From positions 1 to 64,000 of the forward strand of contig NZ_BBYA01000003.1 in the NCBI RefSeq assembly GCF_001050275.1: a stretch of DNA of 64,000 bases. The letters run 5' to 3'. Below are positions 1-64,000 of the stretch, one piece after another; position 1 is the stretch's first letter, and each line of letters opens with the position of its first letter. A program made the translations under genes and the position numbers. Source of the stretch: Leptolinea tardivitalis. GTDB lineage: Bacteria; Chloroflexota; Anaerolineae; Anaerolineales; Anaerolineaceae. The notes below the pieces were generated by a model. That model was not told where the DNA came from. It made no database searches and saw nothing but the letters and a program-made list of their open reading frames with translations.

Positions 1-2124
1 ACCTCCGGCGCCACCACCTATACCCCGGCAACCAACATCAGCACAGACGGGGTGTACTACTGGCGGGTGCGGGCTAAGAATGCCGCGGGTGAATTTGGCG
101 CCTGGTCAACAGCCGGTGCCTTCACCCTGGATACCACCGCTCCGGCGGCTCCGGTACTGGCTCAACCGTTGGATGCTGCTACACCTGTTGGTATCCCCAC
201 CTTCACCTGGGCAGCTTCCGTGGGAGCGAACGCCTATCAATTTGAAATCGATGATAATAATGACTTCTTGAGTACGTTGTATACATCCCCCGATGGAAGT
301 ATAGACCATCCGGGTACTCCCCTGGCTGTGTTGGGCTACAAACCAACGGGTCTGACATACGGCACACCCTATTACTGGCGTGTACGCGCCCGCGATGCCG
401 CCGGCAACTGGAGCGGTTGGTCAGCCTACCGTACAGTTACTGTTCAGGCATCCCTGCCAACTGCACCGGTTTTGGTTAGCCCTGCATTAAATACTTTGAC
501 CAATGTCACTACACCGACATTCACATGGAAGGCGGTCTTAACAGCCAACAAGTATCAGATACAGGTCGACGATCTTTCAACATTTGCCAGTCCGGCGTTG
601 GATGTGTCTGATATTTTAGGAACAGCCACCACCTATACGCCAACCTCCCCAATAACACCAGATGCCAAATATTACTGGCGTATGCGAGCTCTGAATAGTA
701 CCGGCGGTCTTGGTCCGTGGTCATCGGTATCCTATTTCACATTAGATTCAACGGCTCCGGCTGTTCCAACATTGTTGGCTCCCTCAAACGGAGCTTCATT
801 ATCCACCCTCCCGACTCTTTCCTGGTCAGCTGTGACTGGAGCTACAGCGTATCAGATCCAGGTGGATAATGATAGCAATTTTGAGTCTCCTTTGTATACA
901 TCTCCTGATGGCAGTACAGACCACCCTGGCACTCCTCTGACGGTTGTTTCCTATAAATTGGCCAACATTCCTTTGGTGGCCACCTACTACTGGCATGTAC
1001 GTGCTCGTGATGCCGCGGGAAATTGGAGCGCTTATTCAGCTTATTACACCTTTGTTATCGATCTCGATTCTGATGGTGATAAACTTCCAGATGCGTGGGA
1101 AATTTATGGATATGATGCGGATGGTGATGGCATTATAGATGTCAACCTCCCTGCACTTGGTGCTAATCCCAAACATAAAGACATCTTTATAGAGATGGAT
1201 TACATGGTCAAACCCGGCGTAGGTGACCTTGGTCCGGATGCTACAGTAATAAATAATATTGTGGCGGTTTTCAATGCGGCTCCTGTGACCAATCCTGATG
1301 GAACCACCGGCATCCACATCCATCTGGAAAAGGATGATCAGGTACCCTATGATGCGGACCTTAATCCAGTCTGGACAGATTTTGACGCCATCAAATCCAG
1401 CTACTTCGATCCCAAACGTACCGCTACTCACCACTACATGATCTGGGCGGATGGATATGGGGGTGACACCTCCAGTGGGATCTCCCGCGGGATCAATGCT
1501 TCTGATTTTATTGTGTCTTTGGGAAAATGGAATAATGGCGCTGGTGGAACTAATTATGAAAAACTGGGTACTTTTATCCACGAATTGGGGCATAATCTGA
1601 ACCTGACTCATGGTGGATCAGATCATGAAAACTACAAACCCAATTACCTGAGCGTGATGAACTATGCTTATCAAACCTGGGGTTTGTTGCGCAATGGCCA
1701 CTGGGGAGATGAAGGGTATCCATTGAACTTTGATTATCAACGTATCAATGTGGTTAATTTGAATGAAAAGAACCTGAATGAAACCACAGGCCTTTATGGT
1801 GCCGATGATGTCAGTAACTATGGAGTCCTGTATGTCTATGCAGGTGACTTGTACTATTCAAATTCTTCTAAAAATATAGATTGGAATTGTAATTCTAATC
1901 TGGAAACCAGTGTCAAAGCAGACATCAACGGTTCAGGAACTTACGGTACCCTGGTGAGTCAGAATAACTGGCAGAATATATCCTTCAATGGCGGTGGTGT
2001 CATTGGTTCCGGTTTGTCGCTGAGTGAACTTCAGGAATTAATTCAGGCCAATCCTCCATTAATTAAGGAACTCACCTGGGATGAGATGAAAACTCTGAAA
2101 AGGGTAAATCCCACGAACAAATAA
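1..2124 (+). CDS. Secreted metzincin-type metalloprotease with FN3-like repeats (5' end outside window)
   Basis: The reading frame is open back to base 1, so the true start lies upstream and the protein is partial. The visible part has about four fibronectin/Ig-like repeats, each ending in a YYWRVRA-type strand followed by an AGNWS motif (nt 1-1050). An aspartate-rich, calcium-binding-like segment follows (DSDGD and DADGDG, nt 1065-1140). The catalytic part carries the zinc motif HELGHNLNLTH at nt 1579-1611, with three His ligands and the general-base Glu. A Met-turn, SVMNY, lies at nt 1651-1665; this pair defines metzincins. Asn replaces the usual Gly at position 8 of the zinc motif. It is probably extracellular and cell-surface associated. 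A strong hairpin follows the stop codon. The substrate is unknown. Confidence 0.85.
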   Translation, partial: TSGATTYTPATNISTDGVYYWRVRAKNAAGEFGAWSTAGAFTLDTTAPAAPVLAQPLDAATPVGIPTFTWAASVGANAYQFEIDDNNDFLSTLYTSPDGSIDHPGTPLAVLGYKPTGLTYGTPYYWRVRARDAAGNWSGWSAYRTVTVQASLPTAPVLVSPALNTLTNVTTPTFTWKAVLTANKYQIQVDDLSTFASPALDVSDILGTATTYTPTSPITPDAKYYWRMRALNSTGGLGPWSSVSYFTLDSTAPAVPTLLAPSNGASLSTLPTLSWSAVTGATAYQIQVDNDSNFESPLYTSPDGSTDHPGTPLTVVSYKLANIPLVATYYWHVRARDAAGNWSAYSAYYTFVIDLDSDGDKLPDAWEIYGYDADGDGIIDVNLPALGANPKHKDIFIEMDYMVKPGVGDLGPDATVINNIVAVFNAAPVTNPDGTTGIHIHLEKDDQVPYDADLNPVWTDFDAIKSSYFDPKRTATHHYMIWADGYGGDTSSGISRGINASDFIVSLGKWNNGAGGTNYEKLGTFIHELGHNLNLTHGGSDHENYKPNYLSVMNYAYQTWGLLRNGHWGDEGYPLNFDYQRINVVNLNEKNLNETTGLYGADDVSNYGVLYVYAGDLYYSNSSKNIDWNCNSNLETSVKADINGSGTYGTLVSQNNWQNISFNGGGVIGSGLSLSELQELIQANPPLIKELTWDEMKTLKRVNPTNK

Positions 2125-2180
2125 TTGAAGATTTTTATGAAGGTCGCTGAAATGACCTTTATAAAAAGGATTGAAATGAG

Positions 2181-2210
2181 AGAAAGGCATGAATGTATTC
2201 ATGCCTTTCT
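2181..2210 (+). terminator. Hairpin terminator after the metalloprotease
   Basis: A perfect 14-bp inverted repeat (AGAAAGGCATGAAT and its complement) with a 2-nt loop lies 57 bp after the protease stop codon. The trailing T-run is weak, so termination efficiency is uncertain. Confidence 0.55.
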
Positions 2211-2380
2211 AATTTCCAATTCTGATATTTTTAGAAAAATGTTGGTACAACCTGTTTTTTATTTGAAGAACCTTAAAAAAAAAGGGGAGTCAGAAGTATC
2301 CTGGGGAGTGTAGCAATCTGATAGTTTTCGGATTGCCATTTCTACTCTTACCTTGTTATTCACATAACAACTCAAAAAAG

Positions 2381-2403
2381 TACGGTACATTTCTTACGGT
2401 ACA
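2381..2403 (+). promoter_or_regulatory. Direct repeat upstream of radA, possible operator
   Basis: The 9-mer TACGGTACA occurs at 2381-2389 and again at 2395-2403, a 14-bp period. It ends 13 bp before the radA ATG at 2417. A TACTCT sequence that could serve as a -10 element is at 2407-2412. An SOS-type or other regulator site is possible, but no known operator was recognised. Confidence 0.3.
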
Positions 2404-2416
2404 ATTTACTCTACCT

Positions 2417-3847
2417 ATGCCAAAACCTTCCACGCAATTCGTCTGTCAGCAATGCGGACGCACGTCGCCCGTATCCTTTGGCCGTTGCCCCTCCTGTAAT
2501 GCCTGGGGGAGCATGGTCGAAGAACCGTTGGAAATGCCCGCCACATCGGTTCCTCGTCATAAGGGTGTTCCGGCGTCTCATCCGGTTCGTCTCGACGAGA
2601 TCAGCGGTGATGCAGAAGAACGCCTGAATACGCCTATCTCTGAATTTGCCCGCGTTCTGGGCGGCGGTGTGGTTCCCGGTTCGATCGTTCTGGTAGGCGG
2701 CGACCCCGGCATCGGCAAGTCAACACTGCTGCTCCAGCTGGCCATGGAGATGACCTCGTCTGCCTACGGCAGTCACCCGGTGTTGTATGTATCCGGTGAA
2801 GAATCGGAACGCCAGATCAAGATGCGCGCCGTCCGGCTGCTTCGGATGGAAAATGGCGAACCACTCACAGAATTACCCAAAAACCTTCTACTGGTCACCG
2901 AGACCAATCTGGATACCATCATGGAGCACATCCAGCAGGTCAAACCAGAATTGGTGATCATTGATTCCATTCAGACGATCACCCTGTCAGAATTCAGCTC
3001 ATCGGCCGGATCCGTCTCACAGGTACGGGAAACCGCTTCCCGGCTGCGCGAATTGGCTAAATCCAGCGGAATTGCTGTTTTCGTCATCGGTCATGTCACC
3101 AAAGAAGGTGTGATTGCCGGTCCGCGTGTTCTCGAACATATAGTGGATACCGTCCTTTATCTGGAAGGTGACCGGTACCAGTCGTACCGGTTGCTGCGTT
3201 CGGTAAAAAATCGGTTCGGAGCCACATCTGAGGTGGGTGTTTTTGAAATGCGCGATCGCGGCATGGTGGAAGTGATCAATCCATCTGAGGCATTTCTGGC
3301 CGAGAGATTGGTCAATACCCCGGGGTCAGCCATTGCCGTCACCATGGAAGGGACGCGTCCTCTGCTGGTTGAAATTCAGGGTCTGACGACCCGAACAAAC
3401 TATGGAAATCCGCGCAGAACAGCCAACGGACTGGATATCAACCGTGTTCTGCTTAACGCGGCAGTTCTCACCCGTCGTGCGGGCATCAATCTGACGGAAC
3501 AGGATGTATTTGCCAATGTGGTCGGCGGGCTGATGGTGGAAGAACCGGCCGCCGATCTGGCTATGTCAGTGGCTATTGCCTCCTCTTTGAGGGATATGCC
3601 GGTACGGGCAGATATGGTATTAATCGGAGAAATCGGTCTCTCCGGCGAGCTACGCTGGGTCAGCCAGATGATCCCGCGGTTGAGGGAAGCTTCAAAACTT
3701 GGTTTCAAGGCAGCGGTCATCCCGCGCAGAACCTCACATGCCGAAGCCCTTCCTTCAGGGATAGAAATAATGGAAGCCCGATCTCTGCAGGAAGCCCTGC
3801 GTCTTTCACTGATAGATCATGAATCATCGCATCCGAAAGGAAAGTGA
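2417..3847 (+). CDS. radA: DNA repair protein RadA
   Basis: RadA/Sms is a RecA-related, DnaB-like ATPase that promotes branch migration and processing of recombination intermediates. The 476-residue protein starts with a four-cysteine zinc finger (C10, C13, C24, C27). It continues with Walker A GGDPGIGKST (about residues 94-102), the RadA-specific KNRFG motif (around residue 264) and a C-terminal Lon-protease-like domain with no obvious catalytic function. The frame is open further upstream to 2333, but the zinc finger follows the ATG at 2417 directly, as in the family, so this start was chosen. The next gene follows with almost no gap, suggesting a radA-DUF6391-holA operon. Confidence 0.95.
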   Translation: MPKPSTQFVCQQCGRTSPVSFGRCPSCNAWGSMVEEPLEMPATSVPRHKGVPASHPVRLDEISGDAEERLNTPISEFARVLGGGVVPGSIVLVGGDPGIGKSTLLLQLAMEMTSSAYGSHPVLYVSGEESERQIKMRAVRLLRMENGEPLTELPKNLLLVTETNLDTIMEHIQQVKPELVIIDSIQTITLSEFSSSAGSVSQVRETASRLRELAKSSGIAVFVIGHVTKEGVIAGPRVLEHIVDTVLYLEGDRYQSYRLLRSVKNRFGATSEVGVFEMRDRGMVEVINPSEAFLAERLVNTPGSAIAVTMEGTRPLLVEIQGLTTRTNYGNPRRTANGLDINRVLLNAAVLTRRAGINLTEQDVFANVVGGLMVEEPAADLAMSVAIASSLRDMPVRADMVLIGEIGLSGELRWVSQMIPRLREASKLGFKAAVIPRRTSHAEALPSGIEIMEARSLQEALRLSLIDHESSHPKGK

Positions 3848-3849
3848 CT

Positions 3850-4338
3850 ATGAATCCTCTTCAAGTGATCCGTATTCATCATGCCATTGAACATGCTTCT
3901 TTGAGCATTTTGCATTCTAAATTTCCAACATTGCATCTGGCCGGTTATTCAGACCCTCTGGGATTTATTGTGGTTGGCGATGTTGAAACTGATAAACTGC
4001 TGGCTGCGGTCAATGAGGGTATTGCCCGTTTGCAGGCCGGAGAAAAAGCGCTGGCGGTGCATCCGAATTGCGGCACCAATTTTGCCGCCGCTGGTCTGGT
4101 TGCCGGTACGCTTGGTTGGCTGGCTATGCTGGGCAGTCGTTCTTTCAAGAAAGAGCTTGACCGCTGGCCTTTTGTGGTTTCTCTTGTGACCCTGGGTATG
4201 ATAATCTCTCAGCCGCTGGGTCCTTTCTTGCAGGCTAATTTCACCACAGATGCCAATATTGGCGCCATCAGGGTAAAGGAAATTATTATTTCCAAACGCG
4301 GGACGGTAAAAACCCACCGCTTTAAACTGGGATATTAA
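3850..4338 (+). CDS. DUF6391 membrane-associated protein
   Basis: This is a 162-residue protein with an N-terminal HHAIEHASL motif and a central HPNCGTN motif, which I associate with the uncharacterised DUF6391 family. Two hydrophobic segments (about residues 75-98 and 106-128) suggest membrane association. The ATG at 3850 follows a GGAAAG ribosome-binding site, while a GTG at 3844 overlaps the radA stop, so either start is possible. It lies between radA and holA in the same direction with gaps of 2 and 8 bp, so all three are probably co-transcribed. No function can be assigned. The conserved His and Cys residues could bind a metal, but that is speculative. Confidence 0.75.
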   Translation: MNPLQVIRIHHAIEHASLSILHSKFPTLHLAGYSDPLGFIVVGDVETDKLLAAVNEGIARLQAGEKALAVHPNCGTNFAAAGLVAGTLGWLAMLGSRSFKKELDRWPFVVSLVTLGMIISQPLGPFLQANFTTDANIGAIRVKEIIISKRGTVKTHRFKLGY

Positions 4339-4346
4339 CCGGAGTT

Positions 4347-5375
4347 ATGGCTGATCAAACGATATTCATTTTGCACGGAGATGATCCCGCGGGGTTGACA
4401 GAACGCCTCCAGGCTCTTTGTTCATCACTGGGCGATCCCACCATGGCAGATCTGAACCTGACCCAGTTGGACGGCCGTGTATGCACTGAAAATGATATCC
4501 GGAATGCAGCCATGGCAATCCCTTTTCTGGCTGACCACCGTGTAGTGGTCGTTCAGAATGCCCTGGCAAAAGTCAATACCGATAATCAGCGTCAACGCTT
4601 CCTGACCATGTTGGAAGAGGTGCCTTCTACGACACAACTGGTTCTGGTGATAACAGACGAGTCGGCATGGAAACGAAATCCACAGGGACGCTGGGAGCGG
4701 TCCTGGAAAGTGCTTGGTTCAACCCACTGGCTGATGAAATGGGTAAAAGATCATACCTCTCAGGCAACTGAAGAAGGTTTCCATTTGCCAGATCAAAAAG
4801 AGATGCCGGCATGGATTATAGAAGAGGCGAAAAAACAGGGTGGACAGTTTTCACCGCAGGCGTCATCAATGTTGGCCGAGTTCACTGGAAGCGATACCCA
4901 GATCGCCCGACAGGAAATTGCCAAGCTGCTCACCTATGTCAATTTTGAACGCCCGGTGACGGATGAAGATGTCAGCCAGGTTTCCATTTCATTGAATCAA
5001 TCGAGCGTATTCCAGTTCGCGGATGATGTGGTGAATGGTCAACGCGCACAGGCCTTATATCAATTGCGACAGCTTCTTGAAACAGATGACCCCATCATGG
5101 TTTTTGGGAGTCTGGTCAGCCATTTCAGGCGGTTGGTACTGGTCAAAGAAGCGATTCAACGCGGTGGGAATGCAGAATCCATTGCCAGAGATTTTGGTCT
5201 GTTTGGCAAAAGCGCGGAAAAAACGGTGCAGCAATGCCGCCGCTTCAGTACAGAAGAGTTGAAAAAAGCCTTCCTGCGTCTGGCTGATCTTGATTTTGAA
5301 ATCAAGAACGGTATTACTCCGGCTGACCTGGCTCTGGAAACTTTCTTGTTGGAATTAAAACCCACTAAAATTTAA
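4347..5375 (+). CDS. holA: DNA polymerase III subunit delta
   Basis: The delta subunit opens the sliding clamp as part of the clamp loader. The 342-residue length is normal for HolA. The N-terminus (FILHGDDPAGLTERL) and the central collar-type helices with the LxQ-rich segment fit the family. There is no functional Walker A motif, as expected for delta. It begins 8 bp after the DUF6391 gene and its 3' end overlaps the convergent galE by 11 bp. The call rests on overall pattern rather than a single diagnostic motif. Confidence 0.88.
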   Translation: MADQTIFILHGDDPAGLTERLQALCSSLGDPTMADLNLTQLDGRVCTENDIRNAAMAIPFLADHRVVVVQNALAKVNTDNQRQRFLTMLEEVPSTTQLVLVITDESAWKRNPQGRWERSWKVLGSTHWLMKWVKDHTSQATEEGFHLPDQKEMPAWIIEEAKKQGGQFSPQASSMLAEFTGSDTQIARQEIAKLLTYVNFERPVTDEDVSQVSISLNQSSVFQFADDVVNGQRAQALYQLRQLLETDDPIMVFGSLVSHFRRLVLVKEAIQRGGNAESIARDFGLFGKSAEKTVQQCRRFSTEELKKAFLRLADLDFEIKNGITPADLALETFLLELKPTKI

Positions 5376-6375
5376 GGATGGTTTCGCGGATTTCACCCCA
5401 TCGAAGGGCATCTTCAATACCTTTCTCGATGGGAAGTTCCGTCTTCCACTTCAACAAACGCCAGGCTTTATCGGCATTGGTATAAGAACCAGCCACATCA
5501 CCCGGCCGCGGCCCTGTCTCACGTTTGTGGATGGTTTTCCCGTAAACTTTCTCAAAAGCCGCCACCAGTTCTTTTACGGTTACGCCGTTGCCTGTGCCCA
5601 GGTTGATTACCAGATAGTTGTCATCTGGATTGCCCGCCCGCTCAAAAACACCGTCAAAATCAGTGATGGCATTTACATGGGCCCGGGCCAGATCCCACAC
5701 ATGTATATAATCGCGGATGCCTGATCCATCGCGGGTCGGCCAGTCTACACCGGTGATATCAAAGGTGGATTGCTTTCCAAGGGCGGTATCCACAAGTTTA
5801 CCCAGTACATGCGACGGATTCTTCACATGGATACCAGAGCGCATCTTCGGGTCTGCCCCGATTGGATTAAAGTACCGCAGAGCAATGCCTTTCATTCCAT
5901 AGGCTGTGCAAAAGTCTTTCAGGATCATTTCCATCATGTATTTTGTGCGGGCATATGGACTGGTCGGTTTGAGCGGCGATTCTTCGTTGACCATGAAATT
6001 CGGAACAACATCGTAAATGGAGGCGGAGGAACTGAACACCAATTTCGGGCAGCCCAGGTCAACCAGGGACTTGAACAACTCCAGGCTTTTAGCTACATTA
6101 TCGGTGTAGTATTCGTACGGCTGGCTGACAGATTCTGGAACAACGATCAGAGCCGCACAGTGGACTGTGGCCTTAATATCCGGGTGTTCACGGAAAATGG
6201 TTTCCAGCGCTGATCGATCAGCAATATCAGCTTTATAGAAAATTCGATTACGGGTGAATTCTTCGCGCCCTGTAATCAATGAATCGAGAATTACCGGGGT
6301 GTGCCCGTTATCTTCGAGTGCGGAACAAATCGTACTTCCTATGTAACCGGCACCACCAGTGATAAGAAATTTCAT
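5365..6375 (-). CDS. galE: UDP-glucose 4-epimerase
   Basis: GalE interconverts UDP-galactose and UDP-glucose in the Leloir pathway. The 336-residue protein has the NAD-binding GGAGYIG motif at residues 7-13, a serine-rich FSSSASIYD segment and the catalytic YxxxK (YARTKYMME). RYFNPIGAD and GDVAGSYTNADKA are typical of GalE. It is convergent with holA. The rest of the galactose pathway (galT, galK) lies on the plus strand 2.4 kb further on. A related UDP-sugar epimerase specificity cannot be excluded, but the nearby gal genes favour GalE. Confidence 0.9.
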   Translation of the reverse strand: MKFLITGGAGYIGSTICSALEDNGHTPVILDSLITGREEFTRNRIFYKADIADRSALETIFREHPDIKATVHCAALIVVPESVSQPYEYYTDNVAKSLELFKSLVDLGCPKLVFSSSASIYDVVPNFMVNEESPLKPTSPYARTKYMMEMILKDFCTAYGMKGIALRYFNPIGADPKMRSGIHVKNPSHVLGKLVDTALGKQSTFDITGVDWPTRDGSGIRDYIHVWDLARAHVNAITDFDGVFERAGNPDDNYLVINLGTGNGVTVKELVAAFEKVYGKTIHKRETGPRPGDVAGSYTNADKAWRLLKWKTELPIEKGIEDALRWGEIRETILKF

Positions 6376-6515
6376 TCTTCTTCCTCTTGGATGCTGTAAT
6401 AAAAAGATTATAACCTCTCCCTGATTTTGTAATATCAGACCACTGAGAAAAATATAGTATCCACAGGTATTGCGTGTAAAATGAACCAGGAAAATTAATC
6501 AATGAGGTCTTCAAC

Positions 6516-7154
6516 ATGTATATTGCCATCGAAGGTGTGATTGGTGTAGGAAAAACAACATTAGCCCGTTTACTGCAGCCATCGTTTAAAGCAGGTTTGC
6601 TTCTTGAAGTTTTTGAAGAGAATCCATTCCTGAGCGATTTTTACAGTGATCGGGCGCGGTATGCGTTTCAGACACAGATTTTTTTCCTGCTTAGCCGGTA
6701 CAGGCAACAAAACAACAATGTTCCCCGTCTGTTGATGGAAAATGAAAACCTGATCAGTGACTATACTTTTGAAAAAGATTCCATTTTTGCCCGGATCAAT
6801 TTACAGGGTGATGAGCTCGATATGTATCACCGCGTGCACGAAGCCCTGGCAGAAAAAGTTCCCACACCTGACCTGCTCGTCTATTTACGGGCTAATATTG
6901 ATACTATCATGCAGCGGATTGCCCTGCGCGACAGGTCATATGAACGTCAAATTGAACGAGCCTATCTTCAACAATTATCGGATGCCTATGAAGAGTTCCT
7001 TTCCCATTCATCCAGGCTGCCGTTTCCAACTCTGATAATTGATACCGATGAGATTGATTATGTACGGTCAGCCGACGAATTGAAATCCATAGATAACCGC
7101 ATCCGGCAGGCTCTTCAACTCAGTCCTTTCCAACCAACCCTGCCGATTTCTTGA
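6516..7154 (+). CDS. Deoxynucleoside kinase family protein
   Basis: This 212-residue P-loop kinase has EGVIGVGKTT (residues 6-15) and a family-typical EENPFLSDFY segment that contacts substrate. A DRSYE motif near residue 150 belongs to the lid/arginine region. Such enzymes phosphorylate deoxyribonucleosides with ATP or GTP (dAK/dGK type) for nucleotide salvage in the cytoplasm. A paralogue lies on the minus strand at 11486-12136. Many bacteria with this family carry two copies that form a heterodimer or divide substrates. Here the two copies flank the galT-galK region. Substrate specificity is not visible from sequence. Confidence 0.85.
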   Translation: MYIAIEGVIGVGKTTLARLLQPSFKAGLLLEVFEENPFLSDFYSDRARYAFQTQIFFLLSRYRQQNNNVPRLLMENENLISDYTFEKDSIFARINLQGDELDMYHRVHEALAEKVPTPDLLVYLRANIDTIMQRIALRDRSYERQIERAYLQQLSDAYEEFLSHSSRLPFPTLIIDTDEIDYVRSADELKSIDNRIRQALQLSPFQPTLPIS

Positions 7155-7177
7155 TTACGGTATCCGTTTGTTATAAT
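7151..7177 (+). promoter_or_regulatory. Promoter candidate for the nucleotidyltransferase gene
   Basis: A consensus TATAAT is at 7172-7177 with TTGATT 15 bp upstream (7151-7156). It overlaps the end of the kinase gene and precedes the AAGGAAGGGAAG ribosome-binding region of the gene at 7201. Confidence 0.4.
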
Positions 7178-7200
7178 CTTTCCATCAGAAGGAAGGGAAG

Positions 7201-8211
7201 ATGCGGATAACAAAAGAATCAATGTTACGCCTGGCGCGCGATACTGCAGCCATCAGTGCCAATCAGGATCGCAGTATCATCTGCATCTACCTTACCGGCT
7301 CTCTTCTCACTGAAGATCCGTTTATCGGCGGTACGACAGATATTGACCTTTTCTTTGTCCATACACAGGAACAGGACAAAAAAAGAGAAATTCGGTATTT
7401 AAGTGATGATGTCAGCCTGGATATTGCTCATATCGATCAAAAACGCTTTCAGCAACCCAGGCATTTGCGGGCAGATGCCTGGCTGGGACCATTTCTCTGT
7501 GCCAAACCCAGGGTTCTTCTTGATTCGCAGCACTGGTTTGAATTCACTGAAGCCAGTGTAGCCGCCCAGTTTTACCGCCCGGAATATATACTGGAACGAG
7601 CACGTCCCCTGGCTGCCGCCGCCCGCCAGACCTGGATGGAATTTCATCTTTCCCAACCAGACGTAACTGCAAACACAATACTCCGTTATCTCAATACGAT
7701 TGAAAATGCTGGCAATGCACTGGCATTGTTATCTGGTCCGCCGCTTACAGAACGCCGGTTTTTATTGGATTTACCTGCCCGGCTTAATACATCAGGAGTG
7801 GAAACACTTATCAGTTCTTTTAACTCCTTTCTTCTTCCATCCGACATAACGGATATTGAATGGACGGAATGGATCACTCGTTGGGAATCATCATTAAGAG
7901 AAGCTGCCCGTTCTACTGACTGTCATCCCAAGTTATCGGGTGTTCGGAGAAATTATTACACCCACGCAGTCAACGCGTTATCAGATGAACACCAACCGGC
8001 AGCCGCGTGGATATTAATGCGCACCTGGTCACAGATTGCCGCTCTATTAAACGAAAAATCTTCTGAAATGGCAGCATGGAAAGAAGCCTGCGGCTTTTTC
8101 CTACAAGTCAAAGATTCCTTTGAACCGATCTGGGGGACATTGGACAGCCTGCTTGATTCAGTTGAAGAGACACTGGATATATTTGCAAAAGATAACGGTC
8201 TGGTGGAATAA
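7201..8211 (+). CDS. Nucleotidyltransferase-domain protein
   Basis: This is a 336-residue protein. Its N-terminal domain carries the DNA polymerase-beta-like nucleotidyltransferase signature: a GS pair (YLTGSLL, around residues 33-36) followed by TDIDLFFV with the two metal-binding aspartates. The C-terminal 200 residues are helical and unrecognised, as in aminoglycoside- or small-molecule-modifying members and in HEPN-linked proteins. Its substrate is unknown. It starts behind a strong GGAAGGGAAG ribosome-binding site. Its 3' end borders the DnaA-box cluster, so it may be a useful marker of that region. Transfer of AMP to a protein or small molecule is only a family-level inference. Confidence 0.7.
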   Translation: MRITKESMLRLARDTAAISANQDRSIICIYLTGSLLTEDPFIGGTTDIDLFFVHTQEQDKKREIRYLSDDVSLDIAHIDQKRFQQPRHLRADAWLGPFLCAKPRVLLDSQHWFEFTEASVAAQFYRPEYILERARPLAAAARQTWMEFHLSQPDVTANTILRYLNTIENAGNALALLSGPPLTERRFLLDLPARLNTSGVETLISSFNSFLLPSDITDIEWTEWITRWESSLREAARSTDCHPKLSGVRRNYYTHAVNALSDEHQPAAAWILMRTWSQIAALLNEKSSEMAAWKEACGFFLQVKDSFEPIWGTLDSLLDSVEETLDIFAKDNGLVE

Positions 8212-8753
8212 CTAAATAAAACTGTGGATAAATCCAAAAAATCTGTGGATAACTCGGGTTTTCTGTGGATAACTCGGGTATTTCAAACGGTTTATCTGTG
8301 GATTGAATCAGACAGACAAAGGAATTCATCCACGATAAAAATGGATTTTTTCATCATGGCAGCATAAATTAATCATATGTGGAGGAAGTCTTGTTTTTAT
8401 CCACAAGTTTGTTTTTGAACGTTAAAATTCATATATCCCGAATATGGCAAAGAAATTACCAGATACCCCCATATATCCTGTTTTATCTTCGTCATTGCAT
8501 TTTATCCACATTTCCTCATTGCCTACTAAGAATACGGAATCCATATTTATAAACCAATAAAGAATAGGTTCTTGACAGAGTCTGTTGTGGAAATTTTGCG
8601 TTAAATAAATTGGCAATAACGAGAAATCTGGCGGAATCATCTCAGTAAAATGGTATGAAATTCTGTTCATTTTTGTTTGCAAAAAAAACAAAAAAACCTA
8701 CTATTAAAGAAGTAACTATAAAAACCATATGAAAACAAAAAGAAGTTGATCTC
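8212..8753. other. oriC: Candidate replication origin (DnaA-box cluster)
   Basis: This 542-bp AT-rich gap holds five perfect DnaA boxes (TTATCCACA). Three are in reverse orientation at 8223-8231, 8244-8252 and 8264-8272, spaced 21 and 20 bp apart. Two are in forward orientation at 8397-8405 and 8502-8510. Near matches lie at 8297-8305 (TGTGGATTG) and 8326-8334 (TCATCCACG). The second and third boxes sit in an exact 20-bp tandem repeat containing CTGTGGATAACTCGGGT. The stretch 8670-8745 is extremely AT-rich, as expected for an unwinding element. No dnaA or dnaN gene is in the window, so oriC is inferred from box density alone; a DnaA-titrating or regulatory site is the alternative. Confidence 0.65.
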
Positions 8754-9794
8754 ATGATTACTTCATCTCACCGACGATTTAATCCCCTGACTCAGGATTG
8801 GGTTCTGGTATCCCCCCATCGATCCAAACGGCCATGGCTGGGACAGGTGGAAAAAAAGCCGCCTGAATTGCTGCCCGGGTATGACCCAGACTGTTATCTT
8901 TGTCCGGGCAATGAACGAGCTGGTGGTATCAGAAATGACAACTATACCGGTACGTATGTTTTCGATAATGATTTTGCCGCGTTGCTCCCTGAAGTTACCC
9001 ATCAAAAGGACAGTCAGACACATCCTTTGATGAAGGCAGAAGTGGAAACAGGGATATGCCGGGTGGTATGTTTTTCTCCCAGGCACGATCTGACCCTGCC
9101 AGAATTGGAGATATCGGCCATTCAAAATGTCATTGAAACCTGGACGCGTGAATCCGTCGATCTTGCTGCTCGGGAAGATATCGCGTATGTTCAGGTTTTT
9201 GAAAATAAGGGCGCTGTAATGGGTTGTTCAAATCCCCACCCGCACAGCCAGATTTGGTCTCAATCGCGAATTCCCAATGAACCACAAAAGGAATTGATCT
9301 CTCAACAGATGTATTTCAATGAAAACCATCGTCCGATGCTGCAAGATTATCTGACGGAAGAACAACGCTTGAAAGAACGCCTGGTGACTGAAAATGACCA
9401 TTTCATAGCACTGGTTCCATTCTGGGCCATCTGGCCATTTGAAATCCTCGTATCTGCAAAAAGTAATGCCTCCCGCCTGGAAGACTTAAATTCTTCACAG
9501 GTTGAAGCCCTGGCTGATATTTTAAAAAGGGTGACCATTCGATATGATAACCTTTTTGAAACCTCTTTTCCGTATTCCATGGGTTTTCACCAAGCTCCGG
9601 CGGATGGACAGCCCCACCCTGAATGGATTTTGCATGCCCACTTTTATCCTCCATTGTTGAGGTCAGCCACAGTAAAAAAATTCATGGTCGGGTATGAAAT
9701 GCTAGCTATGCCGCAGCGTGATATTACACCTGAAGTGGCAGCAGCCCGGCTGCGGGAACTTTCTGAAACCATCCACTATCGATCCATATCATAA
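8754..9794 (+). CDS. galT: Galactose-1-phosphate uridylyltransferase
   Basis: GalT exchanges UMP between UDP-glucose and galactose-1-phosphate. The 346-residue protein carries the active-site motif NPHPHSQIW, in which the second His of HPH is uridylylated. A CxxC (DCYLCPGN) near residue 50 fits the zinc site of the class. The C-terminal [20 protein letters not shown] segment with further His ligands is also typical. galK follows 29 bp downstream, so the two are probably one operon. The gene begins at the right edge of the DnaA-box region. Confidence 0.95.
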
Positions 9795-9823
9795 AAAGAC
9801 TATTCGATACTGCGGGGTTAACC

Positions 9824-10999
9824 ATGAATCTACAAGAGATAGTAACAGCAGAATTTGAGAAACGATTTGGTACTACTCCTGCTCATATTGCCTGTGCTCC
9901 CGGACGAGTAAATCTGTTGGGTGAACATGTGGATTACAACGATGGATTTGTGCTGCCTGCCGCGATTAATCTGGCCACTTGGATTGCCTTTACTGCTTCT
10001 GGCACGGATACCTCTACCCTGTATGCTTTTGACTTGCAGGATGAGACGGTTTTTAACCGGCAGAGTATTCTAAGTAAAACTGATATTGACGGAAAACCTC
10101 TTTCAGAATGGGCGCGATATCCGGCTGGAATGGCCTGGGCTCTTCAAGAAAAAGGATTGGCCGTAAAAGGGATGAAGGCGGTTTTTTCCTCTGATGTTCC
10201 CAGAGGTGCCAGCCTGAGTTCATCGGCTTCAGTTGAGATGACCTTTGGCACAGCCTGGAAACAGCTGGGAGGATGGTCCATTGACCCCATGCAACTGGCA
10301 TTAATAGGTCAGCGGGCAGAAAACAGGTATGTGGGAATGAACTGCGGAATCATGGATCAATTCGCTTCTGCCTGTGGGAAAAAAGACCGCCTGATGCTGT
10401 TGGATTGCCGCAGCCTGGAATATCGCACTCTTCCCCTGCCGCCAGATGTGTCTATTGTGATTGCCGATACGACCGTCAGGCGCACGCTGGTTTCCAGTGC
10501 CTACAATAAACGAAGGGAATCGTGTGAAGAAGCTGTGCGATTGCTAAAGCAAAAGATACCTTCATTGAATTCGCTCCGAGATATCAGTGTGAATGATTTT
10601 GAAACATTTGCAGACATATTGCCGGAAGAGACAGCAATGCGTGCACGGCATGTTGTCAATGAGATTGAACGGACATCGAAAGCGATTCCGTTGCTCGAAT
10701 CAGGTGATATTGTGGCGTTTGGGAAGTTGATGAATGAATGCCATGCCTCGTTGAGGGATTTGTATGGTGTTTCCGGTCCAGAATTGGACCTGATGGCCCG
10801 GCTGGCACAACCCATCAAAGGCTGTTATGGTGCCCGTCAAACCGGCGGCGGATTTGCCGGCTGTACAGTCAACCTGGTGAAGAAGGATATGACGGAAGAG
10901 TTTTCTAAAACACTGGCCAGTCAATATGAAAAGGAAACAAATCTGCATCCGGCTGTGTATATCTGTGAAGCCTCAGAAGGTGCCAGAGTTCTGATTTAA
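9824..10999 (+). CDS. galK: Galactokinase
   Basis: GalK phosphorylates galactose at C1 with ATP, feeding GalT. The 391-residue GHMP kinase shows the galactokinase signature PGRVNLLGEHVDYNDG near residue 26, the GHMP phosphate-binding loop PRGASLSSSASVEM (around residues 125-140), the catalytic-base region CGIMDQFASACG and a C-terminal QTGGGFAGC motif. Length and motif order are complete. It lies 29 bp after galT. Confidence 0.95.
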   Translation: MNLQEIVTAEFEKRFGTTPAHIACAPGRVNLLGEHVDYNDGFVLPAAINLATWIAFTASGTDTSTLYAFDLQDETVFNRQSILSKTDIDGKPLSEWARYPAGMAWALQEKGLAVKGMKAVFSSDVPRGASLSSSASVEMTFGTAWKQLGGWSIDPMQLALIGQRAENRYVGMNCGIMDQFASACGKKDRLMLLDCRSLEYRTLPLPPDVSIVIADTTVRRTLVSSAYNKRRESCEEAVRLLKQKIPSLNSLRDISVNDFETFADILPEETAMRARHVVNEIERTSKAIPLLESGDIVAFGKLMNECHASLRDLYGVSGPELDLMARLAQPIKGCYGARQTGGGFAGCTVNLVKKDMTEEFSKTLASQYEKETNLHPAVYICEASEGARVLI

Positions 11000-11095
11000 G
11001 GAAAAAATGTCAATTTTCCGGCTAAACTGCAGGAGATTTCACCATCAATTTTCCTAATAAAACGAATTTTTTGTGCATTAATCATAATTTGCCGC

Positions 11096-11124
11096 TTGTA
11101 TAACGAGATGGTTTTCTGTATTAT
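11096..11124 (+). promoter_or_regulatory. Sigma-70-type promoter of spoVS
   Basis: TTGTAT (11096-11101) and TATTAT (11119-11124) are separated by 17 bp. Transcription would start near 11131, giving a leader of about 76 nt before spoVS. Confidence 0.5.
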
Positions 11125-11206
11125 TCATTAAGACAATATTAATAAGCCCCCTATTACTAGAGTATTTATCCAAACAATCTATACGAGTAAACCAGGAGGA
11201 AGTACG

Positions 11207-11467
11207 ATGGATGTCATCAAAGTGAAAGCTACCTCCCGCACTGCCGCCGTCGCAGGGGCGATTGCCGGGGTCATCCGCGAAAAGAAACATGCCGAAGTTC
11301 AGGCTATTGGGGCGGGTGCAGTCAACCAGGCAATAAAAGCCCTGGTTTTGGCAAAGGGATATCTGGGAGAAGAAAATATCACGATCGTCTGTATACCAGA
11401 ATTCGTTGATGTTGATATTGATGGAAAAGTTCGGACGGCCATCAAACTGGTGGTTGAGCCAAGGTAA
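11207..11467 (+). CDS. spoVS: Stage V sporulation protein S family (SpoVS)
   Basis: This small 86-residue Alba-like protein matches SpoVS closely: KVKATSRTAAVAGAIAG at the N-terminus, a central QAIGAGAVNQAIKAL helix and a C-terminal PEFVDVDIDGK. An AGGAGG ribosome-binding site sits 7 bp before the ATG. SpoVS affects septation and spore coat assembly in Bacillus, but it is also common in non-spore-formers such as Thermus and Chloroflexota, where its role is unclear; a nucleic-acid-binding function is suggested by its fold. It appears to be monocistronic and has its own promoter. Confidence 0.92.
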   Translation: MDVIKVKATSRTAAVAGAIAGVIREKKHAEVQAIGAGAVNQAIKALVLAKGYLGEENITIVCIPEFVDVDIDGKVRTAIKLVVEPR

Positions 11468-11485
11468 ATGCTTAAAGAAATAAGA

Positions 11486-12136
11486 CTAAAGGGTTTCAGA
11501 GGCTGAGAAAACCACTTCGTCTTTGCCTGTCAACTTTTGTTGTACCTTTTCTGCAATTAAATCCAAATGATCCGGCCTGACGACGTAATCCAGTTCGTCG
11601 GCCGGAACTGTTAATACCGGGCACAGGGTGAATGTAGAAATCCATTCTGTGTACAGGTTATTAACCTGCGCCAGGTAGGCCGGATTGATGGTCTTTTCAT
11701 AATCTCGGTTGCGCAGGGCTATTCGTTTGGAGAGGGTTTCCACAGAGGCTCGTAAAAAAATCACGAGATCAGGCGGAGAAAGGAATTCAATAAGTGTCTG
11801 ATACAATGACCGATAGGTTTTGTAATCGCGGTCGCTTAGATAACCCTGAATATTCAGATTGCGGGCGAAAACCTCGGCATCTTCATAGATGCTGCGGTCC
11901 TGAATGACCGATCCACTGTGATGCAGAATCTTGTGATGAATCTGGAGACGGCGCGAAAGAAAGAATACCTGCGATTGGAAACTCCACCGGCTCATGTCCT
12001 GGTAAAAATCAGCCAGATATGGATTTTCAGATTCAGGTTCATAGAATGGCTGCCAGCCTAACTTTTGACATAACATTTTCACCAGTGTGGATTTGCCAAC
12101 ACCGATGTTTCCGGCTACTACAATGAACTTATCCAT
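11486..12136 (-). CDS. Deoxynucleoside kinase family protein (second copy)
   Basis: This 216-residue P-loop kinase has VAGNIGVGKST near the N-terminus, an EPESENPYLADFYQDM substrate segment and RNRDYEKTI in the lid region, all of the dNK/dGK type. The frame extends upstream to 12319, but that extension runs over a terminator and the ferredoxin gene and has no family similarity. The ATG at 12136, preceded by AAGGAT, is therefore taken as the start. It is paralogous to the gene at 6516. The pair probably supports purine deoxynucleoside salvage. Confidence 0.85.
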   Translation of the reverse strand: MDKFIVVAGNIGVGKSTLVKMLCQKLGWQPFYEPESENPYLADFYQDMSRWSFQSQVFFLSRRLQIHHKILHHSGSVIQDRSIYEDAEVFARNLNIQGYLSDRDYKTYRSLYQTLIEFLSPPDLVIFLRASVETLSKRIALRNRDYEKTINPAYLAQVNNLYTEWISTFTLCPVLTVPADELDYVVRPDHLDLIAEKVQQKLTGKDEVVFSASETL

Positions 12137-12203
12137 GAACGAGCATCCTTGATGATTTGTTAAAGAATTAACCGAATTATACCTATGGGTCTGAACTGCC
12201 GGT

Positions 12204-12236
12204 AAAAAACAAAAGGCAGCCAAACGGCTGCCTTTT
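12204..12236 (-). terminator. Intrinsic terminator of the ferredoxin gene
   Basis: An 11-bp perfect stem (AAAAGGCAGCC with its complement, loop AAAC) spans 12211-12236. On the minus strand it is followed by a run of six T (GTTTTTTACC), a classic intrinsic terminator just past the ferredoxin stop. Confidence 0.8.
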
Positions 12237-12258
12237 GTTTGGATTTTAGAAAAACATC

Positions 12259-12432
12259 CTATGCGGGATGGATGGCATCGCTCGGGCAGACATCTGCACA
12301 GGCGCCGCAATCGACGCATTTGGCTTCGTCGATGGTCATTTTGCCATCGATTTCAGAAATTGCGCTTTCCGGGCATTCGCTTTCGCAAGCGCCGCAATTG
12401 ATGCAGTCATCGGTATTGATTTTATGGGCCAT
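12259..12432 (-). CDS. 2[4Fe-4S] ferredoxin
   Basis: This 57-residue clostridial-type ferredoxin has two complete CxxCxxCxxxCP motifs (CINCGACESECP and CVDCGACADVCP), each ligating a [4Fe-4S] cluster. It is a cytoplasmic, low-potential one-electron carrier, in keeping with an anaerobic host. The ATG at 12432 is preceded by AGGAAGG. An in-frame extension to 12465 lacks such a site. It is followed by its own terminator. Confidence 0.93.
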   Translation of the reverse strand: MAHKINTDDCINCGACESECPESAISEIDGKMTIDEAKCVDCGACADVCPSDAIHPA

Positions 12433-12667
12433 TCGGTTACCTTCCTTTGGGAATGCAAATTTCAAGGGTGTATTGTACTCTTATCAATTCTCTTAGTGAA
12501 GAGTATCACAACTGGATAAAGTCTGTCAATAAATTCACAATAAAATCCGTCACCGATTTTACGGGAAAAATGTCATAAATCAATGGGATCAACAATCAGC
12601 GTTGAACCAAAAAATGAGGAAATATACGGTATAGGAAGCTGCCTTGTAGTATGATTCACTCTATCCA

Positions 12668-13624
12668 ATGAAAAATGTTGACCTGATCATCCCTGTATAT
12701 AACGAAGAAGAGGTTATTGATCTCTTCCATGCTAAATTGACGGCCGCCATCAAAGATCTGCCGTATGTGTTTACCATCTGGTATGTTAATGATGGGTCAC
12801 AAGATGCCACAACCCAAAAGCTGGCTGATTTGGCCAGGACGGATGCCCGAATTCAGGTGGTGGAACTGAGCCGAAATTTTGGACATCAGGCTGCTTTAAC
12901 AGCCGGATTGGACCGTTCTCATGGTGATTATGCCATTTCACTTGACGGCGACGGTCAGCATCCGCCAGAATTGATTGCCGAGCTGCTCAAACTGGCAGAG
13001 AGCGGTTATGACATTATCCAGACTGAGCGTCTGGATGCAGGCGGGACATCGGCCTTTAAACGCTGGACTTCGACTTTGTTCTACCGTCTGATCAACCGAA
13101 TCGGCAGCACGCACATCACCCCCGGTGCCGCAGACTTTCGCCTGCTTTCACGGCAGGTGGTGGAAGCAATCAGGGGTATGCCGGAGTATCACCGGTTTCT
13201 CCGCGGCATGGTGGCCTGGGTGGGATACAAAAGCGTGATTTTGCCGTATATGCCGCCGCCCCGCATGGCCGGCAAATCGAAGTATTCGTTGAAAAAGATG
13301 GTGAACCTGAGCATGGATGCCGTCTTCTCGTTTTCTCTGGTGCCTCTGTATATTGGCATCTCACTGGGACTGCTGATGCTCCTGCTCGCTCTGGTTGAAA
13401 TGATCTATGTGCTCAGCTTCTGGGTGACGGGAAATATCAGCAACCTGGCGCCGGGCTGGAGCTCGTTGATGTTCATCATTCTGCTGGTGGGCGGATTCTT
13501 AATGATCTCCATCGGCGTGATTGGTGTGTATATCGGTTATATCTTCCAGGAAGTCAAGGGGCGGCCGGTTTACCTGGTGCGCGAACCTGCGGAAAATGAC
13601 GATAAAGGTTCCACCGCGGATTAA
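12668..13624 (+). CDS. Family-2 polyprenyl-phosphate glycosyltransferase (GtrB/DPM1-like)
   Basis: This 318-residue enzyme has an N-terminal GT-A domain: LIIPVYNEEEVI at residues 6-17, a VNDGSQDAT motif and the metal-binding LDGDGQHPPELI near residue 97. Two C-terminal membrane helices lie at about residues 220-252 and 262-293. This architecture loads a sugar from a nucleotide donor onto undecaprenyl phosphate. The downstream gene, a multi-span membrane protein, overlaps by 29 bp and probably uses the lipid-linked sugar. A TATGAT sequence ends 12 bp before the ATG and there is no Shine-Dalgarno site, so the mRNA may be nearly leaderless. Confidence 0.85.
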   Translation: MKNVDLIIPVYNEEEVIDLFHAKLTAAIKDLPYVFTIWYVNDGSQDATTQKLADLARTDARIQVVELSRNFGHQAALTAGLDRSHGDYAISLDGDGQHPPELIAELLKLAESGYDIIQTERLDAGGTSAFKRWTSTLFYRLINRIGSTHITPGAADFRLLSRQVVEAIRGMPEYHRFLRGMVAWVGYKSVILPYMPPPRMAGKSKYSLKKMVNLSMDAVFSFSLVPLYIGISLGLLMLLLALVEMIYVLSFWVTGNISNLAPGWSSLMFIILLVGGFLMISIGVIGVYIGYIFQEVKGRPVYLVREPAENDDKGSTAD

Positions 13625-15584
13625 GAAATCCATAGACAGTCTGCACTTCTCCCCCTGGATGGCTCCTTTAGGCCTTCTGGTGGTCTGTCTGGCTGCCTAC
13701 GGTCTGTTATTTCCCTTCCTTGGCTGGTACTGGGACGAGTGGCCGATTACCTGGATCGCCTACAAACTGGGTCCGGATGGATTGGCGCATTATTTTGAAA
13801 CCAACCGCCCCTACTGGGGCTTGATTTACCGTTTCACCACAACTATTCTGGGGGCTGTGCCGTGGTACTGGCAGCTCTTCGGCCTGTTCTGGCGCTGGCT
13901 GGGGGCGGTGCTGGTGTGGGAGATCGTCCGCACCACCTGGAAGCGCTGTGAATTCATGGCGCTTGCGGCCGGTCTATCCTTTGCCCTGTGGCCTTCGTTC
14001 ACCCAGCAGTCCATTGCCATGATGTACGGACACTTCTTTATCGTGTTCGACTGTTTCCTGGCATCCCTGTGGTTCAACCTGAAAGCGTTGGACAACCCCC
14101 GCAAGGCTGTTTGGTGGCTTCAGGCCGCACTCCCGCCGGCAGCACTCAACCTGATGGCCATGGAGTATTTTTTCCTTTTGGAACTCCTGAGGCCGCTTTT
14201 CCTGTTTGCCGCTGTTGAAGGGGAAATATCGGTAAAAAACCGCCTCAAAAAGACGGCTCTCTACTGGCTGCCCAACCTGCTTGTGTTTGGCGCGGTGGGA
14301 TACTGGCGGGCGTTCCTTTTCCCGCATCAGACGCATAATTATCAACCCGTGTTGATGGCTGAAATCAAGTCTACACCCCTGCAGGCATTGCTAAACCTTT
14401 TATCCACCGTGGTGAAAGACCTGTGGACGGTGCTGGGTGCCGCCTGGGGACAGGTTTGGCGCCTGCCGGATTCCTCCCTGTTCAGCCTGCGGACGAGTCT
14501 GGTCTACTGGGCTGGACTGGTACTGCTGGCTGTACTGGTTGGCCTGCTGGCCGGACTGGCTGGCCGGAAGGCAGGCAGATCAGAAAAGAAACGCTGGAGT
14601 TTCCTGTGGATTGCCCTGGCCGGATTGCTGGTGGCTGGCATTCCCTTCTGGGTGACCGGCCTTCCCATAGGTCTGGGTTTCCCGAATGACCGCTTCACCC
14701 TACCGTTCCTCCTGGGGGCGGCGATTCTGCTGGCCGGTCTGTTGGACCGGCTGCCCGGCAAATTTGGTCTGCGCGCCGGATTGACTGCTCTGCTGGTGGC
14801 GGCGGCTGTGGGTCTGCAGGTGCAGACCGGCTTGGCCTACCGCAAAGACTGGAACACTCAGCGCAATCTTTTTTGGCAGTTGAACTGGCGCGCCCCGGCG
14901 CTGCAGCCGGGAACGGCTGTGGTGAGCAGCAATCTGCCGCTGCGGTATTTCAGCGATAATTCCCTGGTCGCCCCGCTCAACTGGATTTACGCGCCCGATA
15001 ACCATACGACCAGCATGGATTACATGTTTTATTACGCTTCGGTGCGCAAAGACCGCGCCCTGAAACTGGAACCGGGTCAGGATATTTACCAGGGATTTCT
15101 AGCGGCAGACTTCAAAGGCAGCAGCGACCGGTTGGTGATGATCGATTTCCAACCGCCCGCCTGCCTGCGCGTGCTGGACAAGGACTTTGACCCGGTCAAT
15201 CCACTGCTGCCTCCGTTGATGCGCGAAGCGGCGAAAAGCAGCAATCCCGGCGTGATCGTGCCAGAGACAAACAGCGCCTTCCAGCCGCACCAACCGGATG
15301 CGGTTGTGTTTGGCCAGGAACCGGCGCACGGCTGGTGTTATTACTTTGAAAAAGCCAGTCTGCTGGCACAGCAGGGCGCCTGGCAGGCGGCTGCCGACCT
15401 GGGCGATGAGGCTTTTGCCCTGGGGGACTATCCCAACGACCCGATAGAACGGTTTGTGTTCATTGAAGCTTATGCCCGTTCCGGTAAAATGGACCGGGCC
15501 CGGGAGTTAAGCGAGGAGACATTGAAGATCACGCCGCTGGTCAAGGCGCCGCTGGATAAGCTGTGGGAACGCATTGGGAAATAG
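13596..15584 (+). CDS. Multi-pass membrane protein, probable GT-C glycosyltransferase
   Basis: This 662-residue protein has about ten hydrophobic segments in residues 15-430 and a soluble C-terminal part ending in helical TPR-like repeats (YFEKASLLAQQGAW and later). An acidic pair in YWDEWP in the first outer loop (residues 44-49) recalls the catalytic Asp/Glu of GT-C enzymes. Translational overlap with the GtrB-like gene suggests it transfers the lipid-linked sugar to an extracytoplasmic acceptor. The longer in-frame start at 13521 lies well inside the upstream gene, so ATG 13596 is preferred. The acceptor is unknown. Confidence 0.7.
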   Translation: MTIKVPPRIKKSIDSLHFSPWMAPLGLLVVCLAAYGLLFPFLGWYWDEWPITWIAYKLGPDGLAHYFETNRPYWGLIYRFTTTILGAVPWYWQLFGLFWRWLGAVLVWEIVRTTWKRCEFMALAAGLSFALWPSFTQQSIAMMYGHFFIVFDCFLASLWFNLKALDNPRKAVWWLQAALPPAALNLMAMEYFFLLELLRPLFLFAAVEGEISVKNRLKKTALYWLPNLLVFGAVGYWRAFLFPHQTHNYQPVLMAEIKSTPLQALLNLLSTVVKDLWTVLGAAWGQVWRLPDSSLFSLRTSLVYWAGLVLLAVLVGLLAGLAGRKAGRSEKKRWSFLWIALAGLLVAGIPFWVTGLPIGLGFPNDRFTLPFLLGAAILLAGLLDRLPGKFGLRAGLTALLVAAAVGLQVQTGLAYRKDWNTQRNLFWQLNWRAPALQPGTAVVSSNLPLRYFSDNSLVAPLNWIYAPDNHTTSMDYMFYYASVRKDRALKLEPGQDIYQGFLAADFKGSSDRLVMIDFQPPACLRVLDKDFDPVNPLLPPLMREAAKSSNPGVIVPETNSAFQPHQPDAVVFGQEPAHGWCYYFEKASLLAQQGAWQAAADLGDEAFALGDYPNDPIERFVFIEAYARSGKMDRARELSEETLKITPLVKAPLDKLWERIGK

Positions 15585-15674
15585 GGGATTGAGCCTGTAT
15601 TGGCACTATTTGGCAGAGAAATGAAATAGGTTTCGACAACTCAATTTTTCATATTCAAAAAGGGAGGAAGAAAA

Positions 15675-16136
15675 ATGAATAAATATATGTTTGATACAAA
15701 TATATACAATCATATTCTTGATGGTTCAATTACAATAGAATCCCATAAAGGAAAAGCTGATTTCTATGCAACTCATGTTCAAATCGATGAATTGAGAAAA
15801 ACAAAAGATAGTGAAAGAAAAAAAGTACTTCTAGAAATCTTTAATCAATTTGTTGAACCAACAGATTTAATTAGTACAGAAACTCCGATCTGGGATGTAT
15901 CGGTATGGGATGGATGTAAATGGAACGACGATACTAGATTGTATGAATCAATAAAGACATCTTTAGACAGCTTGAATAAGAATAAATCGAACAATATTCA
16001 AGATGCTTTAATTGCGGATACAGCAATAAAAAACAATATTATTCTGGTAACCCATGATAGCAACCTCTATATGGTGGCAACAAAACACAAATGCCTTTGT
16101 GTGAACCTATTTATGGTTCTAAAAGATATTGAGTAA
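15675..16136 (+). CDS. PIN-domain protein, VapC-like
   Basis: This 153-residue protein has the PIN nuclease layout: an N-terminal MFDTNIYN with the first metal-binding Asp, ELRK in the first third, QDALIADTAI with the second acidic cluster, and LVTHDSNL near the C-terminus. Such proteins are usually RNase toxins. No antitoxin gene of the usual size is adjacent: there are 90 bp upstream and a non-coding repeat downstream. Base composition is strongly AT-rich compared with the gene before it, so it is probably acquired. AAAGGGAGGAAG gives a strong ribosome-binding site. Confidence 0.7.
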   Translation: MNKYMFDTNIYNHILDGSITIESHKGKADFYATHVQIDELRKTKDSERKKVLLEIFNQFVEPTDLISTETPIWDVSVWDGCKWNDDTRLYESIKTSLDSLNKNKSNNIQDALIADTAIKNNIILVTHDSNLYMVATKHKCLCVNLFMVLKDIE

Positions 16137-16660
16137 CGAATCTTCCCTTTACTTTTCTACCTATGTAAAAAGTTGTAGATACTGTCTTTAAAATCAAGGG
16201 GTAAGTGCTGGAATCTGAAGCTATAGGGTGGGATCGCTTTTGATCCCACCATGACCTATTTTTCCCCCGATCTTCATCCACAACAAGCACCCTTACCATA
16301 CCTTCGCGAAATTTCATATTTATTCAAGAAATCGATAAGTTGCAATGATTTCAAATGCGCGGTATGAATGGACACCGATTCCGGCAATATTGTGCATTCG
16401 CGACCATGCGGGTTTGAAAGAAAATTCAAAGGTACTGAAGGTAAGAAGAATAACCCACCCGGTGATAATGCCCTCTTATAATTCGGTAGGGTCAATTGTG
16501 ACGTCAGCTCGTGGTGGGATCAAAGGCGATCCCACCCTATCGCTAGGATACTTCTGACTCACCTCTTTTGTTAAGGTTCTTCAATTTACAGAAAATATGT
16601 TACACCAACTCCTTATGCCAACTTTAGATGATAAAATAATGATTAGATAATGGGGGACTA
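16137..16660. repeat. Non-coding interval with palindromes and dispersed repeat copy A
   Basis: This 524-bp gap contains two palindromes of the form GGTGGGATC-N6-GATCCCACC, at 16227-16250 and 16513-16536, in inverted orientation to each other. Between them, from about 16290 to 16540, lies copy A of a repeat of about 250 bp whose second copy is at 17338-17590. Shared words include GGGTTTGAAAGAAAATTCAA and GATAATGCCCTCTTATAATT. The structure resembles a small non-autonomous mobile element. No gene was found inside it. Confidence 0.75.
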
Positions 16661-17284
16661 ATGAAAGAATTAGATGTAATGTTGATGTTTAAAGAAGAAT
16701 TTTATAACGAATGTTCATCTCCGATGTTGCTCATTCCATTCAATTCTATTGAATTAATGCAATTTACACAAAATAAAGAAATTCCCATGTCAGTTATTGC
16801 TGATAATTTGCAGCAAATGGTAGATGAGCATCCAGAAAAATTCGGCTTATATAAACGACTAATCATTCATACCTGCAAGATTGCCGGCATAGAATCTTAT
16901 AAACAAAAGAAATTTTTTGTTTCCAATCAATATTTTCTCTCTGCCGCTGCTATTGATCCCGAAAATGTGGAAGTCCGAAAATATCTAGCCCGGAGCTTTC
17001 ACCTTATTAAAAAATATCATGAAGCTATTGATAGTTATATGTTTGTTATTAAAAATGGGGGTTCAGATATTCCTACCTGGGTTTATTTCATTGAATGTCT
17101 GTATATTATTGGCGAAGTTAATCATGCTCAAGGGTTAACCCAATCGCTTTTGAAAAATGTAAAGCGAGATGGTGTTGGTGCAAAATTGATGTTCGGCGTC
17201 ACGGCAACACGTTTATTAGCTGAGGATAAAGCCCCGGAAGAAGTAAGGAATTTGTTTAAACCTTTCTTTTCTCCAGATGAATAA
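16661..17284 (+). CDS. Unrecognised helical protein, possibly TPR-like
   Basis: This 207-residue, AT-rich gene is not recognised. The central part (residues 75-160) reads as paired helices resembling tetratricopeptide repeats (YFLSAAAIDPENVEVRKYLA and HEAIDSYMFVIKNGG), with acidic and aromatic spacing typical of TPRs. There is no signal peptide or membrane segment. It lies between two copies of a dispersed repeat (16290-16540 and 17338-17590), so it may have been carried or bracketed by that element. An adaptor or scaffold role is only a guess. Confidence 0.6.
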   Translation: MKELDVMLMFKEEFYNECSSPMLLIPFNSIELMQFTQNKEIPMSVIADNLQQMVDEHPEKFGLYKRLIIHTCKIAGIESYKQKKFFVSNQYFLSAAAIDPENVEVRKYLARSFHLIKKYHEAIDSYMFVIKNGGSDIPTWVYFIECLYIIGEVNHAQGLTQSLLKNVKRDGVGAKLMFGVTATRLLAEDKAPEEVRNLFKPFFSPDE

Positions 17285-17337
17285 AAAGATATAGGCTGGA
17301 TGACTTGATTCTCCTCAATATGTGATAAAAAGTAGTA

Positions 17338-17590
17338 TCCCATCCTTACCTTCGCAAAATTTAAGATGTATTCCGGAAATCAACAAGACGCAATGGGCTC
17401 AAATGCGTGGCGCGAATGGAAGCCGGTTCCGGCATTATGGAGCATTCCCGACCTTGCGGGTTTGAAAGAAAATTCAAAGGTCATGAAGGTAAAAAATTTT
17501 CCCACCCGGTGATAATGCCCTCTTATAATTCGGCAGGGTTAATTGTGAGGTCAGGTCGTGGTGAGATCAAAGGTGATCCCACCCTATTGC
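17338..17590. repeat. Dispersed repeat copy B
   Basis: This copy aligns with 16290-16540 over about 250 bp at roughly 80% identity by eye. It ends in a palindrome with one mismatch (GGTGAGATC-N6-GATCCCACC, 17560-17583). Short open frames across both copies show parallel translations, but only because the DNA is repeated. The rest of the 17285-17686 gap shows no gene. Confidence 0.75.
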
Positions 17591-17686
17591 CAGGTTCCTG
17601 GTGCGAGTCCATGTTAATGATAGAAGAAATACCAACTTGTTTAGTACATTCGCATTTCAACGCAACTACAGTTAATCCTTCAATAA

Positions 17687-18727
17687 TTATTGGATAGAAT
17701 CAATTTTTAGTGCTAACCAACGACTAAACTCGGTAGCACCTTTTTCATTTAGGTGGGAATAATCTAACCAACCATTTTGCGAGACAATATCAGCAACATC
17801 TGGTTGTGATCTGATAAACGGAATATTTTCATCTGCTAATATTGATTCAATCGGTCTAATAAACAATTCCTCGTACCCTTTCTCACCCTGTGGTACATAA
17901 TATGGCAAGAAATTTGGGTGAACAGGAATTTCAAAGACAATGATCTTTATTCCTTGTTTTTGGAATTCACCGAATTCCTTTAGCCCAGAGATATCAGGTT
18001 GATAAAGCGAATAGTCTGGCAACTCAACAGATCGATTTGGACTCACCCGGTATACTGAATTTTCGTTTTGACGAATTTGTTGTCCATAATTATTAATTAG
18101 GAGATTTAAATTGTGAGTTTCATTCTGGTAATTTGTATCCCGGTATTTACCAAGTGCAATAAAGTATCTATATACAATTGATTGATCTATGATTTGACCT
18201 TCAAACGAAGGGTATCCAGTTATATAGTTTAACCATGGAATATTATTTATCTTACGAGTTAAATAAGGTTTGCCAGCAAAATCAATTGCACTAATCCCCA
18301 AAATGATAGTTTTTATGCCATATTTATTAATGAAAGCCTTTGCAATAATTGAGGAAGTCTCGGGCATCACAGCTTCCAAAGCGAAATTGAAACAATTTGG
18401 TCGTTTTATATTTGTTTGTAATTGAAATGTATTGATTTCTGATGGAGAGATTCCATAATCAACCATCGAAGTTCCTAAAAAAATACAATCAAAGTTATTT
18501 ACTTTATTTTGGAATTCAAATTCTTGATACTTAACATCCATTTCTGGGTAGTTTATTTTCTGATCAAGGGTCGATGGTGGCAGATTAGCCTGCAAATTTG
18601 TATATCTTAATAGGATTTCTAAAATAAAAAGAACTACTGGAAAAAGTACAATGCAATAAATAAGTAAAACCCCGAAGGGTAACTTGATTTTCAGGGTGTC
18701 AAATCGAAAAATGTCTGGAAGTTTCAT
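17687..18727 (-). CDS. SGNH-hydrolase-like protein, partner of the MBOAT acyltransferase
   Basis: This 346-residue protein has one N-terminal membrane helix (about residues 15-38) and an extracytoplasmic SGNH-like domain. The nucleophile region reads FLGTSMVDYGISPSEI and the C-terminal catalytic block reads WLDYSHLNEKGATEF, with the Asp-His pair. In AlgI/DltB-type systems an MBOAT protein passes acyl groups across the membrane and such a partner places them on a polysaccharide. It starts 14 bp after the MBOAT stop; an upstream in-frame extension to 18856 overlaps that gene and was rejected. The gene is AT-rich, like the whole island. Confidence 0.75.
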   Translation of the reverse strand: MKLPDIFRFDTLKIKLPFGVLLIYCIVLFPVVLFILEILLRYTNLQANLPPSTLDQKINYPEMDVKYQEFEFQNKVNNFDCIFLGTSMVDYGISPSEINTFQLQTNIKRPNCFNFALEAVMPETSSIIAKAFINKYGIKTIILGISAIDFAGKPYLTRKINNIPWLNYITGYPSFEGQIIDQSIVYRYFIALGKYRDTNYQNETHNLNLLINNYGQQIRQNENSVYRVSPNRSVELPDYSLYQPDISGLKEFGEFQKQGIKIIVFEIPVHPNFLPYYVPQGEKGYEELFIRPIESILADENIPFIRSQPDVADIVSQNGWLDYSHLNEKGATEFSRWLALKIDSIQ

Positions 18728-18741
18728 AAGTTGATGATCTA

Positions 18742-20238
18742 TTAAAAACCTTGATAAACAAATTGTTCTGATACTGAGCCTGTTGTCCACATTGCAGCAA
18801 TTGCGATACTCATTAATACAATGACAATAACTCCTGCTTTTCCCAGGGTTGGCCATGTTTTGAAGAATACATTTTCTTCAAATTTACTCTGCAAAAAATC
18901 CAGAACAAATGATGCAATTGGTAACGCAAAAAATACAAAGGGGAAATCTCCACTAATTGGTTGCCTGGTTCCTTTTATTAAGACTTTCCAAAATGCAAAA
19001 GTTATTGGAAGAGATTTCGATGCAAAGAGAACAAAAAGAAAATTCGTAATGGTAAAAACCACTATTATCCGAAAAAGCTTTGTGAAACTTTGTTGTTTTT
19101 GAGGATTTAATGATGGCCATTTCCGGAAAATGATATGTTCTGACGATAAAATTATTCCATAAAGGAATCCCCATAGGATCATGGCAGGAAACAACCCGTG
19201 CCATAAACCTGACACAAGCATAGTAATTATTGGTGGAATACAAATATTGATGATATTAGGATTATTATTATTTCTTCGTAATAGTCTACGAGTAAGGGGA
19301 TAATAAATGTAATCTCTTAACCAATTTGATAAACTTATATGCCAACGATTCCAGAAATCGATAAAAGTGCTTGCAAAAAATGGCTGCTTGAAATTCTCTG
19401 AAATATTTATACCAAACAACGTGCTTATTCCTCGCACGATATTGGAATACCCAGCAAAATCGTTATAGAGGTAAATTACATAACAAATAATTCCGAACAA
19501 TCTAATATAGTATGGTAAAGGATCTTTATAGTAATAGAAAGGGAAAGAAAGCAATCCCAGATATGGTTTTGTATTCTCGACTGACGAAACCAAATAATTA
19601 TTCGGTATGTTTGCCAGTAATAAACCAGCTATAACAACTTTACGAAAAACACCGATCAGGATTAATGAAAAACCGGATTCGATTTTTTCGTTGTCAACTA
19701 TTCGTTGTTTTTTTAATTGAGGAAGAAAGGAACTGGCTCGTTCTATTGGACCAGCAATTAATTTTGGGAAATAGCTCATATATAAAGCAAAATCAACAAA
19801 ATCATCTTCCGTTGAAGTTCGCATTCTATAGACATCAACAAGATATGATATCCCTTGAAGACAATAAAAAGAAAAACCGATTGGTAAAACAATATCTTTT
19901 AATGTGTTGATACGAATCAAAGATACTAAAGAAGGAATAAATTGAACTTCTGAATTATCGATAATTCGATACGAGAGAAGTGCAATTGTATTAATACTTA
20001 TACCAATCCATAAATATAGTTTTTTTTGAGATTCTTCGCTTCTTGCAATTTTCTGAGCAATAAAAAAATTAAAAAGTGACGTTGCTAGAAGAACAACAGG
20101 AAAATACCAGTTCCAGGTAGAATAAAAAAAGTATGAGACAATAAGCAACCAAATATTTTGTGCACGTCTACTTAAAATGAAATATACAAAAATAGTAATA
20201 ATGGAAAGATAAAAAAAATTCCACGAAATAATTTCCAA
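18742..20238 (-). CDS. MBOAT family O-acyltransferase (AlgI-like)
   Basis: This 498-residue, multi-pass membrane protein has the AlgI/DltB pattern: WNFFYLS at the N-terminus, FPKLIAGPIERAS, FWNRWHISLSNWLRDYIYYPL in the middle and SGLWHGL with the catalytic histidine. It is thought to move acetyl groups from a cytoplasmic donor through the membrane for O-acetylation of an exported polysaccharide. It forms a two-gene operon with the SGNH-like gene. It lies in the AT-rich island with no polysaccharide polymerase nearby, so the acceptor may be made elsewhere. Confidence 0.88.
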   Translation of the reverse strand: MEIISWNFFYLSIITIFVYFILSRRAQNIWLLIVSYFFYSTWNWYFPVVLLATSLFNFFIAQKIARSEESQKKLYLWIGISINTIALLSYRIIDNSEVQFIPSLVSLIRINTLKDIVLPIGFSFYCLQGISYLVDVYRMRTSTEDDFVDFALYMSYFPKLIAGPIERASSFLPQLKKQRIVDNEKIESGFSLILIGVFRKVVIAGLLLANIPNNYLVSSVENTKPYLGLLSFPFYYYKDPLPYYIRLFGIICYVIYLYNDFAGYSNIVRGISTLFGINISENFKQPFFASTFIDFWNRWHISLSNWLRDYIYYPLTRRLLRRNNNNPNIINICIPPIITMLVSGLWHGLFPAMILWGFLYGIILSSEHIIFRKWPSLNPQKQQSFTKLFRIIVVFTITNFLFVLFASKSLPITFAFWKVLIKGTRQPISGDFPFVFFALPIASFVLDFLQSKFEENVFFKTWPTLGKAGVIVIVLMSIAIAAMWTTGSVSEQFVYQGF

Positions 20239-20375
20239 TAGACTGTTTTCCTATTTGGGTGATATTTGAACAAAAATAAATTGTAACATAACGAAAAATG
20301 GCATATTCAAATTTTTCTTTATCTAGATTCAAGACATAGATATTACCTTACCAGACGTATTTAGCTTAATAATAA

Positions 20376-20399
20376 GGTGGGATCTCTTTTGATCCCACC
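20376..20399. repeat. Solo GGTGGGATC palindrome
   Basis: GGTGGGATC and GATCCCACC arms are separated by 6 bp (TCTTTT). It is the same palindrome as at 16227, 16513, 17560 and 41031, here without the attached 250-bp repeat. It marks the right edge of the AT-rich island. Confidence 0.7.
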
Positions 20400-20481
20400 C
20401 AATCGCTGTGGAGAGATTTCAACCTTTCATACACCTGCTCACACCCGGCTATAATGGGACATGTAGAAAGAAGGTGGATGC

Positions 20482-21741
20482 ATGTCACTCTCGCGCCGAT
20501 TACCATTCCGGATATTCAGTTTCCTTCTATTGATATTTATCGCCTGCGGGTTCTTTATGGCGCCAGCGGCGTCGCCCGTGAAGGCGCAGGATGCCGCCCC
20601 GACCCCCGTTCCGACAATCCTCCCGCCGGGTGAAGAAGCGGCGCCGCCTGCACCGGCAGCCCAGCCGGCTGCGGCTCCTCGGTTTAAACCCTATACAGAC
20701 ATTGTGCTGGATTACATCAAAATGACCGGCCGTGATGAAGGCTGGGCGATCACCGGTCAGACCGTGTTGACCACCGTCAATGCCGGGCTGACCTGGCGGG
20801 AAGCCTCGCCGCCCGAACCCATCCCCGATGGGGCCACCGTCAACACGTATGGTGCTTTTCTGGATGCCAAAACCGCCTGGATCATCTACGCCTTCAATGG
20901 ACAGATCAAGTCTGAGGCCGTGGTCTGGCACACCACCGACGGTGGTCTGACCTGGACGCCCGGTCAGCCGTTGAATCATCAGGTTTTCGGAGACAAATAC
21001 TGGGCAGAATTCACTGTGCTGGATGCGAAAAACATCTGGCTCATGATCCGCGGGGTTTTTGAGGATGTCGGGTCAAACTATGACCACCGGCTGTATCGCA
21101 GCTCAGACGGCGGCCTGACATGGGATTACCTGCCTTCAGACGTCAGCGATAACTACACAGGTATGGCATTTTCCGACCCCGGTTTCGGTCTGCGCACCCA
21201 GGAATCGGTAGAACCTTTTGACGGATTGCCGCCGGTTTACGAGATCACCCTGGATGGCGGTGTCACCTGGGCAAAACGTCAGCTTCCAGCACCACCGGAT
21301 GACCTCGAGTTGTTCAACCGATATGCCTATTGCGAAACCTTTCAGCCGGTGGCGCTTTCTTCCGAGTCATATCGCATGCTGGTGGGCTGTTACGATAATG
21401 TCACCCCCCACCAGGCTTATGAGGGCTATTTCTATATGACCAAGAACGACGGCAAGACCTGGTTGTTTGGGAAACTACCGGTCAAAGCCAGGGCAGACTC
21501 GGCCCAGCTGGTGTATTTTGATGCCAAACATATTTATCTGCTCGGCCGTGATTCCTTCCAGAGCAGCGATGATGGAATGAAATGGATTTATTTGAAGGTG
21601 GTCAATTGGGATGGGCAATTCTCATTTGTTGATCCGCAGCATGGGTGGGCGATTGCACGGATCGACAAGGCGGTTTCCCTCGTCAAAACGACCAATAAAG
21701 CGGCCACATGGAAGATTGTCTCACCGCGGATTGTGCGGTAA
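20482..21741 (+). CDS. Secreted BNR/Ycf48-like beta-propeller protein
   Basis: This 419-residue protein has a cleavable-looking signal peptide (FSFLLLIFIACGFFMAPAAS with a KAQDA cleavage region) and a proline/alanine-rich linker (residues 36-65). The rest is a beta-propeller with Asp-box type repeats: TTDGGLTWTPG, SSDGGLTWDYL, TLDGGVTWAK, TKNDGKTWLFG. Such repeats occur in Ycf48/PSII assembly factors and sialidases, but no sialidase catalytic residues are recognised. An extracellular binding role is likely. A TATAAT lies at 20451-20456 and AAGGTGG precedes the ATG. Confidence 0.8.
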   Translation: MSLSRRLPFRIFSFLLLIFIACGFFMAPAASPVKAQDAAPTPVPTILPPGEEAAPPAPAAQPAAAPRFKPYTDIVLDYIKMTGRDEGWAITGQTVLTTVNAGLTWREASPPEPIPDGATVNTYGAFLDAKTAWIIYAFNGQIKSEAVVWHTTDGGLTWTPGQPLNHQVFGDKYWAEFTVLDAKNIWLMIRGVFEDVGSNYDHRLYRSSDGGLTWDYLPSDVSDNYTGMAFSDPGFGLRTQESVEPFDGLPPVYEITLDGGVTWAKRQLPAPPDDLELFNRYAYCETFQPVALSSESYRMLVGCYDNVTPHQAYEGYFYMTKNDGKTWLFGKLPVKARADSAQLVYFDAKHIYLLGRDSFQSSDDGMKWIYLKVVNWDGQFSFVDPQHGWAIARIDKAVSLVKTTNKAATWKIVSPRIVR

Positions 21742-22144
21742 GGCCAGATAAATCGAAAACAACGTATTATTTCCAAACCCTATGCAGGGGTGAAGCAGGC
21801 GGTATGAGTCTATGGGGATATCGCATTTTCGTCTCCGCCTGCTTCGCCCGGGACATGGAATGAAAGTTATTAATTTGAAAATGTGAATTCCGGGGTAATG
21901 CCTGCGGTGGAAGCATCCGGGGACTTGATTCGGTTGACAGGCAAAGGCTCCGTCCGGATGCTTCTACCCAGCCGAAGACAATTGGATAACAGGGAATTTT
22001 ATATGTACATCAAATTTGGGTCTGGTTGACTAATTTTTACCGTAAAAAACTCGTAAAAAACAGCAATTGTAATTAACCACCGGATACTTTATAGTGATGA
22101 TGTAACCTATTGAGAATAGAGGCCTTTCTTGTACGGAGGAACGT
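21742..22144. repeat. Intergenic region with two long inverted repeats
   Basis: This 403-bp gap holds two hairpin-capable inverted repeats. GAAGCAGGCGG (21792-21802) pairs with CCGCCTGCTTC (21835-21845), and GAAGCATCCGG (21910-21920) pairs with CCGGATGCTTC (21954-21964). The word around the first (GCAGGGGTGAAGCAGGCGGT) recurs with one change at 63953-63972. A promoter for the next gene lies at 22067-22095. No gene was found. Confidence 0.6.
22041..22095 (+). promoter_or_regulatory. Promoter and upstream direct repeat for lipoprotein A
   Basis: TTGTAA (22067-22072) and TATAGT (22090-22095) are separated by 17 bp. Immediately upstream, CGTAAAAAAC is repeated exactly at 22041-22050 and 22052-22061, an 11-bp period. 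This could be an A-tract UP-type element or a binding site. Confidence 0.5.
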
Positions 22145-23239
22145 ATGAAAAAAACAGGCACTCTTATTCTGGTAGTGTTGTTTTTGTTGTCAGGTTGCAA
22201 TTCACCATCTGGTAATCAAGAATCAGAAGCCGCATCCACTCCAATCAGCGTTCAAATTCAGCCAACTATCCCTCCCGAACCTACCATTGAAAATACACCG
22301 ACGGAAATTCCGCCCACAGAGAAGCCTCCAGATCCAACAGAGACCGCAGTACCAGAAATAGTCCATGTGATGTGGCCGGGTTCACCGTTGGGGAATATTA
22401 ACCAAACGGTGCATGACCAGGTCGATGATAAAACAGCTCCCCAAAAACAGGCGTTTGGGGGCGATGATTTCAAAAATGGGAAATATGAACGTCCGTTTGA
22501 CACTGACATGAACTACATGCCGTTTGCTGATCTTGTGACGATTCAGCTCAACCGGGCTGATCCTCTCTGGATTTACGTCACTTTCAAGGTAAACGGCCCG
22601 CTGACAGACGAAAAGGCACAAAATTTACATTTCCTCGTGGAAATTGATAAAGATCTGGATAGCCGCGGTGATATCCTGGTAGTTTCAGGCCTGCCGAAAA
22701 GCACAGAATGGTCTACCGACTCCGTAATGGTCCTCTCGAATCCAGACATCAACGTGGGAGGCACCCTGGTAGTGAGACCGGATCCCAACCTTACTGAAGG
22801 CCGCGGGTATTATGAAGAACTCTTCAACAATGGCAAGGGGGATGATCCAGATCTGGCCATGTCAAGATTATCCGAGACAGATCCGTCAATCGTTCTGGTT
22901 GCCTTTAAGAACACGCTAACAGGCGGGGAGAAGGGTAAATTCATCTGGCTGCCGTGGACCGATATTGGCATGCTGGATTGGTCACTGTTCGATTTCAACG
23001 ATCATTTCACCTTCGAGCAGGCTGGATATCCGGTAAAAGACGACATGAAAAATTATCCACTCAAAGCGATCTGGGGAGTGGATAATACCTGCCGGATTCC
23101 TTCAGGGTTTACCCCCAACGGCACCATGCCCGGTCTGTGTCCCAATTACGACCCACCACCGTCAAAAGGCCGTTCAGGTGGTCCCAACTGCCATTGGACG
23201 TGCTGGGGCACCGTAGCAATGGTTTGCGGTTGTAAATAA
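22145..23239 (+). CDS. Lipoprotein A of a tandem pair, cysteine-rich C-terminus
   Basis: This 364-residue lipoprotein has a lipobox (LLSGC, Cys at about residue 19) and a Pro/Glu/Thr-rich spacer to residue 75. The body contains AFGGDDFKNGKYERPFD and a long beta-rich region. The C-terminus has NTCRIPSG and GLCPNY followed by a tail of four cysteines in a C-x3-C-x7-C-x-C pattern. The next gene is a clear paralogue. I do not recognise a named family. The domain is probably displayed on the cell surface, with the tail cysteines forming disulfides or binding metal. An AGGAGG-like site (CGGAGGAACGT) precedes the ATG. Confidence 0.8.
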   Translation: MKKTGTLILVVLFLLSGCNSPSGNQESEAASTPISVQIQPTIPPEPTIENTPTEIPPTEKPPDPTETAVPEIVHVMWPGSPLGNINQTVHDQVDDKTAPQKQAFGGDDFKNGKYERPFDTDMNYMPFADLVTIQLNRADPLWIYVTFKVNGPLTDEKAQNLHFLVEIDKDLDSRGDILVVSGLPKSTEWSTDSVMVLSNPDINVGGTLVVRPDPNLTEGRGYYEELFNNGKGDDPDLAMSRLSETDPSIVLVAFKNTLTGGEKGKFIWLPWTDIGMLDWSLFDFNDHFTFEQAGYPVKDDMKNYPLKAIWGVDNTCRIPSGFTPNGTMPGLCPNYDPPPSKGRSGGPNCHWTCWGTVAMVCGCK

Positions 23240-23248
23240 GAATATTCA

Positions 23249-23284
23249 TTCGGCGAGGTTCATGAATCAACGAACCTCGCCGAA
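23249..23284 (+). terminator. Hairpin terminator after lipoprotein A
   Basis: A 13-bp perfect inverted repeat (TTCGGCGAGGTTC and complement, 10-nt loop) begins 9 bp after the stop codon. There is no strong T-run. Confidence 0.6.
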
Positions 23285-23333
23285 GATGTAACTCCAATAC
23301 AAACAAGGGTCTTAGAACTTTCTGATTGTTTTA

Positions 23334-23355
23334 CGTCACAGTGTTTGCTGTGACG
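23334..23355 (+). promoter_or_regulatory. Operator-like inverted repeat before lipoprotein B
   Basis: CGTCACAG and CTGTGACG form a perfect 8-bp inverted repeat with a 6-bp spacer, about 50 bp before the ATG at 23407. It could be a regulator site or a hairpin in the leader. No matching regulator was identified. Confidence 0.35.
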
Positions 23356-23406
23356 GTATGGATAAAAAATCAGGTGAGGAGTTCTAAAGATTTATCAGGA
23401 GGAAGA

Positions 23407-24471
23407 ATGAGAAGATCAGGCGCACTTGTAGCGGTCATTGTTCTTTTATTATCCGGATGTAATATCCCTTCAGGGGTTAACGTTGAAGCCGCTTCTGCAC
23501 CAATCGTCACTGCCACCGTGGTAAAACCGACTATTGAGAATACTCCGACAGAAATTCCACCGGAACCAACCCAAACAGCCATTCCACAAATTGTACATAA
23601 AGACATACCGGGGTCTCCCATTGGGAAAATTCTGCAAACTGTTCACGATCAGGTGGATGACCGGACGGCTCCACAGAAGCAGGCGTTTGGGGGTGATGAT
23701 TTTAAAAATGGAAAATATGAACGCCCGTTTGACACTGACATGAACTACCTACCTCTGACCGATCTGGTTTCTGTACAGCTCAGCCGTGAGGATCCCCTTT
23801 GGGTGTACATTTTATACAAAGTCAATACCTCTTTTTCCAGCAACCCGAGCGCTGATACGTATTTCATGATTGAAATTGATACAGATCTTGATAACCGCGG
23901 GAATATTCTTATCATCACCGGAATACCGAAGAGTACTGAATGGTCAACAGAATCGGTGAAGGTTTTAACCAATCCAGACTTGAATGTTGGCGGGATTAAT
24001 GTGGTCAAACCGGATTCCAGCCTTTCCGAAGGACGTGGATATTACGAAGTAGTATTCGATGAGGGAAAGGGTGATGACCCTGATCTGGCCTGGTCGCGTC
24101 TATCGAAAGTTGATCCGGCAGTGGCAGAAATAGCCTTTAAAAATACACTGACTGGCGGGGAAAAAGGGAAGTTCATCTGGCTTCCCTGGTCAGATGCGGC
24201 GCTGCCTGACGGGTCGTTGTTTGAATTCAATGATCATTTCACTTTTGAACAGGCCGGATATCCATTAAAAGAAGATGCAAAGAATTATCCTCTGAAAGCC
24301 CTTTGGGGTGTGGATAATACCTGCCGTATACCTTCTGGCTTTATGCCGACCGGATATATGCCCGGCCTGTGTCCAAATTATGATCCATCTCCATCGAAGG
24401 GATCATCATCAAACTGCGTGCCGACCTGTGTTAAAGTAAGCGATAAGATAACAATTTGCACACCATGTTGA
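23407..24471 (+). CDS. Lipoprotein B of a tandem pair, cysteine-rich C-terminus
   Basis: This 354-residue paralogue of the preceding gene is alike over nearly its whole length: AFGGDDFKNGKYERPFDTDM, GLCPNYDP and NTCRIPSG are shared. It has its own lipobox (LLSGC) and a C-terminal cysteine tail in the pattern C-x3-C-x9-C-x2-C. The ATG at 23407 follows CAGGAGGAAG, so an in-frame extension to 23326 is unlikely. The two genes look like a local duplication whose tails have diverged faster than the core. The function is unknown. Confidence 0.8.
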   Translation: MRRSGALVAVIVLLLSGCNIPSGVNVEAASAPIVTATVVKPTIENTPTEIPPEPTQTAIPQIVHKDIPGSPIGKILQTVHDQVDDRTAPQKQAFGGDDFKNGKYERPFDTDMNYLPLTDLVSVQLSREDPLWVYILYKVNTSFSSNPSADTYFMIEIDTDLDNRGNILIITGIPKSTEWSTESVKVLTNPDLNVGGINVVKPDSSLSEGRGYYEVVFDEGKGDDPDLAWSRLSKVDPAVAEIAFKNTLTGGEKGKFIWLPWSDAALPDGSLFEFNDHFTFEQAGYPLKEDAKNYPLKALWGVDNTCRIPSGFMPTGYMPGLCPNYDPSPSKGSSSNCVPTCVKVSDKITICTPC

Positions 24472-24488
24472 TATAAATACGAAAGTAT

Positions 24489-24523
24489 CCGGCAGGTATC
24501 TTTTCAATCACGATACCTGCCGG
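24489..24523 (+). terminator. Hairpin terminator after lipoprotein B
   Basis: A perfect 12-bp stem (CCGGCAGGTATC and complement) with an 11-nt loop starts 18 bp after the stop codon. Confidence 0.6.
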
Positions 24524-24602
24524 CTGGATGTTTTCATCTCTACAGATCACCCGATTTTCTATGGCGAGGATTCTTGAATCAAATTCCCTCGAAAGAGGGG
24601 TG

Positions 24603-24631
24603 TTGTATTTTTATTAGCGTCACAATATGAT
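24603..24631 (+). promoter_or_regulatory. Promoter candidate of the LVIVD lipoprotein gene
   Basis: TTGTAT (24603-24608) and TATGAT (24626-24631) are 17 bp apart, matching the promoter form seen before lipoprotein A. Confidence 0.5.
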
Positions 24632-24706
24632 AAATACAGGTGATCTTTATACCGGGGGAAATGGTTCTGTTAAAAATGAATAGAGAAAGTTCTTGGGAGG
24701 TGTCGT

Positions 24707-26806
24707 ATGCAAGTTCGAACCAACCAGATTTTCTTCATTGGCAGCATCCTGTGCCTGTCTATACTGGCATGTCAATTTCTTTCCGCCCCTTCTTCCGCCA
24801 GACCTTCTGAAAATCAAGGTGCATCGATTCCCCTGATAGAAGGGATCACCCGATTGTTTGGACAGACGGGCAGCCGGATCAATATTGGCGGGATAGAGCC
24901 GCAAGGTTTTGAATTTATCGGCCAGCTGGGTGGAAGCTCGGTGGCAGTGGCAGCCCGGGGTGACACGGTGTACCTTGGCCAAGGACCGCGAGTGGTGGCG
25001 CTGGATATTTCCAATCCGGCATCACCCCGCCTGATGGCCGAAAGCCCGGTTCTTCCTGGCCTGGTGATGGGGTTGGCACTGAATGGTAATACCCTCTACG
25101 CGGTTGCCCTGTACGGCGGGTTGCACGTGTTGGACATCAGCCAGCCGAATGTCATCAAACCGGCAGGAGCTGTAACCCCAAACCTCCCCGGATGTGACGC
25201 AATCACCATTGAAGGGACAACCGCCTATCTGGCATGTAATCCGTCTGGATTGGTGATTGTAGATATTGCCCAGGCGGCCAAACCCTCTATAGTATTTGAA
25301 GCGGAGAAGCCCGAAGGGGCTTCGTTTTCGCTGGCACTGATTGACCGACGTATTTACATGGTAAATACATCGGTCAATGAACTTGAAATCTATGATGTTC
25401 AGTCTGTGAAGGCACCGAAGAAAGTGGGAAGTCTGCCTTTTTCAGCGTTACCGGAAAGTGGGCATAGCGGTGGTTACATCGAAAGTGTACGTGTTTGTGG
25501 AAAGTATTTATGCCTGGCAGCCGGGCAGGATGGGCTGGTCATCCTCGATCTGACAGATCCCGAAGTGCCAGTCATTGCCGGACGGTTGGATACACAAACT
25601 TCATCCGGTCTGGTGGTGGATGGAAACCGGGTATATCTGGCCGATGATATGGATGGCATTCATATCATCAGTATTTCTGATCCCTCGCATCCACAGGAAG
25701 AAGGACTTTTACCCACGACAGTCGGCGGATGGGAGTTGACGGTTAAAGAACACGGTGAGCGTGGATTGTATGTGGAAGGAGATAGACTTCTAATCACCGA
25801 TCCAGCGTACGGATTGACCGTGGCAGATATCCGTCAGCCGGCAAGCCCTTCACGGTTGGGGTATTACATGACACCCCTTCCGGATGTGCTGGGCAATATC
25901 CGGGTGGAAGGGCAAACAGCCTATGTCACCGGGCGGAACAGTGGTTTCCGAATCGTCGATATTTCTGAACCGGAACATCCCAGAGAACTGGCGTATGACG
26001 ACGAACGCAAAAATCTGTATCTGCCATATCCCACTGGATTGGAAGTCCGCGGGAAGTATGCCTATATTTCTGACGGCAACTATCCATTTCATGTGGTTGA
26101 TGTAACCGACCCGGCCAAACCGATTCAGGTGGGAGCGGTCTATGATGAAACTGTTTCAGATGGTGCATTCGACATTGTCTTGAATGGTGATCTGGCTTAC
26201 CTCTCCGGTTGGGGATTAGACGATGCTTTCTACCCGGGGAAAGGGCTCTGGGTGGTGGATATTTCCAACCCTGCCCGCCCGTCGGCACTCCAGTTTGTTG
26301 ACGTGGCCAACGAACGCTGGCATCTGGCAATGGGAAAGGGATATTTGTATGCCCTGGATGGAGCGGTGGATGACCATGATCAACCGGAACCCCTGTCACT
26401 CCGGGTTTTTGATTTGAAGAATCCGCAAAAACCGGTGGAGGTGAAGTCTATTCCGCTGCCGCAAATTAAACACCTGTCTCCGTCCGGTATATATCTGGAC
26501 GGAGATTGGTTGTATATCAGTGTACCCATGAGCGGTGTATTGACCTTTGATATTTCCAGACCGGATGATCCCCGTCAATCCGGCCTGATTCCGGTGCAGG
26601 TGGGCATGACGGATATTTACAAGGATGGTTCATACCTGTTCCTGGGAGGAACAACGGTTTACGATATTTCTTCTCCAGAAAAACCAGGCTTTGCCGGAAC
26701 AACCGGCAACCTGCAAGCCTGGGATCTGGCGGTGGAAAAGGATATGGTGTATGTGGTCACCACATTCCAGGGAATGTATATCTACCGGTTCAAACCGGAA
26801 AAATGA
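24707..26806 (+). CDS. LVIVD-repeat beta-propeller lipoprotein
   Basis: This 699-residue protein has a lipobox (LSILACQ, Cys at about residue 22) and roughly a dozen LVIVD repeats of 40-50 residues. Typical units read VVALDISNPASPRLM, LVILDLTDPEVPVIAG, VVDVTDPAKPIQVG and LWVVDISNPARPS. Such repeats build surface beta-propellers involved in binding or adhesion; no catalytic motif is visible. It follows the tandem lipoproteins but has its own promoter candidate. The neighbouring BNR and WD40 proteins suggest an envelope cluster of propeller proteins. Confidence 0.88.
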   Translation: MQVRTNQIFFIGSILCLSILACQFLSAPSSARPSENQGASIPLIEGITRLFGQTGSRINIGGIEPQGFEFIGQLGGSSVAVAARGDTVYLGQGPRVVALDISNPASPRLMAESPVLPGLVMGLALNGNTLYAVALYGGLHVLDISQPNVIKPAGAVTPNLPGCDAITIEGTTAYLACNPSGLVIVDIAQAAKPSIVFEAEKPEGASFSLALIDRRIYMVNTSVNELEIYDVQSVKAPKKVGSLPFSALPESGHSGGYIESVRVCGKYLCLAAGQDGLVILDLTDPEVPVIAGRLDTQTSSGLVVDGNRVYLADDMDGIHIISISDPSHPQEEGLLPTTVGGWELTVKEHGERGLYVEGDRLLITDPAYGLTVADIRQPASPSRLGYYMTPLPDVLGNIRVEGQTAYVTGRNSGFRIVDISEPEHPRELAYDDERKNLYLPYPTGLEVRGKYAYISDGNYPFHVVDVTDPAKPIQVGAVYDETVSDGAFDIVLNGDLAYLSGWGLDDAFYPGKGLWVVDISNPARPSALQFVDVANERWHLAMGKGYLYALDGAVDDHDQPEPLSLRVFDLKNPQKPVEVKSIPLPQIKHLSPSGIYLDGDWLYISVPMSGVLTFDISRPDDPRQSGLIPVQVGMTDIYKDGSYLFLGGTTVYDISSPEKPGFAGTTGNLQAWDLAVEKDMVYVVTTFQGMYIYRFKPEK

Positions 26807-26935
26807 TGAAACAAAATTCTTCCGATAGACTTGTCTCTCTTTAAAAATTGTGATAACGTTATTTGATTTCGTTATTCAGGATCACCTCACCCGTTCATCC
26901 ATTTCTATTCAACCATGAAGAAAGAAGAGGCAGCT

Positions 26936-27007
26936 ATGGGAGATAAAAGTCCGAAAGATAAAGAAAAACGAAAGAAGAAGAAAGCAGGGAAAACGACCGC
27001 AGCCTGA
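26936..27007 (+). CDS. Very small lysine-rich protein
   Basis: This 23-codon frame begins MGDKSPKDKEKRKKKK and ends in KTTAA. A good ribosome-binding site, GAAGAGG, sits 5 bp before the ATG. An in-frame ATG at 26915 would add seven residues. MxDKSPKDKEKKKK-type starts are, as far as I recall, shared by a widespread group of tiny uncharacterised bacterial proteins, which supports real coding. A hairpin terminator follows 29 bp downstream. Strong positive charge suggests contact with nucleic acid or ribosome, but no function is known. Confidence 0.6.
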   Translation: MGDKSPKDKEKRKKKKAGKTTAA

Positions 27008-27036
27008 TCTGTTTTCTCACAGCAACACAAATTAAA

Positions 27037-27067
27037 CCGACACCCGGAAGGAAATCCCGGGTGTCGG
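27037..27067. terminator. Bidirectional hairpin terminator
   Basis: An 11-bp perfect stem (CCGACACCCGG and complement) with a 9-nt loop lies between the small lysine-rich gene and the convergent WD40 gene. A/T-rich flanks on both sides allow it to serve both strands. Confidence 0.7.
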
Positions 27068-27088
27068 TTATTTAATTCAAAATAGAGG

Positions 27089-29320
27089 TCAATTCTTGGG
27101 TTTCATTCCCCAGACTCGGATGGTGCCGTCGTAGCTGGAGGAATAGAGTACCTTTCCATCCGGTGAAAAAACCAGACCGGTGATTTCATCCACGTGGCCC
27201 TGGAGCAGCAGTCCTTTTTCGCCGGTCGAAATATCCACATACTGGATATCCCCGTTGTCATGTCCAAGAACCAGAGAATTACCATCCGGAGAAAACACCA
27301 TGACGGTGATTTCAGGAGAATAGACATTGATGTACCAGGGTTTAATTTCAATTTTCTTTATCTCTGATATATCTGATGGATTTGTGATATCGTCTACTCT
27401 TAAAAGATATTGACTGATATCGAGAGAGGCTATTCGTGTGCCATCGGGTGAAAGAGCGATCATGTCACTATCATCGACAATGGTGCCAGTATTTTTTCCT
27501 GTATCAATTGACCAGAATTCAATCCAGGTGGAACCATTTGATTTTATCGAACAGGCAGCCAGACCGGTATTACTGATGGATAATGAACTGCACGGAAAAC
27601 CTGATTGATCGTTTAAAACCATGTTCTTAAAATTGATTGAAGAACCGGCTGCGCCATTTGCAGATAGATCTTCAACATTGGCCGCCAGGATATTTAGCTG
27701 TTCAGTTTCACCAAAAGCCAAACCCACCTTTCTTGTATCAGGTGAGGAGGCTTCAATGGCATGGGATCCGGTAAACGGGAGAATGGACAAAGCCACCTGT
27801 TTGCCATTATCCGGCCGGATCCAACTGAGATAGGAATTGTTTCCGGAAATCAATAGAGAGGACGAAACATTCCGGGCACTTTCAGAAAAAAACGGACTGC
27901 GGGTATCTGCCAGTATGAGGTTGTTTGGATAATTATAGGTATCTTTAATGAGGATCGACCCAACAGGATTGGGATCAACAAAAAAAGCGGAATTTTCTGT
28001 CTGGTTCAGGATGGAATACTTGTTGATCGACGGTTCGCCGATATTATCAGTATGTTGAAAAGATAGAAAAGTACTTCCATCCGGTGAGAAATAGGCTTTT
28101 TTGGCGACACTGGAAGCGCGGGGAATGTTATGGACCATCTTCCATGTGGATGTGTCCCACCAGCTTATACCTGAAAAGGATGTTGTAACCAGCCATCGGC
28201 TGTCTGGACTGAATTGAATGGAAAAATAAACGTAGTAATTTTCATAGGGAAGGCAGGGAAGACTGCTGCGCGTTTTCAGAACCAACGGGCAAACCTGCCA
28301 ATTATTGGTAATCACTGCGGCAAAATTATTATCCGGGCTTATTTCCACCTGGCGGTAGAGCGGTCTCTTGTTAACCGGAGGGTTCAATTCAATCTGAGCC
28401 GGGATGGTGAATTTCGACTTTCCCGTCTTAATGTCTATGAATTCAATTTTGTTCAATTCATTTAAGGCAATGATGGAATGGTCTTTTGAAACGGTATATC
28501 CATTGAGGTCATCATAGGTGGAATTAAAGGTGTTTTCTTTACTTGTTGTATCGTATTGCATCAACTGATCCCTCGAAATGATGGATACAGTTGAACCGTC
28601 TCCTGAAAATACAAGGCTGACGGTTGGATCTCCTGAGGGTGGATTGATATTGCCGGCTGGATTTCCATCTGGCAGGGAAAAGTATTGAATGGTGTAAGAA
28701 TCTATTAAAATGCAGGCCAGGTATTTGCCATCAGGCGTAAAGGCAAAATGGGGTTTGCCGTAATCATAGTCATTGGGGGGAGTATTGAAGTCATTCAAGG
28801 AAAACAGATACTTTTTTGTGGAAAGGTCATACACGTTTCCGCCCCGGTCAGAGGGCGCGGCAGCCAGATAACGGCCATCGGGAGAAATATCCAGGTACTT
28901 TCCGGCAAGGTTTTTGTCATTAAAATACGCCGCTTCCTGCATGGTTGCCAGATCGTACAGGTAAACGCCGGAGGTCATTCCCAGAACGATATACCGGTTA
29001 TCCGGAGTAATTTGCATCTGATAAATCGTCCCCTTACCCCAGCGTGCCAGTTCTACGGGATATCCCCTGGTTGTATCCCCGATTTTTAGGGAGGTTTCCG
29101 GAATAGGTGTACCGATACCGACTGGAAGGGATAACGTTGGTGTGGGTGTAGGAGCCGGTGTTTCCGTAGAGACCGGCGGGGTTGCCTGAATGGGAGTATT
29201 CGTAAACCCTGTAACGGGCGCAGGAGTTGGCTGTTGGGGGCTGCCAGTGCAGGAGGCAATCAGGACGGGAAGTAGCAAAAGATGAAAAAAAAGTGGAAAT
29301 CTTCTATGTTTCGGCGCCAT
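27089..29320 (-). CDS. WD40-type beta-propeller lipoprotein
   Basis: This protein of about 743 residues has a signal peptide with lipobox (LLPVLIASC) and a Pro/Thr-rich linker. It continues with many propeller repeats carrying FSPDGK/SPDGRYLA-type turns, ending in GLVFSPDGKVLYSSSYDGTIRVWG, a textbook WD40 repeat. It is probably surface-anchored and acts in binding. Two further in-frame ATGs lie upstream (29335, 29350). The start at 29320 gives the best signal peptide. A TATAAT on the minus strand (29339-29334) would leave only a very short leader. Confidence 0.82.
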   Translation of the reverse strand: MAPKHRRFPLFFHLLLLPVLIASCTGSPQQPTPAPVTGFTNTPIQATPPVSTETPAPTPTPTLSLPVGIGTPIPETSLKIGDTTRGYPVELARWGKGTIYQMQITPDNRYIVLGMTSGVYLYDLATMQEAAYFNDKNLAGKYLDISPDGRYLAAAPSDRGGNVYDLSTKKYLFSLNDFNTPPNDYDYGKPHFAFTPDGKYLACILIDSYTIQYFSLPDGNPAGNINPPSGDPTVSLVFSGDGSTVSIISRDQLMQYDTTSKENTFNSTYDDLNGYTVSKDHSIIALNELNKIEFIDIKTGKSKFTIPAQIELNPPVNKRPLYRQVEISPDNNFAAVITNNWQVCPLVLKTRSSLPCLPYENYYVYFSIQFSPDSRWLVTTSFSGISWWDTSTWKMVHNIPRASSVAKKAYFSPDGSTFLSFQHTDNIGEPSINKYSILNQTENSAFFVDPNPVGSILIKDTYNYPNNLILADTRSPFFSESARNVSSSLLISGNNSYLSWIRPDNGKQVALSILPFTGSHAIEASSPDTRKVGLAFGETEQLNILAANVEDLSANGAAGSSINFKNMVLNDQSGFPCSSLSISNTGLAACSIKSNGSTWIEFWSIDTGKNTGTIVDDSDMIALSPDGTRIASLDISQYLLRVDDITNPSDISEIKKIEIKPWYINVYSPEITVMVFSPDGNSLVLGHDNGDIQYVDISTGEKGLLLQGHVDEITGLVFSPDGKVLYSSSYDGTIRVWGMKPKN

Positions 29321-29430
29321 TTTTCCAGGGGTCATTATAGGTAATCCCATTTTTATGTAGTATGGATGGATTGAATTTTACATGAAAGAGGAAAAAGGAT
29401 TGCAAATCCCCCTCATGGCTGATCGTGAAA

Positions 29431-29466
29431 ATGGGGAAGGTGTATTGTGTTGTGCACCTTCCCCAT
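29431..29466 (-). terminator. Terminator of pepF
   Basis: A 12-bp perfect stem (ATGGGGAAGGTG and complement, 12-nt loop) begins 8 bp after the pepF stop on the minus strand and is followed there by a short T-run. Confidence 0.7.
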
Positions 29467-29474
29467 CAAAAGAA

Positions 29475-31253
29475 CTAGGCGGGAAGTTTTTCCAGTTCAG
29501 AAACCAGCCCATCGATCACGTCGAAGCCACCCTGCCAGAAGGATGCCTGGCGCATGTCAATACCGGCTGTCTTGAGGATCTGGTCTGGTGATTGCGAACC
29601 GCCAGTCTCAAGGATTTTCAAGTAACGCGGTTTGAAGGCTTCCCCTTCTTTTCTATATTGCTGATAGAATGATAATACCAGCAGCTGCCCGAAACTGTAG
29701 GCATACACATAGAAGGGCACGTTGTAGATATGCGGAATGGATACCCATTCATATTTGAATTCATCGCTGACTTCCACAGAATCACCGAATTGCGTTTTCA
29801 GATTGGCCAGGTATCCGGTGCAGAGTTCATCCACTGACGCACCGGCAGAGATCATTTCATGGGCTTCTTTTTCGAAAATGGCAAAGTAAGCCTGACGCAG
29901 AATGGTGGCGTAGGCATCATCCACCTGCCGGAAAAGCAGATCGCGGCGTACAGATTCATTGGTTTCATTTTTCAACAGGTGGTCAACCAGCAGCATTTCA
30001 CCAAAAGTACTGGCGGTTTCAGCCAGCGGCAGGCAGGCATGGAAGGTCAAAATACTGTGTTTGGATGCCAGCATCGAATGGACGGCATGGCCCAGTTCGT
30101 GGGCCAGGGTTGCCACATCTTCTGCTTTGCCCTGGAAACTTTGCAGCACCCAGGGAGTCAACTTTGGAAGTGCCGTCAGGCAGAAGGCGCCTCCCTGTTT
30201 TCCCCGGCGAACTTCGCTATCCAGATGATCTTCCGCCAGAACACGCTCCGCCAGTTCGGCGATTTTCGGGTTAAAGGCGCTGTACGCATCCATCACCAGA
30301 TGGACGGCCTGATCAAAGGAGTATTTTTTATCAGATTTAGCCACAGGGGCATACACGTCATACCGGCGCAATTTCTGGATGCCAAGCCAGCGGGCTTTCA
30401 ATTTGAAATACCGTTGGAAAATAACGGCGTTTTTCTCAGCGGCTGCCAGCAGGGTTTCCACCGCTTCATCCGGTATATCATTGGCCAGATTCCGGACGGC
30501 AATCGGACTGACGAATTTCCGCAGGCCAAGCTGCTCATTGTGCCAATCACGCACAAGATTCTGGTAGATGAGACCCAGGATCGGGGCATCTTGCCCGTAC
30601 ACCCGGTATAGTTCCTGGTAAGCCTGCCGGCGGATGTCGGGATCGGCTTCGCGCATATAGACGGCAAGTTCTCCGCGTGTCATGGTTTTGGTTTCACCAT
30701 TCACCGTCAGATCAAAGGTATAACGGTTGGTGATGGTGTCGTAGAGAGTATTTAATGCATTTGAACCGGTTACATCTTTAAGGTTAATTATCTTTTCTTC
30801 TGGTTCGGTGAGGGTATATTTCTTGAAATGACGCATCTCTTCAAGCCAGTACCGGTTATCACCAGCACAAGCCATCAGTTTCTCGGCATGGGTGTCATCC
30901 AGATCTTTCCACCACAGACTGAAGAACATGGTACGGTTGGTCAGTTCCGCCATAAATTGCTGAATGCGTGCCAGTAAAGCCAGGGCATTCTGATCCTGTG
31001 TATCGGCGGCAAATAAGAGGTTGGCATAACTGAAGAGTACGTTGGCTTTATTGGTCATTTCTTCCTGCTGTGCCACCAGATTCAAGAAGGCTTCATCTGA
31101 AATGGAGGCTTTCAGGAGTGGACGGGTAGTTTCGAAATCTGCCGCCATTTTTTCCAGTGATGCAAACAGCTCATCCAACTCTTCTTTAGAACCAGTCGGA
31201 AGCAGATCATTTAAAGACCAGGCTTTTTGTGTATACGTTTGGGTTTTACTCAT
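29475..31253 (-). CDS. pepF: Oligoendopeptidase F
   Basis: PepF is a cytoplasmic M3 zinc peptidase that cleaves short peptides. The 592-residue protein has the zinc motif HELGHAVHS (LAHELGHAVHSML), with the third ligand Glu in the downstream AETASTFGEML segment. The N-terminal helical domain (WSLNDLLPTGSKEELDEL) is typical. The start ATG at 31253 overlaps the stop of the methyltransferase gene by 8 nt (ATGAGTAA), which implies translational coupling. The longer in-frame start at 31355 lies inside that gene and was rejected. Confidence 0.93.
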   Translation of the reverse strand: MSKTQTYTQKAWSLNDLLPTGSKEELDELFASLEKMAADFETTRPLLKASISDEAFLNLVAQQEEMTNKANVLFSYANLLFAADTQDQNALALLARIQQFMAELTNRTMFFSLWWKDLDDTHAEKLMACAGDNRYWLEEMRHFKKYTLTEPEEKIINLKDVTGSNALNTLYDTITNRYTFDLTVNGETKTMTRGELAVYMREADPDIRRQAYQELYRVYGQDAPILGLIYQNLVRDWHNEQLGLRKFVSPIAVRNLANDIPDEAVETLLAAAEKNAVIFQRYFKLKARWLGIQKLRRYDVYAPVAKSDKKYSFDQAVHLVMDAYSAFNPKIAELAERVLAEDHLDSEVRRGKQGGAFCLTALPKLTPWVLQSFQGKAEDVATLAHELGHAVHSMLASKHSILTFHACLPLAETASTFGEMLLVDHLLKNETNESVRRDLLFRQVDDAYATILRQAYFAIFEKEAHEMISAGASVDELCTGYLANLKTQFGDSVEVSDEFKYEWVSIPHIYNVPFYVYAYSFGQLLVLSFYQQYRKEGEAFKPRYLKILETGGSQSPDQILKTAGIDMRQASFWQGGFDVIDGLVSELEKLPA

Positions 31254-32346
31254 CAGATTCAGTCTCCTGAGAGGATAAGATTTGCTGACGCAGTTTATCA
31301 ATAGGATGGCGCTGATGGTCACTGGCATCGTAATAATACCAATCTGTCCATCCATTGGCCTGCCGGTCTTGAAGTTGACTGGCTACTTTGTGAATGGATC
31401 CGATCAGTCCATCTACAGCCAGTTTACCCTGAGGGGTAATGACTGCCTGTATGGCTGAATCAGGTCCAAGATAGAGAATATCACCGGGATGCAGGTATCC
31501 ATATTCTAGCAGGGTGCCAAAGGGCAGACGAATTCTCTGTCGAAGGTCTGGTTTCTCAGAACTGGATATCCCATCCGAATCCGGGTGAACACAACTTAAC
31601 CGTTTACGGGCTGCCTCAATGTAGACCGGTTCTTTTTCGATGCCGATCCAATGCCGGCCAAGCCGGATGGCGGCTTCACCGGTTGTGCCGGTGCCGAAAA
31701 ACGGGTCGAGTACCACGTCACCGGGACGGGTGCTGGCGGCCAGAATGCGGTAAAGAAGGGCAGCGGGTTTCTGGGTAGGATGAAGTTTTACGCCATTAGA
31801 CCGCAATCGTTCCCGGCCGACGCACAGGGGAAGATACCAATCACTGCGCATCTGCAGGTCATCGTTTATGGAGCGCATGGTCTGGTGGTTGAAGGTGTAA
31901 CGTGCTCCGCGTTCTTTTTGTGCCCACAAAAGGGTTTCATGCGCGTTGGTGAACCGCACTCCCCTGAAATTTGGCATGGGGTTTGACTTGATCCATACCA
32001 CATCATTCAGAATCCAGAAATCCAGGTCTTGCAGGATGGCGCCGACCCGGTAAATATTATGGTAACTGCCAATCACCCACAGGGTTCCCTCTGGTTTTAA
32101 GACGCGCCGACAGGCAGACAGCCAGGCGCGGGTGAAAGCGTCATATTCGCTGAAGCTGGTGAATCGATCCCAATGTGCATTTACGGCATCAACCAGCGAG
32201 TTATCCGGTCGGCGGAGTTCGTTCTGCAGTTGCAGGTTATACGGTGGATCAGCAAAAATCAGGTCAACCGATTCTGCCGGCAGACTGGCCAGAAGTTCGA
32301 TGCAATCGCCTTCCAAAATCTGGTCAAGTGGCAGGTCGGCAGGCAT
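31246..32346 (-). CDS. CcrM-like adenine-N6 DNA methyltransferase with RAMA domain (orphan)
   Basis: This 366-residue enzyme is a beta-class methyltransferase: catalytic DPPYNLQL near residue 33 comes first and the SAM motif DPFFGTGTTGEAA near residue 210 second. The spacing and the YNLQL context resemble CcrM/HinfI enzymes, which methylate GANTC. The C-terminal part (about residues 275-350) with GSIHKVAS and ANGWTDWYYY matches a RAMA domain. No restriction gene is adjacent, so it is probably a solitary, regulatory or housekeeping methyltransferase. Specificity is inferred from family only. Confidence 0.82.
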   Translation of the reverse strand: MPADLPLDQILEGDCIELLASLPAESVDLIFADPPYNLQLQNELRRPDNSLVDAVNAHWDRFTSFSEYDAFTRAWLSACRRVLKPEGTLWVIGSYHNIYRVGAILQDLDFWILNDVVWIKSNPMPNFRGVRFTNAHETLLWAQKERGARYTFNHQTMRSINDDLQMRSDWYLPLCVGRERLRSNGVKLHPTQKPAALLYRILAASTRPGDVVLDPFFGTGTTGEAAIRLGRHWIGIEKEPVYIEAARKRLSCVHPDSDGISSSEKPDLRQRIRLPFGTLLEYGYLHPGDILYLGPDSAIQAVITPQGKLAVDGLIGSIHKVASQLQDRQANGWTDWYYYDASDHQRHPIDKLRQQILSSQETESDE

Positions 32347-32355
32347 GCAGGTGGG

Positions 32356-33135
32356 TTAACCTTCCTGAATCAAATTTTTCACCTGGGGATACAGGTGTTT
32401 GTTGGTGGCAATGATACTGATGGGTTTGGTCAGGTAATCGGTGGCGCCGTCAAATTTGGTGACCACACCCCCGGCTTCCAACACGGTGAGAATTCCGGCG
32501 GCAATATCGTACGGCCGCAACTGGATTTCAAAATAGATGTCCATTCGGCCAGCCGCCACATAACACAGATCCAAAGCGGCAGAACCCAGCCGTCGGCAGG
32601 CCTGAGCATTCAGGCTGAATCGTTTGTACAGCTCCAACCCGCGCTGCATCTCAGGTGACTTCTGGTCGTAAGGAAAGCCGGTTACACTGAGGCTGCGGAT
32701 CAGTTCTGTGGATCCGGCTACTTTCATTGGCCGGTCATTCAGCCAGGCGCCCTTCCCCTTTTCTGCGCTGAACAATTCATCACGGAGTGGATCGTACACG
32801 GCAGCCAGTTTTATATCATCGTTTTCAGCATACGCAATGGATACACAAAAGATCGGAATACCGTGAGAGAAATTGACGGTACCATCAAGCGGATCGATAT
32901 ACCAGCACGAGCCGTTGGTTCCTTTATGTAGACCGGACTCTTCTGCCACAATGGCATGGTCAGGATAATGGGATTGGATCGTGGAAACGAGATATTCCTC
33001 AGAGAGTTTATCAACCTCGGTTACCGGGTCCGTGAGACCTTTCATTTCGATTTGATGGACTTTTCCGTATCCGGCGCGCAGGATTTCGCCGGATTTCAAG
33101 GCCATGGTTTTCAGTTCTTCAATGGTTGGAGACAT
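32356..33135 (-). CDS. suhB: Inositol monophosphatase family protein
   Basis: This 259-residue Mg-dependent phosphatase has the conserved metal sites VAEESG, WYIDPLDGTVNF and, near the C-terminus, RPYDIAAG. It removes phosphate from inositol-1-phosphate or related sugar or nucleotide phosphates (IMPase/SuhB/CysQ group). The ATG at 33135 is favoured; an in-frame GTG at 33144 would add three residues. It lies 9 bp upstream of the CcrM-like gene on the same strand, so co-transcription is likely. The exact substrate is not resolved. Confidence 0.9.
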   Translation of the reverse strand: MSPTIEELKTMALKSGEILRAGYGKVHQIEMKGLTDPVTEVDKLSEEYLVSTIQSHYPDHAIVAEESGLHKGTNGSCWYIDPLDGTVNFSHGIPIFCVSIAYAENDDIKLAAVYDPLRDELFSAEKGKGAWLNDRPMKVAGSTELIRSLSVTGFPYDQKSPEMQRGLELYKRFSLNAQACRRLGSAALDLCYVAAGRMDIYFEIQLRPYDIAAGILTVLEAGGVVTKFDGATDYLTKPISIIATNKHLYPQVKNLIQEG

Positions 33136-33345
33136 ATCACACAATTACTTTCTATCAATAATAATTTTGTTTCAGGTTGTTCTGTTGATTGTAGTCGCCC
33201 TGAAGGGATGCCGCAAGGCATCGAAAAAGTATCGGTCTGTCAGTTGGTGTGTAATGATCTTTCTGAATCCATAAAAGGAACAGAATGTGATCAAGGAATC
33301 GAAAGTGGCAGAATGATTATTAGATTTTATTGCATCTAAAAAAGA

Positions 33346-34461
33346 TCAAAAACTCAACCTTCTCGGGTATCCCATTCCCCCCAGGTTGACAGTTTTCGGA
33401 TCATCTGTCCATATACCGGGCTGCTTTTTTCCGCATTTCGGGCAGGTTCCCTGGGCAGTAATCGTATATTCACCAATTGTATATCCCCGGCGTTGGATCA
33501 ACCGGGTGCTGCAAAACGGACAAAAGGTATCTTCCAGCGATTTGACCCGCCCCGGGAGATTTCCGGCATATACATAATGCAGGCCGGCTTCCTGCCCGAT
33601 TTCGGCTGCACGAGTGAGCGCATCCACCGATGTCGGCTCGCGGTCCAACATCCGGTAATCCGGGTGGAAAGCTGTGACATGCCAGGGTATATCGGCAGAG
33701 ACAGAAGTAAGAAAGCGGGCGGCTTCCCACAATTCTTCATTTGAGTCGTTGTATCCGGGAATCACCAGTGTGACGACCTCCACCCAGAAACCCATGTCAT
33801 GTGCTTTCTGTATGGTGTCTAAAATATTCTGAAGTTTCCCGCCCAGCTCTCGGTAGTTCTTTTCTTGCATTGATTTCAAGTCTATCTTATACGCAGACAG
33901 GTACGGTTTTAATAATTCAAGCGATTGAATAGTGGCATTGCCGTTAGAAATGAACACGCACTTCAACCCAGCCTTGACAGCCAGCTTGAAAACATCGACA
34001 GCCCATTCGGTTGTGATCAGCGGTTCATTATAGGAAGAGGCAATGATCTGTGCTCCGTTGCGAACGGCATAAGCTACCAGTTCTTCAGGATTTACCTGTT
34101 CGATGGTATTAACTGACCGGGTAGCCCGGTCATCTCGAAGCACCTGGCTTGAAAGCCAGTTCTGGCAAAAACTGCAATGGAAATCACATCCCAGCATACC
34201 GAATGTCAGGGCATGGCTTCCCGGCAGTACATGGTTGAACGGTTTCTTTTCAATCGGGTCAATCTGAGCCCCGGCGACATATCCCCAGGGAGCCATGAGG
34301 GTTCCGTCCTGGTTGAAGCGAACCTGGCAGATTCCACGCTGCCCCGGCCGGATATGACAGTGGTTGGCACAGGCCAGGCAATAGACACTTCCCCCGTCTC
34401 CTGGTTCAACCAGAACGGCGGGTTTTGTCAGTCTATCGAGAGTCTCTACAAAAGCAGTCAT
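33346..34461 (-). CDS. amrS: AmmeMemoRadiSam-type radical SAM enzyme (AmrS/PflA-like)
   Basis: This 371-residue radical SAM protein has the cluster motif CxxxCxxC in GCDFHCSFCQNW, an N-terminal cysteine-rich segment (CLACANHCHIRPGQRGIC) and a C-terminal zinc-ribbon-like pair (FCPFCSTRL and GTCPKCGKKQPG). This architecture is that of the AmrS family, often found with AmrA/AmrB; those partners are not in the window. The reaction is not established. Tandem ATGs occur at 34464 and 34461. TATAAT lies only 4 bp before the first, suggesting a leaderless mRNA. Confidence 0.85.
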   Translation of the reverse strand: MTAFVETLDRLTKPAVLVEPGDGGSVYCLACANHCHIRPGQRGICQVRFNQDGTLMAPWGYVAGAQIDPIEKKPFNHVLPGSHALTFGMLGCDFHCSFCQNWLSSQVLRDDRATRSVNTIEQVNPEELVAYAVRNGAQIIASSYNEPLITTEWAVDVFKLAVKAGLKCVFISNGNATIQSLELLKPYLSAYKIDLKSMQEKNYRELGGKLQNILDTIQKAHDMGFWVEVVTLVIPGYNDSNEELWEAARFLTSVSADIPWHVTAFHPDYRMLDREPTSVDALTRAAEIGQEAGLHYVYAGNLPGRVKSLEDTFCPFCSTRLIQRRGYTIGEYTITAQGTCPKCGKKQPGIWTDDPKTVNLGGMGYPRRLSF

Positions 34462-34503
34462 CATATTTATTATAGCTATCAGAATTGTCAACAACATATT
34501 CGC

Positions 34504-34532
34504 TTGACGAATGCCGATAATAAACTTAAAGT
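34504..34532 (+). promoter_or_regulatory. Promoter candidate of the subtilase gene
   Basis: TTGACG (34504-34509) and TAAAGT (34527-34532) are 17 bp apart. The -10 element ends 9 bp before the ATG, so the transcript would have almost no leader. Confidence 0.45.
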
Positions 34533-34541
34533 AAATACATT

Positions 34542-36299
34542 ATGAGAAATCATTTGATCTGGCAGACGTTAATAGCGGCCGGCGTGGCCTTCGGATTGGT
34601 CGTTGCACCATTTAATTCCACGCTGGTTGCACAAAGTGCGCGTCTGCTGGATGACACACCATCTGCGCCGGCAGAGGAATCGCCGCCGCCAGAACCGGTT
34701 ACAGATACTACTGTAAAAGAAACCGGGGAAGCAGTTTCGGTTGAACCGGTCAATCCACCTGCGACATATCCTTCTGTTGAAACCCCGCTGGTTGAATCGA
34801 ATGATGGGACTGCGGTAGCCCCCCAGCCGGAATCAACGCCCGAACCCGAGTCACAACCTTCTGAACCGGAAAACACTCCCGAAGAGACTCGGGTTGCAAC
34901 AGATTCAGAAATCGATCCAACGTTATCTATTGAACATGCAGATGATACAGCAGTTCCCCAATCTACGGTGCAACCATCAGACACAGATACAATAACGCCT
35001 TCAACCGAATTGCCGACAGAGCAGGTGTTGGCTTCATCCATTTCCGATGAAACCAAAGCAACAGAAGAAGAGATCACATCCTCTACTCAATGGGAAAGCG
35101 GAAAAGTATTGCTGCAATTGAAAGATGGAACCGGACTTTCAACCCTGACCAATCTGCTGGCCGAATTGGGATTTAAAGTGGGTGAATTGGACAAAACAAC
35201 CGGTGCTTTACTGGTGGATGTCCCCGTCGGCAAGGAAGCGGAATCGGCTGCATTAATCCAATCGCTGGCAGGCATACGTTATGCTGAACCGGTTTACACC
35301 GCCACAGCATTTGACGTCACCCCCAACGATCCAGCCTTCCCATCGCAAACCAACATGTTGACTATTAACGCTCCGGGAGGCTGGCAATATTTCACCGGCT
35401 CTGCGAAAGTCATTGTTGCTATTATAGATACCGGGATTGATTTGACCAATCCGGATTTTGCCGGCCGGATTGTTCAGGGATATGATTTTGTCAACGACGA
35501 TGATACTGCCATGGATGATAACGGTCATGGCACCCATGTGGCCGGAATTGTGGCCGCTACCGGTAATAATTCATACCAGTTGGCCGGTCTGGATTGGGCT
35601 GCGAAGATCATGCCCATCAAGGTGCTAAATAACTCTGGCACCGGATCAGCATTGAATGTATCCAAAGGAATCATTTATGCCGTGGATCACGGCGCGCAAA
35701 TCATCAACCTGAGCCTGGGTTTTGACGGATACTCCGCTGAGGTAGCTTCTGCTGTGGAATATGCCTACCAGCATGGTGTGACCGTTGTGGCGGCCAGTGG
35801 CAACACGAATTCAGCTGTCACCTTCCCGGCAAACCTACCGCATGTGATTGCTGTTGGTGCCGTGGATGATGATGAAAACCGCTGGGTAAAATCTAATTAC
35901 GGTTCAGAATTGGACCTGGTGGCGCCCGGAAAGGATGTGCTTTCCTCCGGTTTGATCGGCCCTGTTTATAAATCCGGGACTTCTATGGCGGCAGCCCATG
36001 TTACCGGACTGGCATCTCTGCTCCGGGGGATTTCTCCACTGAAGTCTGATCAAATAGAAAAGACCATGAAGAGTACGTCAAAAGACCTGGGCACAACCGG
36101 GTGGGACCAGTATTTTGGTTCCGGACTGATCCAGGTAAAGAACGCGCTTAAGTACCTGTTTAACATATTGTTCCCGCCGCATAGGGAAGAACCGGCAGAT
36201 GAGCAGCCGTCGCAGGTGATATATCCTACGTTCACCCCCACCATGACCCCGACAATCACACCCACGTTTGTACCAACCATCATTCTTAATAATGGATAA
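34542..36299 (+). CDS. Secreted S8 (subtilisin-like) serine protease
   Basis: This 585-residue protein has an N-terminal signal/membrane segment and a Pro/Glu/Thr-rich spacer of about 150 residues. A propeptide-like domain (KVLLQLKDGTGLSTL to RYAEPVYTATAF) precedes the S8 catalytic domain. The triad is visible as VAIIDTGIDL (Asp), DNGHGTHVAG (His) and KSGTSMAAAHVTG (Ser). The C-terminus ends in a Thr/Pro tail (TPTMTPTITPTF). It is probably exported and active at the cell surface. It is the second secreted protease in the window, after the metzincin at position 1. Confidence 0.93.
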   Translation: MRNHLIWQTLIAAGVAFGLVVAPFNSTLVAQSARLLDDTPSAPAEESPPPEPVTDTTVKETGEAVSVEPVNPPATYPSVETPLVESNDGTAVAPQPESTPEPESQPSEPENTPEETRVATDSEIDPTLSIEHADDTAVPQSTVQPSDTDTITPSTELPTEQVLASSISDETKATEEEITSSTQWESGKVLLQLKDGTGLSTLTNLLAELGFKVGELDKTTGALLVDVPVGKEAESAALIQSLAGIRYAEPVYTATAFDVTPNDPAFPSQTNMLTINAPGGWQYFTGSAKVIVAIIDTGIDLTNPDFAGRIVQGYDFVNDDDTAMDDNGHGTHVAGIVAATGNNSYQLAGLDWAAKIMPIKVLNNSGTGSALNVSKGIIYAVDHGAQIINLSLGFDGYSAEVASAVEYAYQHGVTVVAASGNTNSAVTFPANLPHVIAVGAVDDDENRWVKSNYGSELDLVAPGKDVLSSGLIGPVYKSGTSMAAAHVTGLASLLRGISPLKSDQIEKTMKSTSKDLGTTGWDQYFGSGLIQVKNALKYLFNILFPPHREEPADEQPSQVIYPTFTPTMTPTITPTFVPTIILNNG

Positions 36300-36305
36300 A
36301 AATAA

Positions 36306-36338
36306 AACGGGACGGTTCATTTGAAGAACCGTCCCGTT
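36306..36338. terminator. Terminator between subtilase and FGGY kinase
   Basis: A perfect 13-bp stem (AACGGGACGGTTC and complement, 7-nt loop) lies between two convergent genes and could serve both. Confidence 0.7.
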
Positions 36339-36362
36339 CACATCATTGAATAAACCTATAAC

Positions 36363-37895
36363 CTATCCAACCATATCGTAGACTTCGTGCATCAGGTCGG
36401 AGTTGCGTTTGTAGAGTTCTTTGTAAATGGTGTGATATTTATCGTACATCTCGTAGGTAGATGTGTTCGGTTCAACTGTGCGGATGTCTTTCATCCAGCT
36501 TTTTACATCCTGGGCTGATTTGAAGGCACCCACACCGAGACCGGCCATAAAGGCATCACCATAAGAGGCGCCAAAGGTGACCGCCGGTACCTGCTGGGCG
36601 ATCTTGCAGATATCGCTGGTCGCTTGCAGCCAGATGGGATTCTTTGTGCCGCCGCCGACCGCCACAACCTCGGTGATCTTGGCATTGAGACCGCGCATAA
36701 AGTCAAAGTTATGGCGCACACTGTGGCCAATCCCCTCGACCGCCGCCCGGAACATATGTCCGCGGGAATGAGCCAGAGTGAGACCGAAATACATACCGCG
36801 GGCGCGCGGGTCATTGATGGGAGTGCGTTCGCCGCTGAAATACGGCAGAACGAGCAGACCTTCTGCACCGGCCGGGATAGCCTGGGCTTCTTTGACCAGT
36901 TCGCCGTACGCGTTGGCGCCGCCGGCTGTTTCTGCTGCCACTAGGTCTTTACCGACCTGATCGCGGAACCAACGGGTCAGGGAACCGCTGGTGGCCATGC
37001 CGGCAATGGAGCAGTAGGTGCCGGGAAGGATATACGGATTGCACCAAAGCTGCGTATCGGTGACGGGTTTATCCAGCACAAGCAGGACGATGATGGTGGA
37101 ACCATACATCATCATGACCTGACCGGGGTTGGTCACACCGACAGACACGGCTTCTGAAACGGCATCCACAGCGCCGACAATCACCGGAGTGCCTTCGGCC
37201 AGGCCGGTTTCAGCGGCGGCCTTCTTGGTGACTTTACCGGCGATATCCGGGCACCAACCGGGTTCAGGCAGGCGGCCAATTTCGCAGATGTCTTTTGTCA
37301 ATTCATCGCTGTAGCAGTTCTTTTTCAGATCATAGAGCGGCATGGTGAAACCGGCCGTCATGTGGTCAATACGGAAATTTCCGGTAAGGCGGGCAACCAG
37401 GAAACTGGAGGCGGTAAGGAATTTATAGGCTTTCTTGTAAACTTCCGGCTCATTCTTCTTAAGCCAGAGGATTTTCGGTCCGGCTGACTGGGCGGAAAGG
37501 TCCATACCGCTGAAGTTGAAGATTTTTTCTTTGCCGATGCGGTCATTCAATTCGTTAATTTCTGCATAGGCACGGGTATCTACGCCGTAGAGGATACCGT
37601 TGCGCAACGGATTGGCGTCTTTATCAACCGGAAGAACACAGGCGCCAATGGCACTGGCGCCAACGCCCAGAATTTCGCTTGGTTTGATGCCGGTCACTTC
37701 GATCAGTTTATGGGTAAGTGTGCAAAAATCACCCCACCACACTTTTTCCGGGTCGTGTTCAGCCAGCCCCTGGCGGGGAATGATGATGGTGTGGGGACAA
37801 ACCTGTACGGATACAACTTTCCCTTCCATATCCGTAAGGACACCTTTGGATTCGTATGTGCCAATATCTATACCGAGTAAATATCCTTTTGACAT
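36363..37895 (-). CDS. FGGY-family carbohydrate kinase (xylulokinase-like)
   Basis: This 510-residue kinase has the N-terminal phosphate-binding GIDIGTYESKGVL, a central GAVDAVSEAVSVG block and the C-terminal VAVGGGTKNPIWLQATSDI signature. FGGY kinases phosphorylate pentoses, glycerol or gluconate. Length and motif context favour xylulokinase or a related pentulose kinase, but the substrate cannot be read from sequence. The aldo/keto reductase gene lies 20 bp upstream on the same strand and is probably in the same operon, suggesting a sugar or polyol route. Confidence 0.85.
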   Translation of the reverse strand: MSKGYLLGIDIGTYESKGVLTDMEGKVVSVQVCPHTIIIPRQGLAEHDPEKVWWGDFCTLTHKLIEVTGIKPSEILGVGASAIGACVLPVDKDANPLRNGILYGVDTRAYAEINELNDRIGKEKIFNFSGMDLSAQSAGPKILWLKKNEPEVYKKAYKFLTASSFLVARLTGNFRIDHMTAGFTMPLYDLKKNCYSDELTKDICEIGRLPEPGWCPDIAGKVTKKAAAETGLAEGTPVIVGAVDAVSEAVSVGVTNPGQVMMMYGSTIIVLLVLDKPVTDTQLWCNPYILPGTYCSIAGMATSGSLTRWFRDQVGKDLVAAETAGGANAYGELVKEAQAIPAGAEGLLVLPYFSGERTPINDPRARGMYFGLTLAHSRGHMFRAAVEGIGHSVRHNFDFMRGLNAKITEVVAVGGGTKNPIWLQATSDICKIAQQVPAVTFGASYGDAFMAGLGVGAFKSAQDVKSWMKDIRTVEPNTSTYEMYDKYHTIYKELYKRNSDLMHEVYDMVG

Positions 37896-37915
37896 GACGT
37901 CATCTCCTGAAAAAA

Positions 37916-38887
37916 TTACTGTTTTAATTTGGAATCGCGTTCCAATAAATACCCATCGATTTCCTTGATCTCATCCGGTGTAAGGCGGGGAATGATGGTT
38001 GTTTCTTTGATTTGTTCTGCCCGGCGTGCTCCGGCAATGGCAGCCGTCACTTCAGATCTGCGCAAAACCCAGGCAATAGCCAATTGCGACAGGTTGCAGC
38101 CTTTTCTATCAGCAATCGGCCGCAATTTATCCACAAACTCCACATTGATGCTGAACTCCGGTTCCTGGAAAAGGGATGATTTGGTGCGGCGCCAATCATT
38201 GGCTGGCAGAGTGTTGAGATAATCTTTATTAAACTTTCCAGCCAGCATCCCTGATTCAATGGGGCTGTATACCACGACACCGATTTTGTTCGCCGCGCAA
38301 TATGGAAGCAATTCTGCTTCGATATCGCGGCGCAGCATGCTGTAAGGCGGTTGATTAGAAGCCACCGGATGAATGGACTGGAGGCGTTTCAATTGGGCAA
38401 CAGAGAAATTGGATACACCCAGGTAGCGCACTTTACCCTCCTGAACCAGCCGGGTCATTTCTCCCCAGGCTTCTTCAATATCAGGTTCCGGGTCAGGCCA
38501 GTGGATTTGCCAGAGGTCAATCACATCGGTTTGCAGGCGGCGCAGACTATCTTCACATTCCTTACGGATGCTCCAGCTTTTTAACCGCCCAAACACTTCG
38601 CCAGTTTCCTCATTCCATCCGCGTCCACATTTTGTCGCAATAATCACCTTGCTGCGGCGGTCTTTGATGGTGCGGGCTACCACCTCTTCGGCATGCCCCA
38701 ATCCATAACAGGCGGCTGTATCAATCCAATTGACTCCCTGGTCAAAGGCAGCATGAATCGTACGGATCGATTCTTCGTCGTCAGTGACCCCCCAACCCCA
38801 TTCCCAACGAGCTCCGCCAATGATCCAGGTGCCTATACCTACTTCGGAAAGCTGCAGGTCAGTATACCCAAGTCGCCGGTACTTCAT
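37916..38887 (-). CDS. Aldo/keto reductase
   Basis: This 323-residue TIM-barrel oxidoreductase has the catalytic tetrad visible as WIDTAACYG (Asp, Tyr), ATKCGRG (Lys) and QIHWPDPE (His). NADPH-binding segments near GVVVYSPIESGML and AIAGARRAEQI are typical. It resembles the subgroup of general sugar and aldehyde reductases. The downstream FGGY kinase gene suggests it reduces or oxidises a sugar that the kinase then phosphorylates. No closer substrate call is justified. Confidence 0.88.
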   Translation of the reverse strand: MKYRRLGYTDLQLSEVGIGTWIIGGARWEWGWGVTDDEESIRTIHAAFDQGVNWIDTAACYGLGHAEEVVARTIKDRRSKVIIATKCGRGWNEETGEVFGRLKSWSIRKECEDSLRRLQTDVIDLWQIHWPDPEPDIEEAWGEMTRLVQEGKVRYLGVSNFSVAQLKRLQSIHPVASNQPPYSMLRRDIEAELLPYCAANKIGVVVYSPIESGMLAGKFNKDYLNTLPANDWRRTKSSLFQEPEFSINVEFVDKLRPIADRKGCNLSQLAIAWVLRRSEVTAAIAGARRAEQIKETTIIPRLTPDEIKEIDGYLLERDSKLKQ

Positions 38888-39048
38888 CCAAAAATCCTCC
38901 AGAAGAAAATGGGAAAGAAGTTTGAGTGAGATTGAATGTGCTTATTATAGTATTTGTTTGTTTGAACAGAGTCAAAGAATCAAAGAAACAAAAAGCAATT
39001 CATAGATGATTATAGATGAAGTTTTTCTTCCTGAGGAAGAGATGAATG

Positions 39049-40953
39049 TCACATCTCGGTGGAAAGGGTTTCCCACTTTTGCATCTGGTCTTCCAGTTCT
39101 TTTTGAATCTGATTGAACCGGTTCCCCAGATCAAGCACTTTTTGAGAATCAACCGGCGGATTTTCAAGTTGACGGCTGATGGCATCCAACTCTTTTTCAA
39201 GATCAGAAATACGGGCTTCTAATCTTTTCATGGTTTCCTGCTGTTTGTGGCTTGGACGTGAGGATTTCGCCTTTGGTGATAATGTGTTTGCAGCAGGAGA
39301 TGCAGCCTTTTTTCCGGTCTCAATTTTGTTTATGTTTTCTTTTTCCTGGCGGCGAAAGGCGGCATATTCACTGTAGGTACCGGGAAACACCTTCATGACC
39401 CGTTCATCGGGTAACACATCCCATATTTGAGTGGCCAGAGCGTCGATGAGGTAGCGGTCGTGTGAAACCAGCAGGATGGTGCCGTCAAAATCTTGTAAAA
39501 CTTCCTGAAGAGCATCCTGAGATGACAGGTCAAGGTGGTTGGTTGGTTCATCAAGCAGTAGCAGGTTGGCGCCGCTTAATGCCAGACAGGCCAGAGCCAG
39601 CCGTCCGCGTTCACCACCGGAAAGAAGGGAGACTTGCTTGAAGACATCATCACCGGTGAAAAGAAATTTCGCCAGATAGTCACGCACTTCACCCGGCAGC
39701 ATTTTGGGAGCTGACCGGTTGATTTCTTCTATTAATGTGTTATTCGGGTTCAGACCTTCGTGTGCCTGGGCAAAATACCCAATCTTGAGACTGGCACCCA
39801 TTTCAGCTTCCCCTGCCAGAGGAGCAAGCTGACCGAGCAAGGTTTTCAACAGGGTGGTTTTACCTGCCCCATTTGGGCCGATGACAGCCGCACATTCTCC
39901 ACGCAGCAGGATCAGATCAGGTACAACAAACAGCGGCCGACCTTCATCGGCATAGCCGACTGAAAGGCCGGTTGTCTTGATGACCAGGTCTCCGGAACGG
40001 TTGGTTGGAGTCAACCGCAGGTGAAGGGCATCACTGGTCATTGGCCGGTCCAGTTTCTTTTCTTCCAGGAACCTTTCGAGACGTTTCAATCGTCCCTGTG
40101 CCTGCCGGGTGTTCTGACCCGCCATGTTGCGCCGGATGTATTCTTGTTCTTTCTGGATGAATTCCTGCTGGGCTTCCACCTCTTTCAGCAGGCGGATACG
40201 GCGTTCCTCGCGTTGCTGCTGGTAGGCGGAATAATTGCCGTGGTAGGTTTCAAAACCATTGTCCATTTCCCAGATGGTGTCAGCCACCTGATCCAGGAAG
40301 AAGCGGTCATGTGAAATGACAAGCACAGCCCCTGAAAAATCCTTTAGTGTATTTTCCAGCCATTCCAATGCGGCGATATCCAGATGGTTGTTAGGCTCGT
40401 CAAGCAGTAAAAGATCAGGTTGACTGAGCAGCAGGCGTGCCAGCAGGGCGCGGGTTTTCTGGCCGCCAGAAAGCTGGTTGAGTGGACGCCGGGCATCTTC
40501 ATCAGAGAAACCCAGTCCGGTCAACGTTTGATGAATCCAGGTTTCATATATATAGCCGCCGGCCACCTCATATTCATGCTGAAGACGACCGTATGAATCC
40601 AGTAGATCAACCGGGGCATCCGGTTTGCTCATGGCTTCTTCCAGCCGATGCAATTCTTTTTGCCTGGCCAGAAGGTTTTCGAAAGGTTTCAGGCATTCCT
40701 GCCAGAGGGTTTGCTCGCCATCCAGGTTGGCTTCCTGGGGGAGATACCCTGTACGCAGGCCGCGAGCACGAAAGACAGAACCTGTGCTGGCATCTTCTTC
40801 CCCGATGATGATGCGCAGTAAAGTGGTCTTACCTACACCATTGGGGCCGACCAGTCCAACCCGGGCTTTTTCCGGCAGGCTCACAGTGATATCAGTAAAC
40901 AGGTCAACAGCGCCGAAGGATTTCCCCAGGCGCTCGATAGTGAGTAAAGGCAT
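39049..40953 (-). CDS. ABC-F family ATPase
   Basis: This 634-residue protein has two ABC domains in tandem and no membrane segments: Walker A GPNGVGKTTLL and GPNGAGKTTLL, signatures LSGGQKTRALLARL and LSGGERGRLALAC, and Walker B LLLLDEPNNHLD and LLLLDEPTNHLD. The linker between them (QQREERRIRLLKEVEAQQEF) is the ribosome-contacting region of the family, and a coiled coil ends the protein (about residues 565-630), as in Uup-type members. ABC-F proteins act on the ribosome E site, in translation control or antibiotic protection. No resistance gene context is seen. Confidence 0.92.
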   Translation of the reverse strand: MPLLTIERLGKSFGAVDLFTDITVSLPEKARVGLVGPNGVGKTTLLRIIIGEEDASTGSVFRARGLRTGYLPQEANLDGEQTLWQECLKPFENLLARQKELHRLEEAMSKPDAPVDLLDSYGRLQHEYEVAGGYIYETWIHQTLTGLGFSDEDARRPLNQLSGGQKTRALLARLLLSQPDLLLLDEPNNHLDIAALEWLENTLKDFSGAVLVISHDRFFLDQVADTIWEMDNGFETYHGNYSAYQQQREERRIRLLKEVEAQQEFIQKEQEYIRRNMAGQNTRQAQGRLKRLERFLEEKKLDRPMTSDALHLRLTPTNRSGDLVIKTTGLSVGYADEGRPLFVVPDLILLRGECAAVIGPNGAGKTTLLKTLLGQLAPLAGEAEMGASLKIGYFAQAHEGLNPNNTLIEEINRSAPKMLPGEVRDYLAKFLFTGDDVFKQVSLLSGGERGRLALACLALSGANLLLLDEPTNHLDLSSQDALQEVLQDFDGTILLVSHDRYLIDALATQIWDVLPDERVMKVFPGTYSEYAAFRRQEKENINKIETGKKAASPAANTLSPKAKSSRPSHKQQETMKRLEARISDLEKELDAISRQLENPPVDSQKVLDLGNRFNQIQKELEDQMQKWETLSTEM

Positions 40954-41030
40954 GGTGTTATTTTAATGGGAAAAACCGATGAATCGTGCCTTTGTTTGAA
41001 TGGTTTTCCGCCAATCTTGAGAAAAACACA

Positions 41031-41054
41031 GGTGGCATCGCATTTGATCCCACC
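41031..41054. repeat. GGTGGGATC-type palindrome left of the R-M cassette
   Basis: GGTGGCATC and GATCCCACC arms (one mismatch) are separated by 6 bp. CCACCATGACC at its right edge is shared with the copy at 16227-16250. The 75-bp direct repeat starts at 41057. Confidence 0.65.
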
Positions 41055-41056
41055 AT

Positions 41057-41131
41057 GACCGGAGTTGATATTCCTATGCCGGTAGGGATGTGGTTAGGTA
41101 CCGGATTTTGAGCGTGGTGGGTTGAACGCAC
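41057..41131. repeat. 75-bp direct repeat, left copy
   Basis: It begins GACCGGAGTTGATATTCC and ends GGTGGGTTGAACGCAC. It matches 42915-42990 except for one inserted T in the right copy. Its right end lies one base from the stop codon of the restriction endonuclease gene. Confidence 0.9.
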
Positions 41132-41132
41132 C

Positions 41133-41873
41133 CTATAGTTTATAGATGGATGAATTAAATTCTACAAGTCTCTCCCAATCAATATCACCATTTTCTTTGC
41201 AAAAATTATTCGCAAAAGTCCTGGTGAATTTGTTTATCATCTGAGCATATGATGCCTGGAATTCATCATTTCTTTCTTTTGCTTTATGTCCCAATGGTTC
41301 GATTATTTCCAGATAAAGCTGATCATTACCGGAAATAAACTCCCAGAACTTCTGCCCGCAATACTTGAAATAATCACCCTTATCTGGTTTATTATCTCGC
41401 CCATAGCAACAGCCATTTATGGCTTTTATTACCAGGTTTGAATTACTGGTTCTTAATGCCTTTTGTGCTGTTTTGAAATCATCTTTCATTTTTTGAATTT
41501 GCGATGAATTCCCCCAATTTGGGCCGGATTTAATTGTAACGATATGCCGAAATCCTTCCATATCAAATTCAAGGTCAATTCCTGTGATTCCAGATTTCCA
41601 TCCACCATAAACCTGACCATTGATGAATATGGCCAGACCTTCCAACCAATCGCCGAATATTGTCTCTTCATTGGATGAGATATGCGCGTCTACCAGGGTT
41701 TTCACAATTTGTTCTGATGTAAGTACATTTTTTGCTTTAAACAAGTAAGGATTTTTTCTCTTCAATACATCTGTCAGTTTCAGACTGTCAATACTTTGAA
41801 TGCGTTTCTGGTGGAATACACCTATATGTTGTTCAACATAACTTGATACATCATTCAGGTTTACCGGCTTCAT
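41133..41873 (-). CDS. Type II restriction endonuclease, PmeII-like family
   Basis: This is a 246-residue protein. The segment KNPYLFKAKNVLTSEQIV and the core TGIDLEF...HIVTIKSGPNWGNSSQ fit the PmeII/EcoO109I-like family, with Asp in GIDLEF and the Lys in IKSG as the likely PD-(D/E)xK metal and catalytic site. It would cut DNA at the site protected by the neighbouring methyltransferase, whose gene lies immediately upstream and overlaps by 23 bp. The recognition site cannot be read. The gene is AT-rich and bracketed by direct repeats, pointing to acquisition. Confidence 0.75.
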   Translation of the reverse strand: MKPVNLNDVSSYVEQHIGVFHQKRIQSIDSLKLTDVLKRKNPYLFKAKNVLTSEQIVKTLVDAHISSNEETIFGDWLEGLAIFINGQVYGGWKSGITGIDLEFDMEGFRHIVTIKSGPNWGNSSQIQKMKDDFKTAQKALRTSNSNLVIKAINGCCYGRDNKPDKGDYFKYCGQKFWEFISGNDQLYLEIIEPLGHKAKERNDEFQASYAQMINKFTRTFANNFCKENGDIDWERLVEFNSSIYKL

Positions 41874-42744
41874 AATTCCCCTTTTCTTCCAATAGCCTTG
41901 GCTGCAATTTATTCCTTACCATTTCGCAGTATTCAGGAACAATATCAATACCAATGGCATTTCGATTCATCCTGTTCGCCACAAACACCGTCGTCCCTGA
42001 GCCCATAAAAGGATCCAACACTACATCATTTTCTTTTGTGAAAAGCTTGATGAACCATTCTGGCAATTCTTCCGGGAACGCAGCGCTGTGGTTCTTATTG
42101 GAACATTCTGTAGCCAAATGGAGCACATTGGTCGGATATGCTTTGGTTCTATTCAACCAGTTGGAGATGTTCTTGCCAAAGCCGCTTCCCACCCTGGAAT
42201 TATCGCGGGTTTTGTCTGTTTCAGAGAGGTTTTTTAGACGCGAATTGGCCCAATCGCCAATGGGTACCATGACCTCATCCTGATACATGGAAAACGATTT
42301 GTTTTTATTGAATTGCAGCAGACGTTCCCATGCATCACGAAATCGGTTAGGCCACTTTCCGGGATAACTGTTCTTTTTATGCCAGATAAATTCTTCTGTC
42401 CATAGCCATCCCTGCTTTCGCATCTCAAGTATTAATTCAATGACATACGTGCTTCTTTCACCATCCACTACTTTTTCTTTTATATTAAGAATAAAGGTTC
42501 CGGTTGGCTTTAAAACGCGAAGTAATTGTTCGGAAATCGGCAAAAACCATTCTACATATTTGTCATGACTGATGCCGCCATAAGTGTTTTTACGCTGGTC
42601 GGCATACGGCGGTGAGGTGACGATCAGATCTACACAATTATCCGGTAGGAGTTTTAATTGTTCCTTGCTGTCTCCGTTCAGGATATTTGCAGATATGGCC
42701 AAATACGGACTGGTTTGAGTTCTAAATGAAAATTCGGTTTCCAT
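41851..42744 (-). CDS. Type II DNA methyltransferase (SPPY motif, probably N4-cytosine)
   Basis: This 297-residue beta-class methyltransferase has catalytic TSPPYADQRK near residue 45 and the SAM motif DPFMGSGTTVFVANR near residue 245. Ser-Pro-Pro-Tyr favours N4-cytosine methylation, but this is not decisive. It precedes the restriction gene in the operon and would be made first, as expected for host protection. It is clearly related in layout to the methyltransferase at 58824-59720 (shared NSRVGSGFGK/NSSNESGFGR and LNIK-DKV type segments). Confidence 0.85.
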   Translation of the reverse strand: METEFSFRTQTSPYLAISANILNGDSKEQLKLLPDNCVDLIVTSPPYADQRKNTYGGISHDKYVEWFLPISEQLLRVLKPTGTFILNIKEKVVDGERSTYVIELILEMRKQGWLWTEEFIWHKKNSYPGKWPNRFRDAWERLLQFNKNKSFSMYQDEVMVPIGDWANSRLKNLSETDKTRDNSRVGSGFGKNISNWLNRTKAYPTNVLHLATECSNKNHSAAFPEELPEWFIKLFTKENDVVLDPFMGSGTTVFVANRMNRNAIGIDIVPEYCEMVRNKLQPRLLEEKGNYEAGKPE

Positions 42745-43073
42745 ATTTGCTTCTTCTGATCAATTATAAAGAATGGAATATGTATATCTATCATAATTCA
42801 TAAATCGATTAAGTTTGCAATCCATATGCAATATTATTCTTAATCAGGATCATCTATCATCGTAAAAAAACAGATGGATCAAATAGATGAAAATGCAATT
42901 AAAAGTCTGGCATAGACCGGAGTTGATATTCCTATGCCGGTAGGGATGTGGTTAGGTACCGGATTTTTGAGCGTGGTGGGTTGAACGCACTTCCAGGCAA
43001 GCAATAACCCTTCGAATGGTCGTGATAAATGCAACTACGTTTAACCCACCCTGTTGTTTTTCTTCCTAACTTC
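42745..43073. repeat. Interval with the right 75-bp direct repeat
   Basis: The right copy of the direct repeat is at 42915-42990. Beyond it, CGTTTAACCCACC (43038-43050) is an imperfect inverted copy of the repeat's GGTGGGTTGAACG, so the element can fold. The AT-rich part 42745-42914 shows no gene; it should hold the promoter of the R-M operon, but no convincing -35/-10 pair was seen. Confidence 0.7.
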
Positions 43074-44342
43074 TTACTCGCCGAAGATGCTTGAAATAAT
43101 GGTGTGCAGGCGGCGTTCCAGCATGGTGTACGAAAAATGCCTCTGCCCCAGTAGATAATTATGTTCTGCCATCTCTGCAGCTAGAGATGGATTTTGCAGC
43201 ACCCGTCGGGCTGTTTCCACTGTTTCCTGGGTGATATACCCGTCAAATTCAATCACACGGAATCCTTTGGGACGGATATCATAATTAAAGATGGAATAAT
43301 TATTCACCAGCACCGGACGCCGGTAATAAATGGCTTCTAAAAAGGCATTCCCAAACCCTTCGAAGTCTGATGGATAGGTGACCAGAGCTGCCTGGGGGTA
43401 GACATCGTTCAACGTATAGATGTTGCGGCCGTCTTCGGTTAATCCCCGTTTTTCCTTGATGATATCGGCAATAAACAGGGTTGGCACACCCAGCCGCTCG
43501 GCATATTCGCGGATGAATTTCTCATATTCATAACCTTCGTCTCCCGAGGCATGGGAAATCACCAGACGCGCATCCAGAAACAACCGGCTGACCAGTTCTA
43601 TGGCATGTTCGATACCTTTGCGTTGCACAATGCGGGTTGGTTGAAGGATGAGGTATTCACTGGCATCCAATCCAAGGTCACGGCGGACTTTTTTGGCGTA
43701 ATCATCCGGCGGCGGCGGGGGATGATCAAAATCCATCACATTGGGGATGAGCGTGCTCGATATCCCGGTGCGCAATGCCAGTTGGTTCGATGCCGAGGAA
43801 TTGATCACCACATGACGGATGGTGGGCATGTGCGGCGGGAAGACAGAGTTGAGAATATCCCACACGCAATTGGTGAGGAAACGCTTGCGCTCCCAGAACA
43901 TATCATGGTGATGACCGATCACAGGGAATCCGGTCTCTGCGATGAGTTCCGCAAGTGCCATTCCCAGTGGGATGTGAATGGGAATGGCCTGAACATTTTC
44001 AGTGATCAACAGGTTCAGGTCAAACTGGCTGATAAACCGGTAAAGCTCATCTTTCAGATGATTTTTCAGGGAATGGATCCGGCGGGTGATATCCGGCGGA
44101 CGGATGGGTGATGAATACACTACCCGGTTAATGGAGGCATTATCTGGATGTTGAAAGAAGGCTTCGGGAACCACCATGCTGACATCTGCCGGTCTGTCGC
44201 ATATACCGGCAAAGTAGAAACACTGGTGCCCATTCTTTTCCAGAACAGCCGCCCATTTTTCGGTTTCCAGAGATACGCCGTCTGTCCCTTCAAACCGGGT
44301 GGAAATAAAACCAATTCTTAATGAACGATCCCAGGTAAGCAT
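43074..44342 (-). CDS. Family-4-type glycosyltransferase, resembles mannosylglucosylglycerate synthase
   Basis: This 422-residue retaining GT-B enzyme has the N-terminal FISTRFEGTDGVSLETEKWA, GHHHDMFWERKRFL in the acceptor half, LQPTRIVQRKGIEHAIELV at the donor domain and a final YPSDFEGFGNAFLEAIYY with the E-x7-E motif. From memory, this HHHD...WERKRFL context is that of the mannosylglucosylglycerate synthase-type family. Placement after gpgS and a phosphatase gene supports a role in extending glucosylglycerate. The sugar donor is not proven. It is the last gene of the operon, 94 bp after the phosphatase. Confidence 0.7.
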   Translation of the reverse strand: MLTWDRSLRIGFISTRFEGTDGVSLETEKWAAVLEKNGHQCFYFAGICDRPADVSMVVPEAFFQHPDNASINRVVYSSPIRPPDITRRIHSLKNHLKDELYRFISQFDLNLLITENVQAIPIHIPLGMALAELIAETGFPVIGHHHDMFWERKRFLTNCVWDILNSVFPPHMPTIRHVVINSSASNQLALRTGISSTLIPNVMDFDHPPPPPDDYAKKVRRDLGLDASEYLILQPTRIVQRKGIEHAIELVSRLFLDARLVISHASGDEGYEYEKFIREYAERLGVPTLFIADIIKEKRGLTEDGRNIYTLNDVYPQAALVTYPSDFEGFGNAFLEAIYYRRPVLVNNYSIFNYDIRPKGFRVIEFDGYITQETVETARRVLQNPSLAAEMAEHNYLLGQRHFSYTMLERRLHTIISSIFGE

Positions 44343-44436
44343 GTCCCACTCCCCTTCGTTAAAGAATGTGAGATATCTTGAGCCTGAAAGTATTATAGAG
44401 TTTTTTTAATAGGAAGAATACTGCCTGTCAGCGGGA

Positions 44437-45003
44437 TCAGGCAGGAGGATTCCATTCGATGACTTCGGCTGTGGCATTTTCCTGGATGTGTGAATAGACC
44501 GTTTCCATTGGATACCCGCGAGCCTGACACAGGATCGTGGCAATCGCCAGTCCGTGGGCAATCAACAACACAGGCCTTGTGTACTTCTGGCGGGAAATCT
44601 CATCTACACAATCTCTGAATCGTTCGGCCAGCTCAGCAACCGATTCACCCCCCGGCAGGCGAGACTCTACCGGATTGCGGGTGCGGTCGGCCAGGGCACC
44701 TTCAAATTTCTGGATGACATCTGAAAACAGCATGCCTTCCACTTGTCCCTGAGAAATTTCCCGCAAGCGTTTATCAAAGGTGATGGGCAGGTTGACGACC
44801 CGGGCTATTATCTCCGCTGTCTGGCGGGCGCGCATCAGATCGCTTGAATAGATGGCGCTGAAGGGCTTTCCCCGCAGGGTTTCCGCCAGCGACTGAGCCT
44901 GCTTAAGGCCGGTTTCATTTAATGGAACATCCAACTGTCCCTGCAGGCGGCCTTCCAGATTCCAATCTGTTTGCCCGTGGCGAACCAGCCAGATTTCTGT
45001 CAT
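44437..45003 (-). CDS. Histidine phosphatase superfamily protein, candidate GpgP
   Basis: This 188-residue phosphatase has the RHG motif IWLVRHGQTDWN with the phospho-accepting His, the SDLMRARQTAEI segment and the second catalytic His in LIAHGLAIA. Alone it could be any broad phosphatase or phosphoglycerate mutase-like enzyme. It lies 39 bp downstream of gpgS. In mycobacteria glucosyl-3-phosphoglycerate phosphatase belongs to this same superfamily, so removal of phosphate from glucosyl-3-phosphoglycerate is a good inference. The ATG at 45003 is preferred over one at 45009. Confidence 0.8.
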   Translation of the reverse strand: MTEIWLVRHGQTDWNLEGRLQGQLDVPLNETGLKQAQSLAETLRGKPFSAIYSSDLMRARQTAEIIARVVNLPITFDKRLREISQGQVEGMLFSDVIQKFEGALADRTRNPVESRLPGGESVAELAERFRDCVDEISRQKYTRPVLLIAHGLAIATILCQARGYPMETVYSHIQENATAEVIEWNPPA

Positions 45004-45042
45004 TACCATCTCGAAACGATTAAGATTTACCGGAAACCCGCC

Positions 45043-46848
45043 TTATTCTATATGATGGGCGGCGCGGTATTCTGGCAATTCTACCATCGGGGGGCGCTCC
45101 AGTTCTGGCAGTTCTTCTACTTCAAGGAAATAATTGGGTTCAGAGTAATGGATCAATTTCATAGATTTATTCACATCTTCCAGTAGTGAACGTCCGTAAC
45201 GGCGTTCCAAACGACGGAAGATGGCCTGCAGGATCACAAAAGACATTTTGCTTAAGGCTTCCAACGTCTGATTGTGGTGGATACGTTCCAGCAAATCTAC
45301 CTGACCGATCGACTCGAGCCCGAATTTCTCAAAGATCTCGATGATCATCCCGATTTCCACTCCATAACCTGAGGAGAAGGAAATCTGTTCGAGCGCTTTG
45401 CGCCGTCCGCCATATTCACCGGCCAGCGGTTGGATGATGCCGGAAAGTTCCGGGTAAAAAAGGTTGATCATCGGGCGCGCTGTCAATTCGGTCACCCGCC
45501 CGCCGGCAGCAGATTGCAGACGGTCTTCGCTTTTCAGGGGGCGCTGGTAAAACCCTTTCACAAGCTGCAGCCGCGGGTTGACCAGCAACGGCCCAAGCAC
45601 CCCATACACAAACCGCGGGTGGATGTTCACGATGTCGGTATCGATCCACACCACAATGTCGCCTCTGGTCACCAGCAGACTTTTCCACAGAGCTTCCCCT
45701 TTTCCGCGGCGTGGACCGTATTCCCTCAGTAATTCCTGATGGATATAGACTGGAATTCCCAACTGCCGGGCAATTTCACGGGTACGGTCACTGGATGTGG
45801 AATCAATTAGCACAATTTCATCCAGAAGATGAAATTCATCCATCAATTTCGATTTTATCGTTTGAATGACGGTTCCCACAGTTTCTTCTTCATTGAGAGC
45901 CGGCAGCGCCAGACTGATGGTCAAATTTTGTTTTTCTTTCGTTTCCACCAACCGTTGAAGATCATCAAACTCAGAGGCATGATACGTGTTTTCTGCGAAC
46001 CAGCGGTCAACCAGCAGGCTGATGGCCTTTGCGCCAGACATGGCTCCTTCTGTTCCGCTCCAGCGTTCGGGAAGCGGTCCTTTCCTGCGAACCATAATCA
46101 CTGCACAGGGGGCCTTCATGAATAACATGTTGCTCGATATGGCCGATAACATTCCCTTGACCGGTGCGCCCAGGATCAGGAGCTGCTTTTTTTCCAGCAG
46201 TGTCAGAATGGAATCGACCGGATTGTCAGAATGGTCGCGGCTGAAATGGACTTCCGGGAAAGTTGGCAGTATTTTTTCCAGTCCCTTGAAAGGTTCATCT
46301 TCGGCGTGATGGGCGTTGGCCGTGGAAAAATGAATGACATCCAGGTCTGTTTTAGGGAAAGACATTCCCAGTCGCAGCGCCAACTCGGCGGATGGACCAC
46401 CGCGGACCGGGATCAGGATGGAAGGGTTCTTTTCGGGCCAGGGGCCGCGGATAATGGCAAGGTCACAGGGAGGTTTTGAAAGAAGTTCTTCCGTCACTCC
46501 CCATGAACCGGTGCAAAGGGTAGGATATTCAAGCAGCAGCAGAGTTCCTTTTTCGCGAGACACCATTTTCCACAGGTCTTTCCAGGGTTGCTGGGAAACG
46601 ATCAATTGCGGTGGAACGGAAAAAGATTCATTCACGGTCAAATCCTGCAATTGTCCGCGTAGTTTTCTGGCCGGTTCGGTTTTTTCACTGGCGGAAGCTC
46701 CCGGAGGCACAACCAGCAAACCGATTAATTGCACATCAATACCCAGTGAATGGGCCGCCGAGATAGAGACTCGAGTTGTTTCACCATTCAAGATGGGTAA
46801 TATCACCTTACGGAAAGGCCGAAATATCTTTTTCTCTGTATTAGACAT
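45043..46848 (-). CDS. gpgS: Glucosyl-3-phosphoglycerate synthase fused to universal-stress-like domains
   Basis: This is a 601-residue fusion. Residues 1 to about 270 look like two universal-stress-protein-type domains (VILPILNGETTRVSISAA and ILIPVRGGPSAELALRLG with a final CAVIMVRRKG). From about residue 305 the GT-A enzyme follows: SLALPALNEEETVGTVI, the YGPRRGKGEALWKSL segment, the metal-binding WIDTDI (around residue 401), PLAGEYGGRRKAL (around 477) and GYGVEIGMIIEI. These are hallmarks of GpgS, which joins glucose to 3-phosphoglycerate. The start is 2 bp from the upstream glycosyltransferase gene, so they are one operon. Confidence 0.85.
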   Translation of the reverse strand: MSNTEKKIFRPFRKVILPILNGETTRVSISAAHSLGIDVQLIGLLVVPPGASASEKTEPARKLRGQLQDLTVNESFSVPPQLIVSQQPWKDLWKMVSREKGTLLLLEYPTLCTGSWGVTEELLSKPPCDLAIIRGPWPEKNPSILIPVRGGPSAELALRLGMSFPKTDLDVIHFSTANAHHAEDEPFKGLEKILPTFPEVHFSRDHSDNPVDSILTLLEKKQLLILGAPVKGMLSAISSNMLFMKAPCAVIMVRRKGPLPERWSGTEGAMSGAKAISLLVDRWFAENTYHASEFDDLQRLVETKEKQNLTISLALPALNEEETVGTVIQTIKSKLMDEFHLLDEIVLIDSTSSDRTREIARQLGIPVYIHQELLREYGPRRGKGEALWKSLLVTRGDIVVWIDTDIVNIHPRFVYGVLGPLLVNPRLQLVKGFYQRPLKSEDRLQSAAGGRVTELTARPMINLFYPELSGIIQPLAGEYGGRRKALEQISFSSGYGVEIGMIIEIFEKFGLESIGQVDLLERIHHNQTLEALSKMSFVILQAIFRRLERRYGRSLLEDVNKSMKLIHYSEPNYFLEVEELPELERPPMVELPEYRAAHHIE

Positions 46849-46850
46849 GG

Positions 46851-48074
46851 CTACTTTACCTTTTTAAGCAGTGGGAGAATCTTTGTCTGGTAAATGGCCT
46901 CCCAGGTGAATGAATTTCGGATATTGATCCGCAAGTTATATTGAGGGCTTTCTGTCAACACCTGGGTGATCATGCGGGCAATCTTTCCCGGTTTATCATC
47001 GGGATCAAAATAATGAGCCCATGGGCCAGCTAATGCTCGCAGTGGAGGAAGGTCACTGCAAAAAACCGGTATTTTAGACATCCCGGCTTCCAGAATGGGT
47101 ATTCCAAAACCTTCTTCCCGGCTGGGCAGCAACAGGGCGTCTGCCAGCCGGTAAAAACTGGCTACGCTTTCCATTTCAAGACCCTCAGGGATATGTTCTG
47201 CCATCAGATGAACACTGCCGGTTACACCCATCATTTTTCGCAATGAAATAAGTTTTTTCAGGTATTCTTGATTGGCCGGATTATGGGCACCGAGTGGCCC
47301 GGTGATCACCAGTTGAGCAGATGGAAGATGTTCCCGCAGATGAGTGGTGGTTTCAATGGCCAACTCAAGATTTTTACGTTTGGTGATTCTGACAGGGGTA
47401 AGCAGCAACGGGGCGGCGTGAAAAAGGTCAAGCTGATTGGCCAGTGTTGTTACCTGTTTGTTCAATGCCAGGAAGCCGCTCAGGTCAATTCCTGCCGGGA
47501 TCACGTGGATGGCGTCAGGAGACAGGCGGGTGAGGGAAGAGTATTCTTTCCGTCGTTCTTCTGAGACAACGACCTGGGTCACTCCAGGCCAGGCAGTGCG
47601 CAGCAAATCCCACGGATAGCCGTCATACAATTCCGGCTGGTAGCGCGGTGTGGTCCAGGCAAAATCGTGATGCCAGAGGATGATCCGCGGGCTTTCAGTT
47701 TTCTGGGAAAGATTAAAGAGGGCGGCGGTGAGTGCCAGATTTTTATTCAAAGATGCAATATTGTGGGCGATGATGACATCCATGCCGCTCATTATGCGTT
47801 CTAATTCGTGTTGGATCTGGTCTACCAGTATTGCAAAATCGTCTGGCACTGTGCCAGTATCCAGACTGGCTTTGACATTCAAAACGCGGGGATGGCGGGA
47901 ATCGATAAGGGGAACAAGTTCTACCGGACAGCGTGCATCCAGCGTTTCACCACGACCGGCGATGATACGAACTGTATGCCCGCCATTGCTGATACATTGC
48001 GCATGACTGAAAAGGACAGATTCTACTCCCCCAACAACCGGTGGTGCTGCATAGTGCATGATCCCAACATACAT
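46851..48074 (-). CDS. Glycosyltransferase family 4 protein
   Basis: This 407-residue GT-B enzyme starts MHYAAPPVVGGVESVLFSH, the GG-containing acceptor loop of family 4. Later it shows ILWHHDFAWTTPRY, LTPVRITKRKNLELAIE in the donor domain and LLLPSREEGFGIPILEAG with the E-x7-E motif. It is the first gene of the operon with gpgS, a phosphatase and another glycosyltransferase. Its exact sugar and acceptor are unknown. Start: ATG 48074 preceded by GGGAAAGGAGC. Confidence 0.85.
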   Translation of the reverse strand: MYVGIMHYAAPPVVGGVESVLFSHAQCISNGGHTVRIIAGRGETLDARCPVELVPLIDSRHPRVLNVKASLDTGTVPDDFAILVDQIQHELERIMSGMDVIIAHNIASLNKNLALTAALFNLSQKTESPRIILWHHDFAWTTPRYQPELYDGYPWDLLRTAWPGVTQVVVSEERRKEYSSLTRLSPDAIHVIPAGIDLSGFLALNKQVTTLANQLDLFHAAPLLLTPVRITKRKNLELAIETTTHLREHLPSAQLVITGPLGAHNPANQEYLKKLISLRKMMGVTGSVHLMAEHIPEGLEMESVASFYRLADALLLPSREEGFGIPILEAGMSKIPVFCSDLPPLRALAGPWAHYFDPDDKPGKIARMITQVLTESPQYNLRINIRNSFTWEAIYQTKILPLLKKVK

Positions 48075-48098
48075 GCATGCTCCTTTCCCTTGTCACCA

Positions 48099-48126
48099 AT
48101 TATACTGATGGGGGAAGCGGAGTCAA
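48099..48126 (-). promoter_or_regulatory. Promoter of the gpgS operon
   Basis: On the minus strand TTGACT (48126-48121) and TATAAT (48104-48099) are separated by 16 bp, a near-consensus sigma-70 promoter. It is followed by GGGAAAGGAGC before the ATG at 48074. Confidence 0.65.
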
Positions 48127-48233
48127 ACCCGACCGGAAAATCTTTTTTCTCTCTCATTATTAACAGGATTGAGATATACAGAATGTCAGGGGTTTTTCAA
48201 ATGTTGCGTCTCATCCGGTGTGAGTGCTGTCTA

Positions 48234-48242
48234 TGCTATAAT
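48234..48242 (+). promoter_or_regulatory. Extended -10 promoter of padR
   Basis: TGCTATAAT is an extended -10 element, 36 bp before the padR ATG. No good -35 is present, as is usual for this promoter class. A second TGCTATAAT lies at 60865-60873 before the PLD gene. Confidence 0.45.
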
Positions 48243-48278
48243 TTCTCTATTCAACGATTGAATACTCATTCATAACAT

Positions 48279-48836
48279 ATGTCACCTCGTAAAAAAATCG
48301 CAAACACTATGGAAATCATGCTTCTCGGCTTACTGGATGGGGAGCCGATGCATGGATACGACCTGTTTAAATATCTCTCCCGACCCGATGGACTGTCTCG
48401 GGTTTGGCACATCAATCAGAGTAATTTGTATGCCATGCTGGATTCCCTTGAACAAGATGGCAGCCTCGAATCGCAGTTGATTCAGGTGGGCAATTCCCCC
48501 ATGCGCAAGGAATATCACCTCACTGCTGAAGGAACACAACGCTACAAACAATGGATCCGGGAACCTGTATTACATGGCCGGGATATGCGTCAGGTGTTTC
48601 TGGCCAAGTTGTATTTTGCCCTCAAGGAGAGTTCGGAAACAGCGTTTGAACTGGTGCAAAAGCAAAAAGCGGTGACAGAAACATGGAAACGGGAGGTAGA
48701 AGCATCCATGCAAAACCTGAACGCTGACAATGAATTTGACCGGTTGGTTTTCTGTTCCCGATTGAAACAGATTTCCGGTTGGCAGGAATGGTTGGACGAT
48801 TGTGCCGGTAGTTTGCTTCTTAACCGTACGAAATAA
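48279..48836 (+). CDS. PadR family transcriptional regulator
   Basis: This 185-residue regulator has the PadR winged-helix pattern: MLLGLLDGEPMHGYDLFKYL, the recognition region VWHINQSNLYAMLDSLEQDG, and RKEYHLTAEGTQRYKQWI as the wing. A C-terminal helical dimerisation part (residues 110-180) follows. PadR proteins usually repress nearby or divergent genes in response to small molecules. Candidates here are the divergent gpgS operon and the downstream ABC importer 27 bp away. Confidence 0.9.
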   Translation: MSPRKKIANTMEIMLLGLLDGEPMHGYDLFKYLSRPDGLSRVWHINQSNLYAMLDSLEQDGSLESQLIQVGNSPMRKEYHLTAEGTQRYKQWIREPVLHGRDMRQVFLAKLYFALKESSETAFELVQKQKAVTETWKREVEASMQNLNADNEFDRLVFCSRLKQISGWQEWLDDCAGSLLLNRTK

Positions 48837-48863
48837 ATCTTTATTGGTGGAAGGTCGTACCGA

Positions 48864-49874
48864 GTGAATCAGGAATCAAGTCGTATACATTCAAGCAGAA
48901 CCATTCTGGTTTTGCTTGTCTGCCTGCTCTTGCTGGCGGCCGGTTTTTCATTGTTGATCGGACGGTATCCCTCGGTACAGATTTCTTCACCGGCTGCCAT
49001 TGCCGCCGATGAGATGGCCTACCGTTTGGTGATGAACCTGCGATTTCCGCGTATGTTGATTGCCATCCTTCTGGGGATGTCACTTTCAGCTGCCGGTCTG
49101 GTTTTCCAAATGATTTTTGGTAATCCGCTGGTGGAACCGGGTTTTCTGGGCGTTTCACAGGGTGCATCATTTGGTGCGGCTTTTGCCATTATTTTTCTGG
49201 GGAACACCGCCGCCCTGGTACAAACTTCGGCGGCTCTATTTGCCATTGCCGGACTGGTACTTTCCTACTTCTTTGCCCACCGTTTGCGTTATGGTGGATG
49301 GGTTCTGCGATTGGTTTTGGCCGGAATCGCTGTATCAGCCCTGTTTTCTTCTGGAGTTGGAATTTTGAAGTATATGGCAGATCCATTAAGCCAGCTTCCA
49401 GAAATCACCTTCTGGCTGCTGGGCGGACTCTCCAGCAGCACCTGGGGAAAATTTCTCAGCATATTGCCGGTTGTAACAATCAGCCTTGTGGTTCTTTTGC
49501 TGCTTCGCTGGCGGCTGAATTTGCTTTCATTAAGCGATGCTGCGGCTTTTTCCCTGGGGGCTTCTCCCCGGGTGGAACGCGGAGTTCTGCTTGGTGCAGC
49601 GGTACTGGCCGTGGCTTCCGTCATCTCAGTTAGTGGAATGGTCACATGGGTTGGTCTGATTGTTCCCCATATTGCCAGGCGTCTATTTGGCGCGGATTCC
49701 CGTGTCACCCTCCCTGCCACACTATTGATCGGTGGTCTTTTTACCCTGCTCTGTGATGATCTGGCTCGTATACTGCTCCCGGGTGAAATTCCACTGGGTG
49801 TTATCACTTCCCTGCTCGGAGCAATTGGTTTCATTTTCCTGCTCTCCATGACCGGGATTCGGAGTCAAAGATGA
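48864..49874 (+). CDS. FecCD-type ABC transporter permease
   Basis: This 336-residue protein has about nine or ten membrane helices, with GLVFQMIFGNPLVEPGFLGVSQGASFGAAF and VGLIVPHIARRLFG as signatures of the BtuC/FecCD family. It imports iron-siderophores, haem or cobalamin with a binding protein. No substrate-binding protein gene is in the window, so that component must be encoded elsewhere. It starts with GTG and overlaps the next gene by 4 bp (ATGA). Confidence 0.92.
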   Translation: MNQESSRIHSSRTILVLLVCLLLLAAGFSLLIGRYPSVQISSPAAIAADEMAYRLVMNLRFPRMLIAILLGMSLSAAGLVFQMIFGNPLVEPGFLGVSQGASFGAAFAIIFLGNTAALVQTSAALFAIAGLVLSYFFAHRLRYGGWVLRLVLAGIAVSALFSSGVGILKYMADPLSQLPEITFWLLGGLSSSTWGKFLSILPVVTISLVVLLLLRWRLNLLSLSDAAAFSLGASPRVERGVLLGAAVLAVASVISVSGMVTWVGLIVPHIARRLFGADSRVTLPATLLIGGLFTLLCDDLARILLPGEIPLGVITSLLGAIGFIFLLSMTGIRSQR

Positions 49875-50647
49875 CTGCGCCAATTCTTTCATTGGATAGA
49901 GTTGACTTTCATTACGATGGTAATCACCAGAATGTTCTGAAGAACCTGTCTTTGCAGATTTCCGAAGGTTCGGTGACAGCTTTGCTGGGGCCAAACGGCG
50001 CCGGAAAATCCACATTGCTGCACATCCTTCTCGGCTGGTTGCAGCCAACATCGGGGGACATTCGCCTGAAAGACCGTCCATTACATTCCTATACCCGGCG
50101 TGAGGCCGGTCAGATGATGGCACTGGTTCCGCAAATTGAGCATATGCCATTCGATTATTCTGTACTGGAATATGTTTTACTTGGGCGAACCCCCTATTTG
50201 AACCCGCTTGAAATGCCCCGCAAAGAAGATCTGGAAGCCTCCCACCATGCTCTAGAGCTGGCCGGTCTGGGTGAGATGGAAACCCGGACGGTAACTTCCC
50301 TGAGCGGCGGCGAACGTCAGCTGGTGCTGCTGGCAAGGGCACTTGCCCAGCAGCCACATGTCATTCTTCTCGATGAACCTACCTCTCATCTTGACCTGGC
50401 CAATAAAGTACGGCTGATAAGAATACTCCGGCAATTGCATGCTTCCGGCTCGACCATATTTCTGACCACTCACGAGCCAGACGTGGCAGCAGCAATTGCT
50501 TCAGAAATTGTTTTATTACGAGGGGGATCGTTGTTAACAGCCGGTTCAGTCAGCGAGGTTTTCACGGAAGAAAACCTTACAGCTGCCTATGGCGTCCCTG
50601 TTCGGATTATTCAGGTGGATGGACAAAAGGTGGCGCTTTGGACGTGA
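49871..50647 (+). CDS. ABC transporter ATP-binding protein (FepC/BtuD-like)
   Basis: This 258-residue ATPase has Walker A GPNGAGKST, signature LSGGERQLVLLARAL, Walker B VILLDEPTSHLD and the switch His in FLTTHEP. It belongs to the FepC/FhuC/BtuD group and pairs with the overlapping FecCD permease. The next gene begins in its last codons, making a three-gene translationally coupled set. Confidence 0.93.
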   Translation: MTAPILSLDRVDFHYDGNHQNVLKNLSLQISEGSVTALLGPNGAGKSTLLHILLGWLQPTSGDIRLKDRPLHSYTRREAGQMMALVPQIEHMPFDYSVLEYVLLGRTPYLNPLEMPRKEDLEASHHALELAGLGEMETRTVTSLSGGERQLVLLARALAQQPHVILLDEPTSHLDLANKVRLIRILRQLHASGSTIFLTTHEPDVAAAIASEIVLLRGGSLLTAGSVSEVFTEENLTAAYGVPVRIIQVDGQKVALWT

Positions 50648-51141
50648 ATCTTATGGATTTGCCCGGCGGCATAACAATTCTTACCGGCGGCCGTGGCATC
50701 GGGAAAACCCGTACCTGCCAGCGGTTGGCGGACGAAGCCCTGAAAGCCGGCTTGAAAGTAACCGGATTGATCTGTCCGGCGGTTTTTGAAAATGGTGAAA
50801 AAACCGGAATAGACGTGGTCAATGTGTCGACCGGTGAGTCCCGCCTGTTGGCTTGCAAGGTGAATAGACAATCTGGATTTGAAGTGACAGATCATTGGGA
50901 TTTTTTCCCGGAAGTACTTGAATGGGGGAATAACATCTTAAGCGACGTAAAAGACAGCGATCTCTTTCTTATGGATGAGCTGGGGCCTCTTGAATTTGAC
51001 CAACAACAGGGATGGATGAAAGCCTTTGATGTTATAAACTCCCTTTTATTTAAAAAGGCTGTAGTGGTTATCCGCCCGGAATTACTGGAAAAAGCCAGAA
51101 TGCTCTGGCCTGACGCCAACCTGATTAATATGAATACCTGA
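50644..51141 (+). CDS. THEP1-like nucleoside-triphosphatase
   Basis: This protein of about 165 residues has a P-loop in ITILTGGRGIGKTRTCQ and the Walker B-like LFLMDELGPLEF, the typical pair of the THEP1/DUF2478 NTPase family. Starts are possible at TTG 50638, GTG 50644 (GTGA overlap with the ABC ATPase stop) and ATG 50653; GTG 50644 is chosen for the overlap. It may hydrolyse nucleotides or act as a chaperone for the transporter cargo, but this is not known. Confidence 0.75.
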   Translation: MNLMDLPGGITILTGGRGIGKTRTCQRLADEALKAGLKVTGLICPAVFENGEKTGIDVVNVSTGESRLLACKVNRQSGFEVTDHWDFFPEVLEWGNNILSDVKDSDLFLMDELGPLEFDQQQGWMKAFDVINSLLFKKAVVVIRPELLEKARMLWPDANLINMNT

Positions 51142-51235
51142 TCGGTTACCCAGTCTCTTCAACCCAAATTAAAACCATGATTCTGCGTGGTAAAATCGAA
51201 ATGCAGGGTTCTTTTTACCAATTCAGGAGGAAGTT

Positions 51236-52123
51236 ATGGAACAGCAAGTAGCCACCTTTGCCGTCAAAAAGGGACTGGCTCAAATGTTAAAAGGCGGCGT
51301 GATCATGGATGTGGTCACTCCAGACCATGCAAAGATCGCCGAAGATGCCGGCGCCTGCGCAGTAATGGCATTGGAACGGGTTCCTGCGGATATCCGCGCC
51401 AGTGGCGGGGTTGCCCGGATGAGTGATCCCGAAGTGATCATCCGCATTATGGAAGCAGTCAGCATTCCGGTGATGGCCAAGTGCCGCATCGGTCATTTTG
51501 TAGAAGCCCAGATTCTCGAAGCACTGGGTATCGATTATATTGATGAGTCAGAAGTATTAACCCCGGCCGATGAATCTCACCATGTGAATAAGCATGCCTT
51601 TAAGGTTCCCTTTGTTTGCGGTTGCCGCAACCTGGGCGAGGCTTTGCGGCGGGTGGGTGAAGGTGCCGCCATGATCCGTACCAAGGGTGAAGCCGGTACC
51701 GGTGATGTTGTGGAAGCCGTTCGCCATGCCCGTCAGGTTCTGGGTGATATCCGCCGGCTGCAGAATATGCCGGAAGAAGAAGTGATGTCTTACGCTAAAG
51801 AACTGGGTGCTCCGTATGAACTGGTAATGGAAACCCGCTCACTTGGCCGATTGCCCGTGGTCAATTTTGCCGCCGGTGGTATTGCCACCCCGGCTGATGC
51901 CGCCCTGATGATGCAGTTGGGCGTTGACGGTGTTTTTGTAGGATCCGGCATTTTCAAATCCGGTGATCCGGCGAAACGCGCTGCCGCCATTGTAAAAGCC
52001 ACGACACACTATAATGATCCGAAAATTCTGGCAGAAGTAAGCCGGAACCTGGGTGAACCCATGGTCGGACGGCAGATTTCTGCCATTCCTGAACAGGAAT
52101 TAATAGCCGGAAGAGGCTGGTAA
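51236..52123 (+). CDS. pdxS: Pyridoxal 5'-phosphate synthase subunit PdxS
   Basis: PdxS makes PLP from ribose-5-phosphate, glyceraldehyde-3-phosphate and ammonia delivered by PdxT. The 295-residue TIM barrel is highly conserved: [22 protein letters not shown] with the N-terminal catalytic Asp and the first barrel, [28 protein letters not shown] with catalytic residues, and [20 protein letters not shown] precedes the ATG by 6 bp. pdxT follows after 7 bp. Confidence 0.97.
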
Positions 52124-52130
52124 TAACCCT

Positions 52131-52727
52131 ATGAAAATTGGTGTACTGGCGCTGCAGGGTGACTTTGCCGAACACCAGACAACGCTGCAAAAACTTGGAA
52201 TTGAAACCATTCAGGTCCGCCTTCCCGGCGACCTGGATGGTTTGAATGGTTTAATCATCCCTGGAGGTGAATCCACCACAATTGGCAAACTTGCTGTGGC
52301 ATTCAACCTTATGGAGCCGTTGAGGGAATTTGCCAAAACAAAAGCCATCTGGGGAACCTGTGCCGGTGCCATCTTTCTATCAAAAGATGCCCGGCGAAAG
52401 CAGCCATTGCTGGCTGTGATGGATATTGTTGTGGAGCGCAATGCATTCGGTCGTCAGGTGGATAGTTTTGAAATTGACCTGGAAATTCCTGCATTAAAGT
52501 CGGTTGACCCTGATGGACATCCGTACCATGCGGTGTTTATCAGAGCCCCTCTAATCCAGGAAGTACATGCTCCGGCAGAAGTGTTGTCCCGTCTGCCTGA
52601 AAGCAGTATAAAAGGTGGCGGCCGGATAGTGGCTGCCCGGCAAGGCCGTCTGCTGGCAACGTCATTTCATCCTGAACTCACAGAAGACGACCGTTTTCAC
52701 CGGTATTTTGTGGAGATGGCAAAATAG
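52131..52727 (+). CDS. pdxT: Pyridoxal 5'-phosphate synthase glutaminase subunit PdxT
   Basis: PdxT hydrolyses glutamine and channels ammonia to PdxS. The 198-residue glutaminase has GVLALQGDFAEH at the N-terminus, IPGGESTT, the nucleophile cysteine in IWGTCAGAIFL and the His-Glu pair in TSFHPELTEDDRFH. It is complete and directly coupled to pdxS. The downstream gene seems to begin at its stop codon. Confidence 0.96.
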   Translation: MKIGVLALQGDFAEHQTTLQKLGIETIQVRLPGDLDGLNGLIIPGGESTTIGKLAVAFNLMEPLREFAKTKAIWGTCAGAIFLSKDARRKQPLLAVMDIVVERNAFGRQVDSFEIDLEIPALKSVDPDGHPYHAVFIRAPLIQEVHAPAEVLSRLPESSIKGGGRIVAARQGRLLATSFHPELTEDDRFHRYFVEMAK

Positions 52728-52783
52728 TCGTTCGTGCATTAGCCTGGCATGATATTCCTGCACTATACCGCTACCGGCGGCAA

Positions 52784-53671
52784 GTGTTGGGTCTGGACAG
52801 CGCTCTGATGTTGACCAGAGGAAATCCTCTGGGTCTGGCTGCCATATTTGCGCAGCTTCATCCCATGCGGGGATCCTATACCAATGTCTCACCATCTGAA
52901 GATGGCGCCCCGCCGTTGTTCGGGCAGGTCAACTATCAACAGGGTGAACGGTCAGCCAGGGTGGCCTTTGTCGCCCCGGAGATGGAATCCAATCTGACGG
53001 CTTTGCCAACCTTGTTGGAAGATCTTGCCCGGCAATCCGGCGAGTGGGGTGCCTATCATTTGCTGGCTGAAATAGACGAAAGCAGCCCGGCATTTGAGGC
53101 TTTTCGGAAAGCGGGATTCAGCGTTTTTGCCTGGCAGCGTATCTGGAAACTGCCTGTTGAGAATCCTGATTCTCAACCCGACCCTGATTGGAATCCGGCC
53201 AGGTTTGACCAGCAGGGCAGTATTCAATCACTCTTTCAGTCATTGATACCTCCGCTGGTTCTATCAGCCGAACCGGTGCCGGTGAATGGGTTCCAGGGGT
53301 TGGCCTGTCAGCAGAATGACGAGATTACAGCGTATTCCGATGTAGACTTCGGGCCGAGTGGAATATATCTAAAACCGGTTTTCCATCCCGACGCGGTGGA
53401 TGTGGATTGCCTGATACGAGCATTGGCTTCCGTTTTGCCGAATCCAAGCAGCCGTCCGGTTTACCTGGCCATTCGATCGTACCAATCCTGGCTTGAAAAT
53501 GGATTGCAGAAAATCGGAGCAGAAGCTGCTCCGCGGCAGGCGCTGCTGGTAAAACACCTGATTGCCCGTCAGCGCAGCCCTATACTGGAACGCGGCCTAA
53601 AGGCATTGGAACAACGCCGGGCTGAACCATCTTCTCCTATGGCTCGGGTGGAATCAAGAGGAAAAAGCTAA
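52784..53671 (+). CDS. GNAT-like protein with uncertain start
   Basis: This protein has at least 295 residues. The usual start codon nearest the 5' end is GTG 52784, but the same frame reads convincingly further upstream (VVRALAWHDIPALYRYRRQV) to the pdxT stop at 52727, with no ATG, GTG or TTG. The first sensible codon there is ATA at 52724, overlapping the pdxT TAG and 8 bp after GGAG. Either a rare non-standard start or a sequence error is implied. The fold resembles GNAT acyltransferases (LLEDLARQSGEWGAYHLLAEI and FEAFRKAGFSVFAWQRIW). The substrate is unknown. Confidence 0.65.
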   Translation: MLGLDSALMLTRGNPLGLAAIFAQLHPMRGSYTNVSPSEDGAPPLFGQVNYQQGERSARVAFVAPEMESNLTALPTLLEDLARQSGEWGAYHLLAEIDESSPAFEAFRKAGFSVFAWQRIWKLPVENPDSQPDPDWNPARFDQQGSIQSLFQSLIPPLVLSAEPVPVNGFQGLACQQNDEITAYSDVDFGPSGIYLKPVFHPDAVDVDCLIRALASVLPNPSSRPVYLAIRSYQSWLENGLQKIGAEAAPRQALLVKHLIARQRSPILERGLKALEQRRAEPSSPMARVESRGKS

Positions 53672-53797
53672 TCAACCAGATACAAAAATCTTCATGCCGT
53701 CAACATCAAGAGGAGCCTGTTCACAGGTTATTTGTCTGTTGTTTACCGGAAGTTTATTTGCATTTGGGTCGTTCATGATTTATGCTATATACAGGAT

Positions 53798-55438
53798 ATG
53801 ACACAGAGACGAATTACAGACGATTTACAAAAATTATTGGAAGTTCTTCCCCCGGCGGTGGCTGAGGCAGTCACCCGGGCGAACAATATTGACAACCTTA
53901 TCGAAATCATCCTCGATCTTGGCAGAGTTCCCAAAGCACGGTTCGTAAACGGCGAACTGGAACTCTCAGATCGAGAAATCAGCCATCAGGATATCAGTTA
54001 TGTGGTGGAACGCATCGGTGAGTTTGATGCCGATAACCGGGCGGGGTTGGAACGCACCCTTCATCGGATTTCTGCTTTTCGAAACCGACGCGGTCACATT
54101 GTGGGTCTTACCTGCCGTGTAGGCCGGGCAGTCTATGGAACCATTGATATCATCAAAGACCTCGTTGAATCGGGTAAAAGCATTTTAATCCTCGGAAGGC
54201 CGGGGATTGGAAAAACTACCATGCTGCGTGAAGCCGCCCGCATTCTCGCGGAGGAAAAACGCGTCATCATTGTGGATACGTCTAATGAAATCGGCGGCGA
54301 CGGCGATGTACCGCATCCGGCGGTGGGAAAAGCCCGGCGCATGCAGGTACCCACCCCATCCCTTCAGCATGAAGTGATGATCGAAGCGGTCGAAAACCAT
54401 AACCCCGAAGTCATCGTTATCGATGAAATTGGCCGTGAGTTGGAAGCCATGGCAGCGCGTACTATTGCAGAACGCGGCGTCCAGTTGATCGGCACCGCAC
54501 ACGGCCGGTCATTAGAAAACTTGTTGCTGAACCCGACTCTCTCTGACCTTATCGGTGGAATTGAGTCGGTTACGCTATCTGATGAAGAAGCCCGACGGCG
54601 CGGTACGCAAAAAACCGTGCTGGAACGACGTGCCCCTCCCACTTTTGATGTGTTGATTGAAATGATCGAACGCGATAAAGTGGCTGTCCATCCCGATGTT
54701 TCATCGGCGGTGGATTCACTGGTACGTGGAAGTACGCCTATGCCTGAAATCCGTTCTATGGGCGAAGATGACCAGATTCTCATTGAAAAACCTGCTCCTC
54801 CTCCACCCGCCCGGCAAAATCCCAATCAGGGATTCCGTCGGGGCATGGCGGAACCACCCACACAGCCTGGTACGTCCATGCGCCGGGGCGGACGATACCA
54901 GAATGTAGTTGATTCCAGCAGCTTTGAAATGGGTGCTGATGAACCGGCTGAGGTCATTTCTCCTTATGATGGCAAACCTGTCCGCCTGTACCCATACGGC
55001 GTAGCCCGCAACCGCCTGATTCAAGCTGCCCGGCGGTTGGGTGTTCCGGTACTGGTGGTGAAGAATCTGGAAGAATCCGAAGCCCTGATCACGCTGCGGG
55101 CTTATTACCGCAACCGCCAACAAACGGTGCTGGACGCAGAAGAACGCGGCCTGCCCATCTATGTATTGCGCGCCAATACAATCAACCAGATCGAACAATC
55201 GCTGGCAGACATGTTCAACCTGAGCATGGATGGCCCAACCCCCAACGAATGGCAGGATTATTCCAACGCCACCCGGGCAGCCATAGAAGCGGTGATGAAT
55301 GGTTCCCGCTTTGTTGACCTTCCCCCGGCGTCTGCTCCCATCCGCCGCCTGCAGCACGAAATGGCACGGCAGGCACAGCTCGTTTCCCATTCCTACGGGA
55401 AAGACCCAAATCGCTACGTACGGATTTTTAGAGAATGA
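53798..55438 (+). CDS. R3H-domain AAA ATPase (Ycf45/SpoIIIAA-like)
   Basis: This 546-residue protein has a central ATPase domain with Walker A ILGRPGIGKTTMLRE (around residue 130) and Walker B EVIVIDEIGRELEA, like SpoIIIAA and cyanobacterial Ycf45. A Pro/Gly-rich linker (residues 325-370) is followed by RRLGVPVLVVKNLEESEALITL and a C-terminal R3H-like motif (RRLQHEMARQ and PNRYVRIFRE) for single-stranded nucleic acid. The role in this lineage is unknown. ATG 53798 is preferred over 53732. tmk overlaps by 4 bp. TTGCAT-17-TATGCT (53758-53786) is a likely promoter with almost no leader. Confidence 0.85.
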   Translation: MTQRRITDDLQKLLEVLPPAVAEAVTRANNIDNLIEIILDLGRVPKARFVNGELELSDREISHQDISYVVERIGEFDADNRAGLERTLHRISAFRNRRGHIVGLTCRVGRAVYGTIDIIKDLVESGKSILILGRPGIGKTTMLREAARILAEEKRVIIVDTSNEIGGDGDVPHPAVGKARRMQVPTPSLQHEVMIEAVENHNPEVIVIDEIGRELEAMAARTIAERGVQLIGTAHGRSLENLLLNPTLSDLIGGIESVTLSDEEARRRGTQKTVLERRAPPTFDVLIEMIERDKVAVHPDVSSAVDSLVRGSTPMPEIRSMGEDDQILIEKPAPPPPARQNPNQGFRRGMAEPPTQPGTSMRRGGRYQNVVDSSSFEMGADEPAEVISPYDGKPVRLYPYGVARNRLIQAARRLGVPVLVVKNLEESEALITLRAYYRNRQQTVLDAEERGLPIYVLRANTINQIEQSLADMFNLSMDGPTPNEWQDYSNATRAAIEAVMNGSRFVDLPPASAPIRRLQHEMARQAQLVSHSYGKDPNRYVRIFRE

Positions 55439-56058
55439 CAGGCCTGTTCATTACCCTGGAAGGGCCGGATGGATGCGGTAAATCCACCCAGATCGCCCCG
55501 CTGGCAGACTATCTGCGCTCTATTGGGCGGACTGTGTTTACCACCCGTGAGCCAGGTGGTACGGCTATCAGCGACCAGGTGCGGCAAATTCTGATGGCTA
55601 TGAAAAATACGTCAATGCACCCGCGTACAGAATTGCTTTTGTTTCTCTCCGCACGTGCTCAGTTGGTAGAAGAGGTTATTCGTCCGCGGCTGGCAGCCGG
55701 TGAAATCGTAATTTCAGATCGTTATGGTGATTCCACCCTTGCCTACCAGGGGTATGGTCACGGGTATGACCGGGATACCATCCGGCGGTTATTGGAATTT
55801 GCTACCGGCGGTTTGAAACCAGACCTAACTCTTCTTATAGATGTGGATGTGGAAGAAGGGCTGCGCCGACGCCAGGTTGGCGGGGGTGAATGGAACCGCC
55901 TGGATGCCTACCAATTGGAATTTCACCGACGGGTGCGGGAAGGTTACCATGAACTGGCTAAGCTCGAACCCGCCCGCTGGGTGACAATCAATGGAGAGCA
56001 GACTCCCGAAATGGTACAATTGTCCATTCGTCAGGCGGTGGATGAACGGATTGTATAA
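55435..56058 (+). CDS. tmk: Thymidylate kinase
   Basis: Tmk phosphorylates dTMP to dTDP. The 207-residue kinase has the P-loop EGPDGCGKST, the DR(Y) motif ISDRYGDSTLAYQG, TTREPGGT in the substrate region and the lid arginine segment EGLRRRQ. Length is normal. Its ATG overlaps the stop of the R3H ATPase gene (ATGA), so the pair is translationally coupled. Confidence 0.96.
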   Translation: MTGLFITLEGPDGCGKSTQIAPLADYLRSIGRTVFTTREPGGTAISDQVRQILMAMKNTSMHPRTELLLFLSARAQLVEEVIRPRLAAGEIVISDRYGDSTLAYQGYGHGYDRDTIRRLLEFATGGLKPDLTLLIDVDVEEGLRRRQVGGGEWNRLDAYQLEFHRRVREGYHELAKLEPARWVTINGEQTPEMVQLSIRQAVDERIV

Positions 56059-56144
56059 AACGCCGGGTCAGCCTCTGTTGAATTCTGAATGGATCTAAAT
56101 CCATCAAACGGCTGCCTGATGACCGGATTGATGGTGAAATACAT

Positions 56145-57371
56145 ATGATGGTTTCTACAACAAAGACTCATTGGCCTTCCCTTGGCATGTTGCTGCTGAG
56201 CGGAGGCGGTGCTTTCCTGGCTTTTATGTCAGCGGCGGGATTTGCTGTTGGCGGACTGATGACTTGCCTGAAGAGCTCGACCGGTATGGAAGATGCGCAG
56301 GTTTTATTCAGCCTCGCCAGTACAGCTTTTTTGATATTCGTATTGTTACTGCCTTCAACCGTTATGGCTGCCATGCGATTAATGGGAATAGCCATTCCTG
56401 AATGGAGGCGTACCTGGTTTTTTAAGGCATCCCGTATCGGGATGTTTCTGGTCCCAATCGCAATCCTTTTCGGTTATCTGGTATCCAGCCATGTTGGTGC
56501 CGCAACAATCCTGTTCCCCTTATTCCAACTGATAGTGGTGGGGCTGCCCATCTGGTGGTTGATCGAAACTGGAAAACATGATCTTCCACCTTCTTCTGCA
56601 CAGCACAATTGGGGGATTCTTTCAATCAGCCTGACGACCACCATGCCGCTTATTGTTGTGGTTGAATTGATCCTGGTTGTCTGTATTGTTGCCGGTGTGG
56701 TTTTTTGTATTTCATTTTTTTCACCGGATGTGCTTCAACAGCTTTCAACAACGTTGGATAGATTGGTCAATGCCGGTATCGATAGAGAAACCGTGTTGCG
56801 GATAATCCGGCCGTATACCAGCAAGCCGTCCGTAATCTTATTATTAATTGCCATAGCCTCCGGGATAATTCCATTGTTGGAAGAATTGTTAAAACCTCTG
56901 GCGTTATGGTTTTTTTCCAATCGTCAACTTACCCCCCGTGAAGGTTTTATCGGTGGAATGATCTGCGGTGCCGGGTTTGCCTTGTTGGAAAGCCTCGGTG
57001 CATTGGCTAATCCGTCTGCCGAATCGTGGGTGGTGATTGCTACCGGACGAGTTGGTACCGGTATTTTGCACATTACTGCCACCGGACTGGTTGGCTGGGG
57101 ATTGGCCAGAGCCTGGACGGATGGAAAATACGGATCACTGATTGGTGCCTACCTGGCTGCTTTTTGTTTCCATTCCCTCTGGAATGCATCTGCCCTGATG
57201 ACTGGCTTTCGGGAATTGGCCCAATTTGCACCGATACAGGTTGAAGTTCTGGATGGATTTATCCAGGCTTCACCATTCATTCTGGTGATGCTGGCCATCT
57301 TTATGGTATCTGTCATTCTCCGAGCAAACACCATTTTCCGCAAGGAACAAAACAACTTGAATGAGTTTTAG
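56145..57371 (+). CDS. PrsW-family intramembrane protease-like protein
   Basis: This 408-residue protein has about eight to ten membrane helices. The central motif LLEELLKPLALW (around residue 244), the GAGFALLESL segment and the C-terminal HSLWNA match the conserved acidic and His motifs of the PrsW/CAAX-protease-related group. Such proteins cut membrane-anchored regulators in stress signalling. No anti-sigma factor is nearby, so the substrate is unknown. The two in-frame ATGs at 56145 and 56148 are equivalent. Confidence 0.75.
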   Translation: MMVSTTKTHWPSLGMLLLSGGGAFLAFMSAAGFAVGGLMTCLKSSTGMEDAQVLFSLASTAFLIFVLLLPSTVMAAMRLMGIAIPEWRRTWFFKASRIGMFLVPIAILFGYLVSSHVGAATILFPLFQLIVVGLPIWWLIETGKHDLPPSSAQHNWGILSISLTTTMPLIVVVELILVVCIVAGVVFCISFFSPDVLQQLSTTLDRLVNAGIDRETVLRIIRPYTSKPSVILLLIAIASGIIPLLEELLKPLALWFFSNRQLTPREGFIGGMICGAGFALLESLGALANPSAESWVVIATGRVGTGILHITATGLVGWGLARAWTDGKYGSLIGAYLAAFCFHSLWNASALMTGFRELAQFAPIQVEVLDGFIQASPFILVMLAIFMVSVILRANTIFRKEQNNLNEF

Positions 57372-57443
57372 ATGAGGATTTTTTACCAATGCCTATAAAT
57401 AAGGGCAGTCTGTGGTAGGATTCGGCGAAAGGAACCCAGTTGG

Positions 57444-58115
57444 ATGGAATATATAAAATTAGCGATTGATTTCATTCTCCACATGGATAAATACCTGAGT
57501 GTGATCATTCAGGCCTGTGGATTATGGTCTTACCTGGTTTTGTTTGTGGTTATCTTTATCGAAACCGGTCTTGTGGTAACCCCCTTCCTGCCAGGAGATT
57601 CACTTCTATTTGCCGCCGGTGCATTTGCTGCCAAAGGGGATTTCAACCTTGAGCTTCTTTTTATCTTGATGGCAATCGCGGCAGTGCTTGGTGATACAGT
57701 AAACTACTGGATTGGTCATTCCATTGGCCCGAAAGTGTTCTCTGGAAACGTCCGTTTCTTAAAGAAAGAATACCTGGATAAAACCCAGGCTTTCTATGAG
57801 AAACATGGCGGAAAAACTATTTTCCTGGCGCGTTTCATCCCCATCATCCGCACCTTTGCCCCATTTGTAGCCGGTGTGGGAAAGATGCGGTATGGATATT
57901 TCATTTCCTATAATGTCATCGGTGGCATTGTATGGACGGCATTGTTTGTCTTTGGTGGTTACTTCTTTGGCAACCTGCCATTCATCCAGAAGAATTTCTC
58001 CCTGGTCATCATTGCCATTATTGTAATTTCGGTTTTGCCGGCAGTTTTCGAATATTTCAAAGGCCGACGTGAATCAAAAATGGCCGCCAAGAATGCACAA
58101 CCAGCCGGGGAATGA
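57444..58115 (+). CDS. DedA/VTT family membrane protein
   Basis: This 223-residue protein has the DedA signature: ETGLVVTPFLPGDSLLFAAGA, FEKHGGKTIFLARFIPIIRTFAPFVAGVG (as YEKHGG...) and about five hydrophobic stretches. DedA proteins are thought to move polyprenyl phosphates or phospholipids across the membrane. The next gene overlaps by 4 bp and is a lipid acyltransferase, which supports a lipid role. Confidence 0.9.
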   Translation: MEYIKLAIDFILHMDKYLSVIIQACGLWSYLVLFVVIFIETGLVVTPFLPGDSLLFAAGAFAAKGDFNLELLFILMAIAAVLGDTVNYWIGHSIGPKVFSGNVRFLKKEYLDKTQAFYEKHGGKTIFLARFIPIIRTFAPFVAGVGKMRYGYFISYNVIGGIVWTALFVFGGYFFGNLPFIQKNFSLVIIAIIVISVLPAVFEYFKGRRESKMAAKNAQPAGE

Positions 58116-58780
58116 ACAGAGAATTCCTGCGACGCCTCATTAAAAAAGCCGTCCAGGTGCTAACTCGGACAGAATATTTAAATTTTGATAACATGCCGCC
58201 TTCGGGCGGCTTTATTCTTGCCACCAATCATAACAGCCGATTGGATATTCCCATTCTTTTTGCCAATCCGGTACGAAGTGATCTGACTGCGCTGATTGCG
58301 GATAATTACCGGTCTAATTTGTTCTTTTTAATTATCCTGCAATCAGGCGGCGCAATCTGGCTGGACCGACGGAAAGCGGACTTTTCAGCCTTTCGGCAGG
58401 CTGTAGATGTCATCAAACAGGGTCGGCCGTTGGGCATAGCGCCTGAAGGAACGCGCAGTCGAGTGGGCAAGCTTCTGGAAGGTAAATCGGGCATTCTGCT
58501 GCTGGCCTCCAGGGCAGGCGTCCCCATTGTGCCGGTTGGCATCACCGGAACAGAAGATGCCATGCAAAAGTTACTGACTTTTCGCAGACCGAAAATTGTT
58601 GCCCGGTTTGGCAAGCCATTCACCCTTCCGCCCCTTCCACGTGACGGCCGTGATGAAGCCATGGTGAAACATACAACGGAGGTGATGTGTCAGATCGCGG
58701 CGCTGCTCCCGAAAGAATACCGGGGGTTCTATGAAGGTTATGCCCGCGTGGGGGAGATCATCAGGGAAAACGGGTACTAG
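58112..58780 (+). CDS. PlsC-type lysophospholipid acyltransferase
   Basis: This 222-residue protein has the acyltransferase HxxxxD motif as NHNSRLDIPILF, GAIWLDRRKAD, the PEGTRSR glycerol-phosphate site and VPVGITGTED. It probably makes phosphatidic acid from 1-acylglycerol-phosphate or acylates a related lipid. Its ATG overlaps the DedA gene stop (ATGA). Confidence 0.9.
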   Translation: MNREFLRRLIKKAVQVLTRTEYLNFDNMPPSGGFILATNHNSRLDIPILFANPVRSDLTALIADNYRSNLFFLIILQSGGAIWLDRRKADFSAFRQAVDVIKQGRPLGIAPEGTRSRVGKLLEGKSGILLLASRAGVPIVPVGITGTEDAMQKLLTFRRPKIVARFGKPFTLPPLPRDGRDEAMVKHTTEVMCQIAALLPKEYRGFYEGYARVGEIIRENGY

Positions 58781-58823
58781 GAATCAGAATGTTGTATTAA
58801 TTTGAATAATGATAAGTAAGTTG

Positions 58824-59720
58824 TTAACCTTCAATTCCCGGTAAGAACCATGCTGATCCTTTTTCATTGGTGATTTCTCTTCGAATTCTTGTCACTGCTT
58901 CTTCACAATAGGAAGGATTATTGTCAATAATCACGCTGTTTCTTCCGGACATGAGTGCCGCAATACCTGTTGTTCCACTTCCACCAAAAGGATCGATAAC
59001 CAATCCTCCAGGTGGACATAACAACTTTATAAAAAATAATGGAAGGTCTACCGGGAAGACAGCAGGGTGGTTTTTATTCTTACCTACCAGGGGTAGATCA
59101 ATTACATTTGATGGAGAGACTTCAGTTTTTCCCACCCACTTTGAAATGTCCCTGCCAAAACCGCTTTCATTTGATGAATTATGACGAGTAAAATCTACAT
59201 CACTAAGGTTTTTCAGCCGGGATTTTGACCATTCTCCTATCGGTTTCTTTACTTCATCCCTATTAAAGAAAGGCGTTCTTGTTTTTGCCAAATGGAAACA
59301 ATATTCCCATCCATCGCTCAATCTTGAAGGCCAAAAACCTGGCATTGGATTTGTTTTATGCCAAATATAATCATCAACCGCATACCAGCCATTTTCGGAA
59401 AGAGTTTGAATAGTATCCCAAACAAATCGATGTCTGACACCATTTACAACCTTATCTTTGATATTCAGGACAAAACTCCCATTTTCTAGTAATGAATTAT
59501 AAAAAGGATCATGAAAGGTTAAAAACCATTCTACAAATTCATCAGGTGAAATACTGTCATAGTGTCTTTTTCTGGCATCAGCATAAGGTGGTGAAGTGAC
59601 GATAAGGTTCGCGCAATTTTTAAAATCATTCAATACTTCTCTACTGTCGCCACATATAACAGTACAAGATAATTGATTAATTGTGATAGTTGTAGATGTA
59701 AACTCTTGAGATTCAAGCAT
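58824..59720 (-). CDS. Type II DNA methyltransferase (SPPY motif), second R-M system
   Basis: This 298-residue beta-class enzyme has catalytic TSPPYADARK near residue 42 and the SAM motif DPFGGSGTTGIAALMSG near residue 247. It shares its layout with the methyltransferase at 41851-42744, including LNIKDKVV and NESGFGRDISKWV-like segments, so both probably make the same kind of modified base (N4-cytosine is favoured). It lies 2 bp after the putative restriction gene, so here the methyltransferase gene comes second. Confidence 0.85.
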   Translation of the reverse strand: MLESQEFTSTTITINQLSCTVICGDSREVLNDFKNCANLIVTSPPYADARKRHYDSISPDEFVEWFLTFHDPFYNSLLENGSFVLNIKDKVVNGVRHRFVWDTIQTLSENGWYAVDDYIWHKTNPMPGFWPSRLSDGWEYCFHLAKTRTPFFNRDEVKKPIGEWSKSRLKNLSDVDFTRHNSSNESGFGRDISKWVGKTEVSPSNVIDLPLVGKNKNHPAVFPVDLPLFFIKLLCPPGGLVIDPFGGSGTTGIAALMSGRNSVIIDNNPSYCEEAVTRIRREITNEKGSAWFLPGIEG

Positions 59721-59722
59721 TT

Positions 59723-60682
59723 TTATCTTCTACAGAAAAATTCCACTAATTTTTTAGGATTATTAAATCTTCCATCTTCACCAATTAAACCATGTTCTTT
59801 ACAACATTTACCAAAAGATTCTATTAATTCGTCAGGAACAACTATTTTTATGGATAAAGAGTCTTTCTTTGTCTTAAGTAATACATCAAGCACGAATGAC
59901 ATTATTTCATCATAGGAGTAATTAGCAAAGAAAGGCCAGAAGAAATTTGCCAACCATACTTCAGTATTTACTGAATATGCCTGTTTTGTTTTTGAATTAG
60001 ATTTTATGGTCCTTGATTTTTTCCCTTGATCCATAGCCAATCCAAATACACATAGATATGGACCCCTTCGATTGCGATCATTAATCGCCACTTGTTCCAA
60101 TGCTTGGATCGCTTTTGGCCAATCCTGTCCGCCGAGTGTGTTCATTCGATTTTTTACTGAAACATACAGACTTAGCGGACTATTGGATTTATCAATAAAT
60201 TCTATTTCAGCGTTGAAATCTGCTTCTGCAGTTCCTATATCAGACACACTTCTAAATCGCCCTGTAGAACGAGCACACTCAAATGCTAGGAATTGATATC
60301 TCCAACCAGAATTCATTCGTTCTTTTTGAAGAGTCCGCAATCTAAATTGATCTACACATACATCTTTATAATGCTCATTAAATAATTGATAAGCTGTGGC
60401 TGCTGGATCACCACAATAATCGCGAAAATATCTAAAAAGAGTTTTCCCCTCTTTGAAATATATTTCCTGAATTTGTGATTCATCTATTCCTTCGGGAATA
60501 TTTAAAATTTCTCTACTGGATTTGATCTCCGCGTTCCTAATAGCGTTTGTTATGAAACGAGATATTTCTGTTTGTGAAATCTTGCGTGGATGAGTAATTA
60601 ATTTAGATTCATCTAAACAAGAAAAGTATTGACTTCTTTGATCAGTAATTCTTGGGTAATTTTGAGGTGATGATTTTGTCAT
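59723..60682 (-). CDS. Putative restriction endonuclease of the second R-M system
   Basis: This 319-residue AT-rich gene is not a recognised family. The segment GTAEADFNAEIEF...LYVSVKNRMNTLGGQDW has an acidic residue cluster followed by a strand ending in x-K, the pattern of a PD-(D/E)xK nuclease. Its position immediately upstream of a DNA methyltransferase on the same strand makes a restriction role likely. It shows no similarity to the PmeII-like enzyme at 41133. The recognition site is unknown. Confidence 0.6.
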   Translation of the reverse strand: MTKSSPQNYPRITDQRSQYFSCLDESKLITHPRKISQTEISRFITNAIRNAEIKSSREILNIPEGIDESQIQEIYFKEGKTLFRYFRDYCGDPAATAYQLFNEHYKDVCVDQFRLRTLQKERMNSGWRYQFLAFECARSTGRFRSVSDIGTAEADFNAEIEFIDKSNSPLSLYVSVKNRMNTLGGQDWPKAIQALEQVAINDRNRRGPYLCVFGLAMDQGKKSRTIKSNSKTKQAYSVNTEVWLANFFWPFFANYSYDEIMSFVLDVLLKTKKDSLSIKIVVPDELIESFGKCCKEHGLIGEDGRFNNPKKLVEFFCRR

Positions 60683-60908
60683 TGAAACCCTCCTAGAGTA
60701 GATTTATTCATTTTATCAAATCAATAGAATGAAAAACTCTTTTTTTTCAATATGGCAATGAGGCTTTTTTTAATACAATTGGTTTCTTTATGAAAAAGGA
60801 ATTGTTTCAGTTTTTCTTTCAAAGAAATACAAGATCACACCAAAAACAGTGTTGATATTGACAATGCTATAATTCTTCACAACATTCATTTATGATTCCG
60901 AGGCAATA

Positions 60909-62027
60909 TTGATATCGGGGAAACGAAGATATTCTTTTGCGAACATTTTATTCGTTCTGATGGCTGTACTGTTTTTTCTGCCCGCCTGCGTTCAGGGGTC
61001 ATCCATTTCGCCGGCAGGCCGGGAACAGAACCCGGCTGTACCGCTCCCGATAGCGACACCCTCAAGCACCCCGGATGATTCCCCTGTAATCACAACCTAT
61101 TTCACAGATCCGGTTATTAAGGGAGGGAGGGCTCCGGGACGCCAGATCATCGCCGACATGATAAGGGATATCAATGCTGCGCAGGATTCTATTGACGTGG
61201 CCATGTACAATTTCACTTTAAAAGATGTCAGTGAAGCACTCATCAAGGCTTCTGAACGCGGAACGGCCGTTCGCATAATTGTGGATAGTGATGCCCTGGA
61301 CAAGCTTGACCTTTCCCGGCTGAAAAAGGCGGGCATCTATGCCATGGGCGACCGCCGGGAAAGTCTGATGCACAACAAGTTCGTGGTGATCGATAACCGT
61401 ATCCTTTGGACGGGCAGCCTTAACCTGACGGAAAGTGGTGCCACTGATGACGAGAATGTGCAGGTCAGGTTTGTATCATCCGAACTGGCAGATAACTACC
61501 GGGAAAAATTCAATGCCATGTTCAACGATGACAAATTCGGGCCTGACAGCCGTTCAAAAACAGAAAAGACCGTATTCTCACTTTCCGGTGTACCCGTAGA
61601 GAATTATTTCTCGCCGGAAGACAAGATTGATACCCGCCTGGTTAAACTGGTGGGCAGTGCCAGGAAAAGTGTGCACATTCTGGCCTATTCCTTTACTCTT
61701 GACCGGCTGGCGGATGCCTTGATTAAGGCAGAAAAAGCCGGGGTGGACGTCAGTGGTGTGTTTGATGAAGAATCAACGGAAGATAATCAGGGGGCGGATT
61801 TCTGGAAACTTGAGAAAGCCGGATTGAATGTGCGCCTGGATGGGGAAGATGGACTGATGCACATCAAGGCGATCATCATTGACGGGAAAACTGTGGCGTT
61901 TGGTTCGTATAACTTCACGGCCAGTGCAGAGAACAAGAACGACGAAAATATGTTGATCGTCACTGACCCAAACCTGGCTGACAAATTTGAGGATGCATTT
62001 AATCGGATCTTTTCACGAGCAAATTAG
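60909..62027 (+). CDS. PLD-superfamily lipoprotein with two HKD motifs
   Basis: This 372-residue protein begins with a TTG and has a lipobox (LFFLPAC, Cys at about residue 27). Two PLD domains follow, each with a clear HxKxxxxD: LMHNKFVVIDNRILWTGSLNLT and LMHIKAIIIDGKTVAFGSYNFT. It is probably an outer-surface phosphodiesterase acting on phospholipids or DNA (Nuc-like). TGCTATAAT at 60865-60873 is an extended -10 promoter. The R-M system on its left is on the opposite strand and unrelated. Confidence 0.88.
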   Translation: MISGKRRYSFANILFVLMAVLFFLPACVQGSSISPAGREQNPAVPLPIATPSSTPDDSPVITTYFTDPVIKGGRAPGRQIIADMIRDINAAQDSIDVAMYNFTLKDVSEALIKASERGTAVRIIVDSDALDKLDLSRLKKAGIYAMGDRRESLMHNKFVVIDNRILWTGSLNLTESGATDDENVQVRFVSSELADNYREKFNAMFNDDKFGPDSRSKTEKTVFSLSGVPVENYFSPEDKIDTRLVKLVGSARKSVHILAYSFTLDRLADALIKAEKAGVDVSGVFDEESTEDNQGADFWKLEKAGLNVRLDGEDGLMHIKAIIIDGKTVAFGSYNFTASAENKNDENMLIVTDPNLADKFEDAFNRIFSRAN

Positions 62028-62044
62028 CTTTGCAGGAAGAAAAA

Positions 62045-62614
62045 ATGACAGACACGCAATTGACATTCCACCCACTTACTCCCGACCGCTGGGACGATTT
62101 CGTGACCGTCTTCGGGCAGAACGGCGCCTGCGGCGGATGCTGGTGCATGTACTGGCGGGCTTCGGGTAAAGCCTTTTCAGCCAGTACCAAAGAACAGAAG
62201 CGGCAGGGGATCAAAGCGCTGGTGGATGCCGGCCGCGAACCCGGCCTGTTGGCCTATGTGGACGGCCAGGCAGCCGCCTGGGTGGCGGTGGGACCGAGGA
62301 AGGATTTCCCCACCCTGAACAACTCACGCGTGCTGGCGCCGGTGGATGACCAACCTGTCTGGTCAATCGTGTGCTTCTTCGTACACCGAAAATACCGGCA
62401 TGCAGGCTTGATGCGTCAACTGATCGACGCGGCGGTGGACTATGCCCGCTCGAAGGGTGCGAAGATCGTGGAAGGCTATCCCACCGAGCCTGGTGGCAAG
62501 GTGGAAGCAAGTTCGTTGTATCTGGGGGTTATGCCCGTGTTTCTTGAAGCGGGGTTTGTCGAGGTGGCCAGAAGGTCGGCGCATCACCCGGTGATGAGAA
62601 AATTCCTGGATTAA
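62045..62614 (+). CDS. GNAT family N-acetyltransferase
   Basis: This 189-residue protein has the pattern WDDFVTVFGQNGACGGCWCMYWR with a GACGGCWC cysteine cluster, then VAVGPRKDFP and VCFFVHRKYRHAGLMRQLID, the acetyl-CoA-binding motif A. The GGCWCMYWR segment is shared by a common subgroup of unknown substrate. The ATG at 62045 follows AGGAAGAAAA; an in-frame start at 62030 is less likely. A perfect hairpin follows the stop. Confidence 0.8.
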   Translation: MTDTQLTFHPLTPDRWDDFVTVFGQNGACGGCWCMYWRASGKAFSASTKEQKRQGIKALVDAGREPGLLAYVDGQAAAWVAVGPRKDFPTLNNSRVLAPVDDQPVWSIVCFFVHRKYRHAGLMRQLIDAAVDYARSKGAKIVEGYPTEPGGKVEASSLYLGVMPVFLEAGFVEVARRSAHHPVMRKFLD

Positions 62615-62621
62615 ACCACCA

Positions 62622-62644
62622 GCGCCCCGAATGGTTCGGGGCGC
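62622..62644. terminator. Hairpin between GNAT gene and tRNA-Leu
   Basis: A perfect 10-bp GC-rich stem (GCGCCCCGAA and complement) with a 3-nt loop lies between the GNAT stop and the 3' end of the tRNA and may terminate both. The T-run is modest. Confidence 0.65.
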
Positions 62645-62656
62645 ATGTTATAATTT

Positions 62657-62741
62657 TGGTGCCGAAGGTGGGAATCGAACCCACATACCTTACGGTACAC
62701 GATTTTGAGTCGTGCGCGTCTGCCAATTCCGCCACTCCGGC
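62657..62741 (-). tRNA. tRNA-Leu (anticodon CAA)
   Basis: The minus strand folds as a long-variable-arm tRNA: acceptor GCCGGAG pairs with CTTCGGC with one G-U pair. The D-arm region is GGCGGAATTGGCAGACG, the anticodon stem-loop CACGA-CTCAAAA-TCGTG reads CAA, and the T-arm contains GGTTCGAATCC. CCA is encoded at 62659-62657. CAA decodes UUG leucine. Confidence 0.93.
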
Positions 62742-62793
62742 GAGCACATTGAGTATATCGGAACATTATCACTCGGTCAAGGATTCAAAAACC

Positions 62794-63861
62794 ATGAAAC
62801 TTGGAATTATCGGTTTACCCCAGAGTGGGAAAACAACACTCTTCAATGCACTAACCCGCGCCACCCAGCCTACCGGAATCACGGGCAAGATTGAAGTGCA
62901 CACAGCGGTGGTCGATGTGCCCGATGACCGCGTGGATAAACTTTCTGCCATGTTCCAACCGAAGAAAACCATCTATACCAAAGTGACCTATGCCGATATC
63001 GCCGGGTTGGACGGCAGCGCCGGGAAGAGCGGCATCTCTGGTGCTTTATTGAACAACCTGACTCAGATGGATGGCTTCATTCATGTGGTGCGCTGCTTTG
63101 AAGATGAAAATGTCCCGCATCCCAATGGAAGTGTGGATCCGTTGCGGGATTTGGCGGCCATGGATTCTGAATTTCTTCTCAATGATCTCATTGCCGTGGA
63201 ACGTAAGTTGGAAAAACTGGTGGAAGAGAAAAAGAAAGGCGCCGGGCGTGATAAAGCCATCATCGATCGGGAAACAGAATTGTTTACCCGGTTCCATGAG
63301 CAGCTCTCTCAGGAAAAATTGCTCCGCGACCTGACGTTGACGGCGGAAGAAGAAAAGATGCTGGCCGGATTCGGTTTCTTGAGCCGAAAACCGGTTCTGG
63401 TGGTGATGAACCTGTCTGAAGGACAGAAAGAGCCGGTGGTGAAATATGACCATCTACACAGTCAGGTGGTTTCGTTACAGGCCAAATTGGAAATGGATAT
63501 TGCCCAGTTGCCGCCAGAAGAAGCCGCCATGTTCCTGCAGGAATATGGAATCTCCGAACCCAGCCTCAACCGCATGATCCGTCTTTCGTATGATTTGCTC
63601 GGATTGCAATCCTTCTTCACTGTTGGACCGGATGAAGTGCGCGCCTGGACAACCCGCCGGGGGGCAACCGCTCCTGAAGCGGCCGGGGAGATTCACACGG
63701 ATTTGCAGAAAGGTTTCATCCGTGCCGAAGTGGTTTCGTACGATGATTTGATGTCACTCGGCGGAATGAATGAAGCCAAAGCCAAAGGCCGATTACGGCT
63801 TGAAGGTAAGGAATATGTTGTTCTGGATGGCGATATTTTGAATATCCGGTTTAACATATAG
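62794..63861 (+). CDS. ychF: YchF-like P-loop ATPase with TGS domain
   Basis: This 355-residue OBG-family P-loop protein starts MKLGIIGLPQSGKTTLFNAL (G1) and has YADIAGLDG (G3) and VLVVMNLSE in the G4 position, where YchF-type proteins bind ATP rather than GTP. The C-terminal DLQKGFIRAEVVSYDDLM and KEYVVLDGDILNIRF form a TGS domain. It is a ribosome-associated, stress-linked ATPase. ATG 62794 gives the normal length; the upstream extension overlaps the tRNA on the other strand. Confidence 0.9.
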   Translation: MKLGIIGLPQSGKTTLFNALTRATQPTGITGKIEVHTAVVDVPDDRVDKLSAMFQPKKTIYTKVTYADIAGLDGSAGKSGISGALLNNLTQMDGFIHVVRCFEDENVPHPNGSVDPLRDLAAMDSEFLLNDLIAVERKLEKLVEEKKKGAGRDKAIIDRETELFTRFHEQLSQEKLLRDLTLTAEEEKMLAGFGFLSRKPVLVVMNLSEGQKEPVVKYDHLHSQVVSLQAKLEMDIAQLPPEEAAMFLQEYGISEPSLNRMIRLSYDLLGLQSFFTVGPDEVRAWTTRRGATAPEAAGEIHTDLQKGFIRAEVVSYDDLMSLGGMNEAKAKGRLRLEGKEYVVLDGDILNIRFNI

Positions 63862-63952
63862 ATCCATACCATTTTCCAAATTCAAAACAAGGTTTTTTTA
63901 TTTCATTCACCGGCGGACATGACGGTATGAGTCTGCGGCTAATTAATCCTGT

Positions 63953-63972
63953 GCAGGGTTGAAGCAGGCGGT
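63953..63972. repeat. Short repeat shared with the 21742-22144 gap
   Basis: GCAGGGTTGAAGCAGGCGGT matches, with one change, the word at 21784-21803 (GCAGGGGTGAAGCAGGCGGT). GGTATGAGTCT also occurs near both. The element probably extends beyond the window. Confidence 0.5.
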
Positions 63973-64000
63973 GCGATTTGAATCTGAAATCATTCACCTG

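Follow-up and report, generated by a model that had tools for sequence, protein, structure and literature searches.

The question raised by the intergenic stretch at 8212-8753 of the window, by which we mean the whole 64,000-nucleotide stretch of DNA that was analysed (C3:1-64000 of a 15-contig Leptolinea assembly, G000), is whether a cluster of DnaA boxes that lies next to galactose genes and away from dnaA represents the chromosomal origin. The original prediction had described five perfect boxes in about 300 bp, three of them in the same orientation and 20-21 bp apart and two in the opposite orientation, as well as an AT-rich right end. All of this was recovered in a box scan: the five perfect TTATCCACA boxes fall within 288 bp, at 8223, 8244 and 8264 on the reverse strand and at 8397 and 8502 on the forward strand, and the A+T content amounts to 76-78% at 8651-8750. 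The predicted neighbours were also found as described, with the stop codon of the nucleotidyltransferase-like reading frame at 8211 and the start of galT at 8754, which leaves the box-bearing stretch intergenic. The features of the locus are the following:

6516-7154, forward strand: deoxynucleoside kinase gene (PF01712), the conserved left neighbour, assigned by the PF01712 match and the locus comparison
7201-8211, forward strand: nucleotidyltransferase-like gene, a conserved origin neighbour in many family members, named by eye on basis of a GS/DID signature
8223-8272, reverse strand: three tandem DnaA boxes with starts 21 and 20 bp apart, the likely DnaA-loading array
8397-8405, forward strand: convergent DnaA box, a perfect box; convergent boxes recur in many relatives
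8435-8450: degenerate NrdR-box-like palindrome, the left member of a pair, very weak alone (matrix score -0.9)
8466-8481: degenerate NrdR-box-like palindrome CCCCCATATATCCTGT, with four mismatches to the family consensus
8502-8528, forward strand: candidate unwinding module, composed of DnaA box 8502-8510, a 12-bp spacer and the DnaA-trio-like CTACTA at 8523-8528
8529-8753: AT-rich stretch (64-78% A+T), a candidate DNA unwinding element by its position
8754-10999, forward strand: galT and galK, between oriC and spoVS in Leptolinea
11207-11467, forward strand: spoVS (PF04232), right neighbour, found in 25 of the 48 loci that have the nucleotidyltransferase gene
11486-12319, reverse strand: second deoxynucleoside kinase gene (PF01712), right neighbour

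The cluster of high-affinity DnaA boxes that is characteristic of a bacterial oriC is thus present in the window, and it stands out clearly from the background. The 64-kb window contains seven perfect TTATCCACA boxes, whereas shuffled sequences have 0.53 on average and never more than 3, and the complete 3.69-Mb genome contains 74. On basis of the latter number around 2e-7 clusters of five boxes in 300 bp are expected per genome (Poisson). Among the listed perfect boxes of the genome there was no second site with three boxes inside 1 kb, and a search of the window and 17 loci for three TTWTNCACA boxes within 600 bp turned up no further cluster. DNA folding of 8212-8753 was uninformative (z -1.29).

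The arrangement is shared by a large part of the family. The family was represented by 147 genomes from 40 genera, and a box pair with 11-12 bp in between was present in 94 of the genomes and 31 of the genera, while the reversed-pattern control gave 0, and the tandem-pair pattern, counted by pattern alone, had matches in 112 of 297 genomes drawn from the class. In total 64 loci were compared, all of which, except the window, were chosen through the tandem-box pattern. The nucleotidyltransferase gene was matched in 48 of these (46 genomes without L023 and the duplicate L039), and the array was located past its 3' end in 47 of the 48; in G006 (L023) it is found beyond dNK1 and not directly 3' of the nucleotidyltransferase gene. 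The 16 loci without this gene in the stretch include those of genus g10 and added second sites. An independent scan, based on the alignment of the nucleotidyltransferase and not on the boxes, covered the best 80 of 169 loci, of which 78 were usable; at least two perfect boxes were found downstream of the gene in 58 of the 78 and a tandem array, allowing few variants, in 55. Convergent boxes occur around 160 to 450 bp beyond the gene in many relatives. The conserved position that is typical of a bacterial oriC was therefore found in relatives, though not in every genus, as the g10 loci lack the neighbour gene. Neither Pfam nor NCBIfam gave a match (E 0.001) for the protein encoded at 7201-8211, and its GS/DID signature is invariant.

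In the longer stretches the usual order is deoxynucleoside kinase, nucleotidyltransferase, boxes, spoVS and second deoxynucleoside kinase. Many of the loci in which spoVS was not found are only 3 kb long; it was absent within 20 kb in L080, L086, L091 and L096. galT lies between the boxes and spoVS only in four Leptolinea genomes and was not seen there in the other spoVS-bearing loci, and the gal genes are for that reason probably not the ancestral context of the origin. When relatives were examined for the box cluster next to galT, as had been suggested as a check, the cluster was found to recur at the same place, with galT beside it in these four genomes only.

Some relatives have additional arrays. 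The neighbours of second tandem-box sites in G005 and G026 looked unrelated by eye. In Ornatilinea apprima (G101) seven DnaA boxes form a second array next to holA/DUF6391-like genes (L088 9230-9848); it lies around 24 kb from the main origin and has an NrdR-type palindrome of its own at 9600. In G142 and G140 (L093 and L094, respectively) a second array is found just beyond the second deoxynucleoside kinase gene, around 2 kb from the first, which possibly makes these bipartite origins, and G111 (L090) possesses, besides the array at the nucleotidyltransferase gene, triple arrays at 9131-9172 and 14600-14641, around 5.5 kb apart.

GC skew was sampled in 20-kb stretches in Pelolinea submarina MO-CFX1 (G107, NZ_AP018437.1), G027 and Leptolinea HRD-7 (G066, AP024710.1). 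In Pelolinea submarina (array at 326645, dnaA at 1457) and G027 (array at 2120894, dnaA at 2441237) the skew is negative to the left and positive to the right of the array and switches back around half a genome away, with one Pelolinea sample (1496001) out of line. In Leptolinea HRD-7 (array at 1036303, dnaA at 704416) the fit is coarser, with a switch between 0.9 and 1.3 Mb and thus within around 0.3 Mb of the array. The distance between dnaA and the array is 320-332 kb in all three. When the skew of 15 oriented loci was pooled, the cumulative minimum fell in the 0.5-kb bin before the array, as it did with 12 loci, and the left skew was lower than the right in 15 of 15. Near oriC the skew is weak in Leptolinea, with a positive left side in L079 and L083 (both Leptolinea); the other exceptions are a positive left side in L091 and a negative right side in L089. 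Within the genome of the window, which could be followed by contig only (15 unordered contigs), 27 of 29 bins of C3 were positive from 10 kb on. The skew switch of a bacterial origin is therefore found in relatives and is weak in Leptolinea itself. The skew comparison that had been put forward as a check came out in favour of the cluster: in relatives the switch falls there and not beside dnaA.

The genome of the window has a single dnaA match, on contig C10, flanked by what appear by eye to be an amine-oxidase-like gene and argG-argH; the locus contains no adjoining dnaN and no box cluster. An origin beside dnaA was considered and rejected, as the 20 kb around dnaA (L010) contain 0 perfect boxes and four with one mismatch, and the skew switch of the relatives lies elsewhere. 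The original prediction had placed the origin away from both dnaA and dnaN, and this was correct for dnaA only: in Leptolinea HRD-7 dnaN lies around 12 kb from the array, and in the genome of the window a dnaN gene is found on contig C7, which corresponds by synteny to the part of HRD-7 immediately left of the start of C3. There are two dnaN-like matches in the genome of the window (G000:C10:212382 and C7:14591), and several relatives also have more than one.

The cluster at the same place in relatives and the skew switch at the cluster support the predicted origin, and judged by sequence 8212-8753 is almost certainly the oriC of Leptolinea, of a type that is common to much of the family. The arrays, the skew switch and the conserved neighbourhood are direct observations, from which DnaA assembly and opening can be predicted. 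DnaA would bind to the phased triplet (8223-8272) as well as to the two convergent boxes (8397 and 8502), and from box 8502 it would probably be handed onto the DnaA-trio-like single-strand sites, which the original prediction did not mention. The duplex would then open rightward into the AT-rich DNA, within 8502-8753, and bidirectional forks would depart from the origin. Of 83 origin loci, 43 have a DnaA box (at most one mismatch) followed within 45 bp by a trio-like motif (CTACTA, CTATTA, CTACTT or TTACTA); with the reversed motifs as a control the number is 7. The window has two clear DnaA-trios only, 12 bp past box 8502, and some relatives have longer runs. In a basal unwinding system the spacer measures 16 bp or less; according to the accessible text of PMC8287927, the spacer distribution peaks at 10-13 bp and at least three DnaA-trios are required.

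When the DnaA-box arrays of 43 loci were lined up, a palindrome, CCCCCATATATGGGGG, emerged that was absent from the original prediction. Among the matches listed for the genome of the window, the sole perfect copy lies upstream of nrdR and the class II reductase gene downstream of it; the NrdR protein matches TIGR00244 (over cut-off), PF22811 and PF03477, and the reductase NrdJ_Z. NrdR had one match in each of 30 genomes, and within 300 bp upstream of nrdR the palindrome was found in 23 of the 30 at up to two mismatches and in 28 at up to three. It was also present in the first 500 bp of 8 of 16 dnaA loci at up to two mismatches and of 10 at up to three; the dnaA loci of G007, G034, G051 and G064 had been found via the palindrome itself and were left out of the 16. 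The background, in 1.2 Mb sampled from three genomes, was 0 at up to two mismatches and 3 at up to three. At oriC the palindrome was recovered in 17 of 46 genomes (12 of 22 genera) at up to two mismatches and in 23 (15 genera) at up to three, with 0.0 and 0.03 in shuffled sequences, respectively. Of the 17 genomes with a site of at most two mismatches, 16 have one that begins 84-97 bp from the first DnaA box; the offsets are 85-86 or 95-97 bp, around one helical turn apart. In 54 loci new to the analysis, 14 had the palindrome at up to two mismatches and 21 at up to three, and 14 of the 26 sites that could be placed against the tandem array sit at 85 or 94-97 bp.

In nrdR promoters the preferred position of a partner palindrome is 31 bp upstream (24 loci, z 13.3); in oriC it is +30 (29 loci, z 8.1), and in front of dnaA it is +32 (z 6.7) or -39 to -41 (z 6.3). 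Each of these positions scored highest among many offsets, and since the loci are related, the z and p values throughout are optimistic. The pair spacing is clear at nrdR promoters and enriched but weak at oriC, where the partner box of many palindromes is weak. The distribution is not uniform: 13 of 14 genomes of genus g5 lack an oriC palindrome even at four mismatches and the 14th has a four-mismatch site only, although in the three g5 genomes examined it is present upstream of dnaA and nrdR, and no good site (best five mismatches) was found upstream of dnaA in Pelolinea and Ornatilinea. In accessible parts of the literature, NrdR boxes are placed around 31-32 bp apart (PMC2892513), NrdR is described as binding box pairs with spacers of 14-17 or 24-27 bp and not a single box (PMC12051234), and one single-box promoter, that of topA, is reported to be under NrdR control (PMC4409342). 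Judged by their sequence and placement, the palindromes are very probably NrdR sites. In the literature searched we found no paper that places NrdR at oriC or in the region upstream of dnaA; the 2005 survey by Rodionov and Gelfand, reportedly the first of NrdR boxes, may name further targets. Away from nrdR, dnaA and oriC, palindromes were looked at in 12 hand-picked places plus L182 and L184. One with a single mismatch precedes, at a distance of around 190 bp, the gene of a 306-aa tyrosine recombinase (L358 3246, G025), the one in L184 lies by a phage integrase, and two with two mismatches are located inside reading frames in the genome of the window. Upstream of dnaA in Leptolinea HRD-7 a perfect DnaA box abuts the palindrome (L055, around 55-80).

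NrdR-type boxes thus lie between the DnaA boxes in many relatives, and the window has a degenerate form. The starts of its best pair (8435-8450 and 8466-8481) are 31 bp apart, and the left member is very weak. With a matrix built only from nrdR promoters of other genera, pairs that score as high were found in 4 of 909 background windows taken from the Leptolinea assembly itself and in 0 of 117 AT-rich windows, and three other Leptolinea genomes have higher-scoring pairs in this interval, one with a 41-bp spacing. The element is therefore probably present but worn in the species of the window.

Other explanations can be given for the array and for the palindromes. If the array were a datA-like DnaA-titration site, with the true origin elsewhere, it should be a box cluster without an origin signature, and the extra tandem boxes or arrays elsewhere in some relatives would be in line with such a role. 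The skew switch falls at the array in relatives, however, and this is not explained by a pure titration site, the alternative offered in the original prediction; considering also the conservation of array and neighbours, the trio-like DNA and the lack of an array near dnaA, we regard this explanation as extremely unlikely. That the oriC palindromes are intrinsic terminators of the nucleotidyltransferase operon is suggested by the extended GC stems of several of them and a T run after two (L045 and L172). As a general property this was rejected, since only 2 of 20 sites have a T-rich 3' side (at least five T in the next 8 nt), and the same 16-mer occurs, with a partner 31 bp away, upstream of nrdR, making a terminator function very improbable.

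More weight should be given to the possibility that the array is oriC and the palindromes are merely operators of a promoter directed towards spoVS (galT in Leptolinea), without effect on initiation. In many relatives they occupy an intergenic position in front of spoVS, and NrdR is known as a transcription repressor (accessible text of PMC12176259). Yet their offset is nearly fixed to the DnaA boxes and variable to spoVS, the second array of Ornatilinea apprima next to holA also has the palindrome, and in G006 boxes and palindromes together lie on the other side of dNK1. Moreover, among the 54 further loci the palindrome (up to three mismatches) was present in 21 of the 38 with a DnaA box and in 0 of the 16 without, although p is optimistic for these related loci. 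An exclusive operator function is a serious possibility that we nevertheless consider doubtful.

We consider it likely that the locus is an origin furnished with NrdR-type boxes, through which NrdR, by inference, would control initiation. The shared palindrome is observed; the role of NrdR is deduced from it. In this model dATP-loaded NrdR would occupy oriC and restrain DnaA assembly, tying initiation to the dNTP/ATP state, and it would probably also sit upstream of nrdR-nrdJ and of dnaA. Taken separately, control of initiation at oriC by NrdR is a tentative proposal, with chances slightly short of even. The same degree of reserve applies to the wider notion that the dATP/ATP-sensing NrdR of the Anaerolineae binds oriC and the region upstream of dnaA, and might so act as one sensor for dNTP synthesis, initiator supply and origin opening. 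The likely NrdR sites at the origin of many relatives do suggest that replication initiation may be gated by the supply of nucleotides. In Caulobacter, a high dNTP level in cells that are not replicating delays S phase entry, according to the accessible text of PMC12186491; such a delay would fit NrdR at oriC, though it concerns another organism.

In the literature searched no paper was found on the origins of Chloroflexi or Anaerolineae, or on Leptolinea genomes. The present analysis places the origin of a little-studied family of anaerobes at a conserved position remote from dnaA. In Pelolinea submarina, for instance, the sequence record begins next to dnaA, around 325 kb from the likely origin. 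If NrdR does act at oriC, dNTP status and initiation would be connected directly at the molecular level.

Among the known systems, the usual NrdR box has an ATATAT core, the oriC of Bacillus subtilis adjoins dnaA, and that of Escherichia coli has phased DnaA boxes, as found here, together with IHF and Fis sites. The NrdR regulon, as far as described in the accessible parts of PMC12176259, PMC12051234, PMC4409342 and PMC2892513, shares with the family the 16-bp palindrome upstream of nrdR-nrdJ with a partner around 31 bp away; in contrast, the arms of the family palindrome are C/G-rich, and it also occurs upstream of dnaA and inside oriC, places that those parts do not describe. The Escherichia coli oriC is, like the one here, separated from dnaA (accessible text of PMC8287927), whereas the neighbours are different here and NrdR-type sites are present. 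The Bacillus subtilis type, described in the same text, resembles the locus in its clustered 9-mer DnaA boxes and AT-rich flank, and its basal unwinding system in the succession of DnaA box, 12-bp spacer and DnaA-trio-like DNA. Unlike that type, the locus has only two clear trios and is not beside dnaA; its oriC belongs to a dNK-nucleotidyltransferase-oriC-spoVS-dNK neighbourhood, with NrdR-type palindromes between the boxes.
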